Assembly: GCF_964026685.1 (NCBI RefSeq)
Contig: NZ_OZ034688.1
Coordinates: forward strand, 248,001 to 312,000
Length of the DNA: 64,000 bases
From: Candidatus Providencia siddallii
GTDB taxonomy: Bacteria > Pseudomonadota > Gammaproteobacteria > Enterobacterales > Enterobacteriaceae
Direction: 5' to 3'
Shown here: piece after piece, positions 1 to 64,000 of the stretch
How the letters are laid out: each line of letters opens with the position of its first letter
How positions within the stretch are numbered: position 1 is the first letter of the stretch
Notes under the pieces: model-generated
The model's input: the letters and a program-made list of their open reading frames with translations, nothing else
What the model was told of the DNA's origin: nothing
Database searches by the model: none
Position numbers and translations under genes: made by a program

Positions 1-327
1 GAATGTTCATATCATCGTGTGTTTGTATCAGATTTTATTGATTTTTCAATTTATGTCGATGCAGAACCACAATTGTTAAGAGAATGGTATATAAGTAGGT
101 TTTTGAAATTAAGAAAAAGTGCATTTTTAGATTCTAATTCTTATTTTCATAATTATTCAAAAATAACAGAAAAAGAATCAATAGAAATTGCTGGTTTTAT
201 TTGGGATGAAATTAATGGTTTAAATTTAAAAGAAAATATTTTACCAACAAAAAAAAGAGCAAATTTAATAATAAGTAAAGGAAAAAATCATTCTATTCAA
301 AATATTCACTTAAAAAAATTTTTATAA
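1..327 (+). CDS. coaA: Pantothenate kinase, C-terminal part (cut by window start)
   Basis: Phosphorylates pantothenate, the first step of coenzyme A synthesis in the cytoplasm. Only the last 108 residues are visible; the reading frame is open to base 1, so the gene begins outside the window. The sequence [15 protein letters not shown], then [16 protein letters not shown] and LKENILPTK matches the end of E. coli CoaA almost position by position. It ends in TAA at 325-327 and its 3' end overlaps the convergent birA by 6 bases. The coaA-birA-murB order is the enterobacterial one. Vitamin B5 activation is commonly retained in nutritional symbionts (inference for its role here). Confidence 0.95.
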
Positions 328-1125
328 AAGTTTATTTGTGTTAAAAATTTTTCCATTTATGTAAGAATTAATTTTTCCATATGAGTTTTCTAGTAATAAT
401 TCACCATAGTTATTTATTCCTCTTTCTATTCCTGAATTAATACTATTATTAGTTAAAATGTTAATATTTTTATTAAAAAATTTATCTAAAATAATCCATC
501 TATTAATAAAAGGTTTTAATCCATTTTTTTCAAAAATAATTATTGATTTTATTATTTCCTGTGTAATATTTGCAATAAGTTCGTTTCTTTCTATATTTTT
601 TATTTTTTCTTTTAAATAAGTCCAATTATTATTAGTAAAATTTTTATTTTTGATATTATTTTTATTTTTTTCAATATTTATTCCAATTCCAATAATTGTA
701 TGTAATGAATTATCATTTTTTTTTATTGATTCAATCAAAATACCAGCGAGTTTTTTATTATTTATATATAAATCATTTGGCCATTTTAATTTTATTTTTT
801 TATTTATTTTTTTGTTTAATATTTCAGCTATAACTACTCCAATTGTTAAGCTTAGTCCAATTGTTGTTATAGTATTTTTTAAAAAAAATTTTCAATATAT
901 AGAAAAATAAATATTACCAAATGGAGAAAACCATTTATGTCCTCTTCTACCTCTTCCTTCGCTTTGAGTTTCAGCTAAACAAATATCTCCAGATTTTAGT
1001 TTTGATAAATTATCTAACATATATTGATTTGTTGAATTAACAGAATTAAGAATAATGATATTTATATTATTTATATATTTCTGTATTTTTTGTTTATTTA
1101 ATAAATTATTTTGTTGAAGTAACAT
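322..1125 (-). CDS. birA: Biotin-protein ligase, no DNA-binding domain, one in-frame TGA (Trp78)
   Basis: Activates biotin with ATP and attaches it to the biotin carrier subunit of acetyl-CoA carboxylase. The 267-residue product starts in the linker before the catalytic domain: [18 protein letters not shown] at residues 57-62, KWFSPFG, KWPNDLY and the KLAGILIE region are all present. The roughly 65-residue N-terminal winged helix that represses the bio operon in E. coli is absent, so this should be an enzyme only. A TGA at 892-894 interrupts the frame between NIYFSIY and KFF; E. coli has Trp there (LYLSMFW, from memory), and the frame continues unbroken afterwards. Read with TGA=Trp it is one complete gene. 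Start ATG at 1123-1125, stop TAA. Confidence 0.93.
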
Positions 1126-1152
1126 TTTATCTTATATAATAAATTATTATGA

Positions 1153-1194
1153 TTATTATAAAAATATTTTTTATAAAAAATATTTTTATAATAA
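1153..1194. repeat. Perfect 42-base palindrome between murB and birA
   Basis: Two 21-base arms with no spacer (1153-1173 and 1174-1194), wholly A+T. It lies downstream of murB and upstream of birA, both on the minus strand. It could fold as a hairpin in the transcript or extrude as a cruciform. It has no terminal U-run typical of a terminator, so its role is unknown. Confidence 0.85.
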
Positions 1195-1215
1195 AGTTTA
1201 TATAAAAATAAATAT

Positions 1216-2244
1216 TTATGAAATATATTTCATTGGATTTATTTCACCTTTTTTTCCAATAAATCTTACTTCTGGTTCTAAAAAAATATTAAAACGTGCA
1301 ATTACTGATTTATTTAAAATTTTAGCTAAATTAATAATATCTTTCCAAGAAGCATTATTTTTATTAATTAAAATTAAAGATTGTTTTATATATACAGCAG
1401 CCCCTCCAAATTCAAATCCTTTTAACCCGCATTGATCAATTAACCATGCTGCAGAGATTTTTATCTTGCTGTTAGATTGTATATATTGTGGACAATTAGG
1501 ATATTTTTGTTTAATTTTTTGAGCTTGTTCTATAGATATAATTGGATTTTTAAAAAAACTACCAGCATTTCCAATCACTGATGGATTTGGTAATTTGTTT
1601 TTACGAATTTTACATATTGTTTTAAAAATTTGTTGTGGTGTTACTGTTAATGGATTAAATTTTTTTAAAATATCATATGAAAGTTTAGGTGACCATATTT
1701 TTGAAAAAATTAATCCAACTGAAATTATTGCATGTGTTTGTTTGTATCTATATTTAAAAATACTATCACGATATTTAAAATTACATTTGCTTGCTGAAAT
1801 CCTATTAATTTCTTTTGTTTTTAAAGAAATAATATCTACATATTCACATATATCTTTTAATTCTAGACCATAAGCTCCTATGTTTTGAATTGGAGCAGAA
1901 CCAACACACCCAGGTATCATAGCTAAATTTTCAGCACCGTAGATTCCTTTTTTTAATAGTTTTATAATAAGTTTATGCCAATTTTCTCCAGAATATACAT
2001 GTATATGCCAAAATTTATTTGTTTCACTTAATTTTAATCCTTTAATTCTGTTAATGATAACAATACCTTTAAAGTTATCAACAAATAGAACATTACTTCC
2101 GTATCCTAGTAATAAAATTGGTAATTGTTTATTTTTTGCATTAATGTATTGTTGATGTAGTGATTGTATATTTCTTGCAATATGTATTGATACAGCATTA
2201 GCTTTTATACCAAAGCTATTGAATAATTTAAGTTCAAAAGTCAA
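1216..2244 (-). CDS. murB: UDP-N-acetylenolpyruvoylglucosamine reductase
   Basis: FAD enzyme that reduces UDP-GlcNAc-enolpyruvate with NADPH to UDP-MurNAc, the second committed step of peptidoglycan precursor synthesis. At 342 residues it equals E. coli MurB in length. Visible marks are the FAD-binding GYGSNVLF, PGCVGSAPIQNIGAYG, the Arg-containing YRDSIFK, the catalytic serine in GNAGSFFKNP, and the C-terminal LEPEVRFIG with the catalytic Glu. All Trp codons are TGG and the stop is TAA. It sits upstream of birA as in E. coli, suggesting shared transcription, although a 42-base palindrome lies between them. Confidence 0.97.
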   Translation of the reverse strand: MTFELKLFNSFGIKANAVSIHIARNIQSLHQQYINAKNKQLPILLLGYGSNVLFVDNFKGIVIINRIKGLKLSETNKFWHIHVYSGENWHKLIIKLLKKGIYGAENLAMIPGCVGSAPIQNIGAYGLELKDICEYVDIISLKTKEINRISASKCNFKYRDSIFKYRYKQTHAIISVGLIFSKIWSPKLSYDILKKFNPLTVTPQQIFKTICKIRKNKLPNPSVIGNAGSFFKNPIISIEQAQKIKQKYPNCPQYIQSNSKIKISAAWLIDQCGLKGFEFGGAAVYIKQSLILINKNNASWKDIINLAKILNKSVIARFNIFLEPEVRFIGKKGEINPMKYIS

Positions 2245-2436
2245 ATTTATGTACCCTAAATAAATTGTAAACTATTTTATAAATTTATTAATTTAATTGT
2301 TTATATTAAGTATATTTTTAGTAAATTAAAAAAATAATTAATATATTAAGTTATTTAAGACTAAATATAATATTGTGTATTGTAAATAAATTACTAATTA
2401 TAACTTAATATCAAGACAAGAATATTTCAATTTTAT

Positions 2437-3296
2437 TTAATTATTTAATATTAATTGTTTTAATAAGTTAAAACCTTCGTTTTTAAGAACAAATCGTAAT
2501 TTTTCTGATATTTTTGTTATTGATGAACAGTATGCAAAATTTTCTTCATTAGAATATTTAATTTCTGTTTGATTATTTAATAACCAAATAATTCTATTAG
2601 CAACAGCTAAACTTGAATCTATAAATTTTGTTTTTTTTGGAAAAATTTTTTCAAATTCTTTTATCAATAAAGGAAAATGAGTGCATCCTAATATAATTGT
2701 GTCAGGTTGTTCTGGTATTATTATTAGTTGTTTTATTGCATTAATTATTTCTTTTGAATTTAATTTTTCTTCGTATATTTTTTTTTCTGCTAATTGAACT
2801 AATTTTGTAGAATATAAAGAAATTATTTTGCAATTTATTACAAAACGATTGATTAATTCTGTAGTGTATTTACTTTTTATTGTGTTTTTTGTTGCTAGTA
2901 GACATATAATTCCATTACGAGTAAATTTTATTGCAGGTTTTATAGCTGGTACTACACCTACAATTGGAAAATGAAAAACAGCTCTTAATTTAGTCAAACC
3001 AATTGTACTTACAGTATTACAAGCAATAATTACGATAGTTAATAAATGTTTTAGAGATATATATTTTATGATTTTAAAAACTCTATTTAGAATAAATAAT
3101 TCATTTTTTTCTCCATAAGGAAAAGCTTCATTATCAAATGCATATATAAAATGTGCATTTGGTATTTTTTTTTTAATTTCGCGATATATTGTTAAACCAC
3201 CGACTCCAGAATCAAATATAAGAATTGTTGGTCTTGTTTTTAAAACATTTTTTGTTATTTTTTTGAAAAATATTTTTTTTTTGGAATATTAAACAC
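2437..3296 (-). CDS. murI: Glutamate racemase; start region appears to need slippage on a 10-A run
   Basis: Converts L- to D-glutamate for peptidoglycan. The core reads continuously from 3288 down to TAA at 2437-2439. It has RPTILIFDSGVGG with the nucleotide/substrate Asp-Ser, YAFDNEAFPYGEK, ACNT with the first catalytic Cys, FPIVGVVPAIKPA, and GCTHFPLL with the second. This frame meets a stop (TAA, 3289-3291) without any ATG, GTG or TTG at the expected start. One base out of frame there is a GTG at 3294-3296, with GAG about ten bases upstream. It joins the core frame if the run of ten A (coding strand, 3273-3282) is read as eleven; the resulting spacing to RPT matches E. coli MurI. Polymerase slippage, an assembly error, or a rare ATA/ATT start are alternatives. 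The core is too conserved to be a pseudogene. Confidence 0.85.
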
Positions 3297-3506
3297 TATA
3301 ATTATCTCATAATTTATCTTATTAATATTTTAATTATAAGTATTTTAAATTTTAAAATTTTTGTATTATACTATTGTTTTATTTAAAATCAAATAATATT
3401 TTTTTAAGAAATAATTAATTGTAATTTTGTAAAAAAATATAATATAAGAGGTTATCTTTTGTTAATTATATATTTATATTTTATATATTTTTAAAAAAAT
3501 ATTTTG

Positions 3507-3555
3507 TTTTATAATTATTAAATTATTATTTAAAATATTTAAAATAATTATAAAA
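3507..3555. repeat. Inverted repeat downstream of fabR
   Basis: Arms 3507-3519 and 3543-3555 are perfectly complementary (13 bases, all A+T) around a 23-base loop. It lies just after the fabR stop in the fabR direction, so a weak hairpin at the end of that transcript is possible. No clear U-run follows. The rest of 3297-3589 holds nothing I can recognise. Confidence 0.5.
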
Positions 3556-3589
3556 TAATATATATTATTTTTTTTAATAAATAAATTAA

Positions 3590-4219
3590 TTAAATTTTAT
3601 TTGATTTTATTTTGTATAAATAAAAAGCTCCTATTGATATCATTTTTAATTGTGAAATCAATCGTTTTTTTAAATCACGATATTTTTTTTTATCTATATC
3701 AAGCGCTTCAGCTCCTGCACTGAATACGATTGTTACCATAAGTTCAGCTTGTAATTCAGTATATTTACGTGGTAATTTTATCTTTATTTCTATATATTCT
3801 GATAATTCTGTTACAACATATTGTATTTCTTTTGCAACAGCATTACGAAATTCAATTGAAGTACCTGAACGTTCACGTAGTAATAATCTAAAAGCGTTTG
3901 GATTATTGTTTATAAATTCTATAAAAGTTGATACTGATGTATTTATAACACTCTTTCCTTTTTTGATTCGTTGTTGTGCTTGTCTCATTAATCGTCGTAA
4001 CATTAATCCGCTTTCATATACCATTGTAAGACCAAGTTCATTTATATTTTTAAAATGACGATAAAATGAAGTTGGTGCAATACCTGCTTCTCTTGATATT
4101 TCTCGTAAACTTAAATTAGTAAAACTACGCTCTGCACTTAATTGATTAAATGCCGCTTTAATAAGTGATCGTCTAGTTTTTTCTTTTTGTATTGCTCTAA
4201 TACTATGAATATTATTCAC
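3590..4219 (-). CDS. fabR: TetR-family repressor of unsaturated fatty acid synthesis
   Basis: FabR represses fabA/fabB and so sets the ratio of unsaturated to saturated fatty acids. The 209-residue protein shows the N-terminal TetR helix-turn-helix ([12 protein letters not shown], then [21 protein letters not shown], roughly residues 13-52) followed by the all-helical ligand domain with [21 protein letters not shown] and [10 protein letters not shown], all very close to E. coli FabR. The start is the ATG at 4217-4219. E. coli also has fabR near murI and coaA. Transcription factors are usually the first genes lost in reduced symbionts, so an intact one suggests membrane fluidity control still matters. 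Stop TAA. Confidence 0.93.
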
Positions 4220-5318
4220 GATTTTTTGATTTTATATAAGAAATAATTTTATTTATATATTTTTAAGTATATTATAAATAATATAATACTGTTATTATAA
4301 TATTTAATTTTAATTTTTTTTATTAAAATAGAATAAAAAATAATTTATTGTATTTATTTTAAAAATAAATGTTTTATAAAATAAATTATTATTTTAATAT
4401 ATAAAGTTATTTTTTAATTTAAAATATTTTATTGAAATTTTATAATTATTTATAGTTTTAATTAATTTTTTTTATATTTAAGCTAGATATAAAAAATTTT
4501 TATGGATAATTATTTTTAATAATATATTTTTATACTAAATGTTATTTAATATTTTATTTCTTAAATAATTATTTTTTATTATATGTTTTTTATTTATATA
4601 TAAAATATTATTTTAGTATAATAAATATATTATAATTTATTAAAATGTTTGTTTTTGTTATATTAAATTATATTTTTTTTAAAATATTTTAAAAAATAAT
4701 TATTTTATTGTTTAATAATTAATTAAAAAAAATTTAGATTTTTTGATAAAAAAATCAATTGTAAATTTATATAATAGAAAATATATTTTTTATTATATCT
4801 ATAATATTTTTAATAAATATAATAGTTAATAAATAATTTAGTATTTTATTAAAAAATATTTTAAAAAAAATCAAAAAAATATATTAAAAATTAAGTTTTA
4901 GTAATTATTTAAATATTAAATAAAGATTAAATCTTTTTGAAAAAATTAATTAATAAAATTATTATAAATATAATAAAATAGTTTTTATCTAAAAAATTTT
5001 AATATATTAAATTATTTAATATATTTATATCGATTATGAGTAAATATAATATTGATTTAAATTATATATTATATATAAGTATATATTTTATGTTTTATTA
5101 AGTTACATTGTTGTTAAAAACATTATTATTAAAGTTATTCTTTATAATAAGTTTTTATTTAATTTTATGATATTTATATTTAGAACATAAATTCTTTTTA
5201 AAATTTTTTTATTGTTTGTTTATTTTATTATTATAAAAAATAGTATAAATCGCGTTGTTTGTATTTTATATATATTTATATATATAATTTTATATAAATA
5301 ATTATATTGATGTTTAAA
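4220..5318. other. 1.1-kb gene-free AT spacer
   Basis: Almost pure A+T between fabR and purN. I see no ORF with homology, no tRNA-like fold and no GC-bearing block. In E. coli fabR is followed by sthA and oxyR; nothing recognisable of either remains. The likely state is fully eroded DNA. Confidence 0.7.
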
Positions 5319-5951
5319 TTATTTTAAACCTTTTATAGATAAAACATGTCCGTCTAATATAGCTTTATTATTTTTCATAATTAAACGTCCTGAAATAAAC
5401 CATTTAACTACTAACGGATAAATATTTTTTTCTTGTATTTTAATTCGTTTTATTAAGGTATCTTTAGTATCTTTTTTTGAAATTGTAATTTTTGATTGTA
5501 AAATAATTGGACCATTATCTAATATTTCTGTTACAAAATGAACAGTTGTTCCATGTTCTTTTTCGTTATTATTTATTACTTTATTGTGTGTATTTAAACC
5601 AGGATATTTAGGTAATAAAGAAGGATGAATATTTAAAATTTTTCCTTTAAAAAAATTTATAAAATCAAGTGATAATATATGCATAAAACCAGCAAGAACT
5701 ATTAATTCTGGATTTAAATACTTTGTTATTTTTAATAATTTTTTATCATAAGAATTACGATTAATAAAATTTTTTTTATCAATGTAAAATGTTGGAATTT
5801 TAGCTTTTTTTGCTCGAAAAAGTCCGTAAGCATATTTTTTATTACTGATCACAGCAATTATGTTAGCTTTGATTAATCCATTTTTACAATTATTAATTAA
5901 TGATTGTAAAATTTCCCCATTACCTGAAATAAAAACAATTATTTTTTTCAT
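5319..5951 (-). CDS. purN: Phosphoribosylglycinamide formyltransferase 1
   Basis: Transfers a formyl group from 10-formyl-tetrahydrofolate to GAR, the third step of purine synthesis. At 210 residues it matches E. coli PurN (212). Seen are the N-terminal IIVFISGNGEILQSL (ribosyl-phosphate loop), YIDKKNF, LAGFMHILS, NIHPSLLPKYPGLNTH with the catalytic Asn and His, and HGTTVHFVTEILDNGPII with the catalytic Asp. Its ATG (5949-5951) overlaps the purM stop as TAATG, so the two are translationally coupled in a purMN operon as in E. coli. Confidence 0.97.
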   Translation of the reverse strand: MKKIIVFISGNGEILQSLINNCKNGLIKANIIAVISNKKYAYGLFRAKKAKIPTFYIDKKNFINRNSYDKKLLKITKYLNPELIVLAGFMHILSLDFINFFKGKILNIHPSLLPKYPGLNTHNKVINNNEKEHGTTVHFVTEILDNGPIILQSKITISKKDTKDTLIKRIKIQEKNIYPLVVKWFISGRLIMKNNKAILDGHVLSIKGLK

Positions 5952-7006
5952 TATATTATGACAACTGTTTTTTGATCTTTATTTGTTATTTTATTAATTG
6001 TTCCTATATGCCATGCTTTTTCACCTAAACTAGTTAATAATTTTATTGCAATGTTTACTTCATTGTTTGGTAATATAATAATAATGCCAATGCCACAATT
6101 AAAAACACGATACATTTCATGTGTTGAGATATTACCTTTTTTTTGTATCCAATTAAATATAGTAGGTTTTTCCCAACTAGAACTGTTTATAATAGCTTGT
6201 GTATTTTTTGGTAAAATGCGAGAAATATTTTCAAATAACCCACCGCCTGTAATATGTGCAATACCATGAATGTTATTTTTTTTTATTAATTTAAGTATAT
6301 TTTTTACATAAATTTTTGTTGGTGTTAATAAGTGATCTATTAATAATTTATTTTCGATTTTTATTTTTTTTGGATTTATTTTATTATTATTTAAAATTTT
6401 TCTTACTAATGAAAATCCATTTGAATGAAGTCCGTTTGAACCTAATGCAATTAATGAATCATTTATTTTTATTGTTGAACCATCAATAATTTTTGAACGT
6501 TCAGCTATACCTACGCAAAATCCAGCTAAATCATAATCATTGCAATGATATATACCTGGCATTTCTGCTGTTTCCCCACCAATTAGTGAACAATTAGATT
6601 GTTTACAACCTTCAATAATACTAGAAATAATTGTAGTAGCAATTTTAATATTTAATTTATTTGTAGCATAATAATCTAAAAAAAATAATGGCTCTGCATT
6701 ATTAACGATTAAATCGTTAACACACATAGCAACTAAATCAATACCAATATAATTATGTTGTTTAAAATCGATTGCAAGACGTAATTTTGTTCCTACCCCG
6801 TCAGTAGTAGAAACTAAAATTGGATTGCGATATTTTTTTGGTAAAGAACATAATGCGCTAAACCCTCCTATTTTTCCTATAATTTCTGGACGATTTGTTT
6901 TTTTTGCTATTTTTGAAATATGTTTTATTAAAATATTCCCAGTATCAATATTAACACCAGCTTTTTTATAATTAAGAGAAATTTTATTAGACACTATAGT
7001 CTCCAT
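5951..7006 (-). CDS. purM: Phosphoribosylformylglycinamidine cyclo-ligase
   Basis: AIR synthetase, closing the imidazole ring in de novo purine synthesis. At 351 residues it is close to E. coli PurM (345). Typical motifs are [77 protein letters not shown] and NIHGIAH. It is first in the purM-purN pair; the ATG at 7004-7006 precedes SLNYKKAGV by few residues, as in homologues. With purC, guaB and guaA in the same window it points to a complete route to GMP. Confidence 0.97.
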
Positions 7007-7829
7007 TAATAATATATTTAAAAATAAAAATGATTTTAATTAAAATATTTTTATTTTTAAATATATTTATATTGATGATTATTTTAAATAAATTTGAGTT
7101 TATATATTATTTTAATGTTAATTAACTATAAAATATATTTTATATTATGCAACAATAAATATATGTTATTTATTTATTTTTTATTAATAGATGTATTTAC
7201 TATTGCTTTAATTATTTACAAATGAATCTAAGTATAAAAATTGAATTTATTATAAAATAATATAAATTGATATTATTAAAAAAAATAAAAATAATACTAT
7301 TATGTTAAATTTAATATTGTTTTTTAAAAATTTAATTTAATTTTATTTTATATTGAATTTGATTTTAATAAAAAATAAATTAGTACTTATAAATTAATTA
7401 CTTAAAATATTTTATAATTATACTATTATATAAATAGTATTAAAAAATATAATTATATTTTTTTAAAAAAATTTTTATGATAAAAAGATTTTATCTTTTT
7501 ATTAATAATTTTATAATTATTAATTATTTTAAAATAATATATTTATAATATATAATCATATGTAATATAAATTGTATATATTATATAAAAAGTAGTTTTT
7601 ACTATATGTTTTTAAAAAATAAAAATTTTAACTTTAATTTATATTTTTTATAAAAAATTTATGTATTAAATAAATGTATTTTTCATATAATAAATGACAT
7701 TTAAAAGATAAAATGTAATTTAAATATTAAAAAATACATATATAGTTTTTGATTAAAAATATTTTTTTAAGAAATTGTAATTTATTAAAAATTAAAATTC
7801 ATTTGTAATTAAAATTTTGGAGTTTTAAA
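7007..7829. other. Gene-free AT spacer between purM and perM
   Basis: 823 bases, almost all A+T, between two divergent genes, so promoters for both must lie here, but A+T richness makes any -10/-35 call meaningless by eye. A short 8-base inverted repeat is at 7420-7440. A good Shine-Dalgarno (GGAG, near 7819) marks the perM start. In E. coli upp, uraA and hda lie in this interval; nothing of them is visible. Confidence 0.65.
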
Positions 7830-8891
7830 ATGTTTGAATTATTAAAAAAATTGTATTATAAGAATTTTTCTAATCCACATATAATTGTACTTTTTATATC
7901 ATTAATAATTTTTTTTATTATAATTTTCTTTTTTAATGAAATATTAACTCCATTATTAATTTCAATTATGTTAGCTTTTTTACTTGAATTACCAATTCAA
8001 TTATTTGAACGTTTAGGTTTTTCTAGAATATTTTCGATTAGTGTTATTTTAATTTTATTTATTGGAATTAGTGCTATAGCAATTTTAATAATTGTACCAA
8101 CTGTTTGGCAACAATGGGTAAAATTTATTAAAGATTTGCCTAATATGATTAATTATTCTAGTGAATTTATTCAAAACTTGTTGAAAAAATATCCTATTTT
8201 AGTAAATATTGGTATTATTGATATAATAATAAATAATTTTTGTAATCGTTTATCATTAATAGCAAATTCAGTTTTTACAGCATCTGTATCATCGTTAATT
8301 AGTATTTTTTATTTATGTGTTTATTTAGTTTTAGTGCCATTGATGACTTTTTTTTTATTAAAAGATAAAGAATATATTAAAAATAGATGTTTAAAATTAT
8401 TATCGAAAAATCGATTTTTACTTAAAAAAGTATTAATTAAAATGAATCAGTATATAATAAATTATTTACGAGGAAGATTTATTGAAATAGTTTTTGTAGG
8501 TTTATTAACTTATATATGTTTTGCATATTTTAAATTAAGTTATGCAGTATTATTGTCTGTATTTGTATCTATATCTGTATTATTTCCTTATATTGGAACA
8601 ATTATATCAATCATTCCAGTTGTTATTGTTGCATTATTTCAATATGGTATAACGAATGAATTTTGGTTATTAATGATTATTTATTTAATTATTCAAATTA
8701 TTGATAGTAATATTATAATTCCATTGTTATTTTCTAATGCTGTTGATCTTCATCCTTTAATTATTATTTTATCTATTATTATTTTTGGTAGTTTATTTGG
8801 ATTTTGTGGAGTGTTTTTTGCAATTCCATTGGCTGCTTTAATTAAAGTTGTTATTAATGTTTTGTATAGCGAAAAATTAACTGAATTTTAA
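7830..8891 (+). CDS. perM: AI-2E family inner-membrane protein (PerM/YfgO)
   Basis: A 353-residue polytopic membrane protein. Hydrophobic segments lie near residues 20-60, 65-95 and 150-180 and then throughout 215-345, the layout of the AI-2E transporter/permease family. The family signature regions are visible: LLELPIQLFERLG, FPYIGTIISIIPVVIVALFQYG, and PLIIILSIIIFGSLFGFCGVFFAIPLAALIK broken over the last segments. E. coli PerM is the best match by context, lying between the purMN and dapA-bamC-purC regions. The substrate of PerM is not firmly known. Start ATG follows a GGAG ribosome-binding site; stop TAA. Confidence 0.85.
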   Translation: MFELLKKLYYKNFSNPHIIVLFISLIIFFIIIFFFNEILTPLLISIMLAFLLELPIQLFERLGFSRIFSISVILILFIGISAIAILIIVPTVWQQWVKFIKDLPNMINYSSEFIQNLLKKYPILVNIGIIDIIINNFCNRLSLIANSVFTASVSSLISIFYLCVYLVLVPLMTFFLLKDKEYIKNRCLKLLSKNRFLLKKVLIKMNQYIINYLRGRFIEIVFVGLLTYICFAYFKLSYAVLLSVFVSISVLFPYIGTIISIIPVVIVALFQYGITNEFWLLMIIYLIIQIIDSNIIIPLLFSNAVDLHPLIIILSIIIFGSLFGFCGVFFAIPLAALIKVVINVLYSEKLTEF

Positions 8892-9658
8892 TATTATTAT
8901 AAGATAATATATTGTTTTTTAACAAAAATTGTTATTTTTGATTTTACATATGATAATAAAAATATTATTATATTATTAATTTAAGATTATTAAATATTTG
9001 TTTAATTTTAATTATTTTATTTATTAAAAACTAATTTTATTTATTTTATTATATGATGTTTTTTAATAATTTGTTTTATATAATAAAATAAATTATTAAT
9101 AAATTTTATTTTGTAATAATTCATTTTTTAATATTTTTTTAAGAAAATTAGTAATTTTTTGTTTTTTATATATATTAACATTTAATTTTTTAATATTTTA
9201 AATTTTTAATAAAATTATTTTATTATATAATTAAGGTATTTAAATAAAATAAGTTTATTTAGTTGATTTAAGATAAAATAAATTAATGTATAATAGTTTT
9301 TAACCATAAAAATTTTTTGATTATTATTTTGATTAAATAGACTAAATTTAAATTTTAAATTATTAATTTTTAAATATATTTATAATATTATTATTAATAA
9401 TTTTATATTTTTATATAAAAAAGATAAAAATAATAAAATGTTTTTTAAAATATATGTATTATTTAATTTTATTATAATTTTGTTATATATTTATTTGTGA
9501 TTGAACATAGTTAAGTATTTGTTATTAATATATAATATTATACGTAAGAATTTTTTTATATAATTTTTTTGAAATGATTATATAATAATAACATTTTTAT
9601 ATAAAAAATATATTTTAGTTAAAATTTTAAATATTAATTATTATTGAGGTATTATTTA
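8892..9658. other. Gene-free AT spacer upstream of dapA
   Basis: 767 bases almost wholly A+T. I see no coding remnant of bepA, bcp or gcvR, which lie in this region in E. coli. Only the GAGG ribosome-binding site of dapA at 9646-9649 is recognisable. Confidence 0.65.
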
Positions 9659-10576
9659 GTGAATAATAAAAACATATTTTTTAAAAAAAAATTAACTGGA
9701 AGTATCGTTGCTTTAATAACTCCTATGGATTTAAAAGGAAATATTGACAAAATTAGTTTGAAAAAGTTAGTTAATTTTCATATAAAAAGTAAAACTACTG
9801 CAATAGTAGTTGTTGGAACTACTGGGGAATCTGCTACATTAAGACACGATGAATATATTGATATAATAAAAATGACTATTGATTTTGCAGATGAACGTAT
9901 TCCAATTATTGCTGGTATTTCTGTTAGTTCAACTTCAAAAGCGATTTTTTTATCTAGAAAAATTGAAAATAGTGGAGTTATTGCTTCTTTAAGTCTTACT
10001 CCTTTTTATAACAAACCTTCTCAAGATGGTTTGTATCAGCATTTTAAAATTATTTCAGAAAATACAAGTTTATCTCAGATTCTTTATAATGTACCATCTC
10101 GTACTGGTTGTGATTTATTACCAGAAACAGTTGCTAGTTTATCAAAAATAGATAATATTATTGGAATAAAAGAAGCTACAGGTGATTTATCTAGAGTTTA
10201 TCAAATAAAAGAGATGGTTAATGATAATTTTGTATTATTTAGTGGTGATGATTTAACAGCATTGAGTTTTATGCAATTAGGTGGTGATGGTGTTATTTCT
10301 GTTACTTCAAATATTGCAGCAGCTCAAATGGTAAAAATGTGTAATTTAGCGCTTATTGGTAAATTTGATGATGCTTATTTGTTAAATAAAAAATTAATGT
10401 CATTACATATGAAATTATTTATAGAACCAAATCCTGCTCCTATAAAATGGGCATGTTATCGCACTGGTTTAATTTTATCTGATTTTGTTAGATTACCTAT
10501 AATGCAATTAATGGAATCAAATAAAAAAATAATTGAAGAATCATTAAATATTGCCGGGATATTTTTAAAAAAATAA
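9659..10576 (+). CDS. dapA: 4-hydroxy-tetrahydrodipicolinate synthase
   Basis: Condenses pyruvate with aspartate semialdehyde, the entry to diaminopimelate and lysine. I chose the GTG at 9659-9661: GAGG lies nine bases before it, and the product (305 residues) is only about 12 residues longer at the N-terminus than E. coli DapA. The open frame extends to a TTG at 9644, but that would include the ribosome-binding site in the coding region. Catalytic Tyr is in ILYNVPSRTG and the Schiff-base Lys in IIGIKEATG; VVGTTGESATL is the Thr-Thr motif. It is followed at 10 bases by bamC, as in E. coli. Confidence 0.96.
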   Translation: MNNKNIFFKKKLTGSIVALITPMDLKGNIDKISLKKLVNFHIKSKTTAIVVVGTTGESATLRHDEYIDIIKMTIDFADERIPIIAGISVSSTSKAIFLSRKIENSGVIASLSLTPFYNKPSQDGLYQHFKIISENTSLSQILYNVPSRTGCDLLPETVASLSKIDNIIGIKEATGDLSRVYQIKEMVNDNFVLFSGDDLTALSFMQLGGDGVISVTSNIAAAQMVKMCNLALIGKFDDAYLLNKKLMSLHMKLFIEPNPAPIKWACYRTGLILSDFVRLPIMQLMESNKKIIEESLNIAGIFLKK

Positions 10577-10586
10577 TTTTGATAAT

Positions 10587-11222
10587 ATGAATATCAGTAA
10601 ATATATTTTTATTTTGTTTTTTTTATTAATAATATGTTGTTCAAAAAAACAAATAAAACATAGTTTTAATGGTAGTGATGAATATCTTAATACAAGTCCA
10701 TTGAAAAAATTAATAATACCTAATGGTATAAAATTACCAAAAAAAAATAAAGAGTTAGAAATTTTTGATATATCTTCAAATGAAATGGTTGGTAAAGAAC
10801 TTGATATCGCCCCACCTGTTACTGCAATTTCATTATTTGAAGATTCTAGAATTGAAAACATTGGTAATTTAATTAATTTATTTCTTAATAAAAATATAGA
10901 AAACCAAAAGTTATATTTAGAAATTTTAACAGTTTTAAAGCAAAAAAAAATTCCAATATTAATTAATAATAGTAAAGATTGTTTTATTGAAACAAATTGG
11001 ATAGAATGGAATATTTCAAAAAAAAATATGTTAGTTAAAACTCGTCATAGACTTAAAATTAAATCTAATTTAGATAATATTATTCTTGTTGTTGAGATTT
11101 TAGATGTAAGTAATATTATTAATAGTTACAAAATAAAAGAATACAATATTATTTTTTTTAATGAATTAATAAATAACGTTTATATGTTACGCAATATTAA
11201 AAAAAACATTTATAATAGATAA
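10587..11222 (+). CDS. bamC: BAM complex lipoprotein BamC, shortened to the N-terminal half
   Basis: Outer-membrane lipoprotein of the beta-barrel assembly machine. A hydrophobic signal (residues 5-17) leads to an IICC lipobox and SKK. The conserved unstructured lasso follows (SGDEYL-like GSDEYLNTSPLKKLIIPNGIKLP, read in pieces, then KELDIAPPV), the part that contacts BamD in E. coli. One helix-grip domain is then recognisable, with ETNWIEWN as in E. coli TDWVQWN. The protein stops at 211 residues (TAA) where E. coli BamC has 344, so the second helix-grip domain is missing. The spacing to dapA (10 bases) and purC (about 24) implies one operon. Confidence 0.88.
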   Translation: MNISKYIFILFFLLIICCSKKQIKHSFNGSDEYLNTSPLKKLIIPNGIKLPKKNKELEIFDISSNEMVGKELDIAPPVTAISLFEDSRIENIGNLINLFLNKNIENQKLYLEILTVLKQKKIPILINNSKDCFIETNWIEWNISKKNMLVKTRHRLKIKSNLDNIILVVEILDVSNIINSYKIKEYNIIFFNELINNVYMLRNIKKNIYNR

Positions 11223-11246
11223 AATTATAAAATAATGGTATTTTTT

Positions 11247-11951
11247 ATGAAAAAATGTGTTGAATTATATAAAGGAAAATCAAAAACAATATATACTACA
11301 GATAACCCTGATTTATTAATTTTAAGATTTCGTGATGAAATAACAGCGTTTGATGGTAAACGTATTGAAAAATTTTTTAATAAAGGTTACATAAATAATA
11401 ATATTAATTATTTTCTTATGAATGAATTAAGTAAATTTAGTATTTTTACACAAATAGAAAAAATATTATCTAAAAATGAAGTTTTAGTGAAAAAGTTAAA
11501 AATGATACCTATTGAATTTGTAATTAGAAATAGAGCTGCAGGATCTATAGTAAAACGTTTAGATATAATAGAAGGAAAAATTTTTAATCCACCATTATTT
11601 GAATTATTTTTAAAGAATGATTCCAAGCATGATCCAATGATTAATGAATCATATTGTAAAACTTTTAATTTAGTTAGTAAAAAAAATTTAGTTAATATTT
11701 ATAAGATTAGTAAAAAAATAAATAATATTCTTACTGAAATTTTTAATTCAGTTGGACTTATTTTAGTTGATTTTAAACTTGAGTTTGGTTTATATAAAAA
11801 ACAATTAACACTTGGAGATGAAATTTCTCCTGATAGCAGTCGTTTATGGGATCAAAAAACATTAAATAAAATGGATAAAGATCGTTTTCGACAATCTTTA
11901 GGAAATGTAATTGAAACATATCATGAAGTATTTAGACGTATATGTAAATAA
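11247..11951 (+). CDS. purC: Phosphoribosylaminoimidazole-succinocarboxamide synthase
   Basis: SAICAR synthetase: joins CAIR and aspartate using ATP in purine synthesis. The ATG at 11247 gives [16 protein letters not shown], aligning with E. coli MQKQAELYRGKAKTVY; an in-frame ATG four codons upstream (11235) is possible but less likely. Motifs include [52 protein letters not shown] and KDRFRQSLG. At 234 residues it is family-typical (237). It ends the dapA-bamC-purC cluster and converges on dapE. Confidence 0.97.
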
Positions 11952-11994
11952 TATATTTATATATATTTATTAAAATTAATATTTTATATTTATA

Positions 11995-13125
11995 TTATAT
12001 CAAAAGTAATTCTATAATTCTTTCATATATAAGTGATAATTTTTTTAAATCTTTAATATTTATACATTCGTTTATAGCGTGAATAGTTGAATTTATTGGT
12101 CCTAATTCAATTATATTATTACATAATTTTGATATAAATCTCCCGTCTGATGTTCCTCCATCAGTTGATAGGTTTGGTGTTATTCCGGTTAATTCTTGTA
12201 CAGATTGTATTGCAGTTGTAATTAATTTACTTTTTTTTGATAAGAAAGGTTTTCCTGATAAAACCCATTCAATTTTATAATTAAAGTTATAAATAGATAA
12301 CATTTTAGTTATTGTTTTACGTATGATAACATCATTTAATTGTGTATTAAATCGAAAATTGAATTGTATGAATAATTCTCCTGGAATTACATTATCAGCT
12401 ATACTATTAGAATAAATATTTGTAATTTGCATGTTTGTTGCTTGAAAATAATTATTTCCATTATCCCAAACAGTTGTAATTAATTTTTGTAAAAAATTAA
12501 TTGAATTATGGATTGGATTTTTTGCAAGATCAGGATAAGCTACATGACCTTGTATGCCAAAAATAGTAAGTTTTGCTGTAATAGACCCGCGTCGTCCATT
12601 TTTAATTGTATCACCTAATTTATTTTTGCTAGACGGTTCACCAATAATACAATAGTTTATTTTTTCTTTGTTGTTTAATAAATTTTCAATTATTTTTATA
12701 GTCCCATTTGTTGCTTTTCCTTCTTCATCTGAAGTTATAATAAATGCTAATCGTCCATGATGTTTAGGTTTTTTTTTTATAAAACGTTCTACAGCAATTA
12801 TCATTGCTGCAATAGAACCTTTCATATCTGTTGATCCTCGTCCATATAAATATTCGTTAATAATTATAGGTGTAAATGGTGGCGTTTTCCAATTTTTAAT
12901 TTTTCCAGCTGGAACTACATCAGTATGCCCTGCAAAAGCTAATGTTTTTCCTTTTTGTCCATGGATAGCCCAAAAATTTGATGTTTTATTTTGTGATATA
13001 TTTTTTATAATAAAACCAATTTTTTTTAAACGTTTTATTAATATTTTTTGGCAATTTTTATCGTTTGGACTTATTGATTCTTGTGAAATAAGTTCTTTTG
13101 TTAATTGAATAATTGGACAACACAT
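11995..13125 (-). CDS. dapE: Succinyl-diaminopimelate desuccinylase
   Basis: Dinuclear zinc hydrolase that frees LL-diaminopimelate from N-succinyl-LL-DAP, supplying peptidoglycan and lysine. All metal ligands are visible: His in FAGHTDVVP, Asp in GRGSTDMKG, the Glu pair in TSDEEGKATNG, and the late His in IHAINECI. The C-terminal GTSDGRFI loop is also present. The 376 residues match E. coli (375). Together with dapA and dapD in this window it shows the succinylase DAP route is kept. The start is the ATG at 13123-13125. Confidence 0.97.
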   Translation of the reverse strand: MCCPIIQLTKELISQESISPNDKNCQKILIKRLKKIGFIIKNISQNKTSNFWAIHGQKGKTLAFAGHTDVVPAGKIKNWKTPPFTPIIINEYLYGRGSTDMKGSIAAMIIAVERFIKKKPKHHGRLAFIITSDEEGKATNGTIKIIENLLNNKEKINYCIIGEPSSKNKLGDTIKNGRRGSITAKLTIFGIQGHVAYPDLAKNPIHNSINFLQKLITTVWDNGNNYFQATNMQITNIYSNSIADNVIPGELFIQFNFRFNTQLNDVIIRKTITKMLSIYNFNYKIEWVLSGKPFLSKKSKLITTAIQSVQELTGITPNLSTDGGTSDGRFISKLCNNIIELGPINSTIHAINECINIKDLKKLSLIYERIIELLLI

Positions 13126-13491
13126 TTGTTTTTTATTATTAGTAATTTTAATAAATCTTTGAATATTTATAAAAAATTGATAAAAATATTTTTTTTAATA
13201 ACAATTAAATACTATATTGTATAGTTTTTTAATTTTTAACAAAATAAATAAAATTTAATTTTATTGAATATTATATTTTATAAACATAAAATAGTATTAT
13301 TATATTTATAATTATATGTAGTATATAGTATTTTTTTATTTTTTATATTTAGTATAAAATAAAATTAATAAAGTAATTTTAAAAATAAAATATTTTATAC
13401 TATTTATAGTGTATATTATGTTTAATATCTATAAAACATTAAATTCTATGATAGTTAAAATATGTATTTTAAAATTTGAAAGGATTAAATA
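13126..13491. other. Divergent AT spacer dapE / maeB
   Basis: 366 A+T-rich bases between divergent genes, presumably holding both promoters. A ribosome-binding site (AAAGGA, about 13480-13485) precedes maeB. Nothing else recognisable. Confidence 0.6.
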
Positions 13492-14784
13492 ATGGATAAA
13501 AGTTTTAGACGGAATGCACTCTATTATCATGAATTTCCTTATCCTGGAAAAATAAATGTAACATTTTCTAAACAATTAAAAACACAAAATGATTTATCAT
13601 TAGCATATTCTCCAGGGGTAGCAATTCCTTGCCTTGAGATCGTAAAAAATCCATTAAAAGTATATAATTATACTTCAAAAGGAAATCTTATTGGTGTGAT
13701 TTCTAATGGTACAGCTATTCTTGGATTAGGTAATATTGGACCTTTAGCTGGAAAACCTGTTATGGAAGGAAAATCGGTACTTTTTAAAAAATTTTCTAAT
13801 ATTGATGTTTTTGATATTGAAATTAATGAATCAAATCCAGATAAATTAATTGATATCATCGTATCTTTAGAACCTACTTTTGGAGGTATAAATCTTGAAG
13901 ATATAAAAGCTCCTGAATGTTTTTATATAGAAAAAAAACTTTGTGAACGAATGAAGATACCTGTATTTCACGATGATCAACATGGAACAGCGATTGTTTG
14001 TGCTGCAGCTGTAATTAATTGGTTACGTATTGTAAAAATAAAAATAACTGAAGTACGATTGGTAGTTTCTGGAGCTGGCGCTGCATCTATTGCTTGTATT
14101 AATTTACTTGTTAAATTAGGATTAAAACATAAAAACATTATTGTTTGCGATTCAAAAGGAGTTATATATAAAAATAGAGATAAAGATATGGATATTACTA
14201 AAAAAAATTATGCAATTAATGATAATGGTATGCGTAGTTTATCTGATGTTATTCCTAATGCAAATATTTTTTTAGGTTGCTCTGTTCCTAATATATTAAC
14301 TGAAACAATGGTTAAAACTATGGCTAATAATCCTTTAATATTAGCTTTAGCAAACCCAGAACCAGAAATTTTACCATTTTTAGTTAAAAAAGTAAGACCA
14401 GATGCTATTATTTGTACAGGTCGTTCAGATTATCCTAATCAAGTAAATAATGTTTTGTGTTTTCCATATATTTTTCGAGGCGCACTTGATGTTGGTGCTA
14501 CAATTATTAATGAAGAAATGAAATTAGCATGTGTATATGCTATTGCAGATTTAGCATTATCTAAAAAAAATGAAAAAGTTGCTTCAATTTATGGAGATAA
14601 AAATTTAGTTTTTGGACCTAATTATTTAATTCCTAAACCATTTGATCCGCGATTGATTTTAAAGATTTCACCAGCTGTTGCTAAAGCGGCTATAAACTCT
14701 GGAGTGTCAACACGTCCTATTAATGATTTTTATTCTTATAAAATCAAATTAAATCAATTTTTATTTAAAACGAATTTTTCATAA
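13492..14784 (+). CDS. maeB: NADP-dependent malic enzyme domain, lacking the PTA-like half
   Basis: Oxidatively decarboxylates malate to pyruvate with NADP. The 430 residues cover the malic enzyme unit: YHEFPYPGKI at the N-terminus, LAYSPGVAIPC, GNLIGVISNGTAILGLGNIGPLAGKPVMEGK (in pieces), the metal-binding DIEI, HDDQHGTAIV, the VVSGAGAASIACI nucleotide fold and LALANPEPEI. E. coli MaeB is 759 residues, with a C-terminal phosphotransacetylase-like regulatory domain. Here the frame stops (TAA) right after the catalytic domain and 452 bases of A+T follow without any remnant. Loss of that domain would remove regulation by acetyl-CoA-type effectors (inference). Confidence 0.92.
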   Translation: MDKSFRRNALYYHEFPYPGKINVTFSKQLKTQNDLSLAYSPGVAIPCLEIVKNPLKVYNYTSKGNLIGVISNGTAILGLGNIGPLAGKPVMEGKSVLFKKFSNIDVFDIEINESNPDKLIDIIVSLEPTFGGINLEDIKAPECFYIEKKLCERMKIPVFHDDQHGTAIVCAAAVINWLRIVKIKITEVRLVVSGAGAASIACINLLVKLGLKHKNIIVCDSKGVIYKNRDKDMDITKKNYAINDNGMRSLSDVIPNANIFLGCSVPNILTETMVKTMANNPLILALANPEPEILPFLVKKVRPDAIICTGRSDYPNQVNNVLCFPYIFRGALDVGATIINEEMKLACVYAIADLALSKKNEKVASIYGDKNLVFGPNYLIPKPFDPRLILKISPAVAKAAINSGVSTRPINDFYSYKIKLNQFLFKTNFS

Positions 14785-15236
<452 letters not shown>

Positions 15237-16586
15237 TTAAATTTTGTTTTTTATACGAAAAATTTTGCTTTCGACCCAACCATCACTAAGTCTTGTTAAT
15301 AATGTCATTCCTAATTTTACTTGTTTTATTTTTTTTAAAATTGTACCATCTAAAGTTTGAGATATACTGAAACCTCTTGAAATAGTTAATAATGGACTTA
15401 CTGTTTCTAATTTAGAATATATTGAAATAAATCTTTTATTATAATCATTTAAAAAAGTAATTATTAAATTTTGTATATGATATTTAGTTGATATTAAATT
15501 TTGTTGGTGTTTTTGTATTTTAGTTTGTAAATTATTTTGTAATAGATTATATTCATTTTTTTTAAAATTTAAAATAATAAGTTGTAATAGTTTTATTATG
15601 ATTTGAATTAATTTTTGTTTTAATAAATTTAATTTATTTTTTTGTTTTATTAAGTTTAATTCTGGATGTTGTTGTTTTAAACGATGATAAAAAAAAGCAA
15701 ATATACGTTGTTTATTTGATAAATAGTAATCCATAGCTATTTCAATATGTTGTTTAGATGATTTAAGTTGACGTATCATTTCAGATTGATCACGACTTAC
15801 TAATTCTGCAGCAGCTGACGGAGTTGGAGCACGTATATCAGCTACATAGTCTGAAATTGTTACGTCAGTTTCATGTCCAACAGCGCTTATAATTGGTATT
15901 TTACTATTGAAAATAGCTCTCGCCACAATCTCTTCGTTAAATGCCCATAAATCTTCTAATGTACCACCACCTCTACCAATTATAATCACATCACATTCTT
16001 TTCTTAAATTCGCAATTTCTATCATATGAGAAATTTGATTAGCTGCATTATCTCCTTGTACCTGAGTTGGATAAATTATAATAGGTAAAGATGGATCACG
16101 TCTTTGTAAAATTTTTAAAATATCTTGTATAGCAGCACCTGTTGGTGAAGTTATTATCCCGATACTATTTGTTGGTGTAGGTAAGTGTTTTTTATGTATA
16201 ATTTCAAAAAGTCCTTCTAACATAAGAGTTTGTTTTAATTGTTCAAATTTTTGTTGTAATAATCCTTCACCTGAAGGTTTCATATATTCAATAATTAATT
16301 GATAATCACCACGTGGTTCATATATTGTAAGAATAGCTTTAACTAATATTTGACTTCCATTTTGAGGACGAAATTGAAGTTTTAAATTTTGATTACGAAA
16401 CATTGCCGCTCGTATTTGAGAACGATCATCTTTTAATGTTAAATACCAATGACCAGAACTTGGTTGAGAAAAATTAGAAACTTCAGCTGTAAGCCAAATT
16501 TGTCCAATTTGATTTTCAAGTAATTTTCTAGCATTTTTATTAATATTGCTAACAGAATAAATAATGTTGTTTTGTTTAATTGACAT
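15237..16586 (-). CDS. xseA: Exodeoxyribonuclease VII large subunit
   Basis: Catalytic subunit of ExoVII, which degrades single-stranded DNA from both ends. The 449 residues (E. coli 456) show the N-terminal OB fold (IGQIWLTAEVSNFSQPSSGHWYLTLKD in pieces; AAMFRNQN), then the nuclease domain with GIITSPTGAAIQDIL, DVIIIGRGGGTLEDLWAFNEE and SAVGHETDVTISDYVAD APTPSAAAELVS, and a long coiled-coil at about residues 280-400. It is divergent from guaB, the E. coli arrangement. The small subunit xseB is not in the window. Confidence 0.96.
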   Translation of the reverse strand: MSIKQNNIIYSVSNINKNARKLLENQIGQIWLTAEVSNFSQPSSGHWYLTLKDDRSQIRAAMFRNQNLKLQFRPQNGSQILVKAILTIYEPRGDYQLIIEYMKPSGEGLLQQKFEQLKQTLMLEGLFEIIHKKHLPTPTNSIGIITSPTGAAIQDILKILQRRDPSLPIIIYPTQVQGDNAANQISHMIEIANLRKECDVIIIGRGGGTLEDLWAFNEEIVARAIFNSKIPIISAVGHETDVTISDYVADIRAPTPSAAAELVSRDQSEMIRQLKSSKQHIEIAMDYYLSNKQRIFAFFYHRLKQQHPELNLIKQKNKLNLLKQKLIQIIIKLLQLIILNFKKNEYNLLQNNLQTKIQKHQQNLISTKYHIQNLIITFLNDYNKRFISIYSKLETVSPLLTISRGFSISQTLDGTILKKIKQVKLGMTLLTRLSDGWVESKIFRIKNKI

Positions 16587-16723
16587 AATTAGTAATTTAA
16601 ATTAGAAGTGTTAAATTAATTTGTAAGTTAAAAAAATGCTAGAAATAATATGTTATTATATATATAATATAAAATATTTAAATTTGTTATTTTATTTAAT
16701 ATATTTAATGAAAAATATTAATT

Positions 16724-18187
16724 ATGTTACGAATAAAAAAAGATGCTTTAACATTTGATGATGTGTTAATTGTTCCAGCATATTCAACAGTATTACCAAA
16801 TTCAGTTAAATTGTCAACTAAATTAACTGAAACAATTTGTATAAATATTCCTATAATTTCTGCTGCTATGGATACTGTTACAGAATCTAATCTTGCTATT
16901 GCTTTAGCTCAAGAAGGTGGAATTGGTTTTATACATAAAAATATGTCTATTAAACATCAAGTTGAAGAAGTTCGTCGTGTCAAAAAATACGAAAGTGGAA
17001 TAGTAATAAATCCTGTAACAGTCAGTGTTGATACAACGATACGTAATGTAAAAGAATTGATTAATCGTAATGGTTTTGCAGGTTATCCTGTTGTTTCAAA
17101 AGAAAATTTATTAATTGGTATTATTACTAGTCGTGATATACGTTTTGTAACAGATCTTGATCAATCAGTTGCTTCAGTTATGACACCAAAAGAATTATTA
17201 TTAACAGTAAAAGAAGGAGAAGCTCGTGAAGTTGTTCTACAAAAAATGCATGAAAAACGTGTTGAAAAAGCTTTGGTTATTAATGATAATTTTCGTTTGT
17301 TAGGTATGATTACTATAAAAGATTTTCAAAAAGCAGAACAAAAACCAAATGCATGTAAAGATTCGCAAGGTCGTTTAAGGGTTGGAGCTGCTATTGGTGT
17401 AGGAGAAGAAAGCGAAAGACGTGCTGATGCTTTAATTTCAGTTGGTGTAGATGTATTACTTATTGATTCCTCTCATGGTCATTCTAATAATGTATTAAAA
17501 TGTATTAGAAAAATTCGAAAAAAATACCCAAAATTATCTATAATTGGTGGAAACATAGTAACCGCTGAAGGAGCAAAAGCTTTAATTGATTCTGGTGTAA
17601 ATGCTGTAAAAGTCGGCATTGGACCTGGTTCAATTTGTACAACTCGTATAGTAACTGGTGTTGGTGTTCCGCAAATTACTGCTATTTCAGATGTTTCTGA
17701 TGCTCTTAATGATACTGGAATTCCAGTTATAGCTGATGGAGGTATTCGTTTTTCAGGAGATATTTCTAAAGCTATAGTTGCAGGAGCTAATTGTGTTATG
17801 GTTGGCTCTATGTTTGCAGGAGCTGAAGAATCTCCAGGAGAAACTATATTATTAAAAGGTCGAGCTTATAAAGAGTATCGTGGTATGGGTTCATTAGGTG
17901 CTATGTCTAATGGTTCTTCTGAACGTTATTTTCAAAATAACAATTCGATAGATAAGTTAGTTCCAGAAGGTATAGAAGGTCGTGTTGCTTATAAAGGTTT
18001 TTTAAAAGAAATAGTTTATCAACAAATGGGTGGTTTACGGTCTTGTATGGGACTTACAGGTTGTAGTACTATTGAAGAATTAAGGACTAAAGCTGAATTT
18101 ATAAAAATAAGTAATGCTAGTATAAAAGAAAGTCATGTTCATGATATTACTATTGTAAAAGAACCTCCAAATTATCATTTAAATTAA
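16724..18187 (+). CDS. guaB: Inosine-5'-monophosphate dehydrogenase
   Basis: Oxidises IMP to XMP with NAD, the committed step to guanine nucleotides. The 487 residues contain the TIM barrel with [24 protein letters not shown], the catalytic Cys loop [20 protein letters not shown] and the flap [10 protein letters not shown]. The two CBS domains (roughly residues 95-200) are retained between barrel strands, with [10 protein letters not shown]. Length equals E. coli GuaB (488). guaA begins 19 bases downstream, so this is the guaBA operon. Confidence 0.98.
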
Positions 18188-18206
18188 AATATGCAAATAT
18201 AAATTT

Positions 18207-19784
18207 ATGACAAAAAATATTTATGCAAGCCGTATACTTATTCTTGATTTTGGTTCACAATATACTCAAATAATAGTTCGTCGTATTAGAGAAATTGGTG
18301 TTTATTGTGAATCTTTAAAATGGAATATTACAGAAAAAGAAATTAATGATTTTTCACCAAATGGTATTATTCTTTCTGGTGGACCAGAAAGTGTAACTGA
18401 ATTAAATAGTTCAAGAGTTTCTAATTATATTTTTAATATTGGAATACCAATATTGGGGATATGTTATGGAATGCAAATTATGGCGGTTCAATTAGGTGGA
18501 GTCGTAGAAATTTCAAATAAGCGTGAATTTGGTTATGCTAATGTAGAAATTATTGAAAATTGTGAATTATTTGATAACATTTCAGATGGAATAAATAAAA
18601 ATGGAAATTATATTTTGGATGTATGGATGAGTCATGGGGATAAAATAATAAAATTACCTATTGATTTTAAAAAAGTTGCTAGTACAACAAATTGTTTATA
18701 TGCTGTTATTGCTAATGATAAAAAAAAATTTTATGGTGTGCAATTTCATCCTGAAGTAACTCATACTTCTAAAGGTGTTAATATTTTAGCTCGTTTTGTT
18801 AAAAAAATTTGTAAGTGTAATTTATGTTGGACAACAACAACAATTGTTGATGATATAATTAATGATTTAAGAAATAAAATAAAAAATGATTATGTTTTAT
18901 TGGCATTTTCAGGTGGTATTGATTCTTCTGTTACTGCGTTATTATTACATCATGCAATTGGTGATAAATTGTTTTGTGTTTTTGTAGATAATGGTTTACT
19001 TCGTTTAAATGAAGCAAAAGAAACAATAGATTTTTTTTCAAAAAAATTCGGGTTGAATATTATTAAAATTCAAGCAGAAGATCGTTTTTTAAATGCATTA
19101 ATTGGTATTACAGATCCTGAAGAAAAACGAAAAAAAATTGGTAATATTTTTATTGAAATATTTAATGAAGAATCAATTAAGTATCCTAATATTAAATGGT
19201 TAGCACAAGGTACTATTTATTCTGATGTTATTGAATCTGGGTTTTCTTCTATTAAAAAAACTCATACAATAAAATCTCATCATAATGTTGGTGGTTTACC
19301 AAAAAAAATAAAATTAAGTTTGATTGAACCATTAAAAACTCTTTTTAAAGATGAGGTATATAAAATTGCTATAAAATTAGGTTTATCTAATAATGTATTA
19401 TATAAACATCCGTTCCCAGGACCAGGTTTAGGAATTAGAATATTAGGTGAAATAAAAAAAGAATATTGTGATATTTTACGTAGAGCTGATTCAATTTTTA
19501 TTGAAGAATTATATAAATCAAATTTATATAATAAAGTAAGTCAAGCTTTTGCTGTTTTTTTACCAATTTGTTCAGTTGCTGTTATGGGTGATACTCGTAA
19601 ATATGATTGGGTTATTTCTTTACGTGCCGTTAAAACTATTGATTTTATGACGGCTCATTGGTATCAATTACCATATAATTTATTAAATAAAGTTTCAAAT
19701 AGAATTATTAATGAAGTAACTGGAATTTCTCGTGTAGTTTATGATATTAGTGGAAAACCTCCTAGTACAATTGAGTGGGAATAG
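18207..19784 (+). CDS. guaA: GMP synthase (glutamine-hydrolysing)
   Basis: Aminates XMP to GMP. The 525 residues equal E. coli GuaA. The N-terminal class I amidotransferase has the nucleophile in GICYGMQ and the His/Glu in QFHPEVTHT. The ATP pyrophosphatase domain starts with the P-loop [15 protein letters not shown], and the C-terminal dimerisation domain has [15 protein letters not shown] and [10 protein letters not shown]-like [10 protein letters not shown]. It ends in TAG, one of only three TAG stops in the window. Second gene of guaBA. Confidence 0.98.
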
Positions 19785-19835
19785 TTATAAAATATAAATT
19801 AAAAGATAGTATTTAATTTGTTTAATTAATATTAT

Positions 19836-19863
19836 ATTAATTTTTACAATTGTAAAAATTAAT
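19836..19863. repeat. 28-base perfect palindrome after guaA
   Basis: Two adjoining 14-base arms (19836-19849, 19850-19863) centred on CAATTG. About 50 bases downstream of the guaA stop. It may contribute to transcript end formation; no U-run directly follows it. Confidence 0.7.
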
Positions 19864-20100
19864 GCAGTAATTAAAAATTACTTTATTATTAATAATATTA
19901 AAAATTTTTATATATTTAAGTTTATATTTAATGATTTTATATTTTTTAATAATAATTTTTCTTATAAAATATTTTTGTATATTTTTTTAAAAAAAAATAA
20001 AATTTATGTTTACATATTTTAAAATATGTGTTACTACTTAAAAGTAAGTATTTTTACTGATCATAGTAATATTTAAAATAATTAATGAGGATTTTATATT

Positions 20101-20133
20101 ATGCTTTTTATATTAATTTTATTACTTATTTAA
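20101..20133 (+). CDS. Possible 10-residue hydrophobic peptide
   Basis: ATG followed by nine hydrophobic codons (MLFILILLLI) and TAA. A clear TGAGGA Shine-Dalgarno ends about ten bases before the ATG, better than those of many real genes here. It could be a leader or small membrane peptide, or the surviving 5' end of a lost gene. Hydrophobic codons are expected by chance in T-rich DNA, so only the ribosome-binding site supports it. Confidence 0.2.
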   Translation: MLFILILLLI

Positions 20134-20662
20134 TTATGATTAATATAGTAATATATTTATTATATTAATTTAATATTAAAATTTAATATAGCATTTATTT
20201 TAAGAAATTGTTTTTTGTTTTTTTTAATATTAAAAATATATTTTATTAACAATATTTGAAATTAGATGTTAAAATTTGAAGTTTAATATTTTAAATATAA
20301 TTATTTAAGATATAAAAAATTTTTTTAAAAAATATATTTTAAATAAAATGTAATATTTATATTTAGTAATATCATAAAACATGATTTTTATAAAAGTTGC
20401 AAAAAATTAAAAATTATTGTGACTTTTTTTATTTTTTATATAATGCACAAATATTTTTTATAAATAAATTTGGATTTTTTCATAGTATTTTATAGTAAAA
20501 TTAATTTATTTTTATATAAAAAGTTTGTATATAATTTTTTTAAAAAATAACAAATTTTATCTAAAATATATTATAGCATTATTGCTTGTATAAAATATAA
20601 GTAAAAAGTAATAAATATTAAAAATTTTATTTGCTATTTTTTTAATTATTAAAGGCATTTAA

Positions 20663-21460
20663 GTGAAAATTAATGCGCTAACAATAGCTGGATCTGATCC
20701 TATATGCGGTTCTGGTATACAAGCAGATTTAAAAACATTTTCTGCATTGGGTGTTTATGGAGTTACTGTTATAACATCATTGGTTGCTCAAAATACGTTA
20801 GGAGTTCAATCAATATATGATTTACCATGTAATTTTGTAATTTCTCAACTTAATTCAATTTTTACTGATTTACGTATTGATACAATTAAAATTGGTATGT
20901 TATCGAATTGTGATAATATTTTTATTGTTTCGGATTTTTTAAAAAAATATAAAGTTTCTTATACAGTACTTGATACAGTTATACTTGCAAAAAATGGTAG
21001 TTTTTTATTGCAAAATAATGCTATTAATGATTTATGTAATGAACTATTACCTATTGTATCATTGATAACACCAAATCTATTAGAAGCTTCAATACTATTA
21101 GATGAACCAATAGCAAAAACAGAAGATCAAATGATAGATCAAGGTAAACGTTTATTAAAAAAAGGTTGTAAAGCTGTTTTGATAAAAGGTGGACATTTAA
21201 GTAGTTTAGAAAGCCCAGATTGGTTTATCACTAATAGTAAAGAATTTAGATTTAGTTCACAACGTATTAATACTAAAAATACTCATGGTACTGGCTGTAC
21301 TTTATCTTCATCTATTGCATCATTTCGTCCTAGTTCTAATTCTTGGTATGATAGTATTTTAAAAGCAAAATCTTATTTACAAAATACATTAAAGTACGCT
21401 GATATGTTAAATATAGGAAAAGGCATAGGACCTTTAAATCATTTTTATAAAAAATATTAA
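20663..21460 (+). CDS. thiD: Hydroxymethylpyrimidine/phosphomethylpyrimidine kinase
   Basis: Phosphorylates HMP and HMP-P to HMP-PP for thiamine synthesis. The 265 residues (E. coli 266) show the ribokinase-fold motifs: ALTIAGSDPICGSGIQADLKTF in pieces, GVYGVTVITSLVAQNT, IKIGML, VLDTV, LITPNLLEASIL, AVLIKGGH and the anion hole NTHGTGCTLSSSIA with the catalytic Asp replaced here by the GTGC context (T-H-G-T-G-C-T). GTG start, with AAAGG eight bases upstream. Thiamine is lacking in blood, so keeping thiD fits a vitamin-provisioning symbiont. Its partners are not in the window. Confidence 0.93.
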   Translation: MKINALTIAGSDPICGSGIQADLKTFSALGVYGVTVITSLVAQNTLGVQSIYDLPCNFVISQLNSIFTDLRIDTIKIGMLSNCDNIFIVSDFLKKYKVSYTVLDTVILAKNGSFLLQNNAINDLCNELLPIVSLITPNLLEASILLDEPIAKTEDQMIDQGKRLLKKGCKAVLIKGGHLSSLESPDWFITNSKEFRFSSQRINTKNTHGTGCTLSSSIASFRPSSNSWYDSILKAKSYLQNTLKYADMLNIGKGIGPLNHFYKKY

Positions 21461-21514
21461 GTTTTGATAAAATTATAAATTATTTTTATCATTATAAAAA
21501 ATTTTAATTTTATA

Positions 21515-22816
21515 TTATTTTTTTATATTTCGAATTAATAAAGCAAATTTTATATCTGTATTTTTTGGAATTTTTAAATATACAACATGTCCATCTCCAG
21601 GTGCTATATTAATTATTTCATTTTTATAATTTTTTAAAGTCTTTAATATAAATACAATATTTTTTGAAATCGTCATTATTTCTAAACTATCACCTATACT
21701 AAATTTATTTTTTACATTTAATTCAGCAAAGTTATTTAAGAATTTACCTGTGAATTCACCGACAAATTGTTGACTGCTAGAAATTGAATGACTAAAATCA
21801 TAGTTTTGATAAGAAATATGGTTTGCATGACGATTTAAAAAACCTTCAGTATATCCACGATTAGATAATTTTTTAATCGAAGATATTAAAAAATTAGAAA
21901 CTTGTTTTCCATTTATGACGCTATTAATTGCTTTTCGATATATTTGAGCTGTACGTGCACAATAATAAAAAGATTTTGTTCTTCCTTCTATTTTAAAAGA
22001 GTTTATGCCAATTTTTATTAATTTTTCTATGTATTTTATAGCACATAGATCTTTTGAATTTATTATATATGAACCATGTTCATCTTCAGATAGAAGCATA
22101 TATTCTTTTGAAGTATTATTATTAATAGTAAAAGTTTTATTTATTATTTTATTTTTAAATATTGAAGAGTTTTCTATATTATTTATTCTATATTTTTTAT
22201 ATTCATATATGTTATATTTCCAACGGCATATATTTGTACAAGCTCCTTGATTAGAATCACGTTTGTTTATATAACTTGATAATAAACATCTTCCTGAATA
22301 TGCCATACATAAGGAACCGTGTATAAAAACCTCTAATTCGATATCAGGAACTAGTTTTTTTATTTCAAAAATTTCATTTATAGATAATTCACGTGATAAA
22401 ATAATTCTATTTAATCCTATTTGTTTTCAAAATTTAACTGAAGCCCAATTTATTGTATTTGCTTGAACAGATAAATGAATTTTTATTTCAGGAAATAATT
22501 CACGTGTTATCATTATTAACCCAGGATCTGATATAATTAATGCATCTGGTTTTAATTTTACTATTTTTATTAAATCCTTAGAAAAAGTTTTTAATTTATC
22601 GTTATGAGGAATTATATTTATAACAATATAAAATTTTTTATTCAAATTATGAGCTTCTTTAATTCCTTGTGATAAATTTTTATAATTAAATTCGTTATTT
22701 CGCACGCGTAAACTGTAACGTGGTTCACCCGCATAAACAGCATCTGCTCCATAAGCAAATGCATATCTCATGTTTTTTAATGAACCTGCAGGTGATGATA
22801 GCTCTGGTTTTAACAT
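21515..22816 (-). CDS. trhP: tRNA 5-hydroxyuridine hydroxylase TrhP (YegQ, peptidase U32 family), one in-frame TGA (Trp130)
   Basis: U32-family protein that helps make 5-hydroxyuridine at the wobble position of tRNAs. The first part has LSSPAGSLKNMRYAFAYGADAVYAG (in pieces), SLRVRNNEFN and HLSVQANTINWASVKF. The frame then meets TGA at 22427-22429 and goes on without a break: KQIGLNRIILSRELS, the cysteine cluster FIHGSLCMAYSGRCLLS, KIEGRTKSFYYCARTAQ and RGYTEGFL. E. coli has VKFW at the TGA (from memory), so TGA=Trp gives one 433-residue protein (E. coli 453). Note that a modifier of wobble U is relevant in a genome changing a U-starting codon (speculative). Start ATG 22814-22816; stop TAA. 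Confidence 0.92.
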
Positions 22817-23516
22817 TATTAGTTATTTTAATTTTTTTTAATATTATTAATATACTAAAATTTATTTTTTGTAAAAATATTTAAATAAATAGTAATATAT
22901 TATTTTGTTGATTATAGTATATTATAAAAATATTATTTTTTTATTAATATTTTATAAAAAATATATTTTTTATAATATATGTTTATTCTCGATGTATTAT
23001 TATTAATAATATATCATATATTTATATATAATTTTGTTTTTTTAATCGTTTATTGTTTTTTGATTTAAAAAACAATATATTATTTTATATTAATAATATA
23101 TTATATATTATTAATAAATACTAATATAAATGTTATTTTTTTAATTATATTATGTTTTTATATCATAATATTTTATTTTTAATATTTTAAATTTGTTAAG
23201 TTTTATTTTTTATTTTTAAAATCATTTAAAAATGTTTAATTCAAAAATTTTTTAAAAATATTTTTTTGAATTTTTTGAATTTATGTAAAAATATTTTTTT
23301 GTTAATAATTTTAATTATATTATCAATATTTATTTTTTTAAATTGCGATGATATTTTTAATTTCTATTAAAAATGTAATTTTATTTATTTTTTTATAAAT
23401 AAATTGATTATTTATATTAAATAAATAAAAATATTTATATATAAATATTTTTATTTAAATAAAATATTTTATAAAATAAATCAATTTTATATGGTTTAAT
23501 GAGATAAAATTTTATT
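22817..23516. other. 700-base divergent AT spacer trhP / pssA
   Basis: Nearly pure A+T, no genes. Contains a hairpin-like repeat (10-base arms 23052-23061 and 23067-23076) and the 36-base palindrome listed separately. Promoters for both flanking genes should lie here. Confidence 0.6.
23422..23457. repeat. 36-base perfect palindrome upstream of pssA
   Basis: Two adjoining 18-base arms (23422-23439 and 23440-23457) of A+T only, ending 59 bases before the pssA start. Could be a cruciform or an operator-like dyad; no known operator resembles it. Confidence 0.75.
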
Positions 23517-24875
23517 GTGATATCGTTAAAATTTAAACAAATAAAATGTCAGCAATATTTAATTAATTTACCTAAAGTTTTTCAATCAGTTTCTGATATA
23601 AATATATTATATAGTACAAAAGACTTTAAAAAAATTTTATTAAAAAAAATTTCTCAAGCAAAAAGTATTATATATATAACTGCATTATATTTAGAAAAAG
23701 ATGATGGAGGTAAAAAGATAATGCATGCATTATATGCAGCAAAAAAAGCTAATCATTTTTTAGATATAAAAATTTTTGTAGATTGGCATCGTGCTCAAAG
23801 AGGATATATTGGAAGTAATACAAAATTAACAAATGCAGAATGGTATTGTAAATTATCAAGATTATATCCAAATATAAACATTTCTATTTTTGGTGTTCCT
23901 ATTAATACAAGAGAAGCTTTAGGTGTTTTCCATTTAAAGGGTTTTATTTTTGATGATGTGTTGATATATACAGGAGCTAGTATTAATAATGTTTATTTGC
24001 ATATGTACGATAAATATCGATATGATAGATATTTATTAATAAAAAATATTCAATTAACAACAATTATGAAACAATTTATAGATAATATTTTGTTAAAATC
24101 AAATGCAATTAATTTACTTAATGTTTCAAATCGTCCAAAAACTATAAAATTAAAATCTTTAATTAAAAAATTTCGTTTTAATTTGAAAAATACATCTTAT
24201 AATTTCTTAAATAATGCAACAAATAATGTACTTTCAATAACACCTTTTATTGGGTTAGGTAAAAAAAATAATTTAAATAATTTAATAATTAATTTAATTG
24301 GGTCAACTAAAAATAATATAATAATATGTACACCATATTTTAATTTTCCTTCTATATTAGTAAAAATAATTACAAAATTGTTATACAATGGTAAAAAAGT
24401 CGAAATTATTGTCGGCGATAAAACAGCTAATGATTTTTATATTTTACCAGAAAAAAAATTTAAAATAATTTCTATTTTACCTTATTTATATGAAATGAAT
24501 TTACGTTTTTTTGTTAAAAAATTACAATTTTTTATAGATAAAAAACAACTTATTATTCGAATATGGAAATGTAATGATAATACTTATCATTTGAAAGGTA
24601 TATGGGTTGATGATAGTTGGCAGTTGATTACAGGAAATAATTTAAATCCTAGAGCATGGAAATTAGATCTTGAAAATGCAATTCTTATCCATGATCCTAA
24701 AAAAGAATTAGATAATCAAAAATGTTATGAATTAAAATGTATTCGTACTTATACTAATATAATTAATCATTACAATGAATTAGATGATATACATATATAT
24801 CCAATAAAAATAAAAAAGATAATACGTAGAATACGTCGTATTAGATTAGATAAAATTATTAATCAAATTTTATAA
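23517..24875 (+). CDS. pssA: CDP-diacylglycerol-serine O-phosphatidyltransferase
   Basis: Makes phosphatidylserine, precursor of phosphatidylethanolamine. It belongs to the phospholipase D superfamily: two H-x-K motifs, HLKGFIFDD near residue 140 and HLKGIWVDD near residue 360, plus YTGASINNVYLH and TGNNLNPRAWKLDLENAILIHDP (in pieces). The 452 residues match E. coli PssA (451) almost end to end, including the basic C-terminus RRIRRIRLDKI. GTG start at 23517-23519, with GAGA upstream. Works with cdsA (window) and psd (not seen). Confidence 0.96.
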   Translation: MISLKFKQIKCQQYLINLPKVFQSVSDINILYSTKDFKKILLKKISQAKSIIYITALYLEKDDGGKKIMHALYAAKKANHFLDIKIFVDWHRAQRGYIGSNTKLTNAEWYCKLSRLYPNINISIFGVPINTREALGVFHLKGFIFDDVLIYTGASINNVYLHMYDKYRYDRYLLIKNIQLTTIMKQFIDNILLKSNAINLLNVSNRPKTIKLKSLIKKFRFNLKNTSYNFLNNATNNVLSITPFIGLGKKNNLNNLIINLIGSTKNNIIICTPYFNFPSILVKIITKLLYNGKKVEIIVGDKTANDFYILPEKKFKIISILPYLYEMNLRFFVKKLQFFIDKKQLIIRIWKCNDNTYHLKGIWVDDSWQLITGNNLNPRAWKLDLENAILIHDPKKELDNQKCYELKCIRTYTNIINHYNELDDIHIYPIKIKKIIRRIRRIRLDKIINQIL

Positions 24876-25298
24876 TTAAAATAATAATGAATAAATTATT
24901 TTTAAAATTAAATATTTATTTACAAAATATTTTCTTTTTTTTATAAAAAATGTTAGAATAATCCACTAATATTTATTAATAAATATATTTATTATACTTA
25001 TTTGTTTTTATAATGATATTATTTTTTTGTTATTATAAATAATAAAATTTATTTTAAATAATTTTTGATTATAAAATTATTTATTTTTATATACTAATAT
25101 ATATGATTTTTATATTTTTATTAATTTTAATTAAATTTAATTTATAATGATATTATATATTAATAATTATTTTATTATTTTTTTTAATATTTTTATAAAT
25201 ATATAGTTTTTAATATATTAAATTTAAATTTTATAAATAAAAACATTAAATATTTATTTAATAGAAATAATTTTTATATATTTTAGATGAGAAAAATA
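24876..25298. other. AT spacer pssA-proS
   Basis: About 420 A+T-rich bases with no recognisable feature. It should include the proS promoter. Confidence 0.6.
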
Positions 25299-27008
25299 AT
25301 GCGTGCTAGTAAATATTTATTTTTAACTTTAAAAAAAACATCTAATGATTCTGAAAATATTATTTATGAACTAATGCTACGTGCAGGAATGATTTATAAG
25401 ATTTCATCAGGAATTTATAGTTGGTTGCCAACTGGTTTACGTGTTTTACATAAAATAAAAAACATTATTCGTGAAGAAATGAATAATATAGGTGCTATTG
25501 AATTATCTTTACCGATTGTTCAACCAATAAAATTATGGGAAAAAAGTGGAAGATCAGAACAATATGGTTTTGATTTATTTCGTCTTTTTGATAGAAGAAA
25601 AAGATCTTTTATACTCGGTCCTACTCATGAAGAAGTTATTAGCGATTTAATTAGTAATTTTATAACATCTTATAAACAATTACCAATAATTTTATTTCAA
25701 ATTCAAACAAAATTCCGTGATGAAACTCGTCCTCGTTTTGGTGTTGTTCGTGCACGTGAATTTTTAATGAAAGATGCGTATTCTTTTCATTTTGATCAAG
25801 AGTCGTTAAAGAAAACTTATAATATAATGTATAATGTTTATAGTAGAATTTTTACACGTATTGGGTTAAAATTTTATGTTGTTAAAGCTGATACAGGTTC
25901 AATGGGTGGTAATTGTTCTCATGAATTTCAAGTTCTTTCAAAAAATGGTGAAGATAATATAGTTTTTTCTAATAAATCTAATTTTGCAGCAAATCTTGAA
26001 TTTGCAGAATCTGTTAAATTATCATTAAAACCTAATAAACCAAAAGAAAAAATGTGTCTTATTGATATTAAATCTACTTCTGATTTAATAAATAAATTTA
26101 ATTTTTCTATAAAAAAAATAATAAAAACATTAATTGTTCATGGAAGTAAAAAATCATCTCATTCATTAATTGCATTATTAATTCGTGGTGATCATGATGT
26201 TAATGTATTAAAATTAGAAAAACATCCTTTGATTTCAAAACCATTAAAGTTTGCAACTAAAAAAGAAATTGAAACAATATTAAATATAAAACCTGAATTT
26301 TTAGGTCCAATAAATATTTCTGTTCCTATTATTGCTGATTATAGTGTTGCTTTAATGAGTGATTTTATTATTGGTTCAAATATAGAAGGTAAATATTATA
26401 TTGGTGTCAATTGGGTTCGTGATATTCATTTGCCTTCTACTTATGATTTACGTAACGTTTCTGAAGGAGATCCAAGTCCTGATGGAAAAGGCATATTACA
26501 AATAAAACGAGGAATTGAAATTGCTCATATTTTTCAATTAGGTACTAAATATTCTGAAAGTATGAAAATTTTTGTACATGATAAAAAAGGGATTAATAAA
26601 TTTATAACAATGGGATGTTATGGTATTGGTATAACTAGAATTATTGCTGCTATAATTGAACAAAGTTATGATGAACATGGAATAATTTTTCCTGATATTA
26701 TTGCTCCATTTCAAGTAGCAATTTTACCTGTTAATATGAATCTTCATTTTGGTATTAAAAAAATTGTGGAGACATTATATATTGAGTTAAAACAAAGTGG
26801 TATTGATGTTATTTTGGATGATCGCGATGAACGAATAGGTGTTATGTTTGCTGATGTAGAATTAATTGGTGTTCCTCATATTATTATTGTAGGTAATAAT
26901 AATTTAAAAATAAATAAAGTAGAATATAAATTTCGCCCAGATAAGAACAAAGTTCTTATTGATCTTAATAATATTGTTAATTTTCTAAAAGAAAAAATTT
27001 TAAATTAA
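25299..27008 (+). CDS. proS: Prolyl-tRNA synthetase
   Basis: Bacterial-type class II synthetase with the editing insertion. Motif 2 is FRDETRPRFGVVRAREFLMKDAYSFH (in pieces), motif 3 lies at GCYGIGITRIIAA, and the N-terminal motif 1 region includes LPTGLRVLHKI and EEMNNIGAIE. The INS editing domain occupies about residues 225-400. I start at the ATG at 25299, giving MRASKYLFLTLK in line with E. coli MRTSQYLL; an in-frame ATG four codons earlier (25287) is the alternative. About 569 residues (E. coli 572). Convergent with tilS, as the E. coli order would predict after gene loss. Confidence 0.97.
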   Translation: MRASKYLFLTLKKTSNDSENIIYELMLRAGMIYKISSGIYSWLPTGLRVLHKIKNIIREEMNNIGAIELSLPIVQPIKLWEKSGRSEQYGFDLFRLFDRRKRSFILGPTHEEVISDLISNFITSYKQLPIILFQIQTKFRDETRPRFGVVRAREFLMKDAYSFHFDQESLKKTYNIMYNVYSRIFTRIGLKFYVVKADTGSMGGNCSHEFQVLSKNGEDNIVFSNKSNFAANLEFAESVKLSLKPNKPKEKMCLIDIKSTSDLINKFNFSIKKIIKTLIVHGSKKSSHSLIALLIRGDHDVNVLKLEKHPLISKPLKFATKKEIETILNIKPEFLGPINISVPIIADYSVALMSDFIIGSNIEGKYYIGVNWVRDIHLPSTYDLRNVSEGDPSPDGKGILQIKRGIEIAHIFQLGTKYSESMKIFVHDKKGINKFITMGCYGIGITRIIAAIIEQSYDEHGIIFPDIIAPFQVAILPVNMNLHFGIKKIVETLYIELKQSGIDVILDDRDERIGVMFADVELIGVPHIIIVGNNNLKINKVEYKFRPDKNKVLIDLNNIVNFLKEKILN

Positions 27009-27037
27009 ATATATATTTTAGAATTTTGCAATTAATA

Positions 27038-28378
27038 TTAAATAATCAATCATTTTAAAACTTTTCAATTTATTGAAATACCTATCTCTTTATTTTTTGA
27101 TATTCCTTCTAATGTTATAAAATAATTAACAGCTGTAATTAATGTTTCGTTATAAAAAATTAAAGGTATTCGATTACGCATTCATGGTGCAACTTTATAT
27201 TCTTGTCATATTTTTTTGATTTTTTTCGAATATATTTTATCAAAAATTTTAATTTTATTTTTAAAATCAAAACGTACTGTTACTTTTTCATAACAAAAAG
27301 GTGGTCTGATTTTTCCGTATTTAATTATTTCTAATATTCCTAAAGATTCAGGTAATTTAAAAGTATCAGGATAATTCCAATTATAACATTTTTTTGATAA
27401 ATTTTTTATATAATTTACTATCCATAAAAAATTTTGATATCGTCTAATTTCAATTTTATCTAAATAACAAATAGGATTAGCATTTTGTTTTGCTAATGCT
27501 ATCTCTAACCAAATTATTTCTAATTTTTTTAAAGATGGAACATGTATTTTATGATGTTTTATCCATCTACGTATTAAAGCATTTCTTTTTTGAGGAGAGC
27601 ATTCTAAAAGACCTTTAATTGATATTGCGCCATCATAATTCATTAATGTAGTTAGTTTATTTTGTAATAATTCGTCAATTAAAAGTTCTTGTTCTTTACA
27701 TAAATAAGCACTACGTGCTACCATTTTTGAAAAATGTGGCCATCTTTTATGTAATAAAGGCATAACATATAATCTAATGTAATTTCTATCAAAACGAATA
27801 TTATTATTACTGTCATCTTCAATATAATTTAAATTATTTTTTTCTATATAATTTTCTAAATCAGAGCGCATAATATTTAATAGAGGTCGAATAATAAACG
27901 TAGTTTTATTTTGAATATCAAAGGGAAATACTTCATGAATGGATGATAACCCAGCAGGGCCACTACCACGTTTTAGAGATAATATAAATGTCTCTGATTG
28001 ATCGTTTAGATGTTGAGCTGTTACAATAATTTCGTTTAATAGAAGTTCTTTTTTATAAGTTTGATAACGAACTTTACGTGCATTTGATTCAATATTGTTT
28101 TTCTGATCTATAACAACACGACGACATATAAAAGGTATTTTTCAATTCATACAAATTGTTTTGCAATGCTTTTCCCATTGGTTTGCTTTGTTATGTAATC
28201 CATGATTAATATGAATAGCACGAATATTTAATTCGGGTTTTTTTGAATTTTTTAATTTTAATAAAATATGTAATAATGATGTGGAATCGATCCCTCCACT
28301 AAATCCAACTAATAAATTTTTAAAAGAACAAATTTTGTTATATACTTGATGAATTATTTTTTCTGGTTCTTTTAACAT
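27038..28378 (-). CDS. tilS: tRNA(Ile)-lysidine synthetase with five in-frame TGA codons
   Basis: Adds lysine to C34 of tRNA-Ile(CAU), essential for reading AUA, a heavily used codon here. The N-terminal P-loop VGFSGGIDSTSLL, AIHINHGLH, LKRGSGPAGLS, RPLL and the EDDSNNNIRFDRNYIR region are all in one frame, as is the C-terminal domain (LGILEIIKYGKIRPP, VTVRF). That frame contains TGA at codons 79, 391, 399, 438 and 443 and no other stop. The first four coincide with Trp in E. coli TilS as I recall it (ENWQVP, KIWQEL, PPWLRD, FVWQK). The fifth (27050-27052) stands where the protein should end and may be a stop; TAA follows three codons later. Length is 446 or 442 residues (E. coli 432). HLNDQ replaces the usual HLDDQ. 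Confidence 0.93.
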
Positions 28379-28482
28379 GATATTTTTTTATAAATTAAAA
28401 ATTAATATTATTAGTTAGAATTTTATATTAATATATATAAAAATTTTTTTAAAAAATGATATTTTTAATAAAAAATATGAAT

Positions 28483-29421
28483 TTAGCAGTATCCGTATCC
28501 CATTAATCGTTTATATCGTAATTTTTTTAAATCTTTAATGTTTAAATTATCTAATTCAATTAAATCTTCTAAAATACGTTTTTTTAATGATAATGATATT
28601 TCTTTATAATTACGATGAGCCCCGCCTAATGGTTCTATTATTATGTTATCAATTAATTTTAATTTTTTTAAACGTGTTGAAGTAATACACATTGATTCAG
28701 CAGCTAATGGCGCTTTATCTGTAGTTTTCCATAAAATTGAAGCACATCCTTCTGGAGATATAACTGAATAAGTACTATACTGCAACATATTAATTTTATC
28801 ACCAATACCTATTGCTAAAGCACCACCTGATCCGCCTTCACCAATAATAGTGCATATTATTGGTACAGATAAACGAGACATTTCACGTAAATTTTTAGCT
28901 ATTGCTTCAGATTGTCCTCTTTCTTCTGCTTCAATACCTGGATAAGCACCTGGTGTATCAATAAAAGTAATAATAGGAAGTTTAAATCTGTTAGCAAGTT
29001 TCATTATTCGTAATGATTTTCTATATCCTTCAGGTGTTGGCATTCCGAAATTACGAATGATTTTTTCTTTTATTTCACGACCTTTTTGATGACCAATAAT
29101 TATGATAGGTCTACCTTCTAATCGTGCTATTCCAGAGATAATTGATTTATCATTTGCATATGTACGATCACCAGCTAATTCGTAAAAATTTGTAAAAATA
29201 TTCGAAATGTAATCTAAAGTATGAGGACGTTGCGGGTGTCTGGAAAGTTTAGTGATTTGCCAAGCATTTAAGTTTGAAAAAATTTTTTGTGTTAATTCAA
29301 TATATTTTTTTTGTAATCTTGTTATTTCTTTTTGGTTGTTTTGATTATTGATCAAAGTTAAAGAACTAATTTTTGTTTCTAATTCAACAATTGGTTGTTC
29401 AAAATCAAGAAAATCTATCAT
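28483..29421 (-). CDS. accA: Acetyl-CoA carboxylase carboxyltransferase subunit alpha
   Basis: Alpha half of the carboxyltransferase that forms malonyl-CoA for fatty acid synthesis; BirA in this window biotinylates the carrier subunit of the same enzyme. The 312 residues (E. coli 319) contain [12 protein letters not shown] at the start, [67 protein letters not shown] and [12 protein letters not shown] ribosome-binding site and ATG at 29419-29421 fit the conserved N-terminus. It follows dnaE by about 108 bases on the same strand, the ancestral order. Confidence 0.98.
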
Positions 29422-29529
29422 ATCATTCCTGCATTGATTTTTTTATTTAACTTTTTATTAATATATTTTTAAATATTTTTGATATGTATGTTTTTAAAAT
29501 AATTTTTTAATAAATAAAATAATATATTA

Positions 29530-32500
29530 TTAATTATATGTTTTAAAGTTTATTAAGTTATTAACTATCATTTTATAACTAGAATTAAATTTATCAATAT
29601 TTATTTTACCTGTAGCTATTAGAATATTATTATATTTAAGTATTTTTTGATATTTATTTAATAAATCAGAAAAAATTATTAAATCTAATCGTCCTGAATT
29701 ATCGTCAATTTTGCATATGCAAAATTTATTTTTGTTTTTAGTATAAATTGTTTTTATTGAAATAATTAAACCAACAACAGTTATTGTTTTTTTATAACTA
29801 ATTTTGTCTATATCTTTTAATTTAAATCTATTTGTAATATTTTTAATTTCATTTTTATATTGAGATATTGGGTGTTCTGTTAAATAAAAACCCAAAGCTT
29901 CTTTTTCTTTATCAAGAATTATTTTTTTATTTAATTTTAGAATATTATCAATTTTTATGTTTTTAAAAAAATCACTATTTATTTCAAACATATTAATTTG
30001 GTTAATATTTTTGTTATGTTGTTTTGCAAATTTTAATGCAGAATCAATTGATTCTATTAATTTTATTCTATTTTTATCAAGATTATCAAAAGCTCCAGAT
30101 ACAATTAATTTTTCTATAATTTTTTTATTAATTTTTTTTGTATAAACACGAGAACAAAAATCAAATATTCCTTTGAATTTTCCATTTTTTCTTATATTTA
30201 TAATAGATTCAACATGTGTTTTACCAATTCCTTTAATTGCACCAATACCATAAATTATTTCATTTTTATTATTTACAGTAAAATTATATAATCCATTATT
30301 TATATCTGGTGGTAATATTTTTAATTTAAGTCTCCAGCATTCATTTATAAGATTTATAATTTTTTCAGTATTATCTATTTCTGTAGTCATAATTGAAGAC
30401 ATAAATTCAGCTGGATAATGTGTTTTTAACCATAAAGTTTGATAAGATATCAATGCATATGCAGTAGAATGTGATTTATTAAATCCGTAACCTGCAAATT
30501 TTTCTACTAAATCAAATATTTTCATTGATAGATTTTCATCTATTCCTTTTTTAATTGCACCTTTTTTAAAAATAAAACGTTGTTTAGCCATTTCATCTGG
30601 GTTTTTTTTACTCATTGCTCTTCTTAAAATGTCAGCTTCCCCAAGTGTATATCCAGCTATTGTTTGTGCAATTTGCATAACTTGTTCTTGATATAAAATA
30701 ATACCATATGTAGATTTTAAGATTGGTTTTAATAATTCATGTTGCCATTTTTTATCAGGATAAAATATTTTTTCTTTTCCATGTTTACGAGCTATAAAGT
30801 TATCAACCATTCCTGATTGTAATGGTCCAGGGCGAAATAATGCTATAAGTGCAATTATATCTTCAAAACAATCTGGCTTTATGCGTTTTATTAAATCTTT
30901 TATACCATTTGATTCTAATTGAAATATTGCAGTTGTTTTTGCATATTTTAATATATTGAAACTTTTCCGATCATTTAATGTAATTTCTTTTATTTTAATT
31001 GGTTTTAATTTTTTTTTTATACGAATTGAATTAATCATATTTAATGTTAAATCAATAACAGTTAATGTACGTAAACCGAGAAAATCAAATTTTATTAATC
31101 CTACATGTTCAATATCGTTTTTATCAAATTGAGTTACTGGATTTAAACCTTTTGAATCATAATATAATGGAGAAAAATCAATAATTTTTGTAGGTGATAT
31201 AACTACACCACCAGAATGTTTACTAACATTACGTATAATACCTTCTAACTTTTGTGCTGTATTAATTAATATTTTTACTTCTTCATCTTTTTCATAAATT
31301 TTTATTAATTGAAGTTCTGTTTTTAATGCTTCATTAAGTGTGATTCCAATATCGTTAGGAATTAATTTAGAAATTTTGTTTGTAAAACTATATGAGTAAC
31401 CAAGTACACGGCCTACATCTCTAATAGCTGCTTTTGCTGTCATTCTTCCAAAAGTAATAATTTGTGAAACTGAATCTCTACCATATATTAATGAAACATG
31501 TTCAATTACTTTATCTCGTTTTTCAGTGCAAAAATCAATATCAAAATCTGGCATTGAAATACGTTCAAGATTAAGAAATCTTTCAAAGATTAAATTAAAT
31601 TCTAATGGATCTATATCTGTTATTTTTAATGCATATGCTACAAGTGATCCAGCTCCAGAACCACGACCTGGTCCTACAATAATATTATTATCTTTTGCCC
31701 ATTGTATAAATTCCATTACTATAAGAAAATAACTAGAAAAACCCATCTGATTTATAATATTTAGTTCAATTTTTAAACGTTTATCATAATTAATACGTTT
31801 TTCAATTCTATTTTTTTTATTTGGAAAAAGTAATTTAAGACGATTTTCTAATCCTTTTTTAGATTGAATAATTAAAAAATTTTCTGTTTTTATATTATTA
31901 GTTTGAAAAACAGGTAAAAAATGTTTTCCTAAAGAAATAATAACATTGCAACGTTTTGCGATTTCTACGCTATTTTTTAATGCTTCTGGAATATCTTTAA
32001 ATAATTCACACATTTCATTTTCTGAACGTAAATATTGATATTTACTATATTTTTTTAGTAATTTAGGTTCATTAAGAAGAGTTCCTTCATATATTGCTAC
32101 ACGTGTTTCATGTGCATCGAAATCATTTGTATCAATAAAACATACTTCATTAGTTGCAACAACAGGTAGATTTTTTTTTATTGCTAATTTAATAGCTTTT
32201 TTTAGATATTTTTCTTCATTATGGCGTCCTGTTCTAATTAGTTCTAAATAATAACAATTAGGAAAATATTTTTTATAAAAATCAATAGTTTTTTCTATTA
32301 AATCATAGTTATTTTGTAATAAAAATTGACCAATATCTCCTTCACGACCACCAGAGAGCAGTATTAATCCTTTTTTATGTGTTATTAACCAATCACGATG
32401 TATAGTTGGTCCGATTTTGTTATATCCTTTTTTATAAGCTTTTGAAATTAATATATTAATATTTTTATATCCATCATTATTTGAAGCTAATGCTGTTAAA

Positions 32501-32748
32501 TGAAAAGTGTTGTTTTTTGAAAAATTATCTTCAACATTAAAGTCGACACCTATAATTGGTTTTATACCTGAATTATATGATTCATTATAGAATTTAATTA
32601 AACCAAAAAAATTAGAAAAATCAGTTATTGCAATTGAAGGCATTTTCATGTCAATAGTTTTTTTAATTAATGTTTTTATTTTTATTAAACCATTAATTAT
32701 TGAATAATCAGTATGTACTCGTAAATGAATAAATTTTGGATTAGCCAT
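29530..32748 (-). CDS. dnaE: DNA polymerase III alpha subunit, lacking the C-terminal tau-binding domain
   Basis: Replicative polymerase. The 1072 residues begin with a PHP domain ([16 protein letters not shown]), then palm with [16 protein letters not shown] and the catalytic acidic MPDFDIDFC, fingers with [26 protein letters not shown] and KKNPDEM, and [17 protein letters not shown] helix-hairpin-helix region follows ([11 protein letters not shown]), and the OB fold (about residues 980-1065, [12 protein letters not shown] to IATGKI). It stops in TAA just after the OB fold. E. coli DnaE (1160) carries about 80 more residues there that bind tau. No remnant lies in the 108 bases before accA. 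rnhB, normally between lpxB and dnaE, is lost. Confidence 0.97.
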
Positions 32749-32793
32749 ATATTTAATAATATGTATTATTAAGAATTATTTTTTTATGTAATT

Positions 32794-33945
32794 TTATATT
32801 TTTATTAGTTTTAATATTTCATTTACAGCTTTTTCATCTGCATTATGACGTATTGTTTTATGTAATTTTAAAAAATTTTTTTTTAAAATTTTACAATATT
32901 TTTCATTATTTAATAGTTGAATTAATTGATTGCTTAATTTATTTGGTTGACATTCTTTTTGTAAAAACTCTTTTATTATTTCTTTTTTTGCTAATAAATT
33001 AGGTAATGAAATATAAGGTGTTTTTATTAATATTTTTGCAAATAAAAAAGTAAAAAAATTCATTTTATAACATACTACCATTGGGCATTTTGCTAACATG
33101 CATTCTAATGATGCGGTTCCAGATGCTAATAATGTAACATCTGCAGATATCATTGCATCTATAGATTGTCCGTTTAAAATGGTAATAAAAACATCTGGAA
33201 AATTTTTTTGTTTTATTAATTCAAATTGTTGTCTACATTTTTCATTCGCTGTTGGTACAATAATATATAAATCTTTAAAATATTTTTTTAATATTTTTGC
33301 GGTTTTTAAAAAAATATTACTCAACTTTTTTATTTCAGAATACCTACTACCAGGTAATATTGCTAAACATTTTGCTTTTTCAGGGATATTTAATCGTAAT
33401 CTTGTTTTTTGTTTATTTGGAATTAATGGTATTTTATCAGCCATTGTATGTCCAATAAAACAACATGGTATATTAAATTCATCATAAATTTTTTTTTCAA
33501 AAGGTAAAAATACTAAAATTAAATCAGTTGCTTTTTTTATTTTTATTATTCGTTTTTTTCTCCATGCTCATATTGATGGACTAATATAATGAATTGTTTT
33601 TATTCCTTTTGATTTTAATTGCATTTCAATATTTAAATTAAAATCTGGTGAATCGATACCTATAAAAATGTCTATTTTATTTTTAATAAATTGTTTAATA
33701 ATGTTTTTACGAATTAATATTAGTTTAGGTAAATATTTTAAAATTTCAATAATTCCAATAATTGATAGAATTTCAATTCCATATAAAGCTTTACAACCTT
33801 CTTTTTTCATTAAAGGTCCTGCAATACCAATAAAATGTATATTAGGATTTTTTTTTTTAAAATTTTTAATTAATCTTGCTCCAAGAATATCACCAGATAT
33901 TTCGCCGGCAATAATTCCAATATTAATTTTACGATTGTTAATCAC
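32794..33945 (-). CDS. lpxB: Lipid-A-disaccharide synthase, one in-frame TGA (Trp126)
   Basis: Joins UDP-2,3-diacylglucosamine and lipid X to the lipid A disaccharide at the inner membrane. The N-terminal part (IGIIAGEISGDILGARLI, FIGIAGPLMKKEG, GIDSPDFNL, HYISPSI) runs into TGA at 33568-33570, followed in frame by AWRKKRIIKIKKATDLILVFLPFE and GHTMAD, LAILPGSRYSEI, LASGTASLECML and PYISLPNLLA. E. coli reads SPSVWAWR at this place (from memory), so TGA stands for the first Trp and TGG for the second, two codons on. Total 383 residues (E. coli 382). Overlaps nothing; lpxA ends 45 bases upstream. Confidence 0.95.
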
Positions 33946-33990
33946 AAATTCTCCTTAAGTTCAATTATTTAATTAATTATAAGATTGTAA

Positions 33991-34788
33991 TTAACGAATA
34001 ATACCACGTTTAGATTGTGATGACTTTTTTAAAAAATCACTAAAAATTTTTACATGCTTATTTAATTTAGCTATTTTATCAATTTCTTCTCGAGCAGATT
34101 TTAAAGATTTTCCTGAACAGTATAATATTTTATATGCATTACGAATATATTGTAACGATTCTTTTTTAAATCCGTGACGTTTTAGTCCTTCAATATTTAA
34201 TCCAAAAGGTGTTGCGTGATTACCTTGTGCTATAATATATGGAGGAACATCTTGAGACACACCAGAACATCCACCAATCATTGCATAAGATCCTATTTTG
34301 CAAAATTGATGAATTGCGCTCATTCCACCTATGATAGCAAAATCATCAATTATAACATGACCACCTAATGTACCATTATTTGCTATAATACAATTATTTC
34401 CTATAATACAATCATGAGCTATGTGTACATTAACCATTAATAAATTATCATTACCAATTTTAGTTAAACCACCTCCTTGCATTGTTCCTCTATGAATTGT
34501 CACATTTTCTCTAATACAATTTCTATCACCAATTTCAAAGCGTGTAGGTTCTCCATTGTATTTAAGGTCTTGATTGATTTCTCCAATAGAAGAAAATTGA
34601 AAAAAAATATTATTTCGACCAATTTTTGTGTATCCATTAATAACTATATGAGATTTTAATACGGTTCCTTCGCCAATTTCTACATTATCTCCTATATAAC
34701 AGAATGGACCTATACGAACATTAGTTCCAACAATAGCTTTTTTTTCTATAATAGATGATGGATGTATGTAAGTTGTATTCTCAATCAT
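33991..34788 (-). CDS. lpxA: UDP-N-acetylglucosamine acyltransferase
   Basis: First step of lipid A synthesis, adding a 3-hydroxyacyl chain to UDP-GlcNAc. The protein is a left-handed parallel beta helix built from hexapeptide repeats ([18 protein letters not shown] and so on), with the catalytic His in [11 protein letters not shown] and the C-terminal [18 protein letters not shown] (in pieces). I chose the ATG at 34786-34788, one base after the fabZ TGA (TGATATG), giving [10 protein letters not shown] like E. coli MIDKSAFVHP and 265 residues (E. coli 262). A frame-extended start inside fabZ is possible but not supported by homology. Confidence 0.97.
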
Positions 34789-34789
34789 A

Positions 34790-35242
34790 TCAGTTTTCAC
34801 GACGACGAGCACACATCATTTCTGCTTCGCACGCTATTTCTCCATCAACTTTTGCTATACCTTTAAAACGAGCAACTCCACGACGTTCTTTAATAAATTC
34901 TACTTCTAAAATCATTTGATCTCCAGGTAAAACAGGACGTTTAAAACGGGCATTATCAATTGCTGCGAAATAATATAATTCGTCTTGTTCTAATTTTCCT
35001 GTGCTTTTAAAAGCAAGAATACCTGTTGCTTGTGCCATTGCTTCTAATATTAATACTCCAGGAAAAATTGGTTTACCAGGAAAATGTCCTTGAAATAAAG
35101 ATTCGTTATATGAAACATTTTTTATTGCACACAATGATTTACCTTTTGTAAAATTTAATACACGATCCACTAAAAGAAATGGATAACGGTGTGGAAGCAG
35201 TTCTAAAATTTCTTCTATATTCAGAGTATGAATATCACTCAT
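34790..35242 (-). CDS. fabZ: 3-hydroxyacyl-ACP dehydratase, ending in TGA
   Basis: Dehydrates 3-hydroxyacyl-ACP in fatty acid elongation. Hot-dog fold protein with [15 protein letters not shown], the catalytic His in [25 protein letters not shown] (in pieces) and Glu in the same helix, and [13 protein letters not shown] start at the ATG at 35240-35242 ([17 protein letters not shown] upstream) rather than nine codons earlier. It ends CARRREN then TGA at 34790-34792, exactly where E. coli FabZ ends (CARSREA). If TGA were always Trp, 23 residues would be added before TAA at 34721-34723, overlapping lpxA out of frame. One of the genes showing TGA still used at a natural end. Confidence 0.96.
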
Positions 35243-35282
35243 CGAAATAATTTTCCTGTTTATTATCAATTAATTAATGAAT

Positions 35283-35326
35283 CGGCCTGCTGTATAACCT
35301 TTTAATTAGGTTAATTTTGCAGGCCG
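35283..35326. promoter_or_regulatory. GC-rich hairpin between lpxD and fabZ
   Basis: Outer arms CGGCCTGC (35283-35290) and GCAGGCCG (35319-35326) pair perfectly, with an inner TAACCT/AGGTTA stem (35295-35300, 35308-35313). Eight G+C-dominated pairs are very unusual in this genome's spacers. No U-run follows on either strand, so it is unlikely to be a plain terminator. It would sit about 40-85 bases before the fabZ start in the transcript and might be an RNA processing, stability or regulatory element. Confidence 0.6.
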
Positions 35327-35332
35327 GAAAAC

Positions 35333-35363
35333 GTAATTCAAATTATTTTTTAATTTGAATTAC
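35333..35363 (-). terminator. 13-bp hairpin just after lpxD
   Basis: Arms 35333-35345 and 35351-35363 pair perfectly around a 5-base loop, 9 bases beyond the lpxD stop. In the lpxD direction it is followed by CGTTTT and then the GC-rich hairpin. It could attenuate transcription between lpxD and fabZ; the U-run is short, so termination is not certain. Confidence 0.5.
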
Positions 35364-35371
35364 AAATGTAA

Positions 35372-36409
35372 TTATTGTTTTTTTTGATTTTTACTATTAA
35401 CTATATGTTCAATTGTTTTTAATCGTTTATTAATAGTATCGATATTTAAAATTAAAACAGTTGTTTTACGCCAAATTTTATTAGGTTGCAATGGAATACC
35501 AGAAGAATATATGCCTGGTTTATTAATTGAACGCATAACCATCCCCATTCCTGTTATAGTTACTTTATCACATATTTCTATATGACCGTTAAATACACTT
35601 GCGCCGCCAATTATGCAAGATTTACCAATCTTAAGTCCTCCAGCCATAATTACGCCACCAGCAATTGCTGTATTATCGCCAATTACAACATTATGCGCAA
35701 TTTGACATTGATTATCTATAATAACTCCATTGCCTATTATTGTATTATCTAATGCACCACGATCAATTGTAGTACTTGCACCTATTTTTACATTATCACC
35801 TATAATTACTGTACCTAATTGAGGAATTTTTATCCAATTTCCTTCTTTATTAGCATAACCAAACCCATCAGATCCAATAACAGTATTAGAATGAATTATA
35901 CAATTTTTACCTATTTTAACATTGTGATAAATAGTAATATTTGCCCAAAGATATGTTTTTTTTTTAATAAAAACATTTTTTCCAATAAAACATCCAGCTC
36001 CAATTTTTACATTATCGCATAATACTACTCCTGTTTCTATAACAGTATTAGCACCGATTGATACATTTTTTCCTATTTTTACATCGTTATTAATAATTAC
36101 AGATGTATGAATATTTTTTGCTGGTGATGGTGTTGTATCCATAATTTGTGCTATATATGCATAAGCAACATAAGGATCTTCTACAACTAATGCAGTAATA
36201 TTGCAATATTTAAGATTTTTCTTTGTGAGTATTACTGCGGCTGCTTTGCAATTTTTAAGATTATTAATATAATGGTTATTTGATAAAAAAGTTATTTGTT
36301 TATTATTTGCTAAATGTATTGGTGCTATTCCATTAATTATAATATTGCCATTGCCATGTAATTGTGCATTTAATTGTTTTGCAAGGTCAATTAATTGAAT
36401 TGAAAACAT
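35372..36409 (-). CDS. lpxD: UDP-3-O-(3-hydroxyacyl)glucosamine N-acyltransferase
   Basis: Third step of lipid A synthesis. An N-terminal uridine-binding domain (about residues 1-100, with [10 protein letters not shown]) precedes a left-handed beta helix of hexapeptide repeats ([18 protein letters not shown] and so on) with the catalytic His in [10 protein letters not shown] and the GSDGFGYA turn; a C-terminal helix closes it. The 345 residues match E. coli (341). It starts three bases after the skp stop, in the bamA-skp-lpxD order. Confidence 0.97.
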
Positions 36410-36412
36410 TTG

Positions 36413-36907
36413 TTATTTAATCTTTTTTTGAATATAGTTTGTAATATCTAAATTATTTTTTGCATAAGCTATTGCATTTGCATCAATAAGAATATCGTAT
36501 CCTTCTTTATTTGCTATTGATTTAATAGTTTCTTGAATACGGTGTAATATTTTATCACGTTCTTCAGTTTGTCGACGTTTAGTATCTTCTTCAAATTTAT
36601 TAGCTTTTTCAGTAAATTGATTGCGTTTTGCAATTAGTTCTGATTCGAGATTTTTACGTTCAAATTTTTTCATAGATGAACCGTCACGATGTAATTTTTT
36701 TATATGTATTCGTAAATCTCTTTCTAAATTTTCTAATTCTGTTGCACGACTTTGAAATTCATCTTCAAGTTGTTTAACAATAATTTCTCGATCAGGCATA
36801 GATTTAAATATTTCATTAATATTTACAATAGCAATTTTTTCAGCAAAAATATTTTTTGATGTTAGTAAAAAAATGCTAATAATAATTTGAAAAAATAATT
36901 TTTTCAT
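36413..36907 (-). CDS. skp: Periplasmic chaperone Skp
   Basis: Holdase that carries unfolded outer-membrane proteins across the periplasm to BamA. A signal peptide (residues 1-22, KKLFF then a hydrophobic core, cleaved after IFA) precedes a 142-residue mature protein. The trimerisation strand KIAIVNINEIF is followed by the long charged coiled-coil tentacles (residues about 40-120) and the returning GYDILIDANAIAYA strand. Length 164 compares with 161 in E. coli. It is directly downstream of bamA, with GGAG before the ATG. Confidence 0.95.
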   Translation of the reverse strand: MKKLFFQIIISIFLLTSKNIFAEKIAIVNINEIFKSMPDREIIVKQLEDEFQSRATELENLERDLRIHIKKLHRDGSSMKKFERKNLESELIAKRNQFTEKANKFEEDTKRRQTEERDKILHRIQETIKSIANKEGYDILIDANAIAYAKNNLDITNYIQKKIK

Positions 36908-36970
36908 ACTACTCTCCTTAATAATTTGTGTTTTTAAAAACTATTTATTTTAAAAAATATTTTTTTAAAA

Positions 36971-39382
36971 TTACCATGTTCTACCAATATTAAATTGAAA
37001 TTCTTCTATTTTATCATTTTTAAAATTTTTTATTGGTTTTGCATATGAAAAAATTAATGGACCAACAGGTGATATCCATTGCAAAGAAACACCAATAGAA
37101 CTGCGAATATGTGTTGGTTTATTATGATTAGATTCGTTAATATGCCAATTAGAATTAGTATATTTCCAATTAGTATCCCATACAGTTCCTGCATCAATAA
37201 AAATTGAAGTACGTATAGAATTTGAATTTTCTTTATTTAAAAATGGTGTTGGGGTTATTAATTCAAATGTTATTGTATATATAGCGTTTCCACCTATTGC
37301 ATCATTTGATGGACTATTAAATTCAGGTTCAATTATTTTATTTATTTTATTTAATTGTAAATAAATAGCTTTTGGTCCTATATTATTTAATTGAAAACCA
37401 CGAATACTATTTAAACCACCTGCATAAAAATTTTCAAAAAATGGTAATTGTTTATTATAGAACCCATTACCATAACCTGTTTGTAGTTTGCTTAATATAA
37501 TCCAAGTTTTATTTTTATTTAACGGATAATATTGTATTGTATTAAAACATAATTTATAATATTTATTTTTAAAACCAGGTGTAGTTATTTTACTTGATAA
37601 AACAGTTTTGTTTCCATTAGTAGGAAAAAAAATATCATTTAGTGTATTAAAAGTCCATCCTAAATTCAAAGCAACTTCATTTGAATTAAAATTTTCTTCA
37701 CTTCGACCATTTTCATTAATTGTAGGATTTAACCCAATTGAATTAAAATAGTTCCACATTGCAGCTTGAGGGCGTATATTATATATATTATTATTTATAT
37801 AATTTATACCTAGTTTAATTTTATTTTTTTCATTAAATGGAACGTTAAAAAAGTTATCAAATCCATATGATTTATTATTAAAATTAGATAAATCAGCATT
37901 TAATGCATTGAAATCATTGTAAAAAATTTTGTTGTTTATACTAATTCCATTATTTGTTAGATATGGATTTGCGAATGATAATTCAATATTATTTAAATAA
38001 TTATTTTTATTAGCATTAATTTCAATTTCTTTACCTGAACCAAACAAGTTAATTTGTTTTATACTAATTTGATAACTTATACCACTTTCTGTTCCAAAAC
38101 CTAATCCTAAGTTTATAGAACCTATGTTACGTTCTTTTACTTTATAAATAATATTTACTTGATTATTAGGTATGCGTTGTATTTCAACATCAATTGTTTC
38201 AAAAAATCCAGTTTTATTTAAACGCTCCTTTCCTAATTCAATAAGATTGATATTTAACCAAGTTCCTTCCATTTGTTGAAGTTCACGTCGTAAAATAGAA
38301 TCTTTAGTAATATAATTACCTTGAAAATATATTCTGCGAACATAAATTTTATTTCCAGTGTTAATATGTAAATATAATTTCACAGTTTTATTTTTGTCAT
38401 TAATTTCAGGTTGAATTATTATATGTGGATAAGCATAACCATAGTAAGATAATATTGTTTTAATTTTATTTTCTATGCTTGTTATATAATTTTCATTATA
38501 TAACATATTATTTGTTATTGTTGTGATTTTTTTAATATCATTTAAATGGTCTAAATTATTAATATTAGCTTTTATATCAGATAATTTATATTGATTTCCT
38601 TCTGTAATATTTATTGTTATATAAATATTTTTTTTATCTGGTGTTACATTAATTTGACTAGAATTAATTTGAAAACGAATATATCCTCTATTAAGATAAA
38701 AATTACGTAATTTATTTAGATCATCTGCTAATTTTTCTTGTTGATATTTTTTACTAGAAAAAAAATTCCATAAATTAATATTATCTTTTAAATTTAATTC
38801 GTTTAATAATTCTGAAGTAGAATAATGTTTGTTTCCTATAATATTAATTTGTTGAATTTTTGCGTATTTACCTTCAAAAAAAACAAATTTTAAATTAACT
38901 TGATTTTGTTGTGATTTAATAATAATTGATTTTATTTTTGCTTTATATTTACCAATACTAAAATAAAAATTTTCTAATTCTTTTTTAAATTTTAAAATTT
39001 TTGTGTTATCAAGTGTTTCTCCAATTTTTATATTTAATAAATTTAAATTGTTTTGAATAACATCATTTTTAATACTTTTATTACCTTTAAAAATTATATT
39101 AGTTATTATTGGTCGCTCTTTTATTTGATAAATTAATATATTTTTATCATTTAGTACTTTTATTGATTCAAATTCACCTGTTGAAAATAGTATACGAATT
39201 GAATTGCTAATGTCTTCATTATTTATAAAATCACCAATTTTAAATGGTAAATTTAATAGTGTTTTATTGATTGCAACTCTATGCAGACCTTCAAGATGAA
39301 TATCTTTAATTTGAAAATTATTTGATGCATATGTATTAATTATGTTAATTAATAATATTATTAGCATTTTTCTTATAAACAT
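36971..39382 (-). CDS. bamA: Outer membrane assembly factor BamA
   Basis: Central Omp85 protein of the BAM complex that folds and inserts barrels. I use the ATG at 39380-39382 (MFIRKMLIILL), giving a normal signal peptide cut near TYA/SNN and 803 residues (E. coli 810); an earlier in-frame ATG (39436) lies within rseP. Five POTRA domains span about residues 20-420 (DIHLEGLHRV; ITEGNQYKLSDI; IYFQGNYITKDSILRREL in pieces). The barrel shows FYAGGLNSIRGFQ with the conserved L6 RGF motif and ends in NIGRTW, an aromatic C-terminal beta signal. Stop TAA. Confidence 0.97.
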   Translation of the reverse strand: MFIRKMLIILLINIINTYASNNFQIKDIHLEGLHRVAINKTLLNLPFKIGDFINNEDISNSIRILFSTGEFESIKVLNDKNILIYQIKERPIITNIIFKGNKSIKNDVIQNNLNLLNIKIGETLDNTKILKFKKELENFYFSIGKYKAKIKSIIIKSQQNQVNLKFVFFEGKYAKIQQINIIGNKHYSTSELLNELNLKDNINLWNFFSSKKYQQEKLADDLNKLRNFYLNRGYIRFQINSSQINVTPDKKNIYITINITEGNQYKLSDIKANINNLDHLNDIKKITTITNNMLYNENYITSIENKIKTILSYYGYAYPHIIIQPEINDKNKTVKLYLHINTGNKIYVRRIYFQGNYITKDSILRRELQQMEGTWLNINLIELGKERLNKTGFFETIDVEIQRIPNNQVNIIYKVKERNIGSINLGLGFGTESGISYQISIKQINLFGSGKEIEINANKNNYLNNIELSFANPYLTNNGISINNKIFYNDFNALNADLSNFNNKSYGFDNFFNVPFNEKNKIKLGINYINNNIYNIRPQAAMWNYFNSIGLNPTINENGRSEENFNSNEVALNLGWTFNTLNDIFFPTNGNKTVLSSKITTPGFKNKYYKLCFNTIQYYPLNKNKTWIILSKLQTGYGNGFYNKQLPFFENFYAGGLNSIRGFQLNNIGPKAIYLQLNKINKIIEPEFNSPSNDAIGGNAIYTITFELITPTPFLNKENSNSIRTSIFIDAGTVWDTNWKYTNSNWHINESNHNKPTHIRSSIGVSLQWISPVGPLIFSYAKPIKNFKNDKIEEFQFNIGRTW

Positions 39383-39404
39383 TATTATATATTTTATTAA
39401 AAAA

Positions 39405-40757
39405 TTAAAATCGAGATAAATCATTAAAAAGTGCAAGAGTCATTAATATTATTAAAATTAAAATGCTTATTTTAAAACTAATATTTTGTATTTTAGCAGA
39501 TACTGGTTTTCCTTTTATTTTTTCAATAAGTAAAAAAAATAATTGTCCACCGTCCAATACAGATAATGGAAACAAATTTACTACACCTAGATTTATACTA
39601 ATAAGTGCAATAAACATTAGATAATATACTAAACCCAATTCTGCAGAAACACCTGCTCCTTTTGCAATAGATATAGGTCCATTTAAATTATTTAGTTTTA
39701 TATCACCGATACATAATTTGCTTATCATATTAACAGTAATTTTTATTAATTGCCATGTTTTTTTAATTGATTTATAAAAAGCTAAAAATGGTTCATATTG
39801 TTCAATTATTTTATATTTATTTTCTAAAGGTTTAACTAAAAATTCTATACCAGCGAATCCTACTTGTTTATTATTTTGTTCTTTTTTTATGTCTGGTGTT
39901 AATGTCAAAAATATAATTTTTTTATTTCGTTCTATTTTTAATAATAATGGGATATTAGGGTTATTATAAATAATATTATTAATTGTATTCCAATTATTTA
40001 GATTTTTACCATTTACATTTATTATTTTATCATTAGGAATTAATCCTGATCTATCCCCAGCAGTTCCGATTTTTATTTTTTTTATTATATTATTAGTTTT
40101 TGATGATATCGGCATGATTCCTATAGATATTATAGGATCTTGTTTTTCTGGGTCAAAATTCCAATGTTTTAAATTTATAATTTTAGTTAAAGGTTTTTTA
40201 GAACCTTCAACTAAAATTTTAGTTTTTATTTTAGAATTACCAATTTTAGCAATTAAAGCCAACCTAACTGTATTCCAATTAGGTGTGTCTATATCATCAA
40301 TTGATATTATTTCCATTTTTGGTGTTAATTTTGCAAACTCTGCAATAGAACCTGGTTTTATATCTTCTATAATTGGTTTTGTTGATTGAGTACCAATCAT
40401 ATATACTAAACAATATACAATAACAGCTAATAAAAAATTGGCTATTGGTCCTGCTATTATTATTGCAGTTCGTTGCCATATTTTTTTATTATTGAAAGCC
40501 ATATTACGAAATTCAGGAGGAATTATACTAGTATGTTCATCCATCATTTTTACATAACCACCAAGTGGTATCATGGCTATGATAAATTCTGTATTATGTT
40601 TATTAAATTTACGCCATAAAATTTTACCAAACCCAATTGAAAAACGTTCTATATGTACACCACATTGTCGTGCAATAAAATAATGACCAAATTCATGTGC
40701 GGTTATTAAAACACCTATTGTTATAATAAAAGCAGTTAGGTTTCAAATAAATTCCAT
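39405..40757 (-). CDS. rseP: Site-2 metalloprotease RseP, with TGA at codon 5 (Trp5)
   Basis: Inner-membrane zinc protease that cleaves RseA (sigma-E pathway) and signal-peptide remnants. From ATG at 40755-40757, preceded by a strong GGAGGA site, the frame reads MEFI-TGA-NL, then the zinc motif HEFGH (residues 21-25), RFSIGFGKILW and PLGGYVKM. Two PDZ domains follow (about 120-310), then NLFPLSVLDGGQL with the third zinc ligand. With TGA=Trp the protein has 450 residues, the same as E. coli RseP, whose N-terminus also has Trp near this place (MLSFLWDLA, from memory). If TGA stopped translation here the protein would be lost entirely, since the next ATG lies past the zinc site. Confidence 0.95.
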
Positions 40758-40766
40758 TTTATCCTC

Positions 40767-41657
40767 CTAAAAACTAAATCCGTTAAAAATTAATAAATTT
40801 AGTCCTGCAAAAACAGGAATTGCAGCAGTTAAACTATCAATACGGTCAAGTATTCCTCCATGTCCTGGTATTAAATTACTACTATCTTTTATATTGGATT
40901 GTCTTTTAAACATACTTTCAGTTAAATCACCAAAGATTGACATTATAACTACAATTATAGAAATAGTTTTTAAGTAATTTGGTATTATATATACTGGTGC
41001 AAACGTTATAAATAACCATGAGATAATTTCTGATATAATTAAACCACCTAATAACCCTTCCCATGTTTTGTTTGGAGAAATTTTAGGTGCTAATTTATTA
41101 TATCCTATAGTTCTACCAAATGCGTATGCTCCTGAATCAGATCCCCAAACTAGTAACATTACGTATAATAACCACCAAGATCCTAAAAATGTATTAGTAT
41201 GATAACTAATAGTTCGCAATGTCATCATACCACAATAAAAAGGTATTATAGTTAAAAAACCAAATAAAATAATCATAATAACCGAGTTAAATAAAAAAGT
41301 TGAAGCAGGATATGTTATTGTTAAAAATATAGTTATTACCCACCAAATAAGACCAATCCATAATCCATAAATAATAATAGGTTCATTTATAATTTTTGTG
41401 ATATCAGAAAAAGAAAATTGAATCATAAGTAATATTATTGTAAAAGATATTGCAAAACCAATACGTTTTTTTTGTGATTTCCAACCTATAAATTTTGTCC
41501 ATTCCCATGCTCCTAATGTACAAACAATAATTACTATAAATCCAAATTTTTCAGGAGAAAGTAAAAATAATATAGCAATAACAATTGGTATTAAAATTAT
41601 TGTTGTGAAAAAACGTGTTTTTAGAGTATCTTCTTTTTTTTTATTGAATGAATTCAT
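40767..41657 (-). CDS. cdsA: Phosphatidate cytidylyltransferase
   Basis: Makes CDP-diacylglycerol, the precursor of all phospholipids. A membrane protein with about eight hydrophobic segments and the family signature SNLIPGHGGILDRIDSLTAA (in pieces), plus VWGSDSGAYAFGR and SPNKTWEGLLGG. I use the ATG at 41655-41657 (MNSFNKKKED), which overlaps the end of uppS by 17 bases; the earlier in-frame ATGs lie deeper in uppS. About 296 residues (E. coli 285). Ends in TAG. Feeds pssA in this window. Confidence 0.95.
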   Translation of the reverse strand: MNSFNKKKEDTLKTRFFTTIILIPIVIAILFLLSPEKFGFIVIIVCTLGAWEWTKFIGWKSQKKRIGFAISFTIILLMIQFSFSDITKIINEPIIIYGLWIGLIWWVITIFLTITYPASTFLFNSVIMIILFGFLTIIPFYCGMMTLRTISYHTNTFLGSWWLLYVMLLVWGSDSGAYAFGRTIGYNKLAPKISPNKTWEGLLGGLIISEIISWLFITFAPVYIIPNYLKTISIIVVIMSIFGDLTESMFKRQSNIKDSSNLIPGHGGILDRIDSLTAAIPVFAGLNLLIFNGFSF

Positions 41658-42393
41658 TATTTGATTCAGTTCCTCCATAACGACGCTTACGTTTACTAAA
41701 TGCATTAATAGCATCTTGAAAAGCTATTTCGTTAAAATCTGGCCACAGAACATTTGTAAAATAAAGTTCTGAGTAAGCTATTTGCCATAATAAAAAATTA
41801 CTAATACGGTGTTCTCCACCTGTTCTTATTACTAAATCAATATTTTTTTGATCATTCATACAAATATAGTTATTTATAGTTTTTTCATTTACATTTTTAA
41901 TAGAAAGTTCCCCATTTTTTATTTTTTTGTAAATTTGTTTTACGCTATTAACTATATCCCAACGTCCTCCATAATTTGCTGCAATGTTTAATTTTAATCC
42001 GTTATTGTTTTTTGTTAATTCTTGTGCTTTTAAAATTTCTTCTTTTATATGTTTATTAAAGCGACTGATATCACCAATTATTTTTAATATTATATTATTG
42101 TTATGTAGAGTTTTTATTTCATTGTTTAATGTAAAAGTAAATAATTCCATTAATGATTTTATTTCTTGTTCAGGTCTTTTCCAATTTTCGCTGCTAAACG
42201 CGAATAATGTAAGCGAGTTAATTTTTTTTGTTAACGCAAAACGTATAGAATTTTTTATAGATTTAATACCTGCTTTATGACCTATAATTCTAAGTTTTCC
42301 TTTTTTTTTTGCCCATCGTCCATTACCATCCATAATTATAGCAACATGTTTAGGTATTATTAATTTAGATAAATTTTTACAGCTACATTTCAT
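41641..42393 (-). CDS. uppS: Undecaprenyl diphosphate synthase
   Basis: Cis-prenyltransferase (IspU) making the C55 lipid carrier for peptidoglycan. Hallmarks are HVAIIMDGNGRWAKK with the catalytic Asp, GHKAGIKS, LTLFAFSSENWKRP, NIAANYGGRWDIV and DLVIRTGGEHRISNFLLWQ (in pieces). 250 residues (E. coli 253). Order dxr-uppS-cdsA is ancestral; its 3' end overlaps cdsA. Confidence 0.98.
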   Translation of the reverse strand: MKCSCKNLSKLIIPKHVAIIMDGNGRWAKKKGKLRIIGHKAGIKSIKNSIRFALTKKINSLTLFAFSSENWKRPEQEIKSLMELFTFTLNNEIKTLHNNNIILKIIGDISRFNKHIKEEILKAQELTKNNNGLKLNIAANYGGRWDIVNSVKQIYKKIKNGELSIKNVNEKTINNYICMNDQKNIDLVIRTGGEHRISNFLLWQIAYSELYFTNVLWPDFNEIAFQDAINAFSKRKRRYGGTESNNEFIQ

Positions 42394-42536
42394 TACATAT
42401 TGATCCTTAATGTTATATTTTATTTTTTTGTATTTATTTTATAATAATTTTATTAATAGAAAATATTTTTGTATTTTAATATATTTTACAAATAATATAT
42501 TACAATTAACAATATTTTGTAATTAAATATGTGAAA

Positions 42537-43727
42537 TTATATTTTTGAAATTATTTCAGTGGTTTTATAACGTGCTATTTTGTCTATTTCTAAAATGTCT
42601 TCAATTGATTTTGGTTCAGAAAAATGTTCGTTTTCTAAAATAATATTATTAATTTTTGCTATGTCAGTAAAACGAATTTTTCCATTAAGAAAAGAAGCTA
42701 CGGTTATTTCATTTACTGCATTTAAAATAGTTGTAGCTGCTTGTCCTTGTTGACAGGCATTTATTGCTAATTTTAAACAAGGATAACGTTTATAATCTGG
42801 TTGTATGAATGTTAATGATGAAAGTTTTGTAAAATCAAGTGGTTTTGCTCCTGATTTAATTCGTTTTGGATAAGACATGCTATATGAAATTGATGTTTTC
42901 ATATCAGGGGTTCCTAATTGAGCAATTACGTTACCATCTATATATCGGACCATTGAATGTATGACTGATTGAGGATGAATTATTATTTCAATTTCTTTTG
43001 AAGAAGCATTAAAAAAATAACATGCTTCAATATATTCTAGACCTTTATTCATCATTGTAGCAGAATCTACAGAAATTTTTTTCCCCATTGACCAATTTTG
43101 ATGTTTACAAGCTTCATTGGGAGTTATTTTATCAAAATAATTTAATGGGGTTTTTATAAATGGGCCTCCAGAACCTGTTAAAATAATACTTAAAATACCC
43201 GATGCATATAAATTTGCAAAACCTAATTTTTTTTGTATAATTTTAGGTAAACTTTGAAAGATTGCGTTATGTTCGCTATCAATTGGAATTACTGATGCAT
43301 TATATTTATTAATAGCATTAAAAAATAAACGACCGCTAGTAATAAGTGATTCTTTATTTGCTAATAAAATTTTTTTACCGTTACGAATTGCTGCTAGTGT
43401 TGGTAATAAACCTGCAATTCCAGTAATTGCGGACATTATTTGATCAGCTTCATTTAATCCTGCTAATTCTATTGCAGATTTTTCACCTGATAATACTTCT
43501 GTTTTGCAATTATGTTCAAATAAAATTTTTTTTAATATTTTAGCAGAAAATTTATCTGTCATAGATGCATATTTTGGATTAAATTCAATGCATTGATTTG
43601 CCATTGTTTTTACATTTTTATTTGCAACTAAAGCAATAATTTTAAATCTTTTAGGATGTTGTCTAACAACTGAAAGTGTACTTGTACCAATTGATCCTGT
43701 AGAACCCAAAATAGTAATACGTTTCAT
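42537..43727 (-). CDS. dxr: 1-deoxy-D-xylulose 5-phosphate reductoisomerase
   Basis: Converts DXP to MEP, the committed step of the MEP isoprenoid pathway, which supplies uppS downstream. It has the N-terminal NADPH fold [32 protein letters not shown], the metal-binding [19 protein letters not shown] and [20 protein letters not shown] (in pieces). Start ATG at 43725-43727 (MKRITILGS) matches E. coli; an ATG three codons earlier is possible. About 396 residues (E. coli 398). A terminator separates it from frr, so it probably has its own promoter. Confidence 0.97.
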
Positions 43728-43767
43728 ATTGATCAAATGCTCTGATTAATTAATACTATAATATAGC

Positions 43768-43816
43768 AAAGCCACAAACTATATTATTATGTACAATTAT
43801 TATTTTATGTGGCTTT
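43768..43816 (-). terminator. Terminator-like hairpin after frr
   Basis: AAAGCCACA (43768-43776) pairs perfectly with TGTGGCTTT (43808-43816) across an A+T loop of 31 bases, 10 bases beyond the frr stop. Its G+C content stands out in the spacer. In the frr direction the stem ends in GGCTTT followed by G, so the U-run is short; still the best candidate for ending the rpsB-tsf-pyrH-frr transcripts. Confidence 0.6.
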
Positions 43817-43825
43817 AATAAAAAA

Positions 43826-44383
43826 TTAAAATTTTAATAATTCAGTTTCTTTTTGTGTTAAAATTTCATCTGTTATTTTTATAAATTTGTCTGTTAGTTT
43901 TTGAATATAATCTTGCGATTTACGTTCTTCATCTTCTGTTATTTTTTTATCTTTTAATAAAATTTTTATTTTATCGTTTGCATATCTTCGAATATTACGT
44001 ATAGTGATTTTATTTTGTTCTGAATTATTACGTATTATCTTTATAAGTTTTTTTCTGCGATCCTCGGTTAAAGGAGGAAATAAAATTCTAATTATATTAC
44101 CAGATGAAGATGTGTTTAAATCTAAATTTGATGTTATAATGGCTTTTTCAATTAAATGTAAAGTTTTTTTATCAAAAACAGATACGTTTAATGTAGATGA
44201 ATTTTCTACAGTTATATTTGATAATTGGCGTATAGGTATTGTGGAACCATAACATTCAACTATAATATTATCTAATATATTTGGAGAAATTCGTCCTGCA
44301 TGAATTTTATTAATTTGATTTTTTAGTATCTCTATGCTTTTTTCCATACGGTTTTTAGCATCTTTATGAATTTCGTTAATCAC
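43826..44383 (-). CDS. frr: Ribosome recycling factor
   Basis: Splits post-termination ribosomes together with EF-G. 185 residues, as in E. coli. Recognisable are [10 protein letters not shown] near the start, the [13 protein letters not shown] segment, [13 protein letters not shown] and [12 protein letters not shown], then the long helices to the end. RRF acts after release-factor-dependent termination, so it is part of the machinery affected by the UGA change seen here. Downstream of pyrH. Confidence 0.98.
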
Positions 44384-44454
44384 GTTTAAACCTTTAAAAA
44401 TTTTGTAGTTAAAATAAAGTTTTTTAAATTGTTTTTATAAAAATTTTTATTAAT

Positions 44455-45183
44455 TTAGTTATGTGTGATAAGAGTTCCTATGTTTTTACCAAATATGATA
44501 TCTCGTAAAGCATTTGGTTTTTTTATATTAAAAATAAGAATCGGTAAATTATGATCTTGTGCTAATGTAAATGCAGTTAAATCCATAATTTTTAATTTAT
44601 GTTTTAAAACTTCTTTGTAACTTAATTTTTTATACATAAATGCTTTGTTATTTTTATTTGGGTCTGAAGAATAAACTCCATTAACTTTTGTTGCTTTTAA
44701 TATTATATCTGCTTTTATTTCAAGCCCACGTAAACATGCAGCTGAATCTGTTGTAAAAAATGGATTTCCTATACCTCCAGAAAAAATTATAACATTTTTA
44801 TGTTGTAATAGGCTTATTGCTTTTTTTAAATTAAAAATATTACAGATTCCATTTAATGGAATAGCAGACATTAATTTTGTATTTACGCTAATATGATTTA
44901 AAGTATCACATATTGCTAATCCATTCATTATTGTAGCTAACATACCCATATAATCACCAACAACATGGCTTATTCCAGATTTTGCTAATTTTGATCCTCG
45001 AAATAAATTCCCACCTCCAATGACAATACCTACTTCTATTCCTAATTTTATTAATTCTTTTATTTCTAAAGCTATAATTTTTAAAAGCTTATTATCAATA
45101 CCAAAACCTTCTTCTCCTTGCAAAGCTTCTCCGCTTAATTTAAGTAAAATTCGTTGATAAATGATTTTTGTATTGTTTGTCAT
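44455..45183 (-). CDS. pyrH: Uridylate kinase
   Basis: Phosphorylates UMP to UDP. Amino acid kinase fold with [42 protein letters not shown] (in pieces), [17 protein letters not shown] and [12 protein letters not shown]. The ATG at 45181-45183 gives [13 protein letters not shown], matching E. coli, and 242 residues (E. coli 241); an ATG nine codons earlier is unlikely. In the rpsB-tsf-pyrH-frr order. Confidence 0.97.
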
Positions 45184-45371
45184 TATATTACGTCCAAACG
45201 AATTATTCATTAAGATAAATATGAATATAATCGATATATAAAATGGTTTTTATAATTGTTAATATAGTTTATATTTTTAAAATGTTTATTAAATTATTTT
45301 GATTTAAATATTTTTAATAAAAATATAAATAATTATCATTTTATTTTAAATATTTTCTAAAAAAATGGATT

Positions 45372-46175
45372 TTATATATTTTCACCTAATTCAAAACGAA
45401 TAAAATTAGTAATATTTATATTATTTTCTTTAATAAAATCCCCAACAGTTTTTTTGGGGTCAATAACAAAAGGTTGTGTAATTAATGATATTTCTTTAGT
45501 AAATTTATTCATTTGTCCTATAACTATTTTTTTTGTAATTTCATTAGGTTTTCCAGATTGAATTGCGATTTCTAATTGAATTTTATATTCATGATTAATA
45601 ATATCAGATGGAATTTTTTCAGGGCTAAAATACTGTGGTTTACATGCAGCAATATGCATTGCAATATATTTTAAAAATTGTTTATTAGTTTTTTTTGCTG
45701 ATACTAAAACGCCTATGCGATTATTATGTAAATAATTTTCAATTTGAATATCTTTTAAAATTTTAAATCTACGTATATTTATATTTTCTTTAACTTTAGT
45801 AATTAAATCTATTCGAGATTTTTCTAAATCAGTTTTTAAATCTTGTAGATTACAATATTTATTAAGATATGTTAAAAACAAAATTTCTTTTCCAAATGAT
45901 AAAAAATTATTATTTTTAGCAACAAAATCGCTTTCGCAATTAAGTTCTATTATAACTCCAAATTTCCCATTATCAAAAATTTTAGTTAAAATAACACCTT
46001 CTGTTGTGATTCGTCCTGATTTTTTAGTTGCTATTGTTTTACCTGATTTTCGAAGTAAGTCTATTGCTAAATCAATATCACCATTAGTTTTGATTAATGC
46101 TTTTTTACATTCAATTATGCTTATATCAGTACGTTTTCTTAATTCTTTTATTAATGAAGTTATTTTTTCATTCAT
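45372..46175 (-). CDS. tsf: Elongation factor Ts
   Basis: Guanine nucleotide exchange factor for EF-Tu. The N-terminal UBA-like domain reads LIKELRKRTDISIIECKKAL (in pieces), followed by GDIDLAIDLLRKSG, the TDFV-like conserved core written here as NCESDFVAKN with the Asp-Phe that displaces Mg in EF-Tu, and MHIAACKP. 267 residues against 283 in E. coli, the shortening lying in the C-terminal dimerisation part. Start ATG 46173-46175 with AAGGAAAT before it. Confidence 0.96.
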   Translation of the reverse strand: MNEKITSLIKELRKRTDISIIECKKALIKTNGDIDLAIDLLRKSGKTIATKKSGRITTEGVILTKIFDNGKFGVIIELNCESDFVAKNNNFLSFGKEILFLTYLNKYCNLQDLKTDLEKSRIDLITKVKENINIRRFKILKDIQIENYLHNNRIGVLVSAKKTNKQFLKYIAMHIAACKPQYFSPEKIPSDIINHEYKIQLEIAIQSGKPNEITKKIVIGQMNKFTKEISLITQPFVIDPKKTVGDFIKENNINITNFIRFELGENI

Positions 46176-46323
46176 GAAATTTATTTCCTTTTATATATTT
46201 CATAAAATTATGTTTTATTAATGTTTTATTTTTATTTAAAAATATTAATAATATTATTATTAAATAATTATTTTGTTTTTTTAATATAGTTTTTTTATAA
46301 AAAATATATTTATTATTGATTTT

Positions 46324-47025
46324 TTATATTTCTGATGTAAAATTATGTAAATTATTTTTTTTAATTACTTTAGTTATTTCATTCATATATAATTTTATTG
46401 CTCGAATTGCATCATCATTACCAGGAATTACGTAATTTATCCCATTTGGGCTAGAATTAGTATCAACTATAGCAAAAATAGGAATACCTAAATTATTTGC
46501 TTCTTTAATTGCAATATGTTCGTGATTAGCATCAATTATAAATAAAGCATCAGGTAATCCTCCCATATTTTTGATCCCACCTAAGCTATTTTCTAATTTG
46601 TTAAGTTCTCTATAACATATTAAAGCTTCTTTTTTAGTTAATTTTTCAAAAGTACCATCTTTTGATTGATTTTCTAGATCTTTCAAACGATTTATTGATT
46701 GACGAACGGTTCTCCAATTAGTAAGCATACCACCTAACCATCTATAATTAACAAAATATTGATTACAATTATTAGCTGTTTCTTTGATTGTTTTACTAGC
46801 AGCTTTTTTAGTTCCAACAAATAAGATTTTACCTCTATTTATAGTAATTTTATTTAATTCATACAAAGCATTATTAAACATTGGAATTGTATTTTCTAAA
46901 TTAATTATGTGTATTTTGTTTTTAACACCAAAAATGTAAGGTTTCATTTTTGGGTTCCAATAACGTGTTTGATGTCCAAAATGCACACCTGCTTGTATCA
47001 TATCTTTCATAGAAACTGTTACCAT
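46324..47025 (-). CDS. rpsB: Ribosomal protein S2
   Basis: Small-subunit protein uS2. The start [24 protein letters not shown] (in pieces), [55 protein letters not shown] (in pieces) and [10 protein letters not shown] are diagnostic. 233 residues (E. coli 241). Strong AGAGGT ribosome-binding site. First gene of the minus-strand rpsB-tsf block. Confidence 0.98.
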
Positions 47026-47378
47026 TTAATACCTCTATGTTTGTTAGTTTTATTTTTATAATGTTTATAATATTTGTTTTATTTTTTATTTATAAATAAG
47101 TAAAATATAATAATATATTTATTTATAAATAATTTTAGTTATTTAAGTTAAATATTTTTTTAAATATTATTTTTTATTTAAAAAAATATTTAAATAATTA
47201 AAACAATATATTTTATATCATAAATATAAAATTTAATATAACATTTGTTGTTTTTTATTATAAAAATATGTTATTTTACTTATTTTTAAATATACAGAAT
47301 TATTTATATTTTAATTTTGTTTTTTTAAATTTGTAATTTAAATTATTTATTTTTTTATTGGTCTAATAGAATTTAATT
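47026..47378. other. Divergent AT spacer rpsB / map
   Basis: 353 A+T-rich bases between divergent genes; must hold both promoters. It contains the 19-bp stem listed at 47148-47193. No gene. Confidence 0.6.
47148..47193. repeat. Perfect inverted repeat between rpsB and map
   Basis: Arms of 19 bases (47148-47166, 47175-47193) with an 8-base loop, A+T except none G/C in the stem. Lies between two divergent promoters. Unknown role; could be a fossil bidirectional structure or a DNA-binding dyad. Confidence 0.75.
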
Positions 47379-48173
47379 ATGTCTATTTTTATAAAAACTG
47401 AAAAAGATATTCAAAAAATGCGTATAGCAGGGCATTTAGCAGCAGAAGTTTTAGAGATGATTGAATATTACATTGTTCCTGGTGTTAAAACAGGTAAACT
47501 TAATGATATTTGTCATAAATATATAATTGATAAACAAAAAGCTATACCAGCAATTTTTAATTACAATGGATTTCCTAAGTCTGTTTGTATTTCAGTAAAT
47601 GATGTTGTATGTCATGGTATCCCAAGTTATAGAAAAATTCTAAAAAATGGTGATATTGTTAATATAGATGTTACAGTTATTAAAAATGGTTTTTATGCTG
47701 ATACATCTAAGATGTTTTTTGTTGGAAAACCAACAATTCAAGGGAAGCGTCTTTGTAAGATCGCCCAAGAAAGTTTATATTTAGCAATAAGAATGATAAA
47801 ACCAGGTGTACGATTATGTATTATTGGCAAAACAATTCAAGATTTTGTTGAAAAATATGATTTATCAATAGTAAGAGAATTTTGTGGACATGGGATAGGT
47901 AAAAATTTTCATGAAGAACCTCAAATTTTACATTATAATGCAGAAGATAAAAATATTATTTTTCAAAAAGGAATGACTTTTACCATTGAACCGATGATCA
48001 ATATTGGAGATTCTCGTATTAGAATAATGAAAGATGGTTGGACTGTAAAAACTAAAAACAGAGGTTTATCTGCTCAATATGAACATACTTTACTTGTAAC
48101 TGATAAAGGTTGCGAAATATTTACATTACGTAAAGAAGAAAGATTTTCCTCTGCAATATTAATTAATGAATGA
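47379..48173 (+). CDS. map: Methionine aminopeptidase, ending in TGA
   Basis: Removes the initiator methionine. All metal ligands can be seen: His in VCHGIPS, Asp in VNIDVTVIKNGFYADTS (two), His in CGHGIGKNFHEEP, Glu in FTIEPMIN and Glu in QYEHTLLVT. 264 residues, equal to E. coli. It ends ILINE then TGA at 48171-48173, the same point as E. coli (ISHDE). Reading that TGA as Trp would add 28 residues of Lys/Asn/Phe-rich, spacer-like sequence before TAA at 48255-48257. This is the second clear case of TGA at a natural end. glnD, normally between map and dapD, is lost. Confidence 0.97.
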   Translation: MSIFIKTEKDIQKMRIAGHLAAEVLEMIEYYIVPGVKTGKLNDICHKYIIDKQKAIPAIFNYNGFPKSVCISVNDVVCHGIPSYRKILKNGDIVNIDVTVIKNGFYADTSKMFFVGKPTIQGKRLCKIAQESLYLAIRMIKPGVRLCIIGKTIQDFVEKYDLSIVREFCGHGIGKNFHEEPQILHYNAEDKNIIFQKGMTFTIEPMINIGDSRIRIMKDGWTVKTKNRGLSAQYEHTLLVTDKGCEIFTLRKEERFSSAILINE

Positions 48174-48305
48174 TTTTTTAATAAAAAAAATAAATTATTT
48201 TATATAGTTAAAAAATATTTTCATAAAAAAAATAGAAGATTGCTTTTATATAATTAAAATTAAGTGTAGAATACTTATAATTTTTATAAAAATATAGATA
48301 TATTA

Positions 48306-49130
48306 ATGTATAAATTACAAACTATTATAGAAAGTGCTTTTGAAAATAAAGACACAATAAGACCAAATACTGTATCATTAGAAATTAAAAATGCAGTTTT
48401 TGATGTTATTAATTTGCTGAATATAGGAAAATTACGTGTTGCAGAAAAAATAAATGATATATGAATTACTCATCAATGGTTGAAAAAAGCTATATTGTTA
48501 TCGTTTATTATACAAAATAATAAAATCATTAAAGGTATTGAAAGTTGTTATTTTGATAAAATTCCTACAAAATTTTTCAATTACGATCAAAAACGATTTG
48601 AAAAAGAATGTATTAGGGTTGTTCCTCAAGCAATTGCACGTAAAGGTTCTTATATTGGTAAAAATACTGTTTTAATGCCATGTTATGTTAATATTGGAGC
48701 TTATATTGATGAAGGAACAATGATTGATACTTGGGCAACTATTGGTTCATGTGCTCAAATAGGTAAAAATGTTCATATATCTGGCGGTGTAGGTATAGGT
48801 GGTGTTCTTGAACCGTTACAAAATAACCCAACAATTATTGAAAATGATTGTTTTATTGGTGCTCGTTCAGAAATAGTAGAAGGTGTTATTATAGAAGAAG
48901 GTTCTATAATTTCAATGGGGGTTTTTTTAAGTAAAAGTACAAAAATTTATAATCGTAATACTGGAAAAATTTTTTATGGTTATGTCCCAGCTGGTTCTGT
49001 AGTTGTTTCTGGAAATATGCAATCAGAAGATAAAACACATGGTGTTTATTGTGCTATTATTGTAAAAAATGTTGATAAAGATTCAAGAAATAAAATTAAT
49101 ATAAATAAGTTATTGAGAAATATTGAATAA
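48306..49130 (+). CDS. dapD: Tetrahydrodipicolinate N-succinyltransferase, one in-frame TGA (Trp53)
   Basis: Succinylates tetrahydrodipicolinate in DAP/lysine synthesis, upstream of dapE. From ATG 48306 the frame reads [25 protein letters not shown], then TGA at 48462-48464, then [13 protein letters not shown]. coli has [11 protein letters not shown] here (from memory): the first Trp is TGA and the second, five codons later, is TGG. The rest is the hexapeptide beta helix with [32 protein letters not shown] (in pieces) and ARSEIVEGV. 274 residues, as in E. coli. Without the recoding only a headless 216-residue piece would be made. Confidence 0.96.
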
Positions 49131-49421
49131 TTTTAAAATAAGTTATATATTATTAATATTAAATAAATTATAATAATATTATTTAAAATAATTATTAATT
49201 GCATCAATATAATATATTAATATTACATTGTATATTAGCAAATATTTATTGTTAGTTTTTACATATACTTATACAATAGAATTATAATTCTAATATATTT
49301 TATATTAAATTTTAATTAACAATAAATATTGTTTTTTAATTTTTAATTATTTTAGTATATTAATAATTTTATAATAATAAATATTATTTGTATTAGTTAA
49401 TTTAACCAGGAAGTATAAAAA

Positions 49422-50831
49422 ATGTCAGTTAAAAATATTATGTCATTAATTAAAGCACATAATGTTAAATTTATTGATTTACGTTTTACAGATACAAAAG
49501 GTAAAGATCAACATATAACAATTTCTGCAAAACAAGTAAATGAAAATTTTTTTAATAAAGGTCAGATGTTTGATGGTTCTTCGATTGAAGGCTGGAAAAA
49601 TATAAATGAATCAGATATGGTATTAATGCCTGATGTATCTACAGTTTTATTAGATCCATTTTTTTTAGATACGACTTTAATTATTCGTTGTGATATTTTA
49701 GAGCCTAAGACAATGAAAAATTATAATAGAGATCCGCGTTCTATTTCAAAACGCGCAGAAAAATTTTTATCTTGCAGCGGGATCGCCGATTGTGTTTTAT
49801 TCGGGCCTGAACCAGAATTTTTTGTTTTTGATGATATACGATATGGTAGTAATATGAATGGAAGTTATTATTATATTGATGATATTGAAGCTGCTTGGAA
49901 TACTGGTTCTAAATATAAAAACGGTAATAAAGGTCATAGACCTGGTGTTAGAAAGGGATATTTCCCGATACCACCTGTTGATTCATCGCAAGATTTACGT
50001 TCTGCAATGTGTTCAGCTATGGAAAAAATGGGTTTGACAATTGAATCTCATCATCATGAAGTAGCAACTGCTGGTCAGAATGAAATTGCAATTCGTTTTA
50101 ATACAATGACGAAGAAAGCTGATGAAATTCAAATTTATAAATATGTAGTGCATAATGTTGCTCGTTTAAATGGTAAAACAGCTACTTTTATGCCTAAACC
50201 ATTAATGGATGACAACGGTTCTGGAATGCATTGTCATATTTCTTTATCAAAAGACGGTATTAATTTATTTGCAGGTAATAGATATAGTGGATTATCTGAT
50301 ATGTCATTATATTATATAGGAGGAATAATAAAACATGCGCGTGCGTTAAATGCATTTACTAATCCAACTACTAATTCATATAAACGTTTAGTTCCTGGTT
50401 TTGAAGCTCCAGTTATGTTAGCATATTCTGAACGAAACAGATCAGCGTCTATTCGTATTCCTATAGTTACAAATGAAAAATTACGACGTATAGAAGTTCG
50501 TTTTCCAGATCCATCTGCTAATCCATATTTAGCGTTTGCTTCTCAATTAATGGCGGGTATTGATGGAATTATTAATAAAATACATCCAGGTGATGCAATT
50601 GATAAAGATTTATATAATTTATCTATTAATGAAAGAAAAAAAATACCGGTTGTATCAAGTTCTTTAGAGGAGTCATTGGAACAACTAGACAATAATAGAG
50701 AATTTTTAAATCGTGGTGGTGTATTTACTAATGATGCTATTGATTCATATATTAAATTATTGTATATTGATATCGAACGAGTTCGTGTTATGCCTCATCC
50801 ATTAGAATTTGAAATGTATTATAGTGTTTAG
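49422..50831 (+). CDS. glnA: Glutamine synthetase type I
   Basis: Makes glutamine from glutamate, ammonia and ATP. 469 residues as in E. coli. Motifs: [61 protein letters not shown] (in pieces), [17 protein letters not shown] (in pieces), RSASIRIP and REFL. The adenylylation tyrosine region DLYNLSINE is retained although glnD is gone from its usual place next to map. Ends in TAG. AGGA lies before the ATG. Glutamine feeds the purine and PABA steps in this window. Confidence 0.98.
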
Positions 50832-51116
50832 ATATAAAATTATTGTATATTTACACTATATGTAATTTTTAAAAAATGTTTTTTAAAACTAAAAATATGA
50901 TAGTTTAATATTATATATGATATATATAATACATATTTTAAAAAATATTGATATTTTATTTATAATAAAATATTTTTTTGTTTTTGTAACACGTTTTTAT
51001 TATGATGTTTATTTAAAAATATAAATTTTATTGTATAAAAAAAATAAAATTTTATATGTTTAAATATATAGAATCCTTTTAAATAGTATAAAAAAATATT
51101 TATATTGTTTATACTA

Positions 51117-52487
51117 TTAATTAATTTTTGATAAATTTTTTTCTAATAAAGGTAAAATTAAACTAATTTTATCTAATGTTTCTTGGTATTCTTTATTAAT
51201 TTTACTATCAGAAACAATACCTCCTCCTGACCAGCAAAAAATATGTTTTTTGTATGTTATTAATGTTCTTATTGCAATATTAGTATCCATATTATCTAAA
51301 AAATCTATATATCCTATTGCACCACAATATCCATGTCGTTTATGTGGTTCAAGTTCTTCGATTATTTCCATTGCTCTAATTTTTGGAGCACCTGTTATTG
51401 AACCTCCAGGAAAACAAGTACGTAGTAGATCTATTGCATTATATTTTTTATTTAATTTTGCTGTTATTGTACTAACTAGATGATATACAGAAGGGAATTG
51501 TTCAACTTTAAATAACTCTGTAACTTTTATTGAACCAGGTATTGCAGTTTTACCAATATCATTTCGTAATAAATCAACAATCATTAAATTTTCCGCTAGA
51601 TTTTTTTGTGAATTTTTTAATTTTTCAAATTGTTTAATGTCTTCTTTTATGTTTTTTAAACGTGGTAAAGTACCTTTAATTGGTCTTGTTTGTATGTTAC
51701 CATTTCGTAATGAAATAAAACGTTCAGGAGAAAAACAAATTATTATATTGTTTTGTAAACAAATATATGAAGAGAATGGTACAGCATTATTTTTAATTAA
51801 TAATATAAATGCTTGCCATTCATTACCGGTATATTGAGCTTTAAATCTTTGAGCTAAATTAATTTGATAGCAATCTCCATTTTGTAAATATTTATGAATA
51901 CGAATAATATTTTGTTTGTATTTTTTTTTTGGCATGTTCGTTTGCCATTTTGTTGTCAATTTAAAATTATTTTTATATGATATTTTTTTAGATAACAACC
52001 ATTTTAATCGAAGATTTGCATCTTCATGGCTTATTAATGTTATAATTTTATTATAATGATCTATAGTTAATGACCATAAATATATTCCTATTGCCATATC
52101 AGGAAAATTGATATCTGTTTTAGCTATTTCAGGTATTTTTTCAGTATGTCTAGCTAAATCATAACTCCAAATACCAAGAGCTCCACCATTGAATGGTATT
52201 GTATTATCGATTATATTTTTAATTTTATATTTATTAATAAATTTATATATAAGATTAAAAGGATTTTCTTTTGAAATATATGATTTTTTATTTTCAATAA
52301 TTATTGTTTTTTTTTGATATGTAGTTAGTGTAACTATTGGATCAGATACAATAATATCAAATTGATTACATGAATGATTTGCATTTCCTGAATACAATAA
52401 CATTGACCATGGTTGATTAGAAATTGGTGCAAAATATTTTATTGCAGCATCAGATTGATATTGTAATATTATTTTATTTTTACTCAT
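51117..52487 (-). CDS. pabB: Aminodeoxychorismate synthase component I
   Basis: Aminates chorismate to 4-amino-4-deoxychorismate for p-aminobenzoate and folate. 456 residues (E. coli 453). Chorismate-binding signatures are GDCYQINLAQRF with the PabB-type Lys-free loop PIKGTLPR (active-site Lys), ENLMIVDLLRNDIG, FPGGSITGAPKIRAMEIIEELE (in pieces), GYCGAIGYI and GGGIVSDS. The PIKGT motif separates PabB from TrpE (PIAGT), and tryptophan feedback motif is absent. Keeping folate synthesis is typical for symbionts of blood feeders. pabA and pabC are not in the window. Confidence 0.94.
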   Translation of the reverse strand: MSKNKIILQYQSDAAIKYFAPISNQPWSMLLYSGNANHSCNQFDIIVSDPIVTLTTYQKKTIIIENKKSYISKENPFNLIYKFINKYKIKNIIDNTIPFNGGALGIWSYDLARHTEKIPEIAKTDINFPDMAIGIYLWSLTIDHYNKIITLISHEDANLRLKWLLSKKISYKNNFKLTTKWQTNMPKKKYKQNIIRIHKYLQNGDCYQINLAQRFKAQYTGNEWQAFILLIKNNAVPFSSYICLQNNIIICFSPERFISLRNGNIQTRPIKGTLPRLKNIKEDIKQFEKLKNSQKNLAENLMIVDLLRNDIGKTAIPGSIKVTELFKVEQFPSVYHLVSTITAKLNKKYNAIDLLRTCFPGGSITGAPKIRAMEIIEELEPHKRHGYCGAIGYIDFLDNMDTNIAIRTLITYKKHIFCWSGGGIVSDSKINKEYQETLDKISLILPLLEKNLSKIN

Positions 52488-52889
52488 TATTTATATATTT
52501 TTTTAAATGATTTTATTTATATAAAATATTTTATATAATATTATCATACTATAATAAATATATTAAAATCATAATTTTAAAAAACGTTAATAATATATAT
52601 AATATTGATATTTTGTATTTTATTTTTTTGTTTTTAGTGTTATTTAATTTATTAAAAATATCTTTATATTTATGTTATTTTATTTAATTTTTTATAATTA
52701 TTATATAATTTTAAAAAATAATTTGTTAGTTTTTTATTTTTTAATTTTTTTATTAAAAAACAAATTAAATTGTTTGTATATTTATTGTTTATTGTTTAAA
52801 AATTTAAATGATAATATATTAAAAAATATAAAATATTAATTTAATAATAAATAATTTATTATGAAAAAATATTATTTATTATAAAAATT

Positions 52890-52923
52890 AATAAATTTTA
52901 TATTAAATAATATAAAATTTATT
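52890..52923. repeat. 15-bp inverted repeat in the pabB-proQ spacer
   Basis: Arms 52890-52904 and 52909-52923 are perfectly complementary around the loop AAAT; A+T only. Forms a pair with the dyad 14 bases further on. Confidence 0.65.
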
Positions 52924-52936
52924 TATTAACTAATGG

Positions 52937-52962
52937 ATATTAATTAATAAATTAATTAATAT
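52937..52962. repeat. 12-base dyad in the pabB-proQ spacer
   Basis: Arms 52937-52948 and 52951-52962 (ATATTAATTAAT and its complement) around AA, with looser complementarity continuing outward. Next to the preceding inverted repeat. Confidence 0.5.
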
Positions 52963-53219
52963 TAGTTATTAATTGAAAATTAAAAATATTTATTTATATT
53001 TAAAGTATTTTTTTATATTTTTTTAAAAATCTAAGATTATATTTTTATAAATATAAAATAATATTGAGTTACTTATAAATATGGTTTTAATAATGCTATT
53101 TAATAATTAAAAATATGAAATATATAAAAATTTTTTTATTTAATTCAAGAATTATTAATAATTTTTAATATATTAATATTATATATTTATATAATACAAG
53201 TAAATATTTAGGAAATTTT

Positions 53220-53897
53220 ATGAAAAATCAACTTAAGTTGAATAACAAAGAAATTATATCTTTTTTAACAAAACGTTTTCCATATTGTTTTATAGAAAAA
53301 GGTAGGGTACGTCCATTAAAGATAGGTATATTTAAAGATATAATAAAATGTTTATCTGAAGAAGATAATATTAGTAAAACTAAGTTGCGTTCTGCTTTAC
53401 GTTCATATACTTCTAGTCAACGTTATTTATATTCTATAAAAGCTGGTGTAAAACGAATTGATTTAGACGGAAAAGATTCTTGTGAATTAGAAAAAGAACA
53501 TATTATTTACGCTCGTAAACGATTAGTTAATATAAATTCTTGTGTTCGATTAAAACAACTTGAACAAAAAAAATGTAAATATTTTTCTAAAAAAAAAATA
53601 AAAAAAAATAGTTTTAATGATATTAATCATAATATTAAATATAAAAATATAGATAATAAATGTAAAGAATGTTTAAATAGTATTTTTATAAAACCAGAAA
53701 AAAATACTTTTTTTAAAAAAGATTTAAAAACTATTATAAATATAAATTCTCTTAAAATTGGTCAAATGTTAAAAATAAAAGTTGGTAGTAATATTTTTGA
53801 TGCTTTAATATTAGAAATAACTAAAGATATTTTTAGAGTTCAATTATCAAATGGACTTGAGATGATTGTACGAAAAGAACATTTATTATTAAAGTAA
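53220..53897 (+). CDS. proQ: RNA chaperone ProQ
   Basis: FinO-domain RNA-binding protein acting on structured sRNAs and mRNA 3' ends. The FinO domain (about residues 8-120) shows KEIISFLTKRFPYCF, RPLKIGIFKDI, LRSALRSYTSSQRYL and GVKRIDLDG. A Lys/Asn-rich linker follows, then the small C-terminal Tudor-like domain (LKIGQMLKIKVGSNIFDALILEI in pieces, ending VRKEHLLLK). 225 residues (E. coli 232). Eight bases before prc, the E. coli proQ-prc operon. Retention of an RNA chaperone is notable in a cell with few regulators. Confidence 0.95.
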   Translation: MKNQLKLNNKEIISFLTKRFPYCFIEKGRVRPLKIGIFKDIIKCLSEEDNISKTKLRSALRSYTSSQRYLYSIKAGVKRIDLDGKDSCELEKEHIIYARKRLVNINSCVRLKQLEQKKCKYFSKKKIKKNSFNDINHNIKYKNIDNKCKECLNSIFIKPEKNTFFKKDLKTIININSLKIGQMLKIKVGSNIFDALILEITKDIFRVQLSNGLEMIVRKEHLLLK

Positions 53898-53905
53898 TTT
53901 TATAT

Positions 53906-55912
53906 ATGAATATTTTTTTTATTATTTTTATTTTATTTATTTTTAATATTTCTGATTCATTTGCTTGCAAAACACGAACTATTTCGCATATTAATATTAA
54001 GGAATTACCTGTTTTAAAACAAGAAAAACATCATGCAACAGTTTCTAAAAGAATAGTATCGAAACTAATTACATTGCATTATTGTCAATTTGATTTTAAT
54101 GAAGATTTTTTAAAAAAGATATTTAATCGCTATTTAAATACATTAGATTTTAGACATAATATTTTATTAGAATCGGATGTTAATAAATATTTAAGATATA
54201 AAATAAATATTATTGAATTATTAAAAAAAGGTGATTTAAATAAATTATATAATTTATTTAATTTAATACAAAAAAAGCGTTTTGAACGTTTTAAATATTC
54301 TATAGAACGTTTGAAAAAAACTATAAATTTAAATTCTTATGATTATTTTGAAGTTGATCGTTCAAATTCTTCTTGGCCAAAAAATATAGTGGAATTAAAT
54401 CGACTTTGGGATAAAGAAATTATTTTTGATTGGTTAAATTTAAAATTATTAGGTAAAAATGATCAAGAAATAATAGAAAAATTAACTAAACGTTATTATT
54501 TTATTTTAAAATATTTAACACATTTAAAAAGTGAAGATGTATTTCAATTAATTATTAATTCATTTACTTATGAATTAGATCCTCATACTGTTTATTTATC
54601 TCCATATGATACTAAAAAATTTAATTCTGAAATTACTTTATATTTAGATGGTATTGGTGTAATTTTACAACAAAATTATGAAAATATAATTATTAATTCA
54701 TTAATTATTAATAGCCCAGCAGAAAAAAATAAAAAATTAAACATTGGTGACAAAATAATTGGTGTAGGTCAAAATAAAAAATCTATTATAGATATATTTG
54801 GTTGGCATATTGAAGATGTTATTGATTTAATAAAAGGACCTAAAGGTAGTAAAGTTTATTTAAAAGTATTATCTAATTATAAAAAATCAAAATCTCGTAT
54901 AGTAAAAATAATAAGGGATCGAATTTATCTTAAAAATAATAATGTTAAATTAGTTTTAAAACAATATGATAAAAATAAAATTGCAATTTTAAATATTCCT
55001 AGTTTTTATATTGGTTTAACAAATGATGTAAATAATAAATTACAAAAAATTATTAATAATAATTGTTCAATTGTTATTATAGATTTACGAGGTAACGGCG
55101 GTGGTATTTTAAATGAAGCAATATTGTTATCTGGATTATTCATTAAAAATGGTCCTATTGTACAAATTCGTGATAGTAATAATAATATATATCAAAAAAT
55201 TGATAGTGATATAAAAAATTTTTATAAAGGATTATTGGTAGTTCTAGTAGATTGTTTTAGTGCATCTGCATCAGAAATTTTTACTGCTGCAATGCAAGAT
55301 TATAAAAGAGCATTAATTATTGGTGAACCAACTTTTGGGAAAGGTACTGTTCAACAACATAAAACTTTAAATCGTATATATGATAATTTATTAAATCCTG
55401 AATGGCCAATTTTAGGATCAATACAATATACATTTCAAAAGTTTTATCGTGTTGATGGGAATAGTATACAAAATATTGGTGTTATTCCAGATATTATTTT
55501 ATCAACAAAAAACATTTATGAAATAGGTGAACGTTTTGAAAAAAATTCATTAAAACATGATAAAATTAGTTCAGTAAATTATGATAAATATAATTTTATA
55601 CCAAAGGATTTATCATTTATAAAAAATAGATCTTTAGATCGTATTAAAAAAAAATATTGTGATATATATTATAATTATGAAATTTTAAAATGTTTTAAAA
55701 AAAATGAAAAATTAATTTCTCTTAATTATATTTTTCGTAAAAAAGAAGAAACAAAAATGAAAATTAATTGTATTAATAAATATTATTTATGTTGTAAATC
55801 TCTATTACATTTTAATTATAGACAGAAAACATTTGATCAGTTTGATTTTTATTTAGATGAAAGTATTAGAATTGCAATTGATTTTAAAAATTTAGTATCT
55901 AATTTTAGATAA
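53906..55912 (+). CDS. prc: Periplasmic tail-specific protease Prc (Tsp)
   Basis: Degrades proteins with nonpolar C-termini, including ssrA-tagged periplasmic ones, and processes penicillin-binding protein 3 in E. coli. N-terminal signal (residues 1-19, cut near SFA/CKT). An N-terminal helical domain, a PDZ domain (about 235-325, IGVILQQNYENI to GDKIIGVGQ), and the protease core with DLRGNGGGILNEA, the catalytic Ser in CFSASASEIFTAAMQDYKRA (in pieces) and Lys in PTFGKGTVQ. 668 residues (E. coli 682). With UGA in flux, C-terminally extended proteins could be natural substrates (speculation). Confidence 0.95.
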   Translation: MNIFFIIFILFIFNISDSFACKTRTISHINIKELPVLKQEKHHATVSKRIVSKLITLHYCQFDFNEDFLKKIFNRYLNTLDFRHNILLESDVNKYLRYKINIIELLKKGDLNKLYNLFNLIQKKRFERFKYSIERLKKTINLNSYDYFEVDRSNSSWPKNIVELNRLWDKEIIFDWLNLKLLGKNDQEIIEKLTKRYYFILKYLTHLKSEDVFQLIINSFTYELDPHTVYLSPYDTKKFNSEITLYLDGIGVILQQNYENIIINSLIINSPAEKNKKLNIGDKIIGVGQNKKSIIDIFGWHIEDVIDLIKGPKGSKVYLKVLSNYKKSKSRIVKIIRDRIYLKNNNVKLVLKQYDKNKIAILNIPSFYIGLTNDVNNKLQKIINNNCSIVIIDLRGNGGGILNEAILLSGLFIKNGPIVQIRDSNNNIYQKIDSDIKNFYKGLLVVLVDCFSASASEIFTAAMQDYKRALIIGEPTFGKGTVQQHKTLNRIYDNLLNPEWPILGSIQYTFQKFYRVDGNSIQNIGVIPDIILSTKNIYEIGERFEKNSLKHDKISSVNYDKYNFIPKDLSFIKNRSLDRIKKKYCDIYYNYEILKCFKKNEKLISLNYIFRKKEETKMKINCINKYYLCCKSLLHFNYRQKTFDQFDFYLDESIRIAIDFKNLVSNFR

Positions 55913-56241
55913 ATATAATTTTATAAAATATAAAAAAATTTTTAAAAAAATAAATTATTAATAAATGTTTTTTTAATTTTTATTAATTTGATTTTTTATT
56001 GAAAATTAATTTTATATAATATTTAATAATTTAAAAAAATATTTTAATATATAAATTATAAAATATATTTTATAACTAATAATTAATAATTCAATTTATA
56101 AATAATTTTATATAAAATATTCGTTTTATTATTTTTATTTTAAATATAAAAATATTTATTTTAAGTTTTAAAATAAATATTTTTAATAATAAGAGAGCCA
56201 TAAAAAATATCTTGGCTCTCATTTAATATTAATTAAATTAT
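55913..56241. other. Convergent AT spacer prc / gapA
   Basis: 329 bases, no genes. The end nearer gapA contains a G+C-bearing terminator (56193-56220). Confidence 0.6.
56193..56220 (-). terminator. Rho-independent terminator of gapA
   Basis: GAGAGCCA (56193-56200) pairs with TGGCTCTC (56213-56220) around a 12-base loop, 21 bases beyond the gapA stop. Read in the gapA direction the stem is followed by TTATTATTAAAAATATT. The G+C stem in a bare A+T spacer makes this the clearest terminator besides that of hns; may also act on prc from the other side. Confidence 0.8.
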
Positions 56242-57688
<1,447 letters not shown>

Positions 57689-59530
57689 TTATGTAATATT
57701 TGTTTTTGTACAGTTAAAACAATATGCATATTGTTTTTTTTGATTTTCGATATTAAGAAAAAAAATATTATCTTTTATATTTGTAGATATATTATATGAA
57801 AATAATGTTTGTAAAATTTTATGTATTTTACCTTGCGTTAATTCAATTAATAATTGATCAATAAATGTAAATTTTGGTTTTATCCAATAAAGTTTAGTAT
57901 AATTTAAATTAGCTAATTTAGCTGCTTTATTTATAGCATCATCAAAGTCACCTAACATATCAATTAAACCGTTTTTAAGTGCATCTTCACCTATCCAAAC
58001 TTGTCCTTGTGCAATTTTATTTATTTCTTTAATTGTTTTTTTGCGTGATTTTGAAACTAATTTAATAAAAGTTTCATAACCATTTTTAGTTGTAAGCTGC
58101 ATCATATTTGATAGTTGTTGATTCATTCCTTTTGTTAAAATATTATTAGTTAATTGAGACGTTGTTACACTATCTGAATTAATTCCTATTGATTTAAGTG
58201 AATTTTCAAAAGTATTTATTATGGTAAAAATACCAATTGAACCAGTTAATGTATTTGGACTTGCAATAATATAATCTGCAGGGGTTGCTATCCAATAACC
58301 ACCAGAAGCTGCTACTCCACCCATTGATACAACAATTGGTTTTTTAAAATTATGTAGTATTTCTAATTCATTTCGTATTAAATCTGATGCATCAACGCTT
58401 CCACCTGGGCTATTTATTCTTAAAATAATTGCTTTTATATTATTATTAAGTCGTGCGTTACGAATTTGTGAAACTATTTTTTCACAATCTGTATTAAATA
58501 TTTGTTTATTATCGATAATAGCACCTTGTACAACTATTACAGCAATGTTGCTGATATTATTTGTTTCTGGAATTTTATTAAAGTAATCATATATACTTAT
58601 ATAATTAAAATGTTTTTTTTCTTTATTCCATCCAAAAACTTTATTTAATGTATTTTCTATTTTTTCATTTGTATAAATTTTATCTATTAATTTTTGATTT
58701 AATGCATATTGTGAGTAATCTCCATTAAGTAATTGTAATTTATTTAAAATAACGTTTGAACCTGGAAAAATTTGTTTTTTTGTTAATTGTCTATTATAAG
58801 CTAAATCATTTAAGTAGTTATTCCATGCTGTATTTAATAAATGTTGATTTATTTGACGAACTTCTTTTGACATATTATTTCGTATTAATGGCTCAACAGC
58901 AGATTTATATGTTCCAACTCTAAATATATGACTATTAATTTTTAATTTATTTAATAGTGATTTGTAATATATATAATTAGTAGAAAAACCTTGTATGTTT
59001 ACAGTTCCATTAGGATATAAGTAAATTTTATCTGCAAAACTAGCTATATAATATTGTGATTGATTATAATTTCTACCTATAGCATAAACAGGTTTTTTAG
59101 TATTTTTAAATTCTTTAATTGCTTTTCCGATATATGTAAGTGATGGTTGATCAGCACCAAAAAAATTATCTAAATATAAAATTATTCCTGTAATTCGTGG
59201 ATCAATTGATGCATAACGAATAGCATTTACTATATCAAATAAACAATTTTCTTGCATATGGTTATTTTGTATATTGAATATTTCATTACTGATTCTTGAT
59301 AATGAATTTGGTGTTGAAATTTGATCTACAACCACACCTTGTATATCAATATATAAAGCTCCAAAAAAGTTTTTTTCTTGTTTATAATCAAATTTATATA
59401 CAGAAAAGAAACAAATTGTTAATACTATTATAATAATAAAAATAGTATTAAAAATTATTTCTCTTATAAATTTTATTGTTTTACAGATAATTTTAAATAA
59501 TTTTAAAATTATGTTATATATATAACGCAT
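57689..59530 (-). CDS. sppA: Signal peptide peptidase A (protease IV)
   Basis: Inner-membrane serine protease that degrades cleaved signal peptides from the periplasmic side. One N-terminal membrane anchor (about residues 24-45). Two tandem repeats of the SppA fold: the catalytic Lys lies in the first (RVGTYKSAVEPLIR) and the Ser in the second (SMGGVAASGGYWIATPAD in pieces, preceded by LRINSPGGSVDASD). 613 residues (E. coli 618). GGAG precedes the ATG at 59528-59530. Stop TAA. Confidence 0.96.
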   Translation of the reverse strand: MRYIYNIILKLFKIICKTIKFIREIIFNTIFIIIIVLTICFFSVYKFDYKQEKNFFGALYIDIQGVVVDQISTPNSLSRISNEIFNIQNNHMQENCLFDIVNAIRYASIDPRITGIILYLDNFFGADQPSLTYIGKAIKEFKNTKKPVYAIGRNYNQSQYYIASFADKIYLYPNGTVNIQGFSTNYIYYKSLLNKLKINSHIFRVGTYKSAVEPLIRNNMSKEVRQINQHLLNTAWNNYLNDLAYNRQLTKKQIFPGSNVILNKLQLLNGDYSQYALNQKLIDKIYTNEKIENTLNKVFGWNKEKKHFNYISIYDYFNKIPETNNISNIAVIVVQGAIIDNKQIFNTDCEKIVSQIRNARLNNNIKAIILRINSPGGSVDASDLIRNELEILHNFKKPIVVSMGGVAASGGYWIATPADYIIASPNTLTGSIGIFTIINTFENSLKSIGINSDSVTTSQLTNNILTKGMNQQLSNMMQLTTKNGYETFIKLVSKSRKKTIKEINKIAQGQVWIGEDALKNGLIDMLGDFDDAINKAAKLANLNYTKLYWIKPKFTFIDQLLIELTQGKIHKILQTLFSYNISTNIKDNIFFLNIENQKKQYAYCFNCTKTNIT

Positions 59531-60240
59531 TTTTTCTCCAAAAAAATTTTATGATTATGTAATTATGATATTTATATGCGTTTATTTATAATATTATTTA
59601 TATTAAATTATATATAAAATAAATATTTTTATGTATAAATAATTTTAATTTTATAATTTATATTATTTTATTAAAATTATTTTTTTATATTTTTTTTATA
59701 AGATAAAAAATATAATTTTAAAAGATAAAAATAAAATATATTATTAGTTATTAATATTTTATTATATTAAATAATATTTAATTAATAAAATATATTAAAA
59801 ATGGTTTTTAATAAAATTAATATAATATAAATTTATATTAAATATGATTTTATCATTTTTTTAATAAAAACATTTGATAAATATATATATAATACAATAT
59901 AAAATAATAAAAAATATTTTTTTATCTTTAATTATTTTAATAAATTATATTTAAGAATATAATTTATTAAAATAATTAAAGATAAAAAAATATATTTTTT
60001 AAAAAAAATGATTTTAATAATATTAGTAATATAAATATATGTTAATAATATATTTTATACAATATGGATAATTAATATATTTAGATAATATATTGATATA
60101 ATTTAAAATTATATAGTTTTGTTAACAAAATATGATAACATTGTTTATGATATAAATAGTAACAATATATAAATTTAATATAATGTATATTTCATATTAT
60201 TTATTATATCACATGTTTAAGTGAGGTATGTAATTATTTA
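59531..60240. other. 710-base divergent spacer sppA / cls
   Basis: No genes. It contains the 38-bp stem palindrome (59914-59993) and a 14-base palindrome TTTTGTTAACAAAA (60117-60130) about 110 bases before cls that could be an operator. A GAGG site (near 60224) precedes cls. Confidence 0.65.
59914..59993. repeat. Very long perfect inverted repeat, 38-bp stem, 4-base loop
   Basis: Every base of 59914-59951 pairs with 59956-59993 (checked pair by pair), around loop TAAG, including the single C-G pair (59926/59981). It is the longest perfect dyad I found in the window. It sits in the divergent spacer between sppA and cls. Flanks continue with weaker complementarity (ATCATTTTTTT-like on the left, AAAAAAAATGAT on the right). 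Function unknown: cruciform, transcription barrier or remnant of an inverted duplication. Confidence 0.9.
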
Positions 60241-61701
60241 ATGGAAAAACTATATACATTTATAAGTTGGATTTTTTTTTTCTTTTATTGGTTATTTATA
60301 TCTACAATTACTATTCGTATTTTAGTTAAAAGAAAACCAGTTACTTCAACTGTAGCTTGGCTATTGATTATTTATATTTTGCCTTTAATTGGTATTACAG
60401 CTTATATTACTTTTGGTGAACTTCATCTTGGTAAACGTCGTATTGATAATGTTCGTAAAATATTACCTTCATTGATATTATGGATGGAAAAATTACGTAA
60501 TTTAAAATGTATTTTTGCTACTGATAATAGTTCTGTTGCTAAACCATTATTTCAATTATGTGAAAAATCTCAAGGGATTGCTGGAGTAAAAGGTAATAAA
60601 ATTCAACTTTTAACTACTTGTAAAGATTCAATTAAAGCTATTGTAACTGATATTAATAATTCTAGAAGTTCTATTGAAATGGTTTTTTATATTTTAAAGC
60701 CAGGTGGATTAGTAAACAGTGTTATTGAAGCATCGATAAACGCTGTTAAGCGAGGAGTAAAATGTAGAATTATGGTGGATTCTATTGGTAGTTGGAATTT
60801 TTTTCATGGAGATGTTCATAATAAAATGCGTGAAGCTGGTATTGAATTTGTTGAATCATTAAAAGTTAATTTAATGCGTTTTTTTTTACGACGTATGGAT
60901 TTACGTCAACATCGAAAAATTATTATAATTGATAATTGTATTTCTTATACTGGTAGTATGAATATGGTAGATCATGATTTTTTTAAGAAAAAACTTAATA
61001 TTGATGAATGTATTGATATTTTAGTTAGAATGGAAGGGCCAGTTACTGCAATATTAGGAATAGTTTATGCTTTTGATTGGGAAATGGAAACTGGACAACG
61101 TCTTTTACCACCTCAACCAGATTTTAATATTACACCTTTTAAACAAAAAGAAGGATATATTACACAAATAATTGCCTCTGGACCAGGTTTTCAAAATGAA
61201 TTAATTCAACAATCACTAATTACTGCTATATTTTCTGCTCGTAAACAGTTAATTATGACTACTCCATATTTTGTACCTAGTGATGTTTTACTTCATGCAA
61301 TTCGTATTGCTGCAATGCGTGGTGTTGATGTTATCATCATTATACCACGAAAAAATGATTCTTTTCTTGTTAGTTGGGCAAGTAGAGCATTTTATACTGA
61401 ATTATTGGAAGTTGGTGTAAAAATTTATCAATTTGAAAAAGGGTTATTGCATACTAAAAGTGTTTTGGTTGATGGACAATTAAGTTTAATTGGTTCTGTT
61501 AATCTTGATATACGTAGTTTATTATTAAATTTTGAAATTACAATTGTAATTGATGATAAAAGTTTTAGTAATGATTTAATATTAATTCAGTATAATTATA
61601 TGTTGCGTTCAACACGTTTAGATGTAAAGAAATGGAATAAACGACCATTATGGCATCATATTATAGAGCGTTTTTGTTATTTTTTTAGCCCGTTATTATA
61701 A
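60241..61701 (+). CDS. clsA: Cardiolipin synthase A
   Basis: Condenses two phosphatidylglycerols to cardiolipin in the inner membrane. 486 residues, the same as E. coli ClsA. Two N-terminal membrane segments (about 8-30 and 38-60) precede two phospholipase-D HKD motifs: [19 protein letters not shown] and [25 protein letters not shown] (both in pieces). [22 protein letters not shown] is also typical. With cdsA and pssA it shows that all three major phospholipids are probably made. Start ATG with a GAGG upstream. Confidence 0.96.
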
Positions 61702-61811
61702 ATTTATATATAAGAATATAAATGATTTATTTAAACAAATTATTATAAATATATATTTGTTATGAATTTAATATATATTAATAATTAATGTTTTATTATT
61801 GAATATAGTTT

Positions 61812-61868
61812 TTATATATTAAAAAAATAATTATAATATATAATTATAATTATTTTTTTAATATATAA
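61812..61868. repeat. Perfect inverted repeat, 26-bp stem, after clsA
   Basis: Arms 61812-61837 and 61843-61868 pair perfectly around ATATA; A+T only. With the 38-bp stem upstream, clsA is flanked on both sides by long dyads of unrelated sequence. Confidence 0.85.
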
Positions 61869-62110
61869 TTAATTTTTAATTTGTTAATTAAATTAAAAGT
61901 TATGTTTTTTTATTTTTTTAAAAAATTATTTTATATTTAAAAATTATTTGTAGTAATTTAAATCAAGTGATATTTATTTTATAATAAAATAAAATAGTTA
62001 TTTTTATATTATTAACTATAAAATATAAATAGATATTAAATTTTATATAATTATTTAACAATTAAAATAAAGAAATATCTTTTCTTTTGTAAAAAAATTG
62101 CATTAGTTAA

Positions 62111-62139
62111 AATTTACTTTTAAACTGTTAAAGTAAATT
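62111..62139. promoter_or_regulatory. Inverted repeat in the hns upstream region
   Basis: AATTTACTTT (62111-62120) and AAAGTAAATT (62130-62139) form a 10-base dyad around a 9-base spacer, followed at once by TATATTGC, a plausible -10 region, and about 58 bases before the hns ATG. It could be an operator or curved site for autoregulation; no specific regulator can be named. Confidence 0.4.
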
Positions 62140-62197
62140 ATATATTGCAAATTTTTTATTAATATATATCTTTTAACAAATAATTGAGATAAAAAAA

Positions 62198-62620
62198 ATG
62201 AGCGAATCATTAAAAGCATTAAATAATATACGTACTCTTCGTGCACAATCTCGCGAAGTTACTTTAGAATCTTTAGAAGAAATGTTAGAAAAATTAACTG
62301 TAGTAGTCGAAGAACGTCGATATGAAGAAAATCAAGCTCGTGTTGAATTAGAAGAACGTAATCGTAAATTGGAAAAAGTTCGAAAAATGATTTTAGAACA
62401 AGGAATAAATTTAAACGATCTATTACAAACTATGGATTCTATTAATAATGTTGGTGTTGTGATAAATACAAAAAGTAAACGTATTACTCGTCCTGCTAAA
62501 TATAAATATATTGATGAAAATGGAGAACTTAAAACATGGACAGGACAAGGTAGAACTCCAGCAATAATAAAAATTGCAATTGAAGATGAAGGTAAAACTT
62601 TAGATGATTTTTTAATTTAA
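62198..62620 (+). CDS. hns: Nucleoid-associated protein H-NS
   Basis: Binds AT-rich, curved DNA and silences genes. The N-terminal coiled-coil oligomerisation domain (residues about 1-80; [39 protein letters not shown] in pieces) is followed by a linker and the C-terminal DNA-binding domain [21 protein letters not shown] with the AT-hook-like GQGRTP loop. 140 residues (E. coli 137). StpA is an alternative name but a single copy fits H-NS. Its retention is odd, since almost the whole genome is of the composition H-NS normally prefers. Confidence 0.94.
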
Positions 62621-62632
62621 TATTAATAACAT

Positions 62633-62656
62633 AAACACCCTTATAAAGGGTGTTTA
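62633..62656 (+). terminator. Rho-independent terminator of hns
   Basis: AAACACCC (62633-62640) pairs with GGGTGTTT (62649-62656) around TTATAAAG-like bases, 12 bases after the hns stop, followed by ATTAATAATTA. The run of C and G in an otherwise A+T spacer is distinctive. Confidence 0.85.
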
Positions 62657-62855
62657 TTAATAATTATATTAATTAATTTTATATTTTTATTCATATATAT
62701 TACATTCATAATATATATGAATTTATATTAAAAATATAACAGTGTAATTGTTATTTAATATAATTTTATGTAAAATTAAATATTATATATATAAATATAA
62801 TATTAAATATAATTTTATTTTTATATAAAATTATTTTAATTATATTACTAAATTT

Positions 62856-63671
62856 ATGAAAATTATTTCTTTTAACATTAATGGATTACGAGCTCATTTA
62901 CATCAAATAAAGGCTATTATTGTAAAACATAATCCAGATATAATAGCTTTACAGGAAATAAAGGTTCAAAATGATCATTTTCCGTTTTATGAAATAAATA
63001 AATTAGGTTATCATGCTTTTTGTCATGGGCAAAAAGCATATTATGGTGTTGCATTTTTATCAAAAGAAAAACCTTTTTTAATTAAGAAAGATTTTTCTTT
63101 TGATAAAGAAAATGGACAGTGTAGATTAATTACGTTAACTACTTATATTTGTCAAAAAATATTTATTATCATTAATGCTTATTTTCCTCAAGGTGAAAAT
63201 CGTTCTAATGAAAAAAAATTTTTTTTAAAAAAAATTTTTTATAAAAAATTATATGATTATGTAGTGTCTTTACAAAAAACTGATATACAATTATTAATTG
63301 TTGGAGATATGAATGTTAGTCATACTGATTTAGATATAGGAATAGGAAAAATTAATCAAAATCGTTGGATAAAAAAAGGTAAGTGTTCATTTTTACCTGA
63401 AGAACGTGAATGGTTAACAAAATTATTAAATGGGTGTAATTTAATTGATATTTATCGTGTAAAAAATCCTAATGTAAATGATTCTTTTTCTTGGTTTGAT
63501 TATCGTTCAAAAGCTTTTCAAAGAAATTGTGGATTGCGTATCGATTTAATATTATCTTCTAAAAATTTAATAAAATATTGTATTGAAGTTGGAATAGATT
63601 ATGAAATACGTAATATTGATAGACCATCTGATCATGCACCGATATGGGTTGAATTTGATTTTTCAAAGTAA
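62856..63671 (+). CDS. xthA: Exonuclease III
   Basis: AP endonuclease and 3'-5' exonuclease of base-excision repair. 271 residues (E. coli 268). Catalytic elements: SFNINGLRAHLHQI, the metal-binding Glu in ALQEIKVQ, NAYFPQGENR, VGDMNVSHTDLDIG (in pieces) with Asp-Asn, and the C-terminal SDHAPIWVEF with the catalytic Asp-His. No other repair gene besides xseA is in the window. Start ATG at 62856; stop TAA. Confidence 0.97.
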   Translation: MKIISFNINGLRAHLHQIKAIIVKHNPDIIALQEIKVQNDHFPFYEINKLGYHAFCHGQKAYYGVAFLSKEKPFLIKKDFSFDKENGQCRLITLTTYICQKIFIIINAYFPQGENRSNEKKFFLKKIFYKKLYDYVVSLQKTDIQLLIVGDMNVSHTDLDIGIGKINQNRWIKKGKCSFLPEEREWLTKLLNGCNLIDIYRVKNPNVNDSFSWFDYRSKAFQRNCGLRIDLILSSKNLIKYCIEVGIDYEIRNIDRPSDHAPIWVEFDFSK

Positions 63672-63867
63672 TTTAAAATTATATAAAATAAAAATAATAT
63701 AAATTTTTTTTAAAAAAGAATATTAAGTTAATTTTTTATTTATTAAAAATATTTATAATTATTCTATAAAAAATAATTTTAATAAAATTTTTTAAAATTA
63801 TTAAAAATATTTTTATTAAAATATTTTTTAAATAAATAACATTTAAGACAATTTTAAAAAAAATATT

Positions 63868-64000
63868 TTAAATGTTGTTAGAATATTTGTTTAAATAAAG
63901 AGCTTTAATACGATCGTTTAATGATGGATGAGATAAAAATAAGTTTTTTGTATTTTTTTTATATCCATTAATACAAAATGTGATTAAGAAATTTTTTTCG
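63868..64000 (-). CDS. htpX: Membrane metalloprotease HtpX, C-terminal end (cut by window end)
   Basis: Heat-shock zinc protease of the inner membrane. Only the last 43 or so codons lie in the window: FLITFCINGYKK, NLFLSHPSLNDRIKALYLNKY, ending in TAA at 63868-63870. This aligns with the end of E. coli HtpX ([30 protein letters not shown], from memory). Too short for the usual gene finders but the match is specific. The rest should continue past base 64000. In E. coli htpX is next to prc; here xthA, hns and others lie between. Confidence 0.75.
   Translation of the reverse strand, partial: EKNFLITFCINGYKKNTKNLFLSHPSLNDRIKALYLNKYSNNI

Follow-up and report, generated by a model that had tools for sequence, protein, structure and literature searches.

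UGA as tryptophan inside genes and as stop at gene ends in Candidatus Providencia siddallii: an apparent partition by the following base

The tilS gene of Candidatus Providencia siddallii raises the question of whether a single codon can be read as an amino acid and as a stop within one bacterial gene. We analyzed a window of 64,000 nt (G000:C1:248001-312000; contig NZ_OZ034688.1) from a genome that consists of one contig of 755,758 bases, with a GC content of ∼22% in the part that was read. According to the original prediction, tilS contains five TGA codons, four of them at positions of Trp in E. coli TilS and the last at the natural end of the protein, so that one gene would need UGA decoded four times as Trp and, perhaps, a single time as stop. 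Translation with TGA as Trp indeed placed in-frame TGA at exactly the predicted codons, 79, 391, 399, 438 and 443, with the TAA following codon 446 (Table 1). A reading of the same interval on the plus strand was rejected, as there is no gene there.

The product of this frame matched TilS profiles nearly from end to end (NCBIfam PRK10660, E = 7.6e-161); both lysidine_TilS_N (TIGR02432) and lysidine_TilS_C (TIGR02433) scored over the NCBIfam cut-off, and the ATP motif SGGxDS is present as SGGIDS. In an alignment against 11 relatives, codons 79, 391, 399 and 438 all fell on columns dominated by Trp (Table 1), as predicted, whereas column 443 lay in the ragged C-terminus. Since the TGAs fall on Trp positions, and since the same was seen in ∼70 genes (see below), the pattern exceeds what chance would give. 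As had also been noted, TGG is used in the same gene, at codons 68, 213, 272, 290, 319 and 334. The genome contains one tilS only, with no second intact copy, and the tilS of the sister genome (G001; same genus, ∼840 kb) has no in-frame stop and is 62% identical. Three tRNAs with a CAU anticodon, that of the TilS substrate tRNA-Ile2, are encoded in the genome. Of the five TGAs, UGA443 alone precedes a U, and we therefore predict that it acts as the stop, giving a TilS of 442 aa, or of 446 aa if it were read through to the TAA. The proposed dual use of UGA in this gene thus fits the sequence.

To place tilS in the context of the genome, 584 kb of the 756-kb genome (77%) were read in stretches. 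A discovery set of 424 kb was compared with nearly all of the sister genome across 344 non-overlapping conserved frames and yielded 61 TGA codons opposite a TGG of the sister. A hold-out set of a further 160 kb, fetched once the pattern had been seen, added 29 sites, one of which lies in a spurious frame opposite the 16S rRNA. Altogether, 89 in-frame TGAs in 70 genes stand opposite a sister TGG. As a control, all in-frame stop codons were scored in alignments to the sister proteins: TGA met Trp in 59 of 73 columns, in-frame TAA or TAG in 2, the latter codons mostly lying in misaligned ends or gaps. The affected genes include purL, tadA, metG, glnS, ileS (partial frame), pheT, murG, rodA, waaA, lnt, dapF, dxs, fba, tpiA, folA, glmM, sufB, purA, priA, clpB and prfB, in addition to birA, trhP, lpxB and dapD in the window (Table 1). 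UGA5 of rseP, also in the window, is weaker evidence for Trp because the sister has Leu at this position. Similarity of the birA product to BirA profiles starts only near position 60, suggesting that the repressor domain at the N-terminus is absent. From the sequence comparisons it is near certain that UGA serves as a sense codon in this genome. It accounts for ∼7% of Trp codons overall, but for only 2% in genes of >80% identity and ∼11% in those of 55–65%; this scarcity in the best-conserved genes fits a reading of UGA that is less than perfect.

Table 1. Features discussed in the text. Positions marked global or preceded by G000:C1 are counted on the whole contig, those preceded by G001 on the sister genome, and all others on the 64,000-nt window.
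Feature	Position	Strand	UGA codon and next base	Observation
birA (biotin ligase)	322..1125	minus	UGA78, A	sister TGG
trhP (yegQ)	21515..22816	minus	UGA130, A	sister TGG
tilS, UGA=Trp frame	27038..28378	minus		446 codons, then TAA
tilS UGA443	27050..27052	minus	UGA443, U	TGA TTG; predicted natural stop
tilS UGA438	27065..27067	minus	UGA438, A	9/11 relatives Trp; close to C-terminus
tilS UGA399	27182..27184	minus	UGA399, A	11/11 relatives Trp
tilS UGA391	27206..27208	minus	UGA391, C	11/11 relatives Trp
tilS UGA79	28142..28144	minus	UGA79, A	9/11 relatives Trp
lpxB	32794..33945	minus	UGA126, G	in SPSIwAWR; sister TGG
fabZ frame	34721..35269	minus	stop UGA, U	ARRREN-UGA-TAT; sister ends at same place; readthrough +22 residues
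rseP	39405..40757	minus	UGA5, A	sister Leu
map (methionyl aminopeptidase)	47379..48173	plus	UGA265 (end), U	sister same end; readthrough +27 residues
dapD	48306..49130	plus	UGA53, A	sister TGG
16S rRNA	G000:C1:33562-35096	plus		single copy
lnt	global 75080-76624	minus	UGA153, U	three in-frame UGAs
23S rRNA	G000:C1:105217-108162	plus		single copy
rpsK (S11)	global 233397-233918	minus	UGA end, U	two consecutive UGA codons, each then U; readthrough +40 residues
CAU tRNA	G000:C1:324438-324510			presumably like E. coli ileX
prfB (RF2)	G000:C1:617459-618559	plus	UGA48, A	continuous frame
tRNA match without anticodon reading	G000:C1:702237-702321			85 bases; class II by length
Sister UGA site at Trp position	G001:C2:34719-35507			

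UGA nevertheless still appears to end genes. About 22 genes terminate at UGA at or near the end of the sister protein, among them map, fabZ and rpsK. RF1 and RF2 are both encoded, and the SPF and GGQ motifs of RF2 are intact. Judged against NCBI code 4, the genome has UGA at conserved Trp positions genome-wide, but it retains UGA as a stop, has not lost RF2 and shows no tRNA-Trp(UCA) among the 32 of 33 tRNA matches whose anticodons were read.

What could tell the two uses apart is the base that follows the codon (+4). In the discovery set, this base was A at 51, G at 8, C at 2 and T at none of the internal TGAs, compared with A279 T251 G190 C132 after TGG codons conserved as TGG in the sister (p = 4e-15 for A and 2e-9 for T by Fisher's test). 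The hold-out set behaved alike (A23 G4 T1 C1; p = 3.8e-6 for A, 1e-3 for T). Combined, 88 internal UGA sites had A72 G12 C3 U1, against A407 G258 C190 U358 after UGG; one of the 88, at position 34994 and followed by A, is the spurious frame opposite the 16S rRNA, without which A follows 71 of 87. Accordingly, TGA made up 15% of the Trp codons followed by A, 4.4% of those followed by G, and only 1.6% and 0.3% of those followed by C and T, respectively. Between positions −9 and +15 no other position had an effect comparable to that of +4, with a weak A excess at +5 only. At the sites that carry TGA here, the sister has A33 G17 C7 T4; the +4 base differs between the two genomes at 19 of them, 18 of which have A here, while none has lost an A. 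Terminal UGAs had the opposite preference, with U in 17 and A in 5 cases. U was thus found after 17/22 terminal but 1/88 internal UGAs (p = 1e-14), and was also more frequent than after terminal UAA (176/376; p = 0.007). All eight ends at which readthrough would add at least 11 codons were UGA-U, whereas the five apparent UGA-A ends had extensions of at most 9 codons and ragged ends. A strict +4 rule is broken by these five ends and by three internal UGA-C and one internal UGA-U, the last in lnt (Table 1). These counts strongly support a partition of meanings by the +4 base, with A inside genes and U at their ends. One and the same codon would then serve as sense codon and as terminator depending on its context, as in homonymous (dual-meaning) stop codes.

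We considered whether simpler accounts could explain these data. In a reduced, AT-rich genome, in-frame TGAs might stem from degrading genes or from miscalled bases. Such errors should not single out Trp columns for TGA while sparing them for TAA and TAG, would not be expected to produce a +4 bias, and sit poorly with in-frame UGA in essential genes; we regard this as extremely improbable. Full reassignment to code 4 would make every UGA a Trp codon and let the apparent UGA ends continue to the next TAA or TAG. All TGA frames in the window do reach such a codon, several after short extensions, and RF2 could have lost recognition of UGA, as proposed for the symbiont XS4 (PMC12213064). However, S11, Map and FabZ would then run past the ends of the sister proteins (Table 1), the RF2 motifs are intact, and U at ends against A inside would be left without a reason. 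Moreover, UGA makes up 7% of Trp codons here, although the other codon pairs ending in A or G use A in 89–97% of cases and two code-4 Mycoplasma phages have 86% UGA. With UGA still a stop and RF2 kept, this low share argues that reassignment is unfinished, and we consider full reassignment unlikely.

Alternatively, the change could lie purely in the tRNA, through a hidden modification of C34 or an unusual fold, with the +4 bias arising from mutation. A modification would be invisible in DNA, the tRNA-Trp of the genus has a D-loop longer by one base, and A-ending codons are favored about twofold before purines in this genome (A:G odds in eleven other A/G codon pairs of 20 before A, 19 before G, 11 before C and 11.5 before T). 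Yet GGA/GGG were almost free of a +4 effect, and a mutational null built from the other codon pairs predicted A40 G22 C9 T17, from which the observed A72 G12 C3 T1 departs clearly (p = 2e-10), so that mutational context is not enough to account for the bias. In the fully reassigned code of the two Mycoplasma phages, TGA was followed by A41 G21 C13 T10. A purely tRNA-based change is likewise unlikely. A-to-I editing of the mRNA would turn UGA into UGI, read like UGG; it requires no change in tRNA or RF2 and could prefer a certain 3′ neighbor. No candidate enzyme for such editing emerged, UACG, the motif of TadA, does not fit, and termination strength accounts for the pattern more simply, making editing very unlikely.

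We also inspected the decoding machinery. The only tRNA-Trp found has the anticodon CCA, and UCA was not seen in the 32 of 33 tRNA matches whose anticodons were read (the other being the class II-sized match in Table 1). Its sequence is ∼96% identical to the tRNA-Trp of relatives with the standard code, and the additional D-loop base is shared with the sister. Several candidate causes of UGA reading were rejected: besides the anticodon, the tRNA retains C27-G43 and all five anticodon-stem pairs, unlike a suppressor with a 4-bp stem, and keeps G24 in the D-stem, unlike the Hirsh-type G24A suppressor. An rRNA suppressor was likewise dismissed, as 16S h34 and the core of the 23S GTPase centre are the same as in the sister and in genome G009, which also holds for the decoding-site ends of 16S h44. 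The 16S and 23S genes are ∼70 kb apart and share no operon. RF2 has Ser at the position of E. coli residue 246, the canonical residue (PMC5373646), which speaks against this residue as the cause. The genome encodes miaA; prfC, the gene for RF3, is missing here, in the sister and in a number of further small relatives. In E. coli, RF2 has a low affinity for UGAA; readthrough of UGA is seen with the K-12 RF2, has been ascribed to near-cognate tRNAs for Trp and Cys, and is stronger when RF3 is lacking (PMC5373646).

We consider it likely that UGA has two meanings in this genome, with ordinary tRNA-Trp outcompeting RF2 at UGA-A and RF2 winning at UGA-U. In the mechanism that we infer, tRNA-Trp(CCA) would read UGA-A as a near-cognate codon and prevail in the competition owing to the weak binding of RF2 to this context, while UGA-U would be bound well and lead to termination. 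A 3′ A is reported by Engelberg-Kulka (1981) to favor the reading of UGA by normal E. coli tRNA-Trp. AT pressure would generate TGG-to-TGA mutations, which would be retained almost only before A (sometimes G, rarely C) because tRNA-Trp would beat RF2 at UGA-A, and natural UGA stops would persist mainly before U. Applied to tilS, this predicts Trp at codons 79, 391, 399 and 438 and termination at 443. As tilS needs four readthroughs, the reading of UGA-A would have to be efficient, above that of wild-type E. coli. The loss of RF3 probably helps.

RF2 itself may be part of this balance. Codon 48 of prfB is UGA (Table 1), where all 29 relatives compared have Trp, and the synthesis of RF2 should hence require that UGA be read as Trp. 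No programmed +1 frameshift was found in prfB here, nor in that of the sister or of G009. By terminating its own message at the UGA-A of Trp48, RF2 could limit its synthesis, such that more RF2 should give less RF2; this would replace the lost programmed frameshift and resemble its feedback loop in effect. In three other small genomes of the same family (G008, G011 and G022), the prfB matches contain in-frame TAA or TAG, perhaps reflecting frameshifts or decay. On balance, we lean towards a stable arrangement of UGA-A as Trp and UGA-U as stop, in which an ordinary tRNA-Trp coexists with a working RF2 that sets its own level through UGA-A, representing a live ambiguous intermediate ahead of RF2 loss or a tRNA change.

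The sister genome offers a view of the history of this state. UGA occurs at Trp positions of both genomes in rimM, tsaC, apbE and a frame that we take to be epmB-like, and in the sister alone in a presumably znuB-like frame. The rimM position is TGG in the six relatives read. The five sister sites, one of whose loci is given in Table 1, are followed by A in four cases and by G in one. The sharing of sites suggests that the UGA leak predates the split from the sister and expanded in the present lineage.

How does this compare with known systems? UGA encodes Trp in the reduced genomes of Hodgkinia, Zinderia, Nasuia, Stammera and Mycoplasma, as here (PMC2704378, PMC8629427, PMC13092985). The bacterial codes of this type known so far combine RF2 loss with a changed anticodon, as in Hodgkinia, or have a 4-bp-stem tRNA-Trp, as in Zinderia and XS4. 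Hodgkinia has lost RF2, has a tRNA-Trp(UCA) and uses UGA for 48% of Trp codons (PMC2704378), in contrast to the retained RF2, the CCA anticodon and the 7% found here, and the tRNA-Trp(CCA) of Zinderia has a 4-bp stem (PMC13092985), whereas ours is ordinary. A closer match is XS4, a putative dinoflagellate symbiont of the Fastidiosibacteraceae: according to passages of PMC12213064, it too has a reduced gammaproteobacterial genome with UGA at Trp positions, keeps the RF2 gene and has only tRNA-Trp(CCA). Its tRNA-Trp anticodon stem is described there as 4-bp, compared with the normal 5-bp stem here, and these passages report neither UGA as an additional stop nor a +4 partition, both of which are seen in the sequence analyzed here. 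In ciliates (PMC4967479), and in Condylostoma and Blastocrithidia as cited in PMC13092985, homonymous stop codes likewise give one codon both roles within a single genome; such codes are eukaryotic and split by position near the coding end, rather than bacterial and split by the next base. Ambiguous UGA in Bacillus subtilis is cited in PMC2704378. In E. coli, leaky UGA reading by wild-type tRNA-Trp(CCA) also depends on the 3′ neighbor and favors A, but it is a low-level error, while here it would be required in dozens of genes. Within the open-licence literature we came across no description of a bacterium with two UGA meanings split by the next base; such an absence is weak evidence. Cases of this kind could be overlooked, because the Codetta screen has no direct means of recognizing ambiguous translation or stops that depend on context (PMC8629427).

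How cells survive the conversion of a stop codon to sense has long been asked, and codon capture, the loss of RF2 during genome reduction and an ambiguous intermediate compete as models (PMC2704378, PMC8629427). With RF2 kept, an ordinary tRNA-Trp and both meanings in use, next to a sister that is nearly standard, the genome of Ca. P. siddallii looks to be in mid-change, a half-way state that is seldom caught in nature. Standard annotation would call ∼70 of its intact genes broken. If our reading holds, the ambiguous-intermediate route becomes directly testable in this lineage, and the pattern suggests that changes of the genetic code can start codon by codon, in contexts where the stop is weak.
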